A program made the translations under genes and the position numbers. This document shows, one piece after another, positions 1 to 64,000 of a stretch of DNA of 64,000 bases (position 1 is its first letter; every line of letters begins with the position of its first letter). The DNA lies in NCBI GenBank assembly GCA_034670405.1, contig JAXDDX010000003.1:4226501-4290500 (forward strand), written 5' to 3'. The DNA comes from Hoplostethus atlanticus (taxonomy: Eukaryota > Chordata > Actinopteri > Trachichthyiformes > Trachichthyidae). The notes below the pieces were generated by a model. That model did no database searches. It saw only the letters and a program-made list of their open reading frames with translations, and was not told the DNA's origin.

Positions 1-132
1 TTGACTAATCGTAGTGTAAAAGTCACTACGAACCGCCGCCCACAGGGGATACTGTGAACGAGCACAACCAATCTTCATAGACATAAGAAATAAAGATACC
101 AACTTGTTTCTAAAATCACTGGACTGGATTTT

Positions 133-1236
133 TTTATTCAATAACTTTCTCCAAACATGTACACGGAATCTTTTAAATGATACAGTATATATACATACAC
201 ATCAGTGTATTTTTCTTATCTAAAAAGTTGAGGGCCATTGGACAATGCAGCTGTGCGCTTCAAGAGAGGATTGGTTTCTGGACGTCTGGGTATTGAAGAA
301 ATCCACACATGGGCTAAGTCACTGGCAACTGGAGTGCCACCAGTGTTTGCGTACATCAAAGCTAGTTGGGAGAGTAGACTGTGCGGGAGCTGCCGGGTGA
401 GTGGCACAATAACAGACAAGGATGAGACATGGAGAGCAGCAGTACCTTCCTCAATAGGAAGCAGTGCAAAATAAATGTTATCAGTTACATGTTTGAACCA
501 GCTAAACACACAACTAATGGCAAACAGCACCGTTCAGAGTGTACCTAGAGCCAATCAGTGTGGTCTCCAATGAATACTCCGTTTCCTTTTTTGGGGGTGG
601 GATGTACATCTAATTAACTATCTTGTGTAATCCTGTGGAACAAAAAGATTCATTTTTATAAACCGTATCATACTGTAGGATGCTTTGAGAAATACTGATA
701 AACATGAACATGCTGCTTCTCAACCCATTTCAAGATGCTCTACGCTGTGTACACAGCCCAACAGTTCAGTGCTAGGTTTTAATCAGAAGTTGCTCCTTGT
801 AAAAACCAAACAATCAATTCCCTTACAGATCTTTGGTACATACCAGCTACTTTATCCCATCTGCCGAGTATATCATGGAGTCAAATATTTAAAAACCAAG
901 CAGCTCCAAGGGGATGCATCTCCATTTCTCAGGGTGTTTTTCTTTACCCAGTGATGGAACACATGAGTGGGCAAACGGACAACGGAAATTGGGGATTTTT
1001 CCAGTTTTAACAGATACATGAAAGAACGTGCCCAATTCTCGACTGGACTGGTCTAAGTGATCTCTTCCCATCTGAACGACACCATGTGTATTCTGGATAC
1101 AACTAGCGGAGGTTTCAGGGAGAGGGATTCCTTAGGCTAAGCAAGAGCATGTCTAAGCACTGGAGGGAGTGAGGTGGCTGGGATGGTACAGGTCAGATGG
1201 GAGGTCGTCAGTGTCACAGACGGACTAGCGTGGCCT
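133..1236 (-). other. ppp5c: Probable 3' untranslated region of ppp5c with polyadenylation signal
   Basis: Downstream of the ppp5c stop there is about 1.1 kb with no convincing reading frame. On the minus strand an AATAAA signal lies at 133-138, the last good one before the window edge. The true cleavage site is inferred, not shown. Confidence 0.5.
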
Positions 1237-4200
1237 CTACATCATCCCCATCTGCATTAGCGAGTTGGCATACGCCATGGGCTTGACATTCGGATGAGGC
1301 TGCAGAGGAGAACAAAAACATTAGATCAGACCTTTACAATTATATTTGTTAAACAATGAGTTAGGGCTGCACAATTAATCATGTTTAATAGTCTGACTTT
1401 TTTACTGATAACTAGTTTAACCGTATTTAAACATGTCATTTACCCACTGCAGTTGAAAATATGAAAGATGCTGATAATAATATACAAAAAGTGTCCCAAA
1501 ACCCCAAATTGTGATCACAGTATTGTGCAAAATATGAGATTATCATTTTAGCCGTAATCCTACAGGCAGAAGTAAAACTATAAAACAAATTAAACTCATT
1601 TACAAATCAGAGCAAATCTAATGATTTAATTTGTACAATCAGACATGTAGGATACTGACCACAGCAGTGAACTGGTGAAATTCGGGCTTGAGGTCGGATC
1701 CCCTGAGGTGGATATAAGCTCCTTTGTTTCCCATTTGATCACTGGGGGAAGGAGTACAACACAACACTGTTAAAAACTGTTAAAACAGGCCACTTACAGT
1801 CTTAGCGAGCCGGCTGGGTTACGTACCAGTAGTTGGGTGCTGAGAACACGGTGATGCACTTCCCTGAGTGAGTGACCTCGTAGCCCTCAGCCTTGACCTC
1901 ATGACTACGCACGATGAAGTCCAGCTTGTTCTGGTCCAGGAAGCGCTCGGTAACGTCTGGCCCGAACTGACAGCTCACTCCTCGCTTGCTGATCGACCGG
2001 CCACTCTGTGCAGGATACAGAGAGAACAGTGGTCTGGACGCTGAGCTATGCAGATCACACCCTGCAGATAATCTGTTAAAATGGGTGTGGATAGTAAAAA
2101 GGAAAATCCACCCTAAGACACGTTAACATTTCTGGGCCCATTTTGTTGTTTGGTGGAGTATTTTTCTTATTCCTGTTGGATAACTGGAAACATAGATGAC
2201 ATGACGTTACAGCAAGATATTTCCAGCGCAGCTACAATGGAGTTTAATAGCAGAAAATGTTTCCGTGACCTAAAACATCCACGGTGAACATCAGCTTTTG
2301 GTGTCACTCACTCAAGGGCTTCTTTCTAGTCTCGCCATTTTGCACCGACGTTCAACAATCATACAGGGAGAACTCCATCGTAGAAGAGGAGAGAGACCAA
2401 ATTTCTCCGTCGGCAGCATGTGCATGTTGTGTGAGTAAGGGGCAGAACTGGCTTTTTCTCGACTGGAAAAACTCGCTCTCTCCACCCACACATAAAACCC
2501 ACAGCTGAACACAACAAGTTCAGGTCTGTTCTCTGAGGGTTGTCGAAAATAATTCTCGGAGATATCGGAAATCACTAACAGAGGTAGAAGTCGACGAGGT
2601 AGGTTGAGGGAAAGAGGGTACACCAAAAAATAAATTACATTGATCACAGATTGATGATGTTTAAAGAGTGTAAGAGTATCCAAGGGTGGATTTCCTTTGA
2701 GGCACAGGGGAACTGACCTGAGGCTGTGGGTCCGACCACAGGAGGTCACACATGGGACCTGAGGAGAAAAAGTGGAGAAGGGTGTTGAACTGTGCCTGCT
2801 TTCTAGTCTAGAGACTCTGTCTCAGAGCCAATTAGGACCGACGGTGCACACAGAGTTTCACCCTACCTGAGTCTGGAGGCTGCCTGTTCCTTTCAATCTT
2901 CCTGAGGTCTTCCAATGTGACACCATCTTCACTGAAGAGTCCCCCGTGCATCACCTGAGAACACACACACAGTGAAAACTTTCCAATAGGTCTGTCCCTT
3001 GTATTTGGCAACTTTGACATCATTACATTTCTGAAATCCATATCAAATAAGTATCATCTTTTAAATCTCTGCTAAAGACCCAGTTTTACAGACTAGTGTT
3101 TGTTAAAGTCTTGTTTTTTATTTTAGTTTTATTTTTTTTAACTTTTATCCCATCTTCAGTTCTTATGTGAAACACTGTTTTTAGATCAGTTCTATATGAA
3201 TAATGTTACCATTATTATTATTATTATTATTATGTGTAACTAACGGCTAACAGCTGAACTTTAGTATGACTCAGCGACTGTAGCCGGTAAACATGGCCTG
3301 GTGATAGCTTTCAGCTGAGAACGTCATCACATACCAGTACTTTGCTGTTGATACACTGTGTGAGAGGCAGCCACTGGAAGACCTCACTGAACAGCTGGAA
3401 CATCTGGGCTGTGTACTTGGCTTTGACCTCCCCTTCAAATCCATACATCTGGTTCATGTTGTCCGTCTCATGGTTACCTGTAGGTTCAAAAAATGAAAAT
3501 CGTGATCTTACACACAATCCTTTGTTTAAATACCTATTTATCTTAATAATCTAAAAGTAATTGTATACACTAATAGGATTGTAAAAAACAAAACAAACAG
3601 AATTTCAGGGTTGTGGCTTGATAGCATGCTACAGCACACGGCTGCAGACATGTACACATTCACAAACAGACTCGTGCACAGGCACACCACGGGTGCTCTC
3701 ACCCCTAAGCAAGTGGAAGCAGTCGGGGTGGAGCAGCTTGAAGCCAAAGAGGGTAAGGATGACCTCAACAGAGAAAGAGCCGCGATCCACAAAGTCGCCG
3801 TTGAAGAGCTGAACTCTGTGGTTAAGGTTTTGGATTGCACAGAGAAGCACAAGTACAGGGGAGTGACTGCACAGGAGACACCGGCGATGTGATACTTGAT
3901 TAAAAGAAAAAGGATACATAAGGGTTGGTCTGTGAGGGTAAGCCATTCAACTCGAAGATGTTGAGGAGATCGTAGAATTGCCCATGGGTGTCACCGCAAA
4001 TTGTTATCTTTTCTGCCTGTCGTAGGGAGAAAGAACGGCCTTAATACAGTCCAAACAGAAGCAGAAGTATATCAATCTGAATAAAAGTGTCAGCTGAACA
4101 CCTCAAATGTAAAAGTAAACTTTAATCCATTTCAATTATTGATAAAAACAAATCGTCAAAGTCCTCACCTCTTTTAATGTGATGTCAACGAGACTCGGGA

Positions 4201-7200
4201 GTTTGGACAGAACCTCTTTAACTTGGACCAAAATCTGAAAATAATACACAAAAAGTATGTAATCAAGGTTGTCAACCGTTTGCGTCAAGGGGAGGCTTTT
4301 AAGTAAATACACATGTTTACCTGATAAGCACACTTTCTGTGCAGCTTCTTCTGGTCCTTGAACCAATCCATCATCTCCTTCATGAACTTCAACGTGACCT
4401 TTCCGTCTTCAAGTTTGGGGCCAACGTATTCATCCTCAATCGCTGCATTATAAGATCCTCTCAATTACTACACAATTACAAATCCTTATTCACACGTAAC
4501 CTAATGCTAAGAACATGTTATTCATTTACCAACACCAATTTGATGTGTGTTGTAATATGCATTATCTTCCTTTTTTACTAGAACTAAACCAGTACCAACA
4601 CACTGCACCAAACGTGGACTACAAAAGGAACATCCTCAACCACCAGGCAGTGGCAGTAGATGCTCATTTATGATTCTACTGAAATATACCTGTGTCCATG
4701 TGAACAAACAGTGATTTTTACTATTGTACAGATTTTTTTTTTTATAGATTGGTGCTATAACACAAGGAACTTACTCATGTTTTCGATGTCTAGAGAATCC
4801 ACAACGGATCTTTTGGTCTCATCGCCGGCAATGGCTCTCTCAAAGGCCTTCTGTTTCACAACCTTGTTGCACTCCTGGTACTTCATCTTTGCGTCCTTGT
4901 CATTGGGTCGAACCCTCACTACCTATCATCAGGACATGGGAATAACACAAATTGAACTGAGGGAAAGTGAGTCAATGTAGCTGCAGAGAAAAGGACATAT
5001 ATAAGAATACAATTAAACTGTCTTCAAGATGGGAGCGTCTTCATGATGCGAATACTTTCTACTGACTAAAAATGGGTTCTTGCTGTGAGGTTAATGTACT
5101 CTGAAATTAAATTACAAATACTGTTTTGCTCTAAACATTTTAAAGGCCCATAAATACAAATGAATCCCATACCAACCGCTCATGGATTCATCTGGATTAA
5201 GTCTTAGGTTCTGCTGTCAGTGGCACTTGGCCTAGTTTGTCCAAACAATCACTGACTGTGGCTTAGCATTAAAGCTCTTTGTTGCCATAACCCTGGTGTA
5301 TTTATATTGCTCATTATGAGAAAAGCGCTAACGACAATAGACGCTAAATTAGCTGTGGTATGGTGCCTTCAGACTGGATCTAATTGGCATCATCAGTGGA
5401 TTAAAGGATAATCCTGTTCTGGGCCATTAAGGCTACATGAAGATCCTAACTCACGATGACATATCAACAGATGGCGCTAGAGAGCTCTTTACTCATTTAT
5501 TTCAGCTAGGCACATTGCTCATGTCATGTCCTGTATGTTCTAGGTTATCTGAAACAGTTCATACCAAAAATAGTATCAGGCTCTATAGCAGTCTAGCTAG
5601 CTCCAGTGAAAGATGCCATATTTCTTACTGTCTCATAGTCCTTGAGCGCGGCCTTGAACTTGCCCAGCGCCATGTTGGAGGTGGCACGGCGGTAATATCC
5701 CTTGATGTAGTTCTTGTCTATCTCCAGGGCCTTCGTAGCATCGGCCAGGGCATAGCCGTAGCACTCTGTGCGTAGGTATGCCAGGCTTCGGTTGCTGTAG
5801 TAGATAGCATTGGTTGGATTGAGCTCCAGGGCTTCTGTGTAGTACTTGATTGCATTTTCGTAGTCTTTCTCTGAAAAAAATAATAAAAATGTCACATCAG
5901 CATTGGACACAATATGGCAAAGAATGCACTTGTGTTTCCATAAAGCTCAATGGGAAGAGCATGGCGCCTACACTGCCAGGATTAGGGTTTCAATTCCTAC
6001 TGGGGCCACCCATGTTAAGATAAGATAAGATGAACTTTATGAATCCCCCGGACGGGAAATTGCATTGTTACAGCAGCAGTGAGATAAGACAACATAATAA
6101 AGATATAAAAATAAATGTAAACAGAATATGTTGCCAACTGACCAAAAGACAAAAGGTTTGTCAATTGGTAAGGGAGACCTTCACACTGGTCAGCATAGCC
6201 CACATAGGGGGAAACATACTTAAATCCCATTTAGTGTACACACTGTAGGATAGCATCCAGTACTAACCAACTGTAATGCAGAAAAGATCACCAAGAACAG
6301 GAGGACATCATGCCTGTTATGTAATCGTCATTAAACTATGACGATTAGGACAGCTAGACTGTAGGTGCCATTCAAATTGCAATGGTGCAGAATGCTTACT
6401 AGCTAATATCACTGCCCTGATATGTGCAGGGTAGTTTTGTTGTATGGGAGAGAGCATCACGGCAAAATCTGGCAGTTCAACACAGAACATGCCTTAAGAG
6501 ACCTTTTCCGAATTGTGAGAGTCCACCGGTAAATTCAGCATACAGGCGATGCTCCAAAAAGCTCCTATTTCAATAAAATGTCAGCTTCAAAAAATTGATT
6601 TGCACTGCTTGTTTCCGCCCACCAGGGGACATGAACCAGTTATAAAACATAGATTTTAAGTGATGCTTGGTTTATCATGTGTAGACAACAGCTCATAACA
6701 GGTCTTAAGTCATGTTCTACAAAGTATGCATGTTTGCCAATAAGCAAGGCGACAATAAACTGCCAGATTTAAGTTTGACGTGACGGTCTCTCCCACACCA
6801 AGAAGAAAAAGGCGATATGTTGGGGCAGGTGGTGGCATTTTTAAATTGCAATGGCTCAGAGTGCTTAGCAGCCAATATCTACTGTTATCCTAGTGCCTAT
6901 TTTACTCAGACACAAGGGACCCATCCCCATCCTACAACACAATGCCTTCCCTTACATCTGCTTTTGCTCATCACACCATGTCAGTCCTATTCATGGCCAC
7001 ATGGAGGGCCTCTTCTCTCAACATCCCAAGCCTACAGAATATCTAAGGCAGCCACACAGTCCAAAACACCACTGTTACGGAGATTAAAACATCCTAAAGT
7101 GTATTGTATTGGTAAATATCAACGACTGTACGCGCCTTTTTAAAATCGCCAATTTGAAATTTCACTGAACTAACAGTTTACGGTAGTTGAACCGCCATCC

Positions 7201-8064
7201 CAAGCCTAACGTTAGCTAACGCTGGCCTTAAGTTGATCGAAAGCAGAGAACTTCACTTTAGTTATCGATGCTCCATATTGTCAAGTTCATCGCTTTATTC
7301 GAGCGAGAGCAGACGTTGTGTTGATGTATTTTCCCTCCTTTTAAAATAAACCGTAAACATTAACTAATAACTACCCTGGCGATTAACGTTACACCGACAC
7401 GTCTCAATTGAAACGTAAACAAGATTACAATAACGACATTAACGATTGATACTCCACTAAACACAGAGCCTTGCCAATCTTGGTAACGTTAACCGACTAA
7501 CTAACTGCCTTGTTGCTGCTCTCACGCGCCCGCTGGCTAACATAAAATTCTACGAGCTAGATTTGAAAGTCAATTATCCTGCACGATGATTCTGACAAAA
7601 CGACGGGAATACAAACAAAGGGGGGAAATTAGATCAGATTATCGGAGGGTATGATTAAAACCCAGAGGTATGACTAAATATTAGCAAGTCAGCGGTGCAC
7701 CATACATGACACGCGTGACGGTGGGAATAGATGCTGGTGGTGGTTGTTAGCTAACAAGCTAGCTAGCCAACTGCCGTGGCTTGCTACTTCCATTCAATGA
7801 ATGGGAGTTTACAGTTAGCATGCTCTCTAGCCAGCTTAACGTTAGCAACCGGCTCCGGCTAGCGTACGGAGCGCCAGAAGCATGTCGCTGCAGCAATGAT
7901 AGTTCACCTCTTCCTCTATTTCACACTCTTGTTATAAGACATTAACTTGACAGGATTGCCAAATTACCTTTAAAGTAACTATTCGCCTTCTCCTTGAGTA
8001 GCTCTGCATTTTTATCTTCCTCCGCCATCTTCTTCTCACTGCCGTTTTCCGATACGTGCGCCAT
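1237..8064 (-). CDS. ppp5c: Serine/threonine-protein phosphatase 5 (PP5), complete, 13 coding exons
   Basis: PP5 removes phosphate from Ser/Thr residues and docks on Hsp90 through its N-terminal TPR repeats (family knowledge). Coding exons in transcript order: 7968-8064, 5629-5870, 4775-4922, 4321-4442, 4169-4234, 3918-4016, 3703-3808, 3335-3477, 2867-2954, 2718-2758, 1827-2005, 1660-1741, 1237-1299. They join in phase to 1476 nt, or 491 aa (human about 499). Residues about 20-120 are three TPR motifs. The PPP metal-site motifs are all present: GDTHG (233-237), GDFVDRG (262-268), GNHE (294-297), HGG (344-346) and RSHE (417-420). The C-terminus ends in MGMM, like mammalian PP5. The start is the first ATG of the exon, opening MAHVSENG; a second in-frame ATG lies 12 codons on. 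Every junction has a GT donor and AG acceptor. No break is seen. Confidence 0.96.
1363..1566. repeat. Degenerate MITE-like repeat in the last part of ppp5c
   Basis: The left end reads AGGGCTGCACAATTAATC. The right part (around 1505-1560) is an AT-rich stretch holding GTGATCACAGTATTGTGC and GAGATTATCATTTTAGCC. This resembles a common fish interspersed element that begins with GGGCTGCACGATTAAT. The right terminus looks lost. It lies wholly inside an intron. Confidence 0.4.
5945..6118 (+). repeat. tRNA-derived SINE-like element inside a ppp5c intron
   Basis: A box-A-like GCTCAATGGGAAGAGC near 5947 and a box-B-like GGTTTCAATTCC near 5988 are spaced as in a tRNA-derived RNA polymerase III promoter. 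A (GATAA)n run follows, then a tail with ACTTTATGAATCCCCCGG and GCATTGTTACAGCAGCAG, a sequence common in fish repeats. The element lies in intron 1 of ppp5c. The family is not assigned. Confidence 0.55.
6446..6794. repeat. Imperfect inverted repeat in ppp5c intron 1
   Basis: An arm at 6446-6477 (GGGAGAGAGCATCACGG, then AATCTGGCAGTT) is matched in inverse by 6758-6794 (AACTGCCAGATTT, then GTGACGGTCTCTCCC), about 280 bp apart. It could be an old non-autonomous element. No target duplication was identified. Confidence 0.3.
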
Positions 8065-11000
8065 TGGCTGGACAGTCGCAAAGGTCGTAAAGTATTATTC
8101 GATCGGTCTGATCCGAAGTCATTTCTCTCATGTTACAGTTTCAAAGATAAATATGGCTGGAGGTAGTCTATATCACAAATAGGTCACACACACCTACGTG
8201 GGCCTTAAAATTAAAGCAATATGAACATTGAGTGTGTGTGAAAGAAGACTAAAGGGACAGTTCAATAATATTTCAAAGTTATCCAGATTAAAAGTAGTAG
8301 TGGAAGCATAACACTTCCCGTTGAAGTCATTCAGTATTTCAACCGGTAGGGGGCAGTACGGATCTTCACCAAAATTCCCACAATAAGATCACTGCATTGA
8401 GCAGCTTGTTACACCGTGCTACGCTGGTGGGCTTGTAGCATAAGACTGATGACAGAAAGAAATGTTTTCACGCGAGGTTAACCAGAAAAATATACTAATG
8501 GTGACTGAGGTGATATAACCACGTCATTAGTTAAAGATTAGCCAAATGATTCATGTGGGAAGCTATTTTGTCTTGGTTTATTTGGATTTGTAACTTTTCC
8601 CTTTAGACTTTGCCTGTCCTCCTTGAACCCCCCCCCCCCCCGTCTGAATAACGGCAATGACATTCACATTAAAAAAAAGTAGGCATACCTATCATGAAAA
8701 TGGAACAGTCACATTTCCTTGTGGTCTTCTTCCAGTTGCCTTAAGGTTTCAGGATGTTTTAGTGGAAGTTTCCTGCCATCTGAACGCAGCATGTGGGCTT
8801 CTGGCAGCCACAGACAGGGAGTGAGGGGACAATATGGCACAGGTGTAGGTCTCCACAACTTTACTCACAAGCACATGGCATCTGACGCACCCCAGCCTCA
8901 AATAACCACTTTGACAAAAACATCACGCAAACCTTAAACAGAAACACACTCGAGCTAACACCTTAACCTTACATTGGCAGAAAACCTATACGGCAATCAG
9001 AAAATACTGTGGGTTGTGGGTTAGTGGTCAGTCACTGCAGGAGGAGAGAGGACATCCGTCATCGGTATCAAAGGGAAAAATCAAACTGTCAACAGAAGTT
9101 TGTGGTTTTGTGTGTATGTGTTTGCGTGTTAAAGCTGGGTGGTGGGTTCCAGAGGTTTAAGTGAAGTTCATATGAGGTGTGTGACACAGAGGATACAGCC
9201 CAGTCCAGTCTGGTGCCCTGACTCACCTGGGGCATCCCGCAGCAGAGGCCAAGTAGTCGGGTGACTCACCGTGACCCTCTCCAACACTTACAAACCCTAG
9301 TGTGAGTTCACTTTCGCTTATCTTACCTATGACTCGCCTCTTTGCTGAGCCATAGCACGTCTACCTCTGTGACGGTTTTTACTAGCAGGGTGGGGAAAAG
9401 AAACGACTGAGAGAGAGCGGACCGACGTTACAGCCAGACTCTCAGAGAACCAGAGTAAACGCAGACAGTGAGTGGGAGAGACAGAGTGGGAGGGGAGATG
9501 TGGAAATCTGGTGAGTGGGAGGACGGAGCAGGGGAAATTGCTGTCCTCCTGGGTGTAAGATGCATGAGCGCGGGCTTCGGGGGTCCTGAGAAAGTTAAAA
9601 CAAACACGGAGTGGAGGAGCGCAGATATACGAGCGACCGGAGAAAGAGACAGATGGAGGTCAGGGGGACGTGAGTGACATTCCCGGGGCCCGGGAGCCAA
9701 TGAGTGATGAGGTCTCACTGTGACTGAAGTATAAGTTACATAGGGCTGATCCCGGGTTTTCCTACTATTTATTATCCTGTAGGATGTGAGGCCATCGCGT
9801 AGTGAGTAAGTCTGTTGACCCCCCCTTTAGTCATACGCCCCGCCCCCACCCCCCCACCACCACCACCACCCCGTCACGCCAGACCCTGTGAGTGGTTTGT
9901 AGAAGCTGAAATAGCAAGAGTCTTATTTCCACTCGGACTGACTCTCCCTCTCCAATCTCTCTAATGAGAGCTTGGCTTCGGGGGGTTCTGTGGGGGGTCC
10001 GGGTTATGTGAACCATATGTTTTTCTAGGGGGCAGAGCAAAGGACATCAAGCAAAATTAAAGATAAACTGAAAAAAAAAAAATCACCCTCTTGATCTCCA
10101 CCCTTCCCCTTTTTCTTCTTATTCCCTCTGTTTGGTTTAGATTTGGGTTACTCCGCGAACTGGTGATTTACTCTGATAGTGACTATCTCTTTGACTCATC
10201 AAGGAATAGCAGCGATTGCTCACATTGCAGGGCAGCTTTACAAAATCTTCCCCCACACCCCCACCCCCAATATCCCAGTGGAAAATACTGTTGATCTCCT
10301 ATAGCCAGCATGTAAATCAGTATCCTGAAGTGACACATTACACGTTCGCTCAAGTTATTTGCGCTGCAGGGGAGTGAGGAGTTGGAAATTTGGTGTAGTG
10401 GAAAAAGAAACGCGATGCATACCTGCCCGAATGTTTCTTGGACTCATAGATCAGGGGGGGGGATGACGTCGGGGCGAGGACGAGAGAAATTGTGTTTATA
10501 TTTTGTGGAGGGTCTGTTTATGTTCCTTGTAGGGTTGTTTCAAGTGTAGAGGAAAGTCTTTACCTTCAGTGACTGTGGTGAAACAGCGATGTGAGTCCTC
10601 CTGGAATGTGGTTTCTGTGGGAGAGTGAGTGAATCAGGCCACAGCTAGTGGATAGTGTGTAAAGGGTTAATAGCTGAGAGTTAAAGAGTTTCCTGTTCAG
10701 AAGAAGAGCAGACACCCATGTGTATGGTAAAGCCTCCCAGTTTAGCCCATACAGAGGCTCAAAACAATCTGTTGACTCCTGTAAGGAACCGCAAAACCTT
10801 TACTGTGAAATCTATCAGTGCAGAAATGGATTGGTTTTTACACTCATGAAGACTTCGGCACTGGAAAATGAACTGTTTCATCCATTGGCTGCAGTGGTTG
10901 ATGAATTCCAACGATCAACTTTCCCCTATCTACCCAGCAGCAATGCTTTTTTAGAAAACAACAGGACCTCTGAACAATGGTGGGTCCTGCCAAGTGTGCT

Positions 11001-12883
11001 GGTAGGACACACAAACGTGCCAGCCACTGTCAGACTGTACTAGCGTTTGGCTGGTTTCTAGTTATTCCCACCAAGCTGGCAAATTTGACCCGTGAACTCA
11101 CCACGAGTTCATACTGTAGCCGCATTAACCTCTTAAATGCGCTTCCATACCTGTCAGGCCCACACACAGCGTCCCGGGAGATTTAATAGCATCAATTGTC
11201 GACCCAGTGGTCTGTGGAAATGTGAAACAGACTATTGGCTTGTACCCAACGGCCTCCTCCTGATCAACTGGCACCACAGCCTTGTTAAAGGGAATGTAGA
11301 AAATGAAGGACTAAATAAAGACAAATTGCGATGGGAAGTAAAAAAAAAAAAAGATTCCTAAAAAATGAGGAGTTAGAAGGAGAACAAACTGAAGTCAGAG
11401 TTTGATACAAGTTTATTTGGAGGACCTTATAATAAACCATGACTCAACTACATCGTCTCTGCTACTTTCTCGTTTTCTTGTGGTTTTCGCTGCCTCTGTG
11501 TCATCGGCCGGTTTCTTCTTTCTACTTTGGATTTTCCCCTCCACTGTCTTCCTCCTTGAGCCTCTCCAGAACTCCCCTCTCTCTCTCTCTCCCTCCCCCC
11601 TTTCTCACCCACTGTCACCGTCATTCCCTCATTTATATTCTTTCTCTATATCCTCCTTTTCTTTTCTCTTTCTCATTTTAAAGCAGATCGAGTGTTTGAT
11701 GTGTGTTGGGCACAAGAACAAGGGATCGGACACACACCCCAAACAGGAAATGAGAAATTCGAGCAAATAGGCCCGTGCGCCTGTGCGCCTCGGAAAAAGG
11801 AAGGCAGAAACACACAGCGAGGAATGCAGATAGATAGGGAGACAGACAGACGGACGGACATGAAGCGGAGACAGGCCGATTTTAACTGTGGCAGAAGTGG
11901 AAAGGTGAAATGGGTTGTTGCTTATGTGAGTGAGGAGAGAGTGGCATTAAAGAGGAACACCCCGGAGCTTTATTTATAGCCGGTGACCACCCCAGACGCT
12001 GCTCTGCATCGCCCGGTGACATCAACCGTCCTGCTGGATGCATCAGGACTGACAACCTTTCTCCACTAAGCTGTGTGTGTCGTGGCCTCGCCCAGTCGCA
12101 CTTCACCTTAGTCCTCTCAATAGAAGCTTTTCAGTGGCCGCCCCGAGGCCGCGGAGGACGCCGAGCGCTTCCCGGCCCCCGGGCTACAGACAGTGCAGCG
12201 TTTGTGTGTGTGCTCTTAATAACCTGTTGGTGATGCCAGCTTTGTGACGGGGGCCCGGCATCGCACCCACACCCCACAATAGTACTAACGTGCTAGACGG
12301 CCGCCCTGCTGGCGGTTTAAGCACATAGCTCATGTCTTTATCTGTCAGAGCCACTGTGGAGCGCGGCGGCGTAATTGTGACCCCCGCTGCAGCCCATCCA
12401 TCTGGCAGTGCGGTTGTTGTTTTCACGCCGGCTGACGGTGGCGACGACGTGTTGTGGCGGCTGGTTTATTTAACGTAGCGAGGCTCTGCTCCTACTGTTT
12501 ACGAGCGGTTGAACGATGGAGCACGGCACACATGGTCAAGCTTTCCCACAGCAAAGGAACCCACATCATGAGTGACTCAGGATGTCTGGGTACACAGCTC
12601 TGCTCTGACCAACGGATGACTAGGGAACTTAAAAGGGAAGGAAGGCTTCAGCGGGCCTCTACAAACAAGGTTGGAAAGGGAGTTTGTTGGAAAATAACAC
12701 CCCGGCCTGTCCAAAGGCCTGAAACATCTCCAGAGGGCTGGTCTGATGTGGCCAGACGGCAAACAGCAAACAAGCAAACCGTCAGACAGCCAGGCCACTA
12801 GCAAAGGGCTCAAGACATACTGTAAATATCTGGCGCCTTACGATTCAATACAAGAACATTCCTCTCGCACCGTTGCATAACAT

Positions 12884-12884
<1 letters not shown>

Positions 12885-12920
<36 letters not shown>
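12885..12920. repeat. (CA)n microsatellite
   Basis: A near-pure CA dinucleotide run in the ppp5c-tgfb1 spacer. Similar runs occur at 14521-14544, 14880-14902 and 19117-19142, and GT runs at 13711-13742 and 16886-16918. Confidence 0.9.
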
Positions 12921-13708
12921 GGAGAGCGTACGCACTTTCACAGGCACAAATGAGACGTTCGAACCTTGCCAAGTCAATACCAGCCGCCGAGCACAAACAC
13001 GGATACAGGAACCCCCGAGCGGTGTCTGAAAATATCCAGTCACACATACAGGGCCATCCAGGATGTGGTGGGGGAGTTTCCTCTTCCTGTTTCTCTTACC
13101 GTTTGGACCTTCCTGTCAGTTAGCGTTAACTACTGACATACCTCTGGGTGCCTTCCAAACTCATCCCTGGGCCTTTTTTCTCCGGGGAGTACAGTTCCTT
13201 ACCGTAATACATCAGCTCACACATCCTGTACACTTGGGTGGCCGGGGAGAGGAGAGCAAGGGGAGAGCTTCAGATGAAAGCAACGTTGATCTACTATTTG
13301 GAGTGGATTGCCTCTTTGCACCTACAGACCAGAGGCTGTATCTAAGAGCAGACGGGACACACATGTTCATCAGGTGCTATTAACCAAATCCACCACAGAT
13401 GTCATCTTCAAAACTTTCACTGCAGCGTTGAGGAATGCCTTTATGATCTGCCTCTTTATCACCGCTCAACACGGACAGTCAAATTTGTTCTTTTACAGAT
13501 TGCTCAGATGCCATTGAGAGAGGTGGGGGGGGGATTTTTGTTTATGGATCTTCTTGCCAGTTCTCCAGCGCTGAGTGCCGGGCCTTTATGATTCAACGGT
13601 GCTCCGGGGGCCGGACCGCGGTGCTGACGCTGAGGTGGACTGGCTTGAATTAGCGCCCAGTTCAGAAGTCTGGGTTCTGTTAGCCTGCCTGCCCGTCTCC
13701 CTGTTTGT

Positions 13709-13743
<35 letters not shown>

Positions 13744-13751
13744 AGGTCTGT

Positions 13752-13815
13752 TGTCAAGTCAAATTGATTTATGTAGCGCCTTAAAAAACACAAAGCCATT
13801 GTGCAATAGTTGGGT
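13752..13815 (+). repeat. Fragment of a dispersed fish repeat
   Basis: The stretch TCAAGTCAAATTGATTTATG followed by TAGCGCCTTAAAAAACACAA resembles the common fish repeat end 'AAATTTATTTGTATAGCACATTT'-type. It directly follows a GT microsatellite. Family not assigned. Confidence 0.35.
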
Positions 13816-15379
13816 CACAAAACAGGAAAACAAGGGAACAGCGACATTAAGACGTGAGGGAAATAAGAGCAATAGAGCATAGAGTTTTAAGACGAGTTGT
13901 AAAGATTTCTACTGTATTTGGTTGATCTGAGCTGGCCTCGGTGCAGCCACGGCGTAACGATACCACGTATGTGCAGGTACGAGTTTGTTTCTATGTGTTT
14001 AAAGAGGCATGTTTGTGTGGATGTGATTGCGTGTGAGAGGAGGAGTGAGGGAGGATTACATAAACTAAACACCCCGCTGCCCGATCGCAGGAAATGGGTG
14101 TAAAGGAATGACTCAGCTGGCGTTGACCTCCAGCCCCTCCCCCCCCCCCCGGCCACTTTAGGGCCGCTTTAATTAGAACGGCAAACCCGTTTGTTTTTCT
14201 TTGTCTCAACACTCAACGGCCTGCCCCTCTCTCCACCTCGCTCCCTCCGTCTTAAAACGAACGCATCCCGAGGTCGCCGATGACTCATAGCTTTCTCCTC
14301 CACCCATGCACTCTCTCTCTCCCTCTCTCTCTCTGTATAACACAACCCAATCCAACCTGGCGTCCACCCTGCTGTCGGTGCAGGGATCTGAAAGCAGCTG
14401 TCGCGCAGATGTACGCCCCCTTATCGTACCTGGTCAGGTGTGCAGAAGATACACAGAAAAAGCGTCTGACGGTGCCGTACTGAAACGTTTACACTCACCA
14501 AGGTCTTTTGCTCAAGGCCGACACACACACACACACACACACACCGTGCACATACATGTACACAAACACTCACATTGCTGCTTCAAAGGATGGCGTGTCA
14601 TAAACAGAGGGACTGGGAAGGAGGAATGTGTTGTTCATTGGGGAATTCGGAGCCAGTGGGGAGAGGAAGGAGGGGCGGGGGCATGCTGACCTAATGTCCC
14701 TCTGTGGAGCCAATGGAGGAACAGGCTGCACCGCCTTTCTGTCTGCTGTCATAACCGTTGCACGCCCATCAATATAGCTGAAAGCCCCACTGACAGGGGG
14801 AGGCTGCAGATCACGGCTGACTAATCTAAAACAGACCGTATACGGAGCTACCCTCGCGAAACCCAATCCAACACCCCTATACACACACACACACACACAC
14901 ACCCCTTCATCCTATAAGAAGAGTCAGGTTACTGTGCGATACAGATGTGTGTGTGTGTGTGTTTGTGTGTGTGTGTTAGCAGAGCAGGACGATGATATTT
15001 CTCGCTGTCCGCCGTGTCAGATTGACGGCAGCGTGTGATTTGTGGTTTTAGTCACACCTCTCTCAATGCCCCGGCCTCGCTGTGTGTCTAAGTGGACAAA
15101 CGAGGCAGGAGGATGAGTAATGGAGTGTGATTGAACTCAAGTTTACTCCCACTGGTGAGGGTCACAGCCTTGGTTCAGCTGGCGGACCGCCACGCCCTCC
15201 GAGAGGGTTGTGGGGAATTATGTGACCCTCAAATCCCCCCTATGGCACATTGGCCATTTGGGCTTGTGAGATTAAATTGCTATTTGGGTTCTGGATCTTA
15301 TGTGAACCCTCCTGACCCTGGAGTCGCCTCCTCCTTTCTTTATTATCCAGGGAGATGGTGGCTTGTGTGTCCAGGAACA

Positions 15380-15382
<3 letters not shown>

Positions 15383-15456
<74 letters not shown>

Positions 15457-15466
15457 GAGAGACTCT
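15383..15466. repeat. (GA)n microsatellite
   Basis: About 80 bp of GA repeats with a few interruptions. Long Arg/Glu or Ser/Leu frames across it are repeat translation, not genes. Confidence 0.9.
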
Positions 15467-16527
15467 GGAGAAGGAAGGAAATGGAGGGGCGGTACCGTGA
15501 GAAGGAGCCAGTCCAGAGATGTAATTGGTACCTTTCCTTTTTTAGACAACATTTCTTACTTACTGAGTACCAGCAAATGAGTCAAGGGCACAGCGTGCTT
15601 TACAGCGACGCTCATACACTCTCACAGCGTTCATCATACTTTCCCTTTGTAGTTTTCACTTTGAAGGGGGTTTGAGTTTCTCTCCTGCCTTTGATCCCCG
15701 ATGTCGGCTACTGGTCATGCGCAACCACCACAAGCTGGACAGGAACTAGAAGAGTCCGACTTGCTAGTATTTCATTCTTCCAAGTTCATTTGATTTTTTT
15801 ATTTCCTATAAATTGTTGCTGAATTGTTTTAAACCCCTTATAAGGATATGTGGGTGGTCCTTTGCCCCCCTTTCTCTCGTTCACTGCACCTACATCTGTT
15901 TCTTCCCCTATCATGCATTGTTTAGTTTAGATGATAACTCAAAAAGACCGAGGGGTTTCTTCAAAGACAGTTTGGGAGGGGTTTTAAAAAAAAAGAGACG
16001 AGAGAGGAAGAGAGAGAAAAGAAAAGATCGAGCAAGAGATATGGTCGGCTGACTCGAACGCCGATAACCATCTCTGCTTGAACTGCAGGTGTGAGGCGAG
16101 AGGGACGGCTGCAGGGAGACAGGTGAAGAGGGGGAAACCTGTCACTTCTGCTTACCTGATAACATCCAGAGAGCTGTAAACACTCCAGAGGATCTCACAC
16201 GGAAATCTGACATCTTTATTTACGCGGACTAGTATCGCACCTCATATTTGTGTGTGTAATTGTGTGTGTGCGCGTCTGTAATAGGGGGGTAACAGCATTT
16301 CAACAACATCATTTTCCAGCATGTGCAATAAATACCCATTTGGTGTGTGTACGTGTTGTTAAAGTTATTATTATGGGATGTTAAAGTAACCTGAGTACAT
16401 TAAAATGAAGCAACTATAAACTAAGACCATAACCAAGTCCAAAATCCTTAAAGAGAAATGAAAATAAAAAACCCTGATGAAGAATTAAAACTCAAACTAA
16501 TATCTGTGGTTGCCAAACTAACTGAAA

Positions 16528-16706
16528 AAAAAATAAAATAAAATAAAATAAAATAAAATAAAATAAAATAGAAAATAAAATAAAATAGAAAATAAATAAA
16601 ATAAACAATAAAATAAAATAAAATAAAATAAATAAAATACAATAAAATAAAATAAAATAAAATAAAATAAAATAAAATAAAATAAAATAAAATAAAATAA
16701 AATAAA
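16528..16706. repeat. (AAAAT)n pentanucleotide array
   Basis: About 180 bp of AAAAT units with a few GAAAAT and AAAT variants. It is the longest simple array in the ppp5c-tgfb1 spacer. The reverse strand opens a frame rich in Phe, Leu and Tyr that is only repeat translation. Confidence 0.92.
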
Positions 16707-16882
16707 AAAATATATATTTTGGGCATATTTGAAAAATGAGAATGGAACTCTAGAGAATTTCTTGAACCCACCCCTAATATCAATCAATTGATATATTCTA
16801 TTAATATCCTTTTAATTCCCCAACAACTTATACTTTACTACTATAACTGGTGCATGTGTGTGTGTGGGGAGATGTTTGTATG

Positions 16883-16920
<38 letters not shown>

Positions 16921-19215
16921 TGTAGGTTTGTTGTAGTGTACAGCAGCACCTGGAGCAACAATGGCTTTGAGCAGCTGTGTGTTTGTGAAGCAGAGCTGAG
17001 CAGCAGCAGGACACCAGGGTGTGTTATTAAGATCACAGTCAGCTCCGTCTAATCCCACAGGAATTACACCCGGCCACTTTACTGCTCCACTTTTAATGAG
17101 CAGTTGTGGCAAAAGATCAGTGGACGTATAATTGCAAATGTCATAGATCTTCTAATAAGTCAGAATGCGAACGTTATTTCAAGACGAGTGGCACGGTGAC
17201 CCAACTTACTGATGATGACTTTTCATTGTCCTCTTGTAAAAGTGCAACAAAGAGAAAATGTGTTGGGCAGCGTGACTTGAAGCGGAGCCGCCTTGAAAGT
17301 TTTATTTTTTAACGGATAAAACAAGAGTGACCCAGCACATGGAGGCAATTAAAGGGCCAATTATGTCAAAATTGAATGACTTATCCACTCTGATGAAATG
17401 CAACAACAGGACAATCTTCTGGTTAGTCATGCAATCGTATAAACCTGGCACGTGGATTGTGTTAGTGGTAAAACAACACCTGCTTGACCTCGAACTGCAA
17501 CGGGCATCAGCCTTTCTCTTGCGTAACATTCATATTACAGTGTGAGCGTACATCTTAGTCCCTCTGTGATTCTCTCACGAAGAAAGAGGAGCCGCATCGG
17601 AGGACAAAGCCTCTGTGGATGGAGCGTGTTATGGGACGGGCTTCGCTCCGTGGCAGGAGGTGTCAGCGGTTTTGCTTCAGTCCCATAAAGAGCCCGAGGG
17701 CCCGAGAGGAAGCAGCTGCTGAGAAATGAACACTGGCTAAGAAGGACGAGCCTTTTTAAGTCTGACTTCCCTCTGGGACCTTCCCATTAACACCGTGATA
17801 GATTTATGGGGCCCTTGACATTCATACCCCTTTGTTTGGTCATTACAGGGAAAGTAAAACAGGTGGAAGTACTGGCAGAGTGAGAAATGCTTTTTAATGA
17901 TTGTGTCTCCTCCAACAGAACTTGTGTTTGGTTTTGATAATGATTCTGTTTTCTGCACCTCTAACATCCCTGTTACACCGGCCCTGCCAAGATAACACAG
18001 CACATATTGTACCTTGGCATCATTAAAAATCAAGAGCTGGCAGCAGATCTGACTGAACGGTGCGGAGAGGTGAGGGAAGGGGGAATTCAGTCGTGTTGAT
18101 CATGTTTCATGTTATTTTGTTTACCTCCCTCCAGAGAACACGTTCCATGCGAGCCCCGTCTACGTTTGGCTCAGGAGAGGAAAATTCCTGTGCTTTCCAA
18201 AAAAGCCCTGGGTAACATGACCACCCTTGGAACAAGATAGCACACATCACTGTCACCTTGTTAGCAGCCCCAGCCTCCCACAACCCCCCCCCCCCCACCG
18301 CTGCTCTAGCTTATGTAAGGCATTTGACGTTGATCTGCTTGAGCCACGGCTGTGTGTCAGTGGGTTCAGTGTTTGCATGTGCATGTGTACAATATGTGTG
18401 TTTAATTTTCCATGTAGTCACTGCCCTTAAGTCTGGGACGTACCAACGGGTCTGGACCTGCTCTCCTCATTCCCAATGCAGCCTCGTGGGCTGCCAGTAA
18501 TCCCTTGAGTACTGAGATGGAGGGGTGTGGCTGGAGGGGGGTGGGGGCGGTGTAGAGATAGTAAAAACAAGTGCATCCCAACAGGTAGAGGCAGTGCCAG
18601 GAATGGGGCTGTGTGTCCGGGAACTCTGGTGTGTTGGCTCACCCGCCTGTGAAGCCCAGCTAGGCCCGCCGCTCCTCTTCAGTCAGTCCAGAGTCAACAG
18701 GTATCCTGGTGTTTGCCCAGCTAGGACACACACCTGGCACACACCGTGCTTTTCCACCGGTAGACTGTTCACCATCACCGACACCACAACCTGGTCTCGC
18801 AAAATGGTGTGAAATGAGCACCATATAAAACGCAGATCTGTTTTACCACCGTGAAAGTATCACATGGAGACACAGCTGGAAACAGGAATTCCCAACTTGT
18901 TTTCTATTGTGAAGTTTTCATTTTCAGTAAAGGTTTTTCTTAATGACATGATCCAAACCTCACCCTGCTGCTAACCGACAAGCTAACTCACTCGACGAAC
19001 ATGTGAAACCACCTCATGCTCATTTCTCCAAATGTTTGAGACTGTGTTGAATTCCACTTGACTTAATAAATATACACACACACACTCAAGCATGCAGCAA
19101 CACGTTGACATACATAAACACACACACACACACACACACACAGTAAGTGGAAAACATGTTGCTGCATTTTACTCACAATAAACCTTCACATTAACATGAT
19201 AATTTAACAACATTT

Positions 19216-20344
19216 TTTATTTCAAGTTCTTAAGATATTTACAAAGAAAGGATTTCAAAAAATAAGTGCAATATAAAAACATGGTAAACTGAAGAAATGT
19301 GTTGTCTTATTGCTAAAATAATCATAGAAGCTGAATTAACTCTTTCAACATAACTGAATTGTGCAAACAGCATCACACTACAGACAAAAGTGAAAGTGAA
19401 ATCTTGCCCTTAAATAAAAGGCAATAAATTGTCCCTAATTTCCAATGGCAATAAAAAACAGCAAATGTGTGCCTAGAGTCTGAATGGTGCTCCGCTAAAA
19501 CCAACACCACAACCACATCCCCTAACCCTAGCCCTCTAAAGACAACAAGCTGGCTGGAAAAGCGGGGGGGGGGGGAAACATGGTGTCACCACTCTCACAA
19601 CCGCTGATATTACTCATGGCTTTGACAGCATGGGAGGCTCCCCACGGACAAGCTGACAGTCAAACATGAACACATTGACAGAAGAGCATTGTAAAATGAT
19701 GTGCGGGGAAAAAAAAAAAAAAAAAAGTGAAAATGATGGACGGTTCAGGTGAAGCTCAGCTGGCCGGTAACACCAGCCTCTCAGTCAGTGGGAGTTTCCC
19801 CAGGTCACAGACTCTCCCCGGGGGGGGGCTGTGTGGCTGGTCTTTATGGTGGAGCTCCCTCCAGAAACACCTGGTCCACCAGGAAAACCCCACCACTTCC
19901 CAGAAGCCGGGATTCAGCGCCTTTGAGCGTGACCTCTTTAGGAAGATGAGGTGGCAAGCAAAAAAATGTCCCGGACAACTGTGTGTAAAATAGAAGTGTT
20001 CCTTCCATCGAAGTCAGTTCAAGTCCTCCTGTCCTTTGGCGTCTTTTATCCACCTTCAGAAACCATTTACTTTCTCCATGCCTAACCCACACACTATTAC
20101 ACCAGCACTTCTTTACAGATCTGCCCATCTAACAAATAAATAAATCAATTCATTTCATGACAGATATTTCTTGGCTATGACTAGAATAAAGTATATATAC
20201 ACACAGGAAATATTATCTATATATCTATAACAGAGAAGTCCATGTTCTGGTGGGCTTCAGACAAGGCTTGCAGCAGGAAGGGATGTCAGGGCTGGACAAT
20301 GAAGATACTGAAGTTGTTTTGGTTCCCCTTTTCCGCTCCTACAG

Positions 20345-20388
<44 letters not shown>

Positions 20389-20507
20389 GACATGCTCCCC
20401 TCTGTGGTCTCAAACATGGCTTCTTCCATGTCTGTATATGTCCATAATATGTTTGAGGGGAGGGGACAGGATCCCACAGAGCCAGAGCAGTACGCCGCAT
20501 TTCATTT
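19216..20507 (-). other. tgfb1: Probable 3' untranslated region of tgfb1
   Basis: About 1.3 kb lies between the tgfb1 stop codon and a minus-strand AATAAA at 19216-19221. A CT microsatellite sits at 20349-20381. The extent is inferred from the signal only. Confidence 0.5.
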
Positions 20508-23337
20508 TTAGCTACACTTGCAGGACTTCACGATCATGTTGGACAACTGCTCCACCTGAGAAGTGAAAAGCAACAACAACAACGACACGATCAAATCACC
20601 CCGCCAATCTCACTTTCTTTAAAATGTTGTGCGAACACCTCAGGATGAATGTTACTCTGCGGCGGCGTAGCTACCTTGTGTTGCCTGCCCACATAGTAGA
20701 TGATTGGCAGTGGGTCCAGGGCCTGGGGAACACAGCAGGGCTGGGCAGAGGCTCCTGGGTTGTGGTGCTTGTACAGGGCCAAGATCTGCAAATGATTATA
20801 TTTGGGGGGGGAGGGAGAGAAATACGGAGAGCTCAGCTTAGAATTTCATCACCAACATGACTTCTGCCAACGCAATTGTAACAGACAAGGGCTAAATCAC
20901 AGAGGACTAACATGTCTGTTGTCTACAGGAGAGAGTGAGGAGGGGGATCCAGGACGTCGGTCTTGTTGACTCACACCCTGCTGTGACAGTGCTACCTAGC
21001 AGGGTTAGACCGATACCGCTTTGCCGATACTAAAGATAGTTCCTCCCTGACCACAGATCCTGCAATGAAATGTTATTTTCTTTGTACATTTTATTGAATT
21101 CATCAGTTATGTCTTTTGTATATTAACTCTTCATATAAAGGCCGACTGTATCCCAGAGTTTCCACTACCATTGAATAAGTGCAGTGAAGAGTTTAGTGTC
21201 CCGTGATGGTCTAACTGAATGGTGGCACAAAATATTGGCTATTGGCAGCGTCAGTCTAAAAACACTGGTATCAGTATCTGCCTTCAAACCCTCATATTGG
21301 TCGAGCCCTACTACCCAGGCCTGCCTCTCAACCACCGGAGAGGTCGCTGGCTGGTACGATGTGCACTGGGTCAAAACAGCCCTTTTGTAAACAGAGCAGG
21401 AGAAGAGCAAATTGTGACGAAGCCTCTAGCCCCGCTGCTGTCTAAGCCGGCCAAACCACCACTTCTCACTCAGCCGTGTAATAAGATGTGGATTGTACAC
21501 CACAGAGAGGTGTTGCACTGTACCTGAGAGTACTTGTTTTCAGCGCTCCAGATGTAGGTGCAGGACCCCATGCAGTAGTTAGCGTGGTAACCCTTCGGTT
21601 TGTGTATCCACTTCCAGCCCAGATCTTTCCTGAAGTCGATGTACAACTTCCGCACGCAGCAGGTCTCTGTGCGGCTGCATCAAAGACAAGAGGAAAACCT
21701 CCTTCAAGTGGATGTCATAAATCTTTCGGAGCGCAGAACATGTTACAGCAAGTACATTTTTAAGACCAGTGACCACAATGGAAGTAAGTCATTGACTTTA
21801 TGTGTTATACTTTGAGATGCATGTAGGTTTTCAGTATGGGCTTTTATGTAAAATTACACCAAAAATCAGCCTGAAGAGGAGCTGCAGGAGAGAAGAACAT
21901 TGCATCCCCCCTATTTGAGACGACAGGCACTTTCTCAGTTTGTGTTCTTGTTCATTCTTGTGTCCTCTATGATGCATTTTACGTAACATCTAATGTCCAA
22001 AGCCGCATTATGTTATATAAAAAGAGGACGGATAAAGACCCCAGAAGTTTACTTGCCAACCGAGGATGCATCGACTGATGACTTGACCAACGAGAACAAA
22101 TGGGAAGTTGCAAGACGCATCATGTTCAACTAATGCTATAATGTATAGATTATAATTGATGGTGCACGGCGTCAAGCAGACCCAACTATAAAGCTGCTTC
22201 TCCACGTTTGTTCTCTCCAAGACAACTTGGGAAGAGCTTTTCTCCACGAGGACACAAGTTTCAACTTAGCATTCTTCGATGTGATATTACAGTAAGCCCT
22301 GGTGTTAGGTGTGGCTGCTTCTCCACTCACAGGAAGTGACACAGGAATAAACTGTGGTAAACTTAAGAGTGAAGTACAAACTGCCTCCTAAACGGCAGCA
22401 AGCGAGCGCTCTGCCTAGAGAGAGCTGGAACCACCAACGTTAGATCTTTAGATCTCATCTCTTTCGTATCCTTTGGTATAAAGCTTCACAGACCGGCTGG
22501 GTTGGTAAACATGAGCATACTGTGTGTAGTTTACTGCCATCACATTACATGACTTCTGGGGATTGAGGCACCCATTTTTCAAAACGTTACCTTTCATTGC
22601 CACGTGGAGCTCAAACATGCAGTTTTGACAATTGTCCACAAAATGAAACAAAATGAAACCGATCCAAATGCTGTGAGATATTTTGGAGGTCTTACTCTGT
22701 GCAGGCTTCCTCTGTTGCCGTGGAGCGTTTCTTGCGCGAGGTGAGCTGGCTGCTGTTGTTCTGAGGGATGGACATGGCCAGGATGCAGGGTTTCTGCATC
22801 TTCTGAGCCAGGATCGCCGTGTCTCCCCTTATAGTCTCCATCCCAGAGATGGTAAAACTGAAGGAACTGTCCATGGTTGACTTGCCACATTCACAGAACA
22901 GCTTGAGTAGGAAACCCTGCTCTTCCTCTGGTTAACACAGAGACACACACACACACACTCACAACAGTGAGCTATCTAAAACTGGCTTCGTATCGGTGTG
23001 AGGAAACATTGTTCAACTGGACTAAATAGATGAACAGCGGTCATATAGTATTACTAGATAACGCTAAAAATATATAAAAAGTATTATATCATATACAATT
23101 CTACTTCACATGACTCGACTGTATAGCTGTGTTTGTAATTGTGATTTAGTTACTTCAAAATAAAAGTTTCATCTGGTATTTCCATTATTTTGTCCACCCC
23201 CTGTATATACAATAGTGTAATACTATCAAGACACTATATTATACTACAACACGATGTATATACTATACTACACTACACTATACTATACTGCAAATAATGT
23301 ATAGATAGATAGATAGATGGATGGATAGATAGACAGA

Positions 23338-23373
<36 letters not shown>

Positions 23374-23431
23374 TAGATAGATGGATGGATGGATGGATGG
23401 ATGGATGGATGGATGGATGGATGGATGGATG

Positions 23432-23462
<31 letters not shown>

Positions 23463-26400
23463 GGATGGATGGATGGATGGATGGATGGATGGATGGATCT
23501 TCAGTTAGATGATCACAGTAACCACAGTCATTGTTGTATAACTCACCGGTCCCTTTCAGCCAGGTCTGCAGGGTCTCGGTGACATCGAAGGACAGCCACC
23601 TGTCTTTCCACTGGTTGGAGATGAATCGGGAGGCGAGGTATCGGGCCGAGGTCCCCAGGCCCTCGTACAGCTCCACCCGCTGCTCTGCCACGATGGCGGG
23701 GTTCTTGATGAGCATCCGCAGCTCAGCACTGGTCAGCAGGTGGTAGTTCCCCACGCGCTCCCGCATCTCGGTGATGTTGAACAGCATCGGGTGGCTCTGC
23801 TTGGTGCTGTTGCTACCTGCATAACGGGAATTTAGGTCATTTAGTGGGAGGTTTTCTACGTTTTCAGAGCAAAGTTCAATTCAAAAAAGGGGAAGAAATG
23901 AAACTATTGAAGGAGGATCTAGCCAGATAATAGCTGAAGGTGATGTGCACATGAAGAGAAAAATGATATTTGATATCTTGCTTTTCAGTTCAGTTGTCTC
24001 AATATGATACAATCCTTCAATCTCCAAGACTCACTTTGCCCCCTCCCATTGGAATGAATGTAGAGCAGTATGTCGTGGAATTTCTTCTTGATTCAGATAA
24101 TGCTGCTAAACCTCCAATGAAACTACCAGTTTCAGAGTTGGATGTGATGACGCAAAGTTTATTTCAGTGAGCGCTCTCAGAGAAGCGGGATCAACAAGTT
24201 ACAATTACTGGCATTACTGCCCCAGTTCTGAGGACGGTTCCTCTTTCTGGATATGATATACTCCTAGGGTAGTAACGCTACGCCTCGTGGGTGTTATTCA
24301 TTCCTATTGGTTCATACAAACATAACAGTGGCAGATAAACATTTTCATATGATGAACATAACCAAACATAACCGTCAGCTGGACTAAACTGTGGCTCGGC
24401 CTGTCATGACCAGGGGTAATTTTTTCATCTGCCCTTGTGTGGTCACGTTTTAGTCAGTTACATATACAAGCATACGAGATATATGAAGTGAAAATGTTAA
24501 CGCTCCTCGTCTCCTCCCTCACTGCCTCCTGCCTCGTCCCCTACCAGAAATAAATGGCCTCGTGTCAATCCTTTAGTTTTTATTAACCTTTTATTAATTG
24601 TTATTTGTAATTGTAATTATTTCCACGATTAAATGCATTTGTAAAGTCAGAATCTGAAAGGTGCTGACGTGACCAATGTCTGCCTGTATGTGGTTATGTT
24701 GCTATGTTAGCTGTAGATATGTATCTGCACTAATGCCCCCAAGACAAATTCCTGTACAGTCTTTGCCAATGGACGTGTCATCCATAACGCTGAGACACAG
24801 GTGTCAATGTCTCTTCCTGTCTTGCTTCTGTCTGCTCTTCTCCTTCTGCTCCCTTTTCTCCTCCAGCTTACCTCCTGAATGGAGATGAGTGGTAGTGAGG
24901 GAGGAGAACAGGAGACGCAGTCAAACGTTTTGGGGTGGTACTCCTCTAAAACGGCATCAGACAAATCCATTTTGAGGTTGTGGAGGGGTGGGGGAGGTAG
25001 TGCTCTCTACTCGCCTTTAGTATGTTTTACTTATTTAAGCAGTTGGAAAGAAGAGAGGGAGACACAGTGAAAAGCAGGAGGACATGTGGCTCGAGAGGTG
25101 GCGGATTTACCCAGTTTACTATCTCTAGGCACAAGAAAGGAGGATTTGTGGAGAATTAGTGGAGTCAAGCTGCAAAGAATCTCCTTAAACACAGATGGAA
25201 GTTCAATGTGCTTAAAAGCTACAATATATAAAAGTGTTTTCCTGAGTGAACAAAATATAACTATATCATTTATTATGAATTTACTGTTTTGTATTGTACA
25301 GAATAGTTGTACTATACTAATACTAACTACTAACTAGTACAAATACCTACTTACCTGAGGTATCATAGCATGCTCAAGTTGTGAAATGTACTTTGGGTAG
25401 TAGCCAGCTAGTATGTTACATTTGTACCTTTCTACACACTGTGTTGCATGTACATCATATATCAGAGAAATGTCCATTATTATTGTGCACTTACAATATT
25501 TTCCATTAATGAATAGGCAGGTTAATACTTTTGAATAAGACCATTGTAGTGTTGCCCAACTGCTGGTCCTGCAGCCAAACAGACTTTCCAACTGTTGTAA
25601 AGTTGAGTGTTTTTTGTCTCTTTTAGCGCCCATATTTGCAACATTTATTCCTGAGGTTGGCCATGAGGCGAGAGGAGGAACATTCTCCCTGCAGAGACTG
25701 ATAAAGACCAGAGCCAAGCCACTGATGGTTTAAATACTATATATTTACCAGCGTTGCATTACAAAGGATTAAGTGAGACAGAGACGAGTGGAGATAAGGG
25801 CAGATAAGAGTGAAACATGTAGAAAGAGAGAGTGAGAGGCGGGGTGAGGATGGTGACTGGTGGGGTGTAACAAGAGAAAGAAAGAAAAAACACAGCGAAA
25901 TGAAGAATGCACTCGTATGAATTTAAGACACAGGCATGTGAATAGTGTTAGGAGTATGGGAGGGAGGTGGGGGGGGCAGGGAAACTGGAGATGTGTATGT
26001 GTATCAGTGGAGCCTGGGGTCTGGCCCAGGCCCAAACCTCCTACTCTGCCCCAGCCTGCCAGAGCCCAGACTCTCTGCTCTCAGCTCCAGTAATTACTCT
26101 CTGACAGCAGCCTTCGACTGCAGGGCCAGAAGCACTCGTACCTGGTCGGCCCAGGCCGTACCAGGGACCTCCACATCCACATCCCATCCACAAGTCGTGT
26201 TTCACTCCTAATACCAAACTGAAACTGAAAAGAGCTGGGGCGGAGTGTAAAGGGAAATGAGATGACATTTTACCGGACCCACCCAGAGCAGACTGAAATG
26301 TTTGGTTGAGAGTATATGAATGGAAATATAGCGTGTCGAAGTGGCGCGTATGGATAGCAGTGTGCCTGGCAGCGATGTACAGAGCAACACCGAGCACGGA

Positions 26401-29328
26401 AAGTCGTCGGTTCTAGCCGCCTGGAGTAAATAGAGGTAAATGTGTTAGGGGTTAGACGAGTGTTTACGAAACAGGAAATTAAGTCACTTCCCCAAGAGCC
26501 GTATTGGTTGCAGTGCCGTAATTACGGTGCAGCTTTATCATCACTTCTACTTTCAAATTAACACAGCTTGCATTGTTTCTGGGGGCGACGCGTTTAGTGG
26601 TGCCTATCCCCGAACGGCTCACACCATCGGAATACACCGGGGTGTAAAGGTTTTTTCTCTGAGTGTGGGTGAAAACAGGCCCCACTCTTCCAGATAAGGG
26701 GAACGATAGCACCCTGGGCCTGCGTGCTAACATGGGTGTGGGGGGATTTGTGTGTTGAATCAGGGCCTATCCCCAGGTAAGCCGGGGACAGCTGTTGTGA
26801 CAGGTAGGGAGACAGCTCTGTAATTACCAGTGGGAGGAACCAGATTCCAGCAACAGGCTAAATACCTGCCTCCTTCATACGCTCAGCTCCACCCTCCCTC
26901 CTCTCGTTTCCCCACCTCACCCTGCATCTCGCCGCCTCCGACCCCACCGCAGCTCTGGCGCGTTGCAGCACGGTGGCAGTGGTTTAATCGATGTCTAATT
27001 GATCTCACAGATTCAACACCAAAGCATTGAATTAATACCCTCTATGTACTGGATAGTTTCTCTGGAAAAAAAAGTAAGAAGCTGAATGACTTGTGGCCCA
27101 ATACCACGGTAAATCGGAGAGGTGAATTCGTGTGGGCTTCAAGGAAAGGATGTGACCACTAACTGGCTGGAGGAATTTGGCCTAATCCGCCACACAACTG
27201 ACATAATGGAGACTAAAACTATTAAGTTATAAAATGTTCTGCACACAAGTATGCATCCCCGTGGGCTGTTCAGGGTTATCAGGGAAACTCTGAGTCCTCC
27301 AATAAAAAGAACCACAAATTGAAGTGACGAATGGGAATGGTGATGAAAATAAAAGCCTTGTTCTGTTATTCTGTTGTAATTACTCTGGTCGCCTCCCACA
27401 TCTTGTCTTTTTTACTCCTGCCTTACGCACTCACACACTTGGCGCTCCCCTTTCCAAATGGTTGTGTTTTAGAGAGCCAGGCTGAGGGTTAGGACAGTGC
27501 ACGGGTGTTCTCTGGCATTATACAGAGGTATAGGAAACACAGGCCCCCCCCCCATGGGCACTGCCTGCACCGGACCTGAGTCACTTTGCGATCGCAGTGG
27601 CTATCAGCCTGCCTTCCTTCCTGCCAAGCTGCCCTGTCATAAACACACTGCGAACACACTGATAATAAGCTCGGGAAGCTCAGCAGAGAGAGAATTATAG
27701 CGTGAGATATTGAAAGTGGTCAGAGAGAAAGAGATATGAGGGTGAACAAGTGACAGGGTAAGGAAGGGAGAACCCAATACTCAAGTTACAGGAAACCCCC
27801 AATCCCCAGGGGATAGGGAGAGAGAAAAAAAGAAAGTGAAAGAGAGGGAGTGAGATAGGAGGATGAAGGAGAGTGCTGCATGTCTTCTCTTATCCCATAT
27901 TCTCTCCTTTCTGCCATGTTCTTTGGCTGTCATCTGAGCGGAACAAAAATATGTCCTTCATTTTGAAGTTTTTTGTTCTCTCTTTGGTCTCTGTACACTC
28001 CTGAGCATAGTCCATCCACTCCAGTCTTCCCTTTGATGTGGTGGATAAAAGAGTGTGGATGCCTGCCTGAAAGAGTGAGGAGCACCAGGCATACACGGAA
28101 CAATGTGAGCCAAGAAACAAAACCAAAAGAATATGTTCATCATAATAGTGTGGGAGTCGTTTCACAGTTAGACCCAAGGGCCACTTGGCCAAACAAACAA
28201 CAAGCGCGGGCCAGCCGAGCGAACAACAGAGCAGTAAAAATGCCACGGATACCAGGCGAGCAACGCAGAGCATCAGAACAGATGCAAACAGAGAGTCCCG
28301 CTAAGTTGTTACGCCTGTGATCCCTGAACCTCGCAAGCTGCCTGAAGACGTTGGGTGGAGATCAGAAGGGGTGTTTTTGACAGGGGTTTGGAATTGACAC
28401 CGGCCATCAGGCAAATGCTGGTTCATTTTGGCTGTAGCCGGTAAGTTCATCTACCCTGCCAGCCTTAATAAGGGTCCTGATGAAGGCTCAATGTGAAATA
28501 AAGGATTTTAAGCAGAGTTAACACGTTCTGTAGAGCACCAGTTGATTGCTTTCTGCCATTGACATTTCTGGTACCAACTCCTAACCTTAGATTGTTTTCC
28601 TATTAAGAGGTCCTGTGGTATTTTAAAAACCTAGCTAGCTGGTCAAATAAATGGTTTATTAGCGGTGGTGGCCAATGGGCAAGAAAGTTTCCCACGCTGG
28701 TTATTAGTATATGTGCTCAGTCGATGTGGCAGTGATGTTGTTTTGCATCATTGTTAATAGAAGAACTGAACCATGACAAGCTTTTTTTTCTCCATGTGTG
28801 TGTGTGTGTGTGAACCCTGAGCAGTGAGCCTTGGCCAACAGGGGAAACGTAGTGGCGATAAATCACAGTCACAGGATTACCTCACATGCTTCGTGCAGTA
28901 GCTAAACCATCTGCACCGATACTACGTCCTTCATTCTTGAATGTGTGCGCCCATGTGCATCCATGCATGTATTTTTATGAGTCCTGAGCTATTTGGTACT
29001 CACTTGGCTTCATGATGAACTTGTGCACCTCCTTGGCGAAGTACTCCTCCTCCTCCTGTTGTGTGGAGATGGGCTGGGGCTGCTGCTCCTTCAGCATCTC
29101 CTCGGTGCTGTTGTAGAGGGACAGCAGGGTGGAGGGGATCTCCTCCCCCTCTCCAGCCTGCTCTGGCTCAGGCTCCTTGGCCATCCGCAGTTTGCTGAGG
29201 ATTTGGCCCCTGATGGCGTCAATGCGCTTCTTCTTCACCGCCTCCAGGTCCAACGTCTTGCACGTAGACATACCGCTCACGCTGCCCACCACACACACAG
29301 CCACCAGCGCCAAGTATGCCAGCCTCAT
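20508..29328 (-). CDS. tgfb1: Transforming growth factor beta 1 precursor, complete, six coding exons
   Basis: A secreted latent cytokine that signals through TGF-beta receptors and SMADs once freed from its propeptide (family knowledge). Exons in transcript order: 29004-29328, 23547-23816, 22696-22927, 21524-21674, 20675-20785, 20508-20555, totalling 1137 nt or 378 aa (human 390). Residues 1-19 are a signal peptide. STCKTLD with Cys23 matches the cysteine that tethers LTBP. YNST, SNST and FNIT are glycosylation sites. CEC (209-211) matches the propeptide dimer cysteines. RGD is at 231-233 and the furin site RKKR at 262-265. The mature ligand of 113 aa has nine cysteines and ends VKSCKCS, and [15 protein letters not shown] fits TGF-beta 1 best. 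The region of human exons 2 and 3 is one exon here. RGD is followed by TAIL, not the usual LxxI. Which fish paralogue (a or b) this is remains undecided. Confidence 0.95.
21001..21309. mobile_element. MITE-like element with AGGGYTMGACCRATA ends, in a tgfb1 intron
   Basis: The left end AGGGTTAGACCGATAC is matched in inverse by the right end, where ATATTGGTCGAGCCCT closes the element at 21309. Its inner part holds pieces such as GGTATCAGTATCTGCC, known from a common fish repeat. It is about 309 bp and lies in the intron between the exons at 21524 and 20785. No clean target duplication was found. Confidence 0.5.
23299..23498. repeat. Compound GATA/GACA/GGAT tetranucleotide array
   Basis: About 200 bp of (GATA)n with GACA units near 23355 and two long GGAT blocks. 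It lies in a tgfb1 intron and ends about 48 bp from the donor of the 23547-23816 exon. Confidence 0.93.
23817..29003 (-). other. tgfb1: Large first intron of tgfb1, no gene seen
   Basis: About 5.2 kb separates coding exon 1 from exon 2. No additional exon, snoRNA or intact mobile-element gene was recognised. It contains mixed low-complexity sequence, a poly-C run near 27545 and a dispersed repeat copy at 28391-28464. Intron 1 of TGFB genes is often large and may hold regulatory elements, but none can be shown here. Confidence 0.6.
28391..28464 (+). repeat. Dispersed repeat, copy 1
   Basis: GGCCATCAGGCAAATGCTGG, then GGCTGTAGCCGGTAAGTTC and CTACCCTGCCAGCC. It is clearly related to 62342-62419 in the same orientation, so it is a dispersed element. 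Family unknown to me. Confidence 0.55.
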
Positions 29329-32300
29329 GGTGCCAACCGGACTGCTGCAGCTCTGTGACTACTTCTGTACTTCTTTACTACTAGTTCTCCCCTCTCCTCT
29401 CCCTCTCTGCCTGCCTCCGTCCGGGGATGCTTAGGGAACAGTGAATCACTCCGAGGTGTGACTGACGCAAGGTGTTTACGGGTGGCAGAACAATTAAAGC
29501 AGTGTGGAGAGTCGTGGAGGTTCAGTCGCTCCGAGAGGCTATTAGTGCCACCGCTGCTGCTGCTGCTGTGCAAAAGCACCTAACTCCTCTGCCGTCTTTG
29601 TATAGAAGCAGGAGGGGAGAATCCCAGCAGGCAGACAGCGTGTGATGAGCCAGCCTCTGACTCAGCCTCGGGTAACACAATGACGTCCCAGACGCCGAAG
29701 CCCACAACGGAGCTGTCAAATGCAAATACAGCCCCAGAGGATACACACACACACACACACACAGCGCCCCCAGGCCTCAGAAGAGCACTACAGCGGCCAG
29801 CAGCCAAAACAACCCTACCTCAACCCAACCGCCTCACAGAGCCGGCGAGACCAATCTGTCTGCGATGTGATTTCACTCCAGGCAAATATACACAGTTCCA
29901 CGTGTCAGCTCACTGCTATGTTTCTCTTTACATGCCCCCGGGGACCAATAGAGCGAGAGTGAGGGGTGTAACGCTCAACAAAATGAAGAGTGGTGTTGGC
30001 AGAGCCCGAGTCACTCACTTACTAGCTGACTCCCAAGTCTTTTCACAGCTCAGGGTCTCTTTTCAGACCACTCAAGAGATGTATGCCCTCTCGAAAATGT
30101 TTCCAACAAAGAGAAATGAGCGAGGACGTATCCTGTGCTCAAAGTGGAGAAAAACAAAACGGGCCTTCCTATATCTCTGTCTCTGAAGTTCGATCAGATG
30201 TCCTCTGACTTCCTTTACAGGCCAGATAAATCTCTCAGGGGGTTTGAGTCGGCCCAGAGTCGATCAGATATCTGAGGTGCTGGGAGAGAAAGTACAGTAT
30301 TTCTGACTCTCACAGGCAGTTTACTTATCCTACAACAATAGGTGCCAACAACAGCATTCAAAAAAAACATCTATGGCTCCCTGCTCTGACTACCTCTTTT
30401 TAACAATGACAGCATGTGATCTGTGCAAAGCAGCAGTTCACCAGAAATTGCTTTCAACACCTCAAACGCAACGCTCACTTCACACTCAAAGCCGTGAACA
30501 TCTGCATGTGACTGTCTTCATTCTCACACACGGATAATACGATAGCGCAGACAGAGCCTGACGTTGAAAACAGTTTGAGCAGGGATGCTATCAGGAAAAA
30601 ACAATAACAGCAGAAGCCTCCTTCAGTCACTGAAACACTTTAAATGAGCGTACCAACCGGTAACAGAGTAACAAATCCCTCTTGGCTCACACTGTCTTGG
30701 GGATCGGATTGCAGTGTCGTCTCTATCCTCTCTTCCCTCTATCCATCCATCGGTATCACCTCCTTTATGCCCTGTTCCCTCACACCTTTCCCCCCCGTCT
30801 TCTCTGACACAACTCCCTTTTCACACCCTCCCTCTATTTAACTCCCTGTCTCTCCCTTTCTCTCTCTCTGCGAGTTCCCTCTCTCCCGGTGCTTGTCGGA
30901 GCTTGCTGGTGACAAAGTGATTTGTGGGAGCTCTGTGCTCAGCTAACTTTTCTCTCTCTCTCTCTGTGTTTCTTTCACTCCCTCCCTCTCTCTCTCTCTT
31001 CGTTTTTTTTTCTGGTTCCTGTTACTCGTCTAATAGAGCGAGGAGCTCTCCGCCCAGGAAATGAGGGTAACGGCCGCAGTGTAAAACATCTGCTGTTTAA
31101 CAGAGCTCTGCTGCCTGCTCTGTGTCCACATCAGGAAGCCAGGGGCAGAACCTGCTGAATGACTGACTTTAGAGGTACCAGCTCCCTCACACTCTCTGGC
31201 CTGTCTGCCGCCGAGGCTGTGACGACTGACATGTCAACAAGCCTTGCATGGCACTAGTGTCTCGCCAACTGACCGCCGTATTTACCTGGTGCCAGCGAAA
31301 GTGAACGGCTGCCAGGCAAAAGAGCCGAGCCACTCGGGGACTGGCTGGTCTAAAAGTAGAACTGTGAATTTCACAGGATGGAGAGCCAACAGGGCTGGTC
31401 CGTGTACTCCGCTGGGCCCTTTAGAGGTTGGATTGTATATTTTTCAAAGGGAGAAAAATAGACTCAAACAAACCAGCGATAGCTTCAGTGATTCCGCCTC
31501 CGTCTAAAAGATGACTCTACAAGGAAGCAAATATAGTGAAGTGAGGTTTAAATCCCATGAGAACATTTTTAGGTCTAAGACTGGTTTAGGGTTTACGCCT
31601 CCCTGCATTTCATGTACAGGCTTCCATTCACTAGTGATGGGAATAAGCAATTAATCAAACATGGGCAATAAACCGGTGGTTAAGATGAAAGAAGATGACA
31701 TTTAAGACAAACAAGGAAACCAGGAAAACAAAATGGCAAAATCCCCTAAAATACCAACCCTATGGCTGGCTGTAAAACCAGAAAACAATACGCTCCCAAA
31801 CAATAGTACTACAAACAACTGGGCCCCAGTGTCAAGTGCAGTTTATCTCTGATTACCATGAATGATATGAGGGTAAGATGTAATGAGGGTGGCTATCAAA
31901 TATCAACAACTGTTTGCTTGTCCTGTTGAGAGCTTTAATGGGCATGCACTGCCTCCTAGTGGCGAAAAAAGGGAAAAAGCATTGATAAGATAATGATACC
32001 TGCTCTTTGTATTCAGTATGACTTATTCTGACCTAGTTTGTCTTCTCACCATGTGATCTTTCAACATACTCTATGGCCTCCCAGCTTCAGCCTCCATACC
32101 TTACTGCCCCCCGTGCGACCATCACGTCTTACCAGTCTGTGATGGAGCATCATACCCTTTACCTTTTTTCTGTCTGTCTGTCTGAGGGTGAGAGTGCGAC
32201 ATCGTCCGCTTTCCCATCATTCACTGAAGTCCTGTGTGTCTCCCCATGATTCTGCAGAGGGTGTCAAGCAGGATCCCAGGGAGCTGTGGCAAACCCCAAA

Positions 32301-32791
32301 GTCTTGGGGCCAGACGATCTGAGGGAGGGTGCAGAGGAAAAACCTATTCAGTCAGCAGACAGAACAGATAGCCTACCCATGCTACAACTCCAGAGTGGGT
32401 CCCAACTGCATGCATTTCATGCCTGTGGTGCAGTGACATGCTGATGCTGCAGCTTGTCACCGTGTACATAAGGTAATAACTTGGTGTTAAATAGCAGTGT
32501 TACAGATGGAGGTGCACTGATTTAAAAAAATATAGGGGACTATTGCAGTCAATGGTGAACTGAGTGAAGCTGGTTCTTTTTTTACTCAAATTGGTGTAAT
32601 TTGGATAACACTTCAGGTATTAAAGGCCATTACTCCAGTGTATTACGCTTTGAAAAAACAGTCAGAGTGCATAATGATACCCTGCAAGCTGTTGACATGT
32701 GTATTAATCTATGGGAAAGTATTAAGGTACAGTAAGGGGCTTTTACTTCCGTTGCTTGCCTCATACACAATGTACTTATAGTTGGGTAAGT

Positions 32792-32793
<2 letters not shown>

Positions 32794-32824
<31 letters not shown>

Positions 32825-32842
32825 AGAAGAAGAAGAAGAAGA
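32794..32842 (+). repeat. (AAG)n trinucleotide array
   Basis: About 48 bp of near-pure AAG/GAA repeat. The apparent poly-Arg frame is repeat translation. Confidence 0.9.
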
Positions 32843-33084
32843 ATATCCAATATTCGTTTCATCCTTTTGCTCGAAAAAATCAAAATAGTGGGAATATTTT
32901 CACCTGGAGAAAGGTACTACTGCCATTCCTCATCTATTTTCTATAATGTAAACTAACGTTAGCTGACAGGACGTTGACTAACGTTAACGTTAGCTAACTA
33001 ATTTAGGCAACTAGCTAAACAGTTAGTTAATCCTGACGTTGTTGGGTATTTCAATTTAATTGGATAATTCAACTGAAATGAACT

Positions 33085-33380
33085 CCCCGCTGATGTCAGG
33101 ACAGCAGAGTCGCTGCCCATCTTTGGCCCAGGCTGAAAATCCACCTCTTCAAGAAACACTACCCTGACCCTTCCTCTTAGCACTTGCTTATTTGTCTTAA
33201 ATAAAAAGTAGGTAGATAACTTATTGTACTTTTACCCTAGCACTGGCTCTGCTCTTAGATGCTTGTTTAGGAAGGAAATGCACTTACGAGTTCTGGTGAC
33301 CTGTTGAATGCACTTACTGTAAGTCGCTTTGGATAAAAGCGTCTGCTAAATGCCTGTAATGCAATGTAATGTAATGTATA
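33085..33380 (+). mobile_element. 3' end of an L2-type LINE (or a SINE sharing its tail)
   Basis: One frame near 33100-33175 gives WPRLKIHLFKKHYP, like the C-terminus of fish LINE polyproteins. The conserved tail CGCTTTGGATAAAAGCGTCT follows, ending in AATGTAATGTAATGTA repeats, as at the 3' ends of L2-like LINEs. A second copy lies reversed at 49088-49320. Confidence 0.6.
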
Positions 33381-33794
33381 ACTGAAATAGTAATTCGTTA
33401 CACCACGTGTCACTGGGAAAAACTAAATAATAACATTAAATAAGTAAATGACATTACTGCCGAAGCAGAAGAAGAAAAATCATCACCACCACTACCACTA
33501 GCAGGTAGTAACCAGCTCTCTGTCTATTTACATGCGTGCTTTACGTAGACTACTTTGTGAATTGACTATCTCGATTCTTGGACTTTTCCGCGTAGTTTCT
33601 ATGGGGCCAGGTAGCCGTCGTAGGGAGCCGTAGTTTCTATTTTTTGATTACGACTGTATGGGGCGTCACTTTAATATGAACATGGCTACAAAATTAGGAC
33701 TTTAAATTGAGTTGGTGGATTGTGCTGAACGGAAACGACCGGGGATGGTAACCAAGGCAGTGGCGACGCACAGGGCAACGACTTCAGAGAGAGA

Positions 33795-33837
<43 letters not shown>

Positions 33838-34293
33838 AAATCTACATAATACGAATAGACATCTGATGCAAAACATGAATTTCAGCCCGGAAAAGCTGAG
33901 GTACCTACCTACCAACACGGAGGTGTAGCTTTGCGCGTTCATGGACTTTAACTCATCAATCACTTGTGGATGAAGACTCTCTCAAAGTCTAGACAGGGGT
34001 AAGACTGCCTCTCCGATTTTAGGTTGTGATACTTTGGATATGCACGGATAAAAAACAGCATCTTCTTGACCAAGCAACTGGAAACTTCTCTCAGGTCTGC
34101 CTTTCGAAAAATAACACATAGTCCTTTCATAAATGTTGGAAGAATACTATACACATGTCACAGGAATTCTCTAAGTCCCTATAGGAATATTATATATTAT
34201 ATGTCTACTATTAGGTTTTTTTGTTCGGGAATTATAGGACTATGACAGATCTGAGATGCTGAATGGTTTGTCATGAAAGTATTTGCCATTTGA

Positions 34294-38793
<4,500 letters not shown>

Positions 38794-39480
38794 CTGAGCA
38801 AGGTTTGGACCTCTACGTAGAGCAGCAACTTGGCAAGATTTTGTTTCCAGCATTTAAATACATAGCAATTTGGAGGTACACAATTGTGGGTGTGACAGTG
38901 AGAAAGTGTTTTTTTGACTGTATGAACATGGAGATCAATTTTCACTAGCCCACAGACAGTATCACTTCAGATTTAGTGTACAGCAAACAAGATCCCTAGT
39001 TGAAAATATTTACAATAACACAGGTTAGGCAGTCTCAACGTATTATTTCCAAAGAAGCTCATTCTATGATATTAATGTTGAACAGAGATATTGCACTGAA
39101 TGCAATAGACACTGTATATTCACAACTCTTTAAAATTGCAACAGAAATCACTGGTGTGCCATCATCACTTGGATAAAAAGCACTATAGCATTCTTCTTTT
39201 CTGGTGCAGACAACCAATAAAAACAATTCTTCAAAATTCAGGTAAATGTAGAGTATATTTAAGACATCTCTTTCACAATATATCAACAAGACACCATTAT
39301 GTTTTATTTTCATTGATTTTCAGACATTTTTTATTCTAAAAATATACACTGAATGAATGCATAGGATAGATTTTTTTTTTATCTTATTTGCAAGAACAGC
39401 ACACTATACATAACAAATAGCTTCCTGACTGCTAAATAACAAAAGTTGAAATAAAGTCTTATTAAAGCTTATACTCTCCC
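38794..39480 (+). other. cdkl1: Probable 3' untranslated region of cdkl1
   Basis: After the cdkl1 TGA stop there are two AATAAA signals, at 39216-39221 and 39450-39455, with no coding frame between. Cleavage sites are inferred. Confidence 0.55.
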
Positions 39481-39775
39481 ATGTAATTTGATGCATTAAT
39501 ATGAGCATTTTGACAATGATCTGTGAAGTCCAACACGGGCATTTATTCTGTTGCTACAACACAAAGACAGTTATATACTGAAACGTGCACGGACATCCTG
39601 ACACATGGCTTGACAGATCACCTGACTCAAATTACAGACGTAACTCCTTCTAATTCATTACTGTGCTGAGTGCTGTTGCTTCGTACAGCCAGTTCTCAAC
39701 CTGGGAGTATGTTCCCTGCAGAGGGTCCCAAGATGATTTATGGAACCCTGAAAAAATACATTTCTTGTGTACACA

Positions 39776-39933
39776 TTTATTTTTGTGTTTTTTAATCTTT
39801 GTGTTAAATGATAATTAATCTTGTGAAATAAGTAACATTTACCACAAGGCATATTCTAATAATCAGTTAACTGTGTCAAAGTGATCCACTGGCGTATGCT
39901 ATGTCTTATGGTGCTCTGGTTCTGCAGTGCCTG
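39776..39933 (-). other. Probable 3' UTR of the intact CYP2 gene
   Basis: A minus-strand AATAAA lies at 39776-39781, about 150 bp past the stop codon. The cdkl1 3' end is less than 300 bp away, so the two genes converge. Confidence 0.45.
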
Positions 39934-42900
39934 TTATGTCCCCCGGGGGGTGGCGATGAGCTTGTACTTGCGGGGCAGATTGGCAAAGCCACTGATCTCA
40001 GGGCTGAGGTCTATACTATCAGGGCCCCCAGGGCAGGAGAAGGTGAAGCGCTGCAGCAGTGCAACTAGGAAGATGAAAATCTCCATGCGAGCTAGAGACT
40101 CTCCAACACAGGCTCTCTTCCCTGGGGAAAGACACGGTCACAAAACAGCACTGCATGAGAAAATGTGTGCTTTGGATTAACAGTTATTGTTGTTATTGTG
40201 TTAATAATTAGCCTTAGACACAACACAGCTCAGAACAGGACCTGCACGAACAGGGCTGAAGTCTGTTTGATAAGGGTATCCAATGTTAGGCGGTTTTCTC
40301 AGTGAAATATGAACTACTTGAAGGGATTAATGTGTATTTACTGAGCAATTTCTTTACCTGCAGAGAAGGGGATGAATGCAGGGTTTTTCTTAAAGTTTCC
40401 ATTCTGGTCCAGGAAGTGCTGAGGGTTAAAGGACCAGGGGGTAGCCCACTGCTTTTCCTCTCTCAGTACAGAGTGCAGCAACGGCATAATCACTGTACCC
40501 TGTTGAGACAAGATATTATATCACTTTCTATTCCAGGGACATTGTGCACATTTTGACTATATAATGAAAACTAACAGTGATGACACCAGTATACCTTGGG
40601 AATTGTATAACCCCTGAAAGAGATGTCCTGGTTGGCATAGTGAGGGATGTTCATTGGAACAATATCCAAGAGACGTTGCACCTCATGGGTAACTGCATTT
40701 GTGAAGGGGAGGGACTTCCTGTCTTCCATGTTTGGGGAACGTTCTTGTCCAATGACAGTGTCAATCTCGTGCTGCATTTGCTCTGAAGGAGGAAGGAGAG
40801 CATCTTAGGCATTTAGCTCAACAGTAGAATAAACTCATTGTAACAAGCTCATCAACATTACAAGCAACCAATAATAAGGCTCTGACAATAGATCTACCAA
40901 TAGATCTAAAATATTCCTGTGGCCCCGAATTATGATGTGAGTAAAAGGCGTGCTAGGAAAAGAAGGAAGCGAATAAGAGCCGAAGACAGAGGTAGAGATC
41001 TTGAGTTGTCAGATTAAGTGAGAGTGGGTGAATCAATCCCTCTCCAAAACATCCTCAGACCAGGAAAGCACCAGTCACTTCAGGGTGACGTACCCTGTAT
41101 GTTGGGATATTTGATGAGTACACTGAGTGCATATCTGAGAGTAGTGCTGGTGGTCTCTGTTCCAGCCAGGTACAGATTTAACACTGTAGACACCAAGTTC
41201 TCATAGTGGAACTCAGTTGTGGGATTGTCCTTTTCCTGAGAGGGCAAAGTGAGAACCATTACACTACTCTGATAAAAACACCGCCAGGTCAAAAGATGTT
41301 AAAATGCTGTCCAACCAGGATAAGGGACCCCAATTGGACACCTAGCTACCTTCCCGGAGTAAACAAAGTTAAAAAACATTTACAGCATTTTACAGCAGCC
41401 TTATTCCAGTGTATTAACTGGTTGAGTCCTGTTGATACCTGGCTGAGTCTAGAAAGGAAGCAGTCGATGTAATCTCTGGGGGAGCTGGGGTTCATCGTCT
41501 CCTGGTGCTCATGGATCTTCTTCTTAATAAACTCTCTCAGTTCATCAACACTGGCAAAAATGGTGTGCTGGTGGCCTGGCAGCCACTCCATCAGCCGAGG
41601 GAAGACGTTGTATAACTGAGAAAGAATCAAAAGGGAGTAAACATGAGTAATGTGTCTCTAGACCAGTTGGCTGGTAAAATAGTGATCAATGTGGAGTGGT
41701 CAGTTTGGAGTTTTAACAGACACTGTTACCCAAATTTACCTACTTTCCTTGCCTGCAGGTAGGCCTCAACTTATTCCCCTCAAATGGACTAACTGAAGCC
41801 AAAACATGAAGATTTACAGCACTCATTCAAGCACTTTTAAAATGCTTGTCTGACTACAGGGTATTTGGAGTGCAATGTCAGCTACAGAACAATGTCCCTG
41901 GAGCTGGCAGGAATTCAGTGTCTTGCCCAAGACACTTTAGCAGGGCTAATGCTTGCTGATATGGGGGCTTGAACCCAGATCCTCCAGTTGAAAATGGTCT
42001 CTTTAACCACTAAAACAGTACAAACTGAATCAGCGCTCAACCTCTGGGTTATTCGCCCAGCACGCCTCTACTGGGCCTCTTCATTTGCTCAGTACCACCT
42101 CCTCTTACCTGGCCCCCGGCACTGCTAACAAATATCAAGACTCTGGAGATTATCTTCAGGAGATGGAGGAAGTGCTTGTCATCGTAGCTGAAGCGCTGGC
42201 CAAACACCAGGCAGCAGATCACGTTGGACACAGTGCAGCTTAAGAAGAAGGTGGGATCAAAAGGTGTGGCTGAAGGAGGAAGGACAACACTGTGTGAAGA
42301 ATCAGTGTGACCCATAGTCTTGTGTTACAGAAAGATATGGAACATATTCTGTGAATCCTGAAAAAAACATAACCTACAGAGAAATACACAACACTGAGCA
42401 GATACTCAAGTCCACTCATCCACACACATACCTTTAGTGCCATCTATGCGCGCTGCCAGGTGCTTGCTCTCCTCCTGTATCCACTCCTCCATCCCCTTGC
42501 GTCCCATCCCAAAGTCTCGGAGCGTCGAGAGGGTGAAACGTCGCAACTGGCGCCAGCGCTCTCCGTTACTGATGGCCAAGCCTGAGAGGACGAAGAAGAG
42601 GAACCTTATAATAAAGCTTGGCTTCTGTATCCTGACATCCTGTATCCTGCACATCATATCAAGACTGTAAAGAGAGAATAAGGTTGCATCTTTGCTTTAT
42701 TACAATTGTAGACATCCAAGATGGCCACCTTTAGACCAAGCCAGTTTTAAAATTTCAGGACATATAATTCCATGTTACAGAACTTGACAAGGTGTGAAAC
42801 CCTTGTTAACATATTACCATAGCCCCTGGTAACTCTGACCAGGACAGGAACAGGTGCTCTGCCTGTGAAGTCGTCCGCCTGGTCCACCAGGGCCTCCTTC

Positions 42901-45000
42901 ACAGCATCGTACCCCATCAGAACCACCACTCGCTGAGGGCCCAGGTACACGGTCATCACAGGGCCATGTCTTTCCCTGAGCTGGAGGTTTAGCAAAGCAA
43001 CAAACACTCATTCCATTCCTGCCCAGACAAGCCCACAAATAGACAAAGGAAAATGCATAAAAGCACTGGCACTAAAATCTAATGCTAACATTGTTTTCCC
43101 ATTAGAGTAATTTCTGTAAAACAAATGACAAATGTAAGAGGTGTCCCTCCTGGCCTTTGGAGTAGAATATTTTGATATTAGTTTTGGCTCCTTGATCTTT
43201 TGATTGTTGTAATGTAGTTAGTTTTATTCTTGTTTTTTTGTTTTTCCAGTAAAATGCTGTTATTAGTGTGTCTAGTGTGTTGAACCATTTTGCAGTTGGT
43301 TGGATTGGGATCACTGTAAATTAGTAGGTGATTTTTGGTAATGCCATCATCTTTACAGTGGCAATACGTCCCATGATGGATAGTGGTAATGTCATCCATC
43401 CATCTAGGTCATCTTGTATTGTTTTTAATAGTAGCCATCACCATCATAGTCAACCACTATAACCTACAGCTACCTCAGAGAGAATTGGGACAGTGTCAAA
43501 CAATTGTAAACACGTACGAAGTAAACAGAACCTTAGTAACAGGATACCAATAAGTTCCCACGTTAGGGAAGTCATGCATTAGTATGGAAAGCAACAATGG
43601 CTTACTGGGAAATGTAGTCCAAGTCAAGGTAAACAAACGAGTGTAGACTAGGTTAGCCAGTTCGGCTAGCTCACCTAGTCTCTTCACACATTACTTGGAG
43701 TGAGAGAGGAGAGTTCCCCGGCCCGACGTAGAATCTGATTGCGAATGTGAAAGTAGTGTACTCTTAGGACAAATGGTCGGTGTGCATCTCCCTCTTTGGG
43801 CTGGTCCCGCAGCGTACGATGGGCTCGATCTAGCAGGGGCTTTTCGTCCAGGCGAACTATTTCCTCTAGTAGTTGGGCAATAAACTCAGTAGGACGAGGC
43901 CCCTCCAACCCCTCCGGTAGACCCACCAACTGAATATTATTTCTTCTGGTTCTCCCCTCCAGGTCCTCGCATCCGGTCATCCAGATGTTTAACTTGAGCC
44001 ATCAGCTTGCTAACTGTAGCCGCTAACTCCGTTATCCGGCCACTATGGTCTGTAGCTGCTAGCTCAAGCTCTAGCATAGTTTGTCCGTGTTGTTCGACCT
44101 GTTCTTGCAATGGTTCTATCGACTCTTTTAGTTCTTTTCGGACAGAGCAAATCTCGGAGCGGGGAAGTGGAAGACAAAGAGTCAAGTTTCCCAAAGATGT
44201 CAGCTTTCAGGGAGTACATCATAGTTTGCAAAAGTTCGGCATTGAGTGTGTTATCAGCATTAGCCTCAACCACCTGTTGAGTAACGGGTGTTATGCCGCG
44301 TTTTGCATGCACGCCGAGATGTGCATCCAGGAAAAGGCGAGGCTTTGTTGCGGCCTCCTCTCGGTGGTTTGGATTTTAGACGAGCAGAAGACATTTTGGT
44401 CGTTTTGGTTTATAAAAAAAAGTCACATACAACAAATTTTAAGTATATGTTTATGTTTTCCAACTATAAATGACAAGAACCGTGCAGGAAATATGAATAA
44501 GTCACATTCTCAGGAGCAACGGGGAAACGCGTCTTACATCCTTGGCGCTCCTCCACCGACTTGACGCACTTAACAAGCAAAACTTATCATGACAACCCAA
44601 AACACTAGCTTGTAAACCAAATAACAGGTTACCATCGGCGTCTTTGCCCAGGTAGAAGGCGTTTACACTTTGTCTCCATGAATGCAGAAGCACATGGCTC
44701 TGACGTATCTGACTCTTCCTCTACAGACTCCTTGGCTAACCACTGAGTCTTGCTAAATTGTTTGTGTTACATTGTCACATTCTGGTCTGCATCGTTGTGA
44801 ACAAGTTACTATCAATCTCAAGCTCTCACCTTCAGCAGAGTTTTGAAGGGCGCTCTTTTGTCCAGCTGTGGCAGGTTTCCTATGAGAGGAAAAGCAGTGG
44901 GTCCTGGAGGTAAACGGTACTGTCTAGAGTTCCTCACACTGAACAGCCACAGCAGAGCTAAGATTAGCCCTGCCAAGATCAATGTGCCAGAGACCTCCAT
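39934..45000 (-). CDS. Cytochrome P450 family 2 monooxygenase, intact, nine exons
   Basis: A microsomal haem monooxygenase of the CYP2 family, oxidising xenobiotics or lipids with electrons from P450 reductase (family knowledge). Exons in transcript order: 44830-45000, 42818-42980, 42432-42581, 42109-42269, 41439-41615, 41094-41235, 40595-40782, 40358-40499, 39934-40121. All phases fit, giving 493 aa in the nine-exon pattern of CYP2 genes. Residues 5-20 are the membrane anchor, followed by the PPGP hinge (31-34). The I-helix AGTETT is at 298-303, EVQR (the ExxR of the K-helix) at 355-358 and the haem loop FSAGKRACVG at 429-438 with Cys436. An ATG four codons upstream is also in frame. I chose 45000 because the tandem copy starts at the same MEVSGT. 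The position near tgfb1 suggests the fish relatives (CYP2X/CYP2Y type) of the human 19q CYP2 cluster, but the subfamily is not proven. Confidence 0.93.
41895..42012 (-). repeat. Dispersed fish repeat in a CYP2 intron
   Basis: The stretch with GTCTTGCCCAAGACACTTTA and GGGCTTGAACCCAGATCCTC resembles a common fish repeat. A shorter relative lies near 38545-38580 (CTTGCTCAAGGACACTTCAG). Orientation and family are uncertain. Confidence 0.4.
43102..43430 (-). mobile_element. L1-type LINE ORF2 fragment (copy A) in CYP2 intron 1
   Basis: The minus strand encodes [20 protein letters not shown] followed by [17 protein letters not shown], the C-terminal part of a fish L1-like ORF2 polyprotein past the reverse transcriptase. 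Upstream in the element, MDDITTIH and related residues continue the frame with breaks. It is non-functional. The same region recurs at 47045-47170. Confidence 0.75.
43684..44395 (-). pseudogene. L1-type LINE ORF1 protein remnant in CYP2 intron 1
   Basis: The minus strand carries a broken ORF1 of a fish L1-like element. It begins around 44390 ([15 protein letters not shown]), then frameshifts into a segment with [18 protein letters not shown], a coiled coil. After another shift come [20 protein letters not shown] and [11 protein letters not shown], the RNA-binding domain signature of L1 ORF1p. At least two frame changes are needed, so it is dead. It likely belongs to the same insertion as the ORF2 piece at 43102-43430, with the sequence between them missing. 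Confidence 0.8.
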
Positions 45001-45278
45001 GATGCTCTCCACAAGAAAAATATCCTACTGCGTGTCTCGCTGGATTCCTTTTATGGTTGTGTCCAAACTAGTCAGGGAGAGCTTTGATAATGCTCATGCT
45101 GGTACTGCTACCTTCGGCCTGGTTGATTCTGGTAGATAAGATAGTTGGCTGGAATACTGTTGGGGCAGAAGTGAACCACGTGACTCTTAGTAGTGGAGCT
45201 CTGGACCTTAGCGCTTTTTTTAGCGCTTTTTTTTTTGTTATGGAAAGTTCAGAGAGGATTATATGCATATATTGATAT

Positions 45279-45395
45279 ACAGTACCTTGCAAACGTTTTC
45301 AAACCCGTTGACTTTTTGCACATTCAGTTGTGCTATGAGGTCATTTCAAAACATTTTCATTTATTTGGGATTTCATTTGGGGGTCTTGAGGTTTC
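45279..45395. repeat. Possible solitary end of a Tc1-like transposon
   Basis: TACAGTACCTTGCAAACG, then TTTTCAAACCCGTTGACTTT, resembles the terminal repeat of fish Tc1-like elements that starts CAGTGCCTTGC. No transposase or opposite end was found nearby. Confidence 0.35.
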
Positions 45396-45423
45396 AGAGA
45401 AAGGATAAATCATCACCCTCCCA

Positions 45424-46099
45424 TCACTGTTTGTGAAAATATAGAAGGTGAAATAGTTGCTCAGTTTTTCCCTGTCCAATAGTAGTGGTTACTTTTTCCC
45501 AAAAATGTTGTATCAGTGGACAGAGCCACAGTGCATGGAGGTAGGCGTCAGTTGTGTTGAGTGTACAGTGAGTGCATGTGTCTGATCCAGTAAATCCCAT
45601 TATGTGCATCTTGTGCTGTGTGATGTGTGTTCTGTGAATGATCTTGTATTGAATTAGCCTTATGTTAGTGTTTGTTGACACGCTGAAGATGTTGTTACAG
45701 ATTTTATTCCAAAAGTTCATATTGGTGTGGATGTTGAGGTCTTTGTCCCATTTTGAGTCAATGGAAGATATGAGTTGATACAGTGTTGAGAGTGGTTTGT
45801 TTGATTTTGCAATTTTATTGATGCTATCCAATAATGGTCAGGTGGTTGTTAGAGATATTCATTTTTGCCTTTATTGAATGTTTTAGTTGGATGTATTGTC
45901 AGTTTTGTTGTTTCTCAATGTTGTATTTTTTGATAAGTTGTTGGAAACTCAGCAAAGATGTGATGGAGGTGTGTGATCCCTTTTTCTTTCCATTTAGTGC
46001 CTACTAAAGGTGATTTATTCACAGTGAGGTCTGGATTGTGCCAGATAGCTGTTTGTGTGCTAGGTGACATTGTAAATTATTTTTTGTTGACTTTCCGTC
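45424..46099 (-). mobile_element. L1-type LINE ORF2 3' fragment (copy B, distal part)
   Basis: The minus strand encodes the ORF2 C-terminus: WHNPDLTVNKSPLVGTKWKE around 46010-46065, then after breaks FWNKICNNIFSV, IIHRTHITQHKMHIMG and a Cys-rich CTHCTLNTTDAYLHALWLCP. It is continuous with 46799-47290 once the MITE between is ignored. It lies just upstream of the intact CYP2 gene. Confidence 0.75.
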
Positions 46100-46101
46100 T
46101 A

Positions 46102-46798
46102 TGGAGGACCAGAACTGACTTAACTATAAATGAATGAATGAATGTATCTATAAATAAATAAATAAATCAAATCAAATCAACTAATCAGTGTATATATATA
46201 GAAATAAAATAATGCATTCATGCACACAGTAATAAATAATTAAATAGATGAAATCTGGTGTAAATGTATATTTCTGTATTTTTTTCCTATTTATTTATTG
46301 TCTCATTAATTTATTTCTGTTATATTTATTTACTTATTTGTGTATTTATTCCTCTGATAATTTAATTCTGTATTTATACATTTCTCTTTTTATCTATTTC
46401 CTTATATTAATGCATTTTCTGTATATATTCCTTTCCCTATTTATTAATTTATTTCTGTATTTCCTTGTCCCTATGATAATGAGGGGGCGGTCCATCAGAG
46501 CTGGTCATGGTTTTCCCTTGCTCCCATTGGTTGATCGGTCTTATAACTACGGAATTCAACTCTCGGGAATAAATACACAAATAAGTAAATAGAGAAATAA
46601 ATATAAACAGAAATAAATGAATGAGACAAATAAATAGGACACAAAATACAGAAATATACATTTATACCAGATTTCATCTATTTATTTATTTATTACTGTG
46701 TGCATTAATGCATTATTTTATTTATTTCTATATTTATACACTGATTAGTTGATTTTATTTATTCATTTATTTATAGTTAAGTCAGTTTTGGCTCTCCA
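46102..46798. mobile_element. Palindromic MITE with long inverted repeats and TA target duplication
   Basis: About 697 bp. The left end TGGAGGACCAGAACTGACTT is matched by the inverse of the right end, TGGAGAGCCAAAACTGACTT. Similarity continues inwards for about 240 bp (arms about 46102-46353 and 46563-46798), all AT-rich with ATTTATTT repeats. A TA dinucleotide flanks both sides (46100-46101 and 46799-46800), as in Tc1/mariner-type insertions. It splits an L1 ORF2 frame. No transposase is encoded. The central 200 bp includes a GC-richer block near 46480-46560. Confidence 0.8.
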
Positions 46799-47290
46799 TA
46801 TCCACCAAGCTCTCAGAGTCGTAGCAATTGCGAAGTCCTTGAAACAGTTGTGTTTTTTGATAGATTGACTGAGAAAGGGTCGGTCTGTGATCGCTATGTC
46901 TTGGCATTCGGTTTGTTCGATATCAAGCCATGGGTGGTGGTGATGGGTTGCATGGATCCATTTGATAAGATATTGTAATTGGCTTGCTAAGTAGTAGTGT
47001 TGAATAGTGTTGGGTGCTTCTAGGCCTCTTTGATCTTTTGATTGTTTTATTCTGGGTTTTTTGTTTTTCCAGTAAAATGCTGTTATTAGTGTGTCTAGTG
47101 TGTTGAACCATTTTGCAGTGGCAATACGTCCCATGATGGATAGTGGTAATGTCATCCATCCATCTCATCTTGTATTGTTTTTAACAGTGGAGTGAAGTTA
47201 AGGTGGAACAACTCTGACAGCTTGGAGGAGAGTTTTATACCTAAATATGTGATGTTGCCAGTGGTGAGATTGATGTAGCATTCCAGCTAT
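46799..47290 (-). mobile_element. L1-type LINE ORF2 fragment (copy B, proximal part)
   Basis: The minus strand encodes YLGIKLSSKLSELFHLNF near 47190-47250, then [40 protein letters not shown] and ATTLRAWWI, ending where the MITE begins. Compared with copy A it lacks about 60 bp (a segment including VIPIQPT), so GRIAT runs straight into AKWFNT. It ends within about 30 bp of the CYP2 pseudogene stop. Confidence 0.78.
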
Positions 47291-47309
47291 CTCTGCCATG
47301 ATGCCATGA

Positions 47310-50300
47310 TCAACGTGGGGTGGCGATGATCTGGATATCACGGGGCACATTGGTGAAGCTGCTGTACACAGGGCTGAGGTCTACACTCTCAGGGCCCCCA
47401 GGGCAGGAGAAGGTGAAGCGCTTCAGCTAGTGAAACTATGAAGATGAAAAGCTCCATGCGAGCCAGAGACTCTCCGACACAGACTCTCTTCCCTGGGGAA
47501 AGATGAAATCACAAACAAAGCACTGCAAGAGAAAATAGGTGCTTGAGCTTAAAGGGCTTAAAAGTTTTTACTGTTCATCAGGAGGGTTATTGATCAATAC
47601 CAGTGACTCCCACCTCCTTGATTTAATTATTAGCTGCCCACAACCAGGTGTGAACCAAAAAGGCTGAGGTCCACAGAATTGTATATTTGAAAACTCTTAA
47701 TGTGAATTTTAAAAAGAGGTTTCTGAGTTTTGTGTTTGCGCTTTACCTGCAGAAAATACCATGAATGCAGGGTTTTTCTTAAAGTTTCCATTCTGGTCCA
47801 GGAAGTGCTGAGGGTTAAAGGACCAGGGGGTCGCCCTAGTGTTGTTTCTCTCTCAGTACAGAGTGCAGCATGGGAATGATAATTGTACCCTGTTGAGAAG
47901 AGATGTCATCTGTTAATATAAGACAATTATGTAATAGGCGTCTTGTAATTCTCTGAAATGTAAAGTGTATATATTGAACATTGTGTTAAAGCCTGCAATC
48001 TTTGCACATTTTGCACTATTTCTGGAAAACAACAATAATGAAATCAGTGTACCTTGGGAATTGTGTAGCCCCTGAAATTGATGTCCTGTAATGCACAGTG
48101 AGGGAGGCTGTAGGGGGCAATATCCAGAAAACGCTGCACTTCATGGATGAATGCATGTGTGAAGGGGAGAGACTTCCTGTCCTCCATAGTGGGACACCGC
48201 TCTCGTCCTATCACACTGTCAATCTCCTGCTGCATTTGCTCTGAAGGGGAAAAACAAACAGGATGGAGGCACAAATCTAATGTTATGAATGTCATTAGGC
48301 AAGTGTTGAGTGGCTGATTCAATTCCTGACCAGGAAGTATCTAGTATTTTTTGGCAGCCTTTTTAGGTGACCTACCCTGTATGTTTGGGTATTTGATGAG
48401 TGCACTGAGTGCATATCTGAGAGTAGTGTTGGTGGTCTGTGTTCCTGCCACGAACAGATTCACCACTACAGACACCAAGTTCTCATAGTGGAACTCAGTT
48501 GAGGGATTGTCCTTTTCCTAAAATGACAAAACAGGAACAATTGAACAGTTTCGTTCCAAAAACGAGACACCTACACTGACTGATTTAAAGTTAATCTTAT
48601 TATGGATATAGGCTATTTTAAGACCATTGTCTATAAACTGCTAATTCTTGAGGAGTAGTCTAGATTTTTATAATGGTGAGTAATATTCAGGAAATAATAT
48701 CATTTTATGAAAATGGATTTGGAGTTTTTGGAAAAAAAAAACAATGACACTGCTTGATTGTGATAAGATAAGGTAAGATACAGCTTAGGTCCACGACTCC
48801 AAAGAACAAATGATAATGAAATGCTACCCAACCTGACTGAGCCGGGTGAGGAAGCAGTCGATGTAGTCTCTTGGGGAGTTGGGGTTGGCCGTCTCATGGT
48901 GCTCTTCGATCTTCCTCATGATAAACTCTCTCACCTCATCTATCTGGGCAAAAATGGTGTGCTGGTGGCCTGGCAGACGCTCCATGATCCAGGGAAAGAT
49001 ATTGTACAGCTATAGGAGGGAATCAGAGGGAGCCAGGGTGCATAGGGTTGTTTCTCATGATTTAGGATCTGACATACAAGGGTGTTGAATTACATTACAT
49101 TACATTACAGGCATTTAGCAGACGCTTTTATCCAAAGCGACTTACAATAAGTGCATTCAACATAGGTAGGCAAGACAACTACTAGTCACCAGAAATCATA
49201 AGTGCATTTCCTCCCTAAACAAGCATAAGAGCAGAACCAGCACTGAGGTAAAAGTGCAATAAGTTAACTACCTACTTTTTAATTAAATGAGACAAATAAG
49301 TAAATCAAATAAACAGAGCTAATAAATGAATATTTGAAGGGTTTCATTCAAAAATGCTGTGTATTAATTTTGAAAAATATGTTACTGTATTTCCATTGAC
49401 CAATACTTCAAAAAATACCGATTATATATATTGTACTGTTTTGTAACCAAAGTGTGTTAAGATAACTAAAATACTCAATAATAATCCATAGTGAGTTTTT
49501 TAAGTCAGTGTCACATGAATGAATTGGTGGATATTTCACTTACACCTGAAAACCCTTGATTCTCTAATTCATTAAAAATTACACACTGCTATAATTTCCA
49601 CCATTTTACTATACTGCATAATCCACCTTTTTTGGAATGATATGCAGGATCACTTTCTTCAGTCTATCTCCCTTTCCCTGCCCGAGTGCCACCTCCTCTT
49701 ACCTGGCCCATAGGACTGCTGGCAAAGGTTATAAACTCGGTCATGTTGTGGAGGAGCCGGAGGAAGTGCTTGTCATCGTAGCTGAAGCGCTGGCCAAACA
49801 CCAGGCAGCAGATCACGTTGGACACCGCGCAGCACAATAAGAAGGCGGGATCAAATGGTGTGGCTGGAGCCAAGGGGACAAACACTGTGAGCCAAGCCTC
49901 AGTGTGACACAGTCTTGCATTACAGCAGGTTATGTCTCATGTTCTAGATTTACTTTGTACACACTCAGAAAGAAGGACGGATCAGCTGCAACCCACCTAG
50001 CAATCCAACATTGCCTCCATATTCTATTCCTAATTTTTGACTGAGGATCATTGATTCATCAGATTGTGTAATATTTCTCTCGTAAAGCAACCCTGTACAC
50101 AATATGTGGACTTGGAAGTAACAGTTGAAAACCGTATACACCTTTGAATGCATCTATGCGCGCTGCCAGGTGCTTGCTCTCCTCCTGTATCCACTCCTCC
50201 ATCCCCTTGCGTCCCATCCCAAAGTCTCGGAACGTCGTCAGAGTGAAACTTCGCAACTGGTGCCAGCGCTCCCCGTTACTGATGCTCATCCCTGAGAAGG

Positions 50301-50988
50301 TAAGAGAAAGAGGCTTGTTGACCAACTACATGGTAGCATGCAAGAGTGCAAACTGGCCATTGGATACAGAGAGTGGGAGTCACAAGTCTGTAACAAAACC
50401 ATTTATTTCATGACACTGACAACAGACCGAACATACCATAGCCTTTGGTACTTTTCATCATGAGCGGCACTGCCCATCTGTTCATGAAGTCATTTGCCTG
50501 GTCCACCAGGGCATCCTTCAGTGTCATGTCCCACCAAAACCACAGTCCGCTGCCAGCCCAGGTACACCGTCATCACAGGCCCGTAACGTTCACTGAGCTG
50601 GAGCATGGCATGTATTATCAGAGCAAGAAGCATTCTCATGCCAATCCAACCGTTTATATTTGTGGAGAATTGGCATTTAGACTCAAAATGAAATAGATGA
50701 CAATAGCCTACAAGGAAGAGGCAGTCTGCCTTCAGTTATTCTTGCCAGATACACCAGGATACACCGTTACATCATAAATATCTATGTGTAACGTAGAATA
50801 AATTCATTGCCAAACTCACCTTCATAATGCTTTTGAAAGGTGCATTTTTGATGCAGGTGCAGGTTTCCTATGAGAGGAAAGCCAGTGGGTCCTGGAGGTA
50901 AACGGTACTGTCTAGAGTTCTTCATAATAAACAGCCACAGCAGAGCTAAGATTAGCCCTGCCAAGATCAGTGTGCCAGAGACCTCCAT
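47310..50988 (-). pseudogene. CYP2 pseudogene, tandem copy with all nine exons but four frameshifts
   Basis: Exons aligned to the intact neighbour, in transcript order: 50820-50988, 50437-50597, 50142-50291, 49703-49863, 48833-49009, 48376-48517, 48053-48240, 47747-47889, 47310-47492. Five of them (exons 3-7) keep the same lengths and open frames. Breaks: exon 1 has lost 2 nt after FPLIGNL, exon 2 has lost 2 nt, exon 8 has gained 1 nt and exon 9 has gained 1 nt just after the haem loop ([13 protein letters not shown] is still visible). Splice sites are mostly intact, although the exon 3 and exon 5 donors differ in surrounding sequence. The start MEVSGT and PPGP survive. Young breaks and clean exon structure suggest recent loss. 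Sequencing error at all four sites is unlikely but possible. Confidence 0.88.
49088..49320 (-). mobile_element. L2-type LINE/SINE tail, reversed copy
   Basis: The reverse complement carries CGCTTTGGATAAAAGCGTCT and ends in (TGTAA)n. Unit for unit it matches the 3' half of 33181-33380 in the opposite orientation, including the stretch with GCTTGTTTAGG. It sits in an intron of the CYP2 pseudogene. A more diverged relative is at about 56345-56425. Confidence 0.65.
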
Positions 50989-51262
50989 GATCCCACTTTG
51001 TCTTCTAGTTGTCTCCAACCTGTTTGTCAGATCTTTCCTGTGGTCTGTTGTTGCCTTTGCAGAGGAAGTCTCCGGATCGGAGATGTTAATTTCAGTCGTT
51101 AAATAGTCCCGGCATCATGTGATACTCTGCCTTAGCTGACTATGAACAAAGGGCATCGGGGTCAATGTCCTCAGTCGACATTGTGGAAGGTCGGTAATAT
51201 GATGGTGAGAATACGTCGGGTTTTGGTCCAGAGACAGGGAGCTCAATATCATTTACAATTGT

Positions 51263-51470
51263 GCTGTTTTGTAACCAAAGTGTGCTAAGATAACTAATAT
51301 ACTCAATAATAATCCATAGTGAGTTTTTTTAGAAGTCAGTGTCACATTTTATCAATTGGTGGATATTTCACGTACACCTGAAAACCCTTGATTCTCTAAT
51401 TCATTAAAAAATATGTTAGAATTTCCACCATTTTAGGAATGATATGCAGGATCATCTGCATCATCTTTCC
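51263..51470 (+). repeat. Duplicated intron piece, relic of a further CYP2 copy
   Basis: This stretch is a near copy of 49433-49660, an intron of the CYP2 pseudogene, in the same orientation. Shared blocks include TTTTGTAACCAAAGTGTG, ATACTCAATAATAATCCATA and ACACCTGAAAACCCTTGATT. It lies upstream of the pseudogene, where no CYP2 exon is found, so it fits a third, mostly deleted tandem unit or a local duplication. Confidence 0.7.
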
Positions 51471-51841
51471 TTTCCTCTCTTCCATGTCAATTACTTTCCC
51501 TTCTATCATTTGTAATGGTAATAATTGTAATGATAGATGTTTTACTATAGAGTCAGATTTGACCATAACAGGATGACACCATACGTCTCAGATCCTTATA
51601 ATACAGGTAGGAACAGGTAGAAACGGGTTAGATAAGCATCCCAGTAACTTTATTTCATAGGAATATCATTACATCTTTGAATAAAATGATAATTGATGGC
51701 ATCCAAATCTGCCATGTTCACTGGGTAGGATTCAGATACAATTCTGTCAATATTGTTTCCAACATCCGATGTGTACCAAACTTTTCCCAGGTACAGATTC
51801 AAACATGGGGAATCCAGATGAATGCTTGAAATCCTTCCAGG

Positions 51842-52214
51842 GACAACCTAATCTCGACTGCAGGCCCACCTCCACAACCGCTATGTAGTACAAGTTCTCT
51901 ATGTTCCAGAGGTTTTAGAAAGCTACGTTTTGGAGCATAGCTTCTTCAACCTTTCTAATACATTCCCTGAAAATATGGGGATGATTATTTTCCCCTGTCC
52001 TGAGTAATGAGGCGTTAAGGTATTACATTTTTCATTACTCATTAATCATTACTCAGGACAGGGGAAAATAATCATCCCCATATTTTCAGGGAATGTATTA
52101 GAAAGGTTGAAGAAGCTATGCTCCAAAACGTAGCTTCCTAAAACCTCTGGAACATAGAGAACTTGTACTACATAGCGGTTGTGGAGGTGGGCCTGCAGTC
52201 GGGATTAGGTTGTC
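51842..52214. repeat. Long, nearly perfect palindrome (169-bp arms, 35-bp spacer)
   Basis: The arm 51842-52010 and the arm 52046-52214 are reverse complements with only two mismatches (51855 and 51919 relative to their partners) and no gaps. The spacer is 52011-52045. No coding frame spans the arms, no terminal motif or target duplication was recognised and I know no family for the arm sequence. It could be a recent inverted duplication, a fold-back element, a hairpin RNA source or an assembly artefact. Confidence 0.95.
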
Positions 52215-52975
52215 ATTGTCAATCATTGTCCTATCTGATCAAACCATATAAACCGCCACGCGCCCTCAGATCACAGGACACATGTATGTACTATGGCTGT
52301 CTAACTGCCTCTGGACTGAGCCCCACATATGAAATGATAGCAGTAGTAGTAACAGAACAGCATAACCCACAGAACCCCTGTGCTGCGTTACTAAACGTTT
52401 CAGAGACGGGTTTAATGTGAAACACAATCATGGATGAGGAGTACTGGCTTAACTACAAATGTGATGCAGTGGGGCTATTTTGTAAACAAGAGATCAAATA
52501 TGAGCATTCAATCTTTTAAATATTACAAAACAATTATTTTATGGTGAACCTGCATAAGACCTGTGGTTAAAATAAAGCAGGAGAAATGATCAAAACTGAT
52601 TGGACCACAGGTTTAAACAACAGGATCTAGAGTTGGATGCCACTGTCTACAGACACGGTGTTCCCCTGTGTAAATAACACTTTGGTTATTTATTTATTAA
52701 ATGTTTGGTGTCATCGCTGTGCAGGTTAAGCCATTGATCCATTAACACTTTGTGCTGCTGTTGATCTTCTCAGGACAAGAATGTGCATGTGTATAAACAG
52801 ACAAACAGGGCAGAAAGCAGGGCAAAAGGAAATCAAGCAAAGTGCACAACATATAGACCCTTTTAGCGCCTACGTCACGATTACGTCACGGTGTTAGCTG
52901 GAGGCAAAACAAAGCAAAATTGGAGGCATCGCCTCACCTCAGAGCAGCAGAGTAAGAGGCTACCGTTCACCGAAA

Positions 52976-53167
52976 ATGTCATCTTGCTGTGTTGTTGGAT
53001 GCCAGAATCGAAGGAGAGGCTCCAACTTGAAATTTTATCGTATACCAGCTGCCACTGCCAGTAAAAAAAATCGAAGACAACTATGGTTAAACGCGATAAA
53101 ACGAAAGGATTGGACTGAGGCGATCATCAAAAATGCTCGTGTTTGCAGCGCACACTTCATAGATTAA
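52976..53167 (+). pseudogene. THAP zinc-finger N-terminal fragment of a transposase-type protein
   Basis: An open frame of 63 residues starts MSSCCVVGCQN and shows the C2CH layout of a THAP DNA-binding domain: Cys near 5 and 9, FYRIP, a conserved Trp, then CSAHF. The frame stops before the AVPTF-type end of the domain and no catalytic region follows before the element's right end. It lies just inside the left end of the ISL2EU-like element, where a transposase gene is expected. It is a remnant, not a host THAP gene, though it may be a first exon whose downstream exons were deleted. Confidence 0.75.
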
Positions 53168-53322
53168 ATAAAGTATTGTCTGTTTTAGGTATGGATATGT
53201 GTCTAAAGATTTGTCATGCCCACCTAATCACAAATTGGGGAACTAGGAGGAATAACGTTAGGTGATTTCTCTCGTAACTCTCTTAGCGCATTAGCTAACT
53301 TTTAGTTGTAACGTTATGTGCG

Positions 53323-53589
53323 TCAGGTGTGTGTGTGTGTGTGTTCGGATCGCACGACACAAAACTCATCTGGTAAATCTTTGTATTTTAAGTCTTGTAC
53401 ATGACCATTCAGGACATAGTTATAGGCATCTAAAGATTTATACGCCCTCAGTTTCTCTTTACTATACACGCTTGGTTTCTCTATCAGGTAGGTGTAAATG
53501 TCTGGCCATTCCACAGTAGGTAGTCCTGTCAGATCGTCCGGCCGTCTTTTGCCTCCAGCTAAGCTCCGCCCACAAATAAACGTCATCAT
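53323..53589 (-). pseudogene. N-terminal fragment of the second protein of the ISL2EU-like element
   Basis: The minus-strand frame starts [16 protein letters not shown] close to the right end. It contains [20 protein letters not shown] and [12 protein letters not shown], a signature I recall from fish proteins with SWIM/YqaJ-type nuclease regions. The subterminal repeat encodes LAGGK in this frame. It runs into a GT/CA repeat near 53330 and has no nuclease domain, so it is truncated. Confidence 0.6.
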
Positions 53590-53999
53590 GTTTACTAACT
53601 GAAAAGGGGTCTATTCAACAAAATTATCACAGTGGTCAGATTAAAAAAGTATAAAATTACAGTGACATAATGAGACGTACAGTGGAGCACGCACTATTTC
53701 TAGTTTCCCTCCTCATGACTTGGTATCATGTTACTGTTCACCCAATTAACCTCAAAACATCCCGTGGCACGGAAAGAGTGATATAACAGTGTTCCAAGAG
53801 TCAAGATCATGAATGATTTACCTGAGGAGCATGGGCTCAAAGCCAGGAAGAACACCTTCATTAATTTATAGATTACACGTATAGATAACCAAACAATCAA
53901 TTAATTAACAATATGAATGAACAATGCCCTTATATGAAGAGGTACTGACACAAGGATTCAGATGACAATAAAAGGTATTTTAAACAGTTTCTCTCCCCC

Positions 54000-56772
54000 C
54001 TAAAAAGCAAATCCTCCACAGTCGAACGCATCGAAGTCGGAGTCTCCTTCGAAGTCGAAGCTGTTGAAGTGCGGGGAGTCGACGTCCTGGCTGCAGGCGT
54101 GAAAGGAGCTCCCGGCGGGAAGCTCAGAGAAGCCTCCCGAGCTGTGGGTGATCTCGGTGGCCCTGCCGGCGAGGGGTGAGGAGGGGGAGCAGGAGTTGAG
54201 GTAGCCCAGAGCGGAGGAGGCTGCTGCCCCTCCCATCAGCAGGCACACTGCCCTCACCGCCCGAGCATCACTGCTGTTACCATGGCGAAGACAATCTGAC
54301 ACGCGATGAGGGGGGGCCACGGAGACGCTCCGCAGTGGCCGCCGTGGTCCACTGGCTGTAGGAGAAAATACATCATGAATGATCATACACGGTGTACGGT
54401 TAATTGTTTTTATTAAAGGAATACAGGTAAAGTAGTTTTTGGTAGATTTGCTCCATGCTAACTATTCAGCATGCTGAGTGATCGTAGGCGACCAGCATTA
54501 TCTCAAAAGTTAGACAATGAGAACTTGTAGCAGCTCTAACGCTAAATGGGATGCTTCCCATTTTAGAGTAATCGGAAGTGAAGATGCTGGACATACATCG
54601 AAAACCAGGGGGGATGGAGAGTGTGTGGTTCGGTTGGACTGACGGTCTGTATGGTTTCACTAGCCCTCTCTCTCTTTTTCTGTGTGTGTCAGACTGGCAG
54701 CGGCACACACATGAACACACACTGTTGACATGCCCCTCCAAAACACAACTAAATCCACCTGGAGGCTGATAGCGGGATTAGAGCGAACCCAATCCCAGTT
54801 TGGGTCAAGGCCAGGTTGTGACCAGACAATGTGATTGGTTGATGAAATGACAAGTTCAAGAAGTCTAGCTTTACCTGAGACTGTAAACAAAATGGAGAGA
54901 AGGGGGGGGGGGGGCTGAAAAACTTCTAAAAAACTTCTACTTCTAAGAGCAGAATGGTTATCACACCATCTAACTGGTATTCACCAGAACACTGACTGCC
55001 AAGTCATTCATGATCGTTGTTGTGTTGTGTTTTGGGTCTGCCAGTAGGCCAGGTTATCAATGAGGTAGAGCAGGAGGATCCCTGAGGACAGGAAAGCAGG
55101 CGCTCTTCACAGTGCCACCATCACCAGCATTGTTATTGAATAGATTTGGTTTTATGTGTTTATATTTAATTAGTAATCTTACTGATTGATTTTATTTAAG
55201 TCATACTATAAACCACTAACAACTTCTCATTATTTACAGGTCAGTCTTCTAACTTTGGATAATGCTAGTCTCATACAACCACTCAAGTGTTAGCATGGAG
55301 CATCAGAATAAATGATCTACTGGGGATACGTGGATGATTTAGGTGTCTGTTCCCACTGAGTAACAGGTAACTAACCAGCAGGCCAATCTCCCAAAGACTT
55401 GGTGAGCTATTACATCTGTCCAGTTATCATTGCTGACCTATGTTTTGGCCTCTGTCTCTGAAGGAGCCTCCCCGGTCAGTGACCCGGGACACCGGAGGGG
55501 TGCCCTCGCTGACCCTGGGCGACCCGGGGTCTTTGTCACTGGAGGAGTCTGGGAGGGGGTCTCGGTCAGTGATGCAGGGGGCAATGCTTCTCTGTCTCTG
55601 AAGGGTCAGGGGTGACGTGACACCCTGGAAAACAACACAGACAAAGAGCAGTGTGACAGCAGCATTTCTTGAACTGGGAGAAACATATAAACACACAACT
55701 TAAAATGACATCTGTGGAGTAACATGAGCATTTAGACAGAAGTATGGAAACATGGCTGACCAGACCAGAGTCAGAGCTGATGACTCACCTCTCTCACTTT
55801 CCTGAGCAACTTCAGCCACAGACTGTGAATGACAAACATGACCTGTTAACCACACATCCAGGCTTGAGTGTGTGTGTGTGTGTGTGAGTGTGTGTGTGTG
55901 TGTCATACATGTCTGTGCAGTGTGTGCAGGCTGAATGTGTGTGTGTCCATGTGCACGTGCGTGTGCGGGACTCACTTGCAGTCGTCCGGGCTGTCTGACA
56001 GCAGCAGCAGGAACTTGTCCTGAGGCAGGATGAGGGCAAAGCAGCAGTCCCTCCTGCCCCCTGGAGGCAACTTGGGCAGGTCCAGGATCTCTCTTCCCTC
56101 TACGATGGACTCGCAGTTGGTCTGTAGCACCACCACCTGGTCCGGGGGAGACTCGGCAACCCGACACACCAGCAGACTGCCCTCCATGGTCAGCACCAGG
56201 TACTTCTCCTTCCACTGCTTGAACATGAAGCCCCCTGCAGGGAGACGTGTGGGTAGGATGAGGCAGAGGGAACATCATGGCCAGAGTTGTTAGGGGTGGC
56301 GGGCGCCGACTGGTTCAGAAAGGGAGCTCGGGAATGGAAAGACTTACAGTTACACTTACATTTGATGCGTTCAGCTAATGCTCTTATCCAGAGTAACTTA
56401 CAATGAGTGCAACAGAAGAATAACAGGATTTGGATCCCATAAATGTAGCCCTCTCTCCCCTTGCAACCACTTCCCCAGGCCATCGCTGTAAACTAGAATG
56501 CATTGTAGGTCCAGTTTCCTGAATCTGTAAGGTTTTGAGGAATGGATGTGTGTCTGTCAACGGGAACCCTTAACCCGTACAAACAAAATAATCTGGGGTT
56601 TTAGGACACAGGTGATGGGGCAGATTGTAAGTGTCCCAGACAGCCACCCAGTCTGTAATAATGATAATAGATGGAGAGGAGAGCACGCGTTGATGGACGG
56701 GAAGGCCTGCTCTATATTTCGCTCTATTTCTCCATACAGGGGATTAGAGATGAACAGGTGGATTTTGCTAGG

Positions 56773-56808
<36 letters not shown>

Positions 56809-57690
56809 AAGTTCCTGAGCTAGCTTTGAACCATTCACATTGCTAGTACACAGTATTAGTGTTAGCCAGGACGCCACTAGAGACTCCTTATCAGAGGGAA
56901 TTGTGGGAGATATAAAACAGATGCAACACGAGCACAAAGGCGTGACGCATCGGGTCGGTTCTGGGTCATGACTTGGCTTTAAGAGTACATCTCGTCATCC
57001 TGCAAGAGCAGATCTGGGAGCAATTACATCTGACAGAGTGACTCCAGGGGCTGTAGGATATCAAACAGTGCAGATCTGAGACTGTTTTCCTCTTAAGTCA
57101 TAGTCAGCAGTCCTGGATCAGAACTGCCAGACGCCTGACACATTAATAAAATCAAAATCACTCAAGATATTAAAACATAGTAGATCCAGTCTGTAATTTT
57201 GGCAACAACGTTAACAACTATCCTTCAACAATTAACTTTAATTTTATGCTATTAATCATTCTGGAACAGTAGCTGTCACTTTTTAATGGTGGATATCTCA
57301 TCTCATCAAAACTCCACATGGACCCAATTGTGGTTCTTCATGCATGATATCACCTCTGATGGTTATATCAGATCATATTAAGTTGACATAGAAAATACAA
57401 ACAGGGATGAAGAGGACATTTTAAAGAGACCCTGCGTCTGTGACCTCAAGCCGCCCAGATTTAACAGCAACAACACAACATAATGCAATGGAAAACAATT
57501 GACCTTGACCCAGACATTTACAACAAACACACAAAAAAATAGTTTAAAAAAGCAGAAAACTGGTGAGACAGAGTTAAGGTCCATCACATGACAGCAGAGA
57601 GCTGCACACAGACGAAGGAAGAGTTGCCGTCCTACCATATTTCCTAAGGAAGCCCCGGTGTACGCCTGCTGTGCTCATGCTTGCGGTCAT
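54000..57690 (-). CDS. PH-domain protein, 296 aa, five coding exons; identity not recognised
   Basis: Exons in transcript order: 57636-57690, 55976-56234, 55789-55822, 55438-55624, 54000-54355. Phases fit at every junction, total 891 nt. Residues about 10-118 form a pleckstrin-homology domain: GFLRKYGGFMFKQWKEKYLV, then EGREILDLPKLPPGGRRDCC and FALILPQDKFLLLLSDSP, closing with the LWLKLLRKVRE helix that holds the conserved Trp. Such domains bind phosphoinositides or proteins. After it comes a Ser/Pro/Asp-rich linker, then a short hydrophobic stretch (AVCLLMGGAAASSALGYL). The acidic, aromatic C-terminus is FDFEGDSDFDAFDCGGFAF. I do not know the human orthologue. There is no signal peptide and no second domain. 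The start is the first ATG of the exon; a second ATG lies four codons on. Confidence 0.82.
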
Positions 57691-57753
57691 CCAGGCAACA
57701 GAGACTGAAATGGGAGGCAGAGCATTTGATGCTGAAAAATAGGGGGAGGTGGG

Positions 57754-57786
<33 letters not shown>

Positions 57787-57999
57787 AAATAATCCCTACT
57801 ATTTAGGCCTTCCTTAAACCCGTGCTGTTGTGAGTGGAGTTGGAGCCGTCCCCAGTCATGCACACATCAACATCATATGACCGTAAGAGGCCCAAATAAT
57901 CATAACAGCAATGGATAAATCCCACCAGAGAGATCCTGGGATTTTCATCGTGGCTCCTACCAGATGTCATGTTGGATTCTCTCGCTCTCTCCCACACTG

Positions 58000-58070
<71 letters not shown>

Positions 58071-58540
58071 TGCAAAAACGAAAAAGCTGAAATACACACA
58101 CAGATTTAAGCCCCTATTCTCAATCCTACCCACAGCATATGGGCAATTCACAATAGCTTATCATGAAATCGTCAAGTGCTGCCCAGTCCCCAGTGTATCT
58201 CTATGCCCTTGAGGGCCGGCTGAAACCTCGGATCACCTCCTGTCCAGCAGATTAAGACACAGGGATTGTCATTCCTGCACAGCTGGAAGCCCGGTGTTGT
58301 GGCGGTGTGGATAGGCTCAACCGGCATTTAATCTGTGTAGATCTGGGATACATCCTCCCGCGAGCCGACGCCCTGTGAAATATTAACTGTTTTTCAATGT
58401 CATATGTCAGCGCGGGGATTAAACCCTACTCATTGTATCTGCCGGCGCTCGCTCATCACAGTTAAAATAACATTACGTAACAGGAGGGATGATGGAGAGG
58501 CGTTGCCGTGTCAGAATCACATAGGTCACATACATTGATG

Positions 58541-58579
<39 letters not shown>

Positions 58580-61400
58580 CAACTTGAAACCACAGTGATG
58601 TAGAGAAAAACTGAATTATTATCTCTTAATAATAATAAGAAACTTCCCAAGGGGAGATCAGGTCACTGCAGCAGCAAAAGCAGCCAGGATTCAGTCAGGG
58701 GGAAAGACAAATAGAATATGAGCATATGAAAATAGAATATAAACCAGTAAAAACCTTCCTCCTCCTCATGGTCTCCCTCAACATTAAGCCAGTGGTTCTC
58801 CAACAAGGGCCTGGGGACTTCCAGGGGTCCTTGATAGGGGTCAGTGGGAAGAACAGTTCAACTTCATTACACTTGAATTCACCTACAAATGATCTCAGTT
58901 AGAGAATTTATAAGAACAACTATTCCAATCAGTTTCTCTCTCAACACTAAATCAGCAATGAAAACCTTCCAATATCAGGGTTCCTGGGACAAAATCTTGT
59001 CAAACGGGGGACCGTGTGTTTATTTGGGGACCTTTGGAGGATTTCAGAGTTTCAGAGAGACTTCTCAAGTTGGTCTCACGTGCAGCATCGGTTCTGCGTG
59101 TTCATCACCAGGAGGGGGCAGCAGTGTCTTGCTAAACCTTAGGCAGTCAGACGCCATGTAGGTCATCGTAGTGTACCGACCTGTTAGCCGACTGTCAGCC
59201 ACCCCTGGGAGGGCCTGCTAACCTCCCTGGGGTTAGCAGGGAGGTTGTTGGGTGGGAGAGCAATAAGGGAGGTGTTTCCCACGTAGCACAGCCTATAGGG
59301 ACTTGCCCTCAAAAGTAACAGGTTATTTTGTTAGGAATACTAATGGATGCCAACAAGGGTATTGACACTGTAGTCTCCATCTGTGGAGAGAACAGTAACT
59401 GGTGTCTGGTTATACTGGCATGGTGAATAACAGGAAGTAAGTCCTTTCAGCTCTATTAATCCACCGTGTCTCACCTACGTGCACCTAAACATCCTTAAGT
59501 CTTCAAATCTTGGCGTATGGTTCATCAGGTTTGTCAGATTTTGGATTGGCTTAAACCTAAACACAGATCCCGAGAGCTCATACCCATCCCCCACACCTTA
59601 CATCCCAGCAACAAAACCCAAACATTCCCTCCTCCCTGGCCGTCCAGCCCCGAAACTTTGTGTTTTTGAGTAGAACACCCCTCTTTCTTGTATAGGACCC
59701 CCTCCGTGACCCTCTCCCCTCCCTCTCTGCCTCTCTCTCTGTGCCTCTATCTGGGAGCAGTGAGAGCACCATTGCTCAAGCTCCTATTGAAAGGAGAGCA
59801 TATACAATGGGGTCTTTCTCAGTCCCTCTCTGTCTCCATTAAAGACCCTGGGAACACAACACTGTCCACAGAGCCACTCTTAAAGGGCCAGTGGGACCCA
59901 GGTCTTTGCAACCTGAGTCCCAGTGGCTCCCATCATTTTCATGGGAAAAACAACAAGGATCTACCCTGAAAAATCAATTATTGATGAAATGTATGTGAAC
60001 TGCAGGCCCTTCTCCCAGGCAGGGAGCGCCGGCATCACCTGAACACGCACAATCTCCTCAGACATCGCAGTCTGAAACAGCACAACAAACACTGCACTAC
60101 TCTCTGATGGGAATCAGGGACATTTATTTAGACTACTGTGGCCTATGACGTTTGGGTCTGTCTACATGAAATGTTATGGTCAAAGGCAGTCGCCAGTTAC
60201 TGAGACATTTAGATGACACAATCCTGGCTATCTGGAATAACTGAGTAAATCAAAAGTTATTAGACTGAATATTACATAGTTACATTTAATAGTAAGTTAA
60301 TAAATCAGGTTGATGTGGTGAGAAGACTGTTGGGTTGGTGTTGGTTTGTTTTCATCTGTGTCATTCTTGTCACTCACACACTTGAGACAAAATGACAAAA
60401 TTGACAAATTTGATTTTATTTATTGGATGTTTTATTTGTACAATGCACATTCATCAACATTACTTACTGTACACGTGCCAGTGTTAGCCAACAGGCTAGT
60501 TTTCAACTGCTGTCCCTGCATGGGCATGATGGTAAATAGCTGTTAAAAACAATAAAACAATATCGTGCAGACTGAGAAGACATCATATAAAAGTACAAAG
60601 TATAAAAGCTATCATGCAGGCAACAGTAAACCATAGCAGCCAGAGAAGGAGAGACATATTGGGTAGCCATGCATGATAAAGCTTTTTTTAAATCACATTT
60701 CAGAAGGAAATTGACATTTCAAAGCACATTTGACCTTAACTTAAACTATAAAGGTTATACAGCCTGACAGGTCTGTGTAGTGGGTGCAGCATGTAGAAAC
60801 ACCTGTGTGTGTGCTGGGTTGCATTTTCTTTTCTTTTTTTTTATTGAGCAGGAATTTACTATTACTACTTTATTAGTGGTTCTTCAATCTGAATGTAGAT
60901 CCAGGCTATCAGGTCACATCTAGTCCAGGTATGTCAGGTTATTATACCGCCTATGGCCATGCATAGCTCTGTGCTCGCCGTAGCTTCACTAGTAGAGAGT
61001 TACTTTGTTTGTTTCAGGCGGGGAAATGGGCGATTTACCGGGGACCCGTGAGTAATTAAAACGCGAACGAGGAATTGTCTTGAGACAATCAGCATGCCGC
61101 AGGGTTTCTCAGATCCTCTGTGAGAAAAGGAGGGAGACTCAGGAGGAGGCGGAGGATGATGGGGGGGGGATGATGGGAGGAGAGAAGGGGGGTCAGGAGA
61201 ATGGAAACAACTTGAGTTGAGGAATTTGAATCCTGTTTGAAGGGGGAGAGAGGGAAAAGAAAGGGCCAAGGGAGTATCTGAGGGAGTCTGAGGGACTGGT
61301 GGGCAGGAGCGAGACTGGGAACAACAGACTGCAGGAAACACTGGTTTAAAAATACTCCCTCGGAGCTGGAACCAGGCTGAACAACTTCATTAGCGCCTGA
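57691..61400. other. Spacer between the PH-domain gene and the exon at 61.7 kb
   Basis: This holds GA/CT and CA arrays (57765-57786, 57998-58068, 58542-58577), dispersed repeat pieces near 58790-58850 (GTGGTTCTCCAACAAGGG) and 60420-60520, and a short hairpin near 59218-59250 around GCTAACCTCCCTGGGGTTAGC. It probably contains the 5' UTR and promoter of the PH gene. No coding exon was recognised. Confidence 0.5.
57998..58068. repeat. Compound (CT)n(CA)n microsatellite
   Basis: About 40 bp of CT followed directly by about 30 bp of CA. Confidence 0.92.
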
Positions 61401-61756
61401 AAACTTCACAGCGCCTTTTTTTTTCGCGGACAGTTTCAACAACTTGAATAACCTGGTGTGTCCACGCTGAGCGTCTCGAGCAGAACAACACCGAGGCTTA
61501 AAAGGGAACAAGACGCTCGAGCAGCGCTTAAGTTCTCTACAGACTGTCACCGTGAACGGAACCCGGACGGGACACGGTTCGGTCCTACCTGTGGATAAGC
61601 TCGTTTTCAGCATCTGTCGGAGCCGCAGCAAAACTTTTAAGCGCACAACTTGGATTTCTGCGCCGGTGAGATGCGGTGATGGGGTCCGCTGGTGTCTCCG
61701 AGATGTTTACTTCTATCACGCAGCGTATTTCCAGAGGTGTTCTTGGAGGAAAAGCT

Positions 61757-61835
61757 ATGAGGTCCAAATGGTCACCGCTGCTGCTCGTGGTCGTTTTATC
61801 TGCCTTGAGGCCGGTAACCACCGGCACCTTGACAG
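61757..61835 (+). CDS. First coding exon of an unidentified secreted or membrane protein (partial)
   Basis: The exon encodes MRSKWSPLLLVVVLSALRPV and then TTGTLT before a strong donor (ACAG before GTAAGT) at 61836. This is a classic signal peptide with a leucine/valine core. The GC-rich upstream sequence (about 61380-61756) fits a promoter and 5' UTR. ATGs at 61676 and 61679 are in frame and would add 27 residues, but they dilute the signal peptide, so 61757 is preferred. The frame ends in phase 1. No further exon is found to the window edge. By human 19q13.2 gene order (CYP2S1 next to AXL, near TGFB1) a receptor such as axl is a candidate, but the sequence itself does not show it. Confidence 0.6.
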
Positions 61836-64000
61836 GTAAGTCTTCCGTCATACTGTTAGTCGGCTTCAGCCTAAAGAAAAACAACATAACGAGCAATTAG
61901 TCAGCTCTCTGCTCCTTAGCCATTAAATCAATTTGCTCCGGGTTTGTGAGACCGCAGCTCCGAGTGTGTTCAACATCTGGCCACTTCATGTTAAATGCAC
62001 GTGAGGGAACAAACGCTCATAAAAAGTTTTTACTCAAGTCTTTTAAACAAGGTGCACAAAAAGTACACATGAAAATAAAAGATCAGGTGGAGAATTTATA
62101 TCAAAGTTCAGGTTTAGGATTTACTTCAAATAAAGGTCAACCAGTCTTGAGAGTGGTGATGATGCTGTTGATACACAAGCCATATGATCCATATGTGATA
62201 TGATAGCCACCGTGTGATTTAGGAAGAAGGGGCATTATTTTGCAAGCAGTCCTTCTAATGTTTCCTAGTGTGTGTTAATAGATGGACTTTTAAAAGGTAA
62301 GGGGCTTTGAGATCAGGTGCTGCATGACGTGTTTGGATGGGATATTGACTCCATCAGCCATCAGACCAATGCTGGTCAATTTTGACTGTGGCTGGTGAGT
62401 TTGTCGACTCTACCAGCCACAGGCCAGGCTTCCCACTGGTCATGGACTTTCTGGAAAATCAAGGGATTTTGAGAGGCTGCATTCTAGACAAGGAAAGTCA
62501 TGGATTTTGAAGTCAGGGATTATCAGGGAATCTTACAAGTCAACAGAATGTCTTTTACAACTTGTTGCACACATTCATTGCATTAGATGGTTTTCAGCTG
62601 GTCTCCTCCACAGCAAGCCCAGCTGTGGTGGAGACCAGACTGTTTACCTGTTTACAACTTTTTCTGATAAACAACATGAACAAACCAGGAAGGAATCACA
62701 TGTTTAGGTCGTGGAAGCGCTCCGACTTAGTTGGGGACAGTCGTGGGAAAGTCATGGAATTTTATATCAGGGCCCTGATGGGAATCCTGCCAACCATCGC
62801 CCAAGTCTTATTCCCTTCTAAAAATAAACAGTAAAAATGACTTCCTTGTCCTGCTGCCTGGTGTTCCTAGCTGTCAGCTCATGTGTTTTGACCATTATGG
62901 TTGTGCTGAGAAGGAGAAGAAGGAGCCGTACCTCTGCCCGCAAGAGATATATGATCAGGAGGGACAGAGCTTACTGGACATCGGTGTGATTTACAGGCTC
63001 AGACTGAGGGTTTCAAAGAAAAACGTCTCTCCAGGCTTGGAATGCCAATGCGTCGGTTCTTATTTGGATGTAGGGATGGCTGGGGTGGGGGACTGGGGGA
63101 GTACGGGGGTGGAGTGGGGGAAAAAACAAATGCTTTAGCTTGTGAGTCAGAGCCGGTCTGATTCATACTCAAGCAGCAAAATGATGGATGGGGTACGGGG
63201 GCATGAGTGGAGGAGAAAGAATTGGGAGGGGAGGTGGCAAAATGTGTAGCGATGAATCCGAAGAATGGCATGAAAAGGAGGGTAAATGAAAAAGTGTGGG
63301 GGGGGGGGGGGGGAGTGCAAGAATGGATGGGCTGAGTTATGTAGCTTTAAAAGCCAGAAAGATAAAGGAGGGAGTGAGAGAAGGATAAATGCATGGTCTG
63401 TGTTGTTTTTTTAGGTATGTGCACGTCTTCGGACATTTAACATCTGAGCGTTTGCACTGAAAGAGAGAGTAGGAGAGCAGGGAGAAAGGGACGGGACGGA
63501 AAAAGATCAAGAAAAAGAGGAACCTCGAGGGAAAACCAGGGACAAAAGAGAGGAGTGGGAGCAGTTAAGCTGAACCGAATCACTGGAGACAGGCCACACA
63601 CACACACACACACACTCACAGACATACACTGTTTGATCATGGCCTGTTGTATCTATCAGCCTCTGCATTCTTATAAAAGGTTTACAAGCTTATTATTACA
63701 TGAATGCAGACAATTGCAGAAAGAAAGTTGAGTTATTTTGTTCGATATACCAGTGATAGAAAACCCTCCAGACTGTGCAGGTCTAAAAGAAATCAGCCAA
63801 GCTGAAAGATGGAGGAGGGAATGACTTTTAACGCCAAAGAACACACAGAGACAGAGAGGCCCCTACACGTCTCCAATGCTCCTAGAACAAGCTTTCTGAA
63901 TGTCCGGTTGTGTGTGTGTGTGTGTGTGTTTGTAATGTGCATGGGAGAATCAAGAGCATGCTATTATGTTTGTTTACATCCACCTCTCAGTAAAATAACC
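61836..64000 (+). other. Start of a large first intron, no exon seen
   Basis: About 2.2 kb after the donor at 61836 holds a dispersed repeat at 62342-62419 (with related sequence to about 62780), a poly-G run near 63300, and CA/GT runs near 63597 and 63909. No protein-coding exon with recognisable similarity was found. Confidence 0.5.
62342..62419 (+). repeat. Dispersed repeat, copy 2
   Basis: CAGCCATCAGACCAATGCTGG, then GACTGTGGCTGGTGAGTTTG and CTCTACCAGCC, related to 28391-28464. The sequence after it, with AAAGTCATGGATTTTGA, also looks like a fish dispersed repeat. Confidence 0.5.

Follow-up and report, generated by a model that had tools for sequence, protein, structure and literature searches.

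A near-perfect palindrome beside a CYP2 gene copy, probably left by foldback copying of a transposon end

Gene setting of the palindrome

The window, by which we mean the whole stretch of 64,000 nucleotides that was analysed, holds a cluster of CYP2 sequences, and within this cluster lies a long palindrome at 51842-52214. An earlier interpretation from the letters alone (the sequence-only reading) had placed the palindrome in such a cluster, and this placement is supported. The CYP2 identity is based on p450 Pfam matches in two of the three fragments tested (the first exon, 50815-50992, had none) and on structure matches, the best of which were CYP2C for one fragment. About 850 bp separate the palindrome from the first coding exon of the adjacent CYP2 copy, on whose 5′ side it lies, and the transposon insertion described below is about 0.56 kb 5′ of the same copy.

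50815-50992, minus strand: first coding exon of the neighbouring CYP2 copy, recognised by translation and by similarity to 44825-45003

This copy extends over 47741-50992 on the minus strand, and, when read by eye against CYP2 sequence, its frame apparently shifts in exon 2 and in exon 8 (numbering by position). It is probably a pseudogene, judging from these exons, and the earlier description of the palindrome as neighbouring a lost gene copy is correct provided that the shifts are not assembly errors.

Other elements are scattered around the CYP2 copy. The only gathering-level Rfam matches across the window were two UnaL2 LINE 3′ tails (RF00436), at 33306-33359 on the plus strand and at 49105-49159 on the minus strand, the second of which falls between CYP2 exon-like blocks. 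Just right of the palindrome, a frame at 52898-53164 (plus) matches the THAP domain of Pfam (PF05485, E 6.4e-14), and a minus-strand frame at 53326-53610, for which a Pfam search gave no match, presumably resembles fish transposon proteins. In addition, 51258-51454, on the 5′ side of the CYP2 copy, is about 90% identical to 49430-49652 in its intron; this sequence has no long frame and may either be what is left of an additional copy or belong to a repeat that was not recognised.

Geometry and predicted fold

The two arms of the palindrome are as follows:

51842-52010, plus strand: left palindrome arm, the inner part of a left terminal inverted repeat (TIR), read as the original
52046-52214, minus strand: right palindrome arm, 51842-52010 copied in inverted form, lacking the outer section of the TIR

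The arms are 169 nt each and ungapped, with 35 nt between them, and they mismatch at two places only: T at 51854 opposes 52202, and A at 51919 opposes 52137. This confirms the arm length, mismatches and spacer first described for the site. The longest perfect stem is 91 bp. Elsewhere in the window, perfect stems reach at most 17 bp, and the longest ones in ten Markov-1 random sequences of the window's length are 10-12 bp, all at a spacer of up to 60 bp. When 51822-52234 is treated as RNA, the predicted minimum free energy is -330.1 kcal/mol; 100 shuffles averaged -102.3 (z -38). A coding origin of the arms was considered and rejected, as the arms hold only short frames. Elsewhere in the window, 46192-46282 and 46643-46733 form one further notable inverted repeat, more widely spaced and less perfect, of 91 nt at 93% identity and with 360 nt between its halves.

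The transposon family that supplies the arm

We searched the window's own assembly (632.8 Mb in 1161 contigs) and found at least 42 matches to the left arm, two of which are the window's own arms, so that at least 40 others exist; 35 of the 42 cover all 169 bases, and identities range from 80 to 100%. The sequence immediately outside the arm, 51537-51841, has at least 43 matches, one being the window itself. These counts are lower bounds, and some of the matches fall in one locus. For comparison, 40 loci were fetched, some of which are apparently duplicates of one another, and in many of them 51550-52031 corresponds to a single aligned block of about 440-525 bp, in which the outer TIR part adjoins the arm directly. 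What the window carries at 51550-52031 is one such dispersed DNA transposon copy, represented by its left half, with these parts on either side of the left arm:

51550-51841, plus strand: outer part of the left TIR, with the terminus GAGTCAGATTT at 51550; absent on the right side
52011-52031, plus strand: family sequence running inward from the left arm; BLAST alignments to many copies reach 52029-52038

Comparison with these copies shows that the left arm comes from the inner part of the left TIR in a copy of a non-autonomous DNA transposon, and the earlier remark that no transposon ends were to be seen has to be given up, as the arm sits inside a dispersed transposon end.

The family terminus reads GAGTCAGATTTTACCA, and its version in the window reads GAGTCAGATTTGACCA. 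Seven of the fetched elements have both ends, of the type GAGTCAGATTT...AAATCTGACTC, and are flanked by a 4-bp target duplication that is exact in four of them and alike in three of its four bases in the other three. Their lengths are 522, 596, 629, 809, 1182, 1660, and 1732 bp; for MITE-like elements, the available text of one report (PMC5199201) gives a length under 800 bp. No transposase-like frame was recognised by eye in the four loci read for it (L012, L014, L022, and L043). By these sequence characters, the family is a cut-and-paste type, non-autonomous (MITE-like) DNA transposon with long TIRs. The Sola superfamily makes a 4-bp target duplication, as other superfamilies also do, and membership would call for a related DDD transposase with the same termini; from its 4-bp duplication and its GAG start, the family may be a candidate for the Sola superfamily. 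One of the fetched elements, in L029 (G000:C243:107000-110000, positions 1214-1842), is 629 bp long and has an exact 4-bp target duplication, AGCT.

On the right side of the palindrome the situation is different. No second full terminus was found in the window, where the only candidate was an 11-base near match at 16203, which is at chance level, and none of the 40 fetched loci matches the 2.8 kb that follow 52214. A complete fold-back element was rejected as a description of the site, because the window has no second full terminus and the palindrome was not seen again in these loci. We scanned the 40 fetched loci for palindromes among the first four self-matches per locus, and none with a short spacer like that of the window was seen among the self-matches listed. 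What was seen were self-palindromes within the arms themselves, 42-43 bp long with 84-86% identity, in L024, L025, L027, L031, and L032, and weaker, longer ones in other parts of the loci, of which the longest, in L028, has 236 bp at 73%. Where family ends are paired, they stand no closer than 109 bp, a value found in L029 for a match of 42 bp; in the other loci the gap is at least 160 bp, compared with 35 bp in the window. A match to a known fold-back family with many genomic copies had been named beforehand as the result that would speak against the sequence-only reading, and the search of the arm against the genome bears this out only in part: the arm is repeated, with its 40 or more other matches, but the palindrome with its short spacer was not seen again in the 40 loci.

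Which arm is the original

Three kinds of observation bear on the relationship between the two arms. The first concerns the flanks, since family sequence continues outward beyond the arm in all 24 family arm rows printed with flanks and beyond the left arm of the window, whereas the outer flank of the right arm has no family sequence. The second is that the arms share bases that are rare in the family: at 51856 both have G, where 42 of the 42 other copies with a base there have T, and at 51927 both have G, a base found in only 1 of 37 others. The third is the direction of the two mismatches, as the changes at 51854 and 51919 are private to the left arm, and at both positions the right arm has the base usual in the family. 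A tree was built from 37 arms, 35 of which came from other loci (partial arms and three tandem duplicates were left out); in it the window arms are sisters, with a moderate local support of 0.81, and the right arm sits on a near-zero branch. The window arms differ at 2 of 169 positions, and the right arm differs from the nearest other copies at 2 of 107 and 4 of 169.

The shared private bases, the mismatches confined to the left arm and the one-sided flank together indicate that the right arm is likely a local back-copy of the left. These comparisons support a secondary reverse copying of the left stretch, which would have taken place at this locus after the private mutations had arisen. The sequence-only reading had left the choice between a young, a homogenised and an artefactual palindrome; a young age, together with a local origin, is now probably the best supported, and the direction of the mismatches speaks against an artefact.

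Alternative origins of the right arm

The right arm could instead be the element's original right TIR, provided that the TIRs of the source were near-identical, that its core was cut to about 35 bp and that the end beyond 52214 was lost. We regard this as unlikely, although several properties of the family speak for it. For instance, long TIRs come as inverted pairs, as in L014, where they align over 530 bp at 93%, and internally shortened copies occur among the fetched loci. Paired ends can also be very similar: the arms of L020 differ at 1 of 106 positions over the arm stretch (5 of 125 in a longer comparison), and in L029, the nearest relative of the window copy by terminus, the outer 108 bp pair at 98% and both ends have the G that matches window position 51561. 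Because this derived base is at both ends of L029, two ends may share a derived state without a palindrome. On the other hand, L029 lacks the G at 51856 and the G at 51927 in its retained arm stretches, which implies that both states arose after the split from L029, and an original right TIR would need an unsampled source with two states that are absent or nearly so in the copies examined. It would also require two further deletions.

The other loci with two ends likewise argue against an original right TIR. Matches in both orientations were present in 20 loci, 17 of which were comparable (L042 and L044 have no common columns and L046 has too few). In 17 of these 17, one of the two ends is closer to some other copy than to its partner in the element, so that the ends are not mutual nearest relatives, with the reservation that the 17 comparisons are not independent because L024-L027 look like duplicates. 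Near ties were found in L014 (17/466 against 15/446) and L029 (4/136 against 3/120).

A related proposal is that the arms are an original TIR pair that was recently homogenised by gene conversion. This would account for near-identical arms with shared private states, and the base common to both ends of L029 is compatible with it. Nevertheless, we find it improbable, as conversion leaves unexplained why the outer right TIR is lost exactly where the identity ends, for which a separate truncation would be needed, and the same 17 comparisons, in none of which the ends are each other's nearest relative, weigh against it as well. An assembly error or a fold-back read is very improbable as the source of the palindrome, given that the mismatches are private changes of the left arm at positions where the right arm keeps the family state and that the right arm runs into unrelated sequence, with no mirror of the outer left flank.

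Finally, a functional hairpin locus kept by selection, such as a source of endo-siRNA or a young miRNA precursor, would be in keeping with the extreme predicted fold (z -38) and with the fact that long inverted repeats can serve as Dicer substrates, yet we give it hardly any credence, since the site has no Rfam match at gathering thresholds and the near-identity of the arms needs no selection because recency accounts for it.

Junctions and a proposed foldback repair

We consider it probable that the palindrome is a local foldback back-copy of a stretch of the left TIR, that is, a repair scar beside the CYP2 copy. Three short features would be relevant to the way in which this copy was made:

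52001-52010, plus strand: 10-mer TGAGTAATGA, the inverted partner of both TCATTACTCA copies; candidate foldback annealing site
52032-52055, plus strand: inner junction, TCATTACTCA-TTAA-TCATTACTCA, a TCATTAC 7-bp tandem of 3.4 copies (Tandem Repeats Finder); candidate priming or slippage scar
52213-52230, plus strand: outer junction, a TCATTGTC-AA-TCATTGTC direct repeat; candidate end-joining filler

At the inner junction, the copies of TCATTACTCA, the reverse complement of TGAGTAATGA, occupy 52032-52041 and 52046-52055, with TTAA between them. At the outer junction, the first TCATTGTC copy straddles the end of the right arm and is followed, after a 2-bp gap, by the second. Counting simple repeats, 0.6-0.9% of window positions have repeats like those at the junctions, and the junction ones were spotted post hoc. 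The motif TTTCATT is present near the inner-junction site in many family cores. The junction repeats fit foldback priming with slippage on the inner side and end joining with filler on the outer side.

The proposed course of events would start, most likely, with a break inside the element that left a resected 3′ end. This end may then have folded back through a short inverted match, with TCATT or TCATTACTCA annealing to TGAGTAATGA, and, presumably primed in this way, it would have copied some 169 nt of the left TIR in the reverse direction, a step for which the copying itself is supported. Finally, end joining would have attached the extended end to DNA outside the element, with the loss of the remaining element. 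The earlier suggestion that the palindrome could mark a rearrangement breakpoint is in line with this course, as a rearrangement junction is probably what the site represents. Hairpin RNA from the palindrome, if predicted folding is any guide, is possible as a by-product at most.

Similar distances have been described in yeast. According to the available part of one study (PMC11724301), foldback inversions arose through an imperfect inverted microhomology of 10 nt, had a loop of 41 nt and produced copies of up to about 150 bp, and the accessible sections of another (PMC10622511) describe wild-type inverted duplications, two of three sequenced cases of which relied on a 5-bp inverted repeat whose halves are 35 bp apart.

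Comparison with known systems

As far as the available text of these two yeast reports goes (PMC11724301, PMC10622511), the palindrome resembles foldback inversions in that an inverted copy would have been made through a short inverted microhomology with a loop of tens of nucleotides, and in that the junction is consistent with end joining. The copy in the window, at 169 bp, is slightly longer than the upper size of about 150 bp given in the portion seen of PMC11724301. Unlike the yeast inversions, the palindrome is a fixed scar in an animal-like genome, in which the mechanism can only be inferred. There is also a likeness to template-switch hairpin mutations, which, in the accessible text of PMC8794818, yield from one event a reverse-complement repeat that can form a perfect stem; the hairpins described there, however, reach up to 59 bp and lie in rRNA genes, whereas here the copy is 169 bp and lies in a transposon end.

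Teleost Angel-type elements are MITE-like and have long TIRs. The family in the window is like MITE-like transposons with long TIRs in being multi-copy, in having no coding capacity that was recognised, and in having inverted ends and target-site duplications. In contrast to such elements, the window copy has no right end, and the palindrome is not the usual TIR arrangement of the family.

Foldback repair of a transposon relic is an expected kind of event, and it is well documented here by the sibling copies. Comparison with the sibling repeats points to one arm of this single locus as the original and to the other as the copy, so that sequence alone is enough to read how a long natural palindrome is likely to have arisen. 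A broader proposition, which we put forward as doubtful, is that copies with long TIRs could be recurrent seeds of near-perfect palindromes whenever a break in a TIR is followed by foldback on its own strand. If this were true, TIR foldback would write hairpins beside genes and thus provide a standing raw supply for small-RNA loci.

Two of the fetched loci contain family sequence in arrays. In L021 (G000:C397:55000-63500), the transposon arm occurs four times at an exact 2190-bp spacing, which corresponds to a tandem array containing the element, and at positions 798-1600 of L046 the outer TIR part is repeated many times, with spacings of about 25 bp and more, in a minisatellite-like array.
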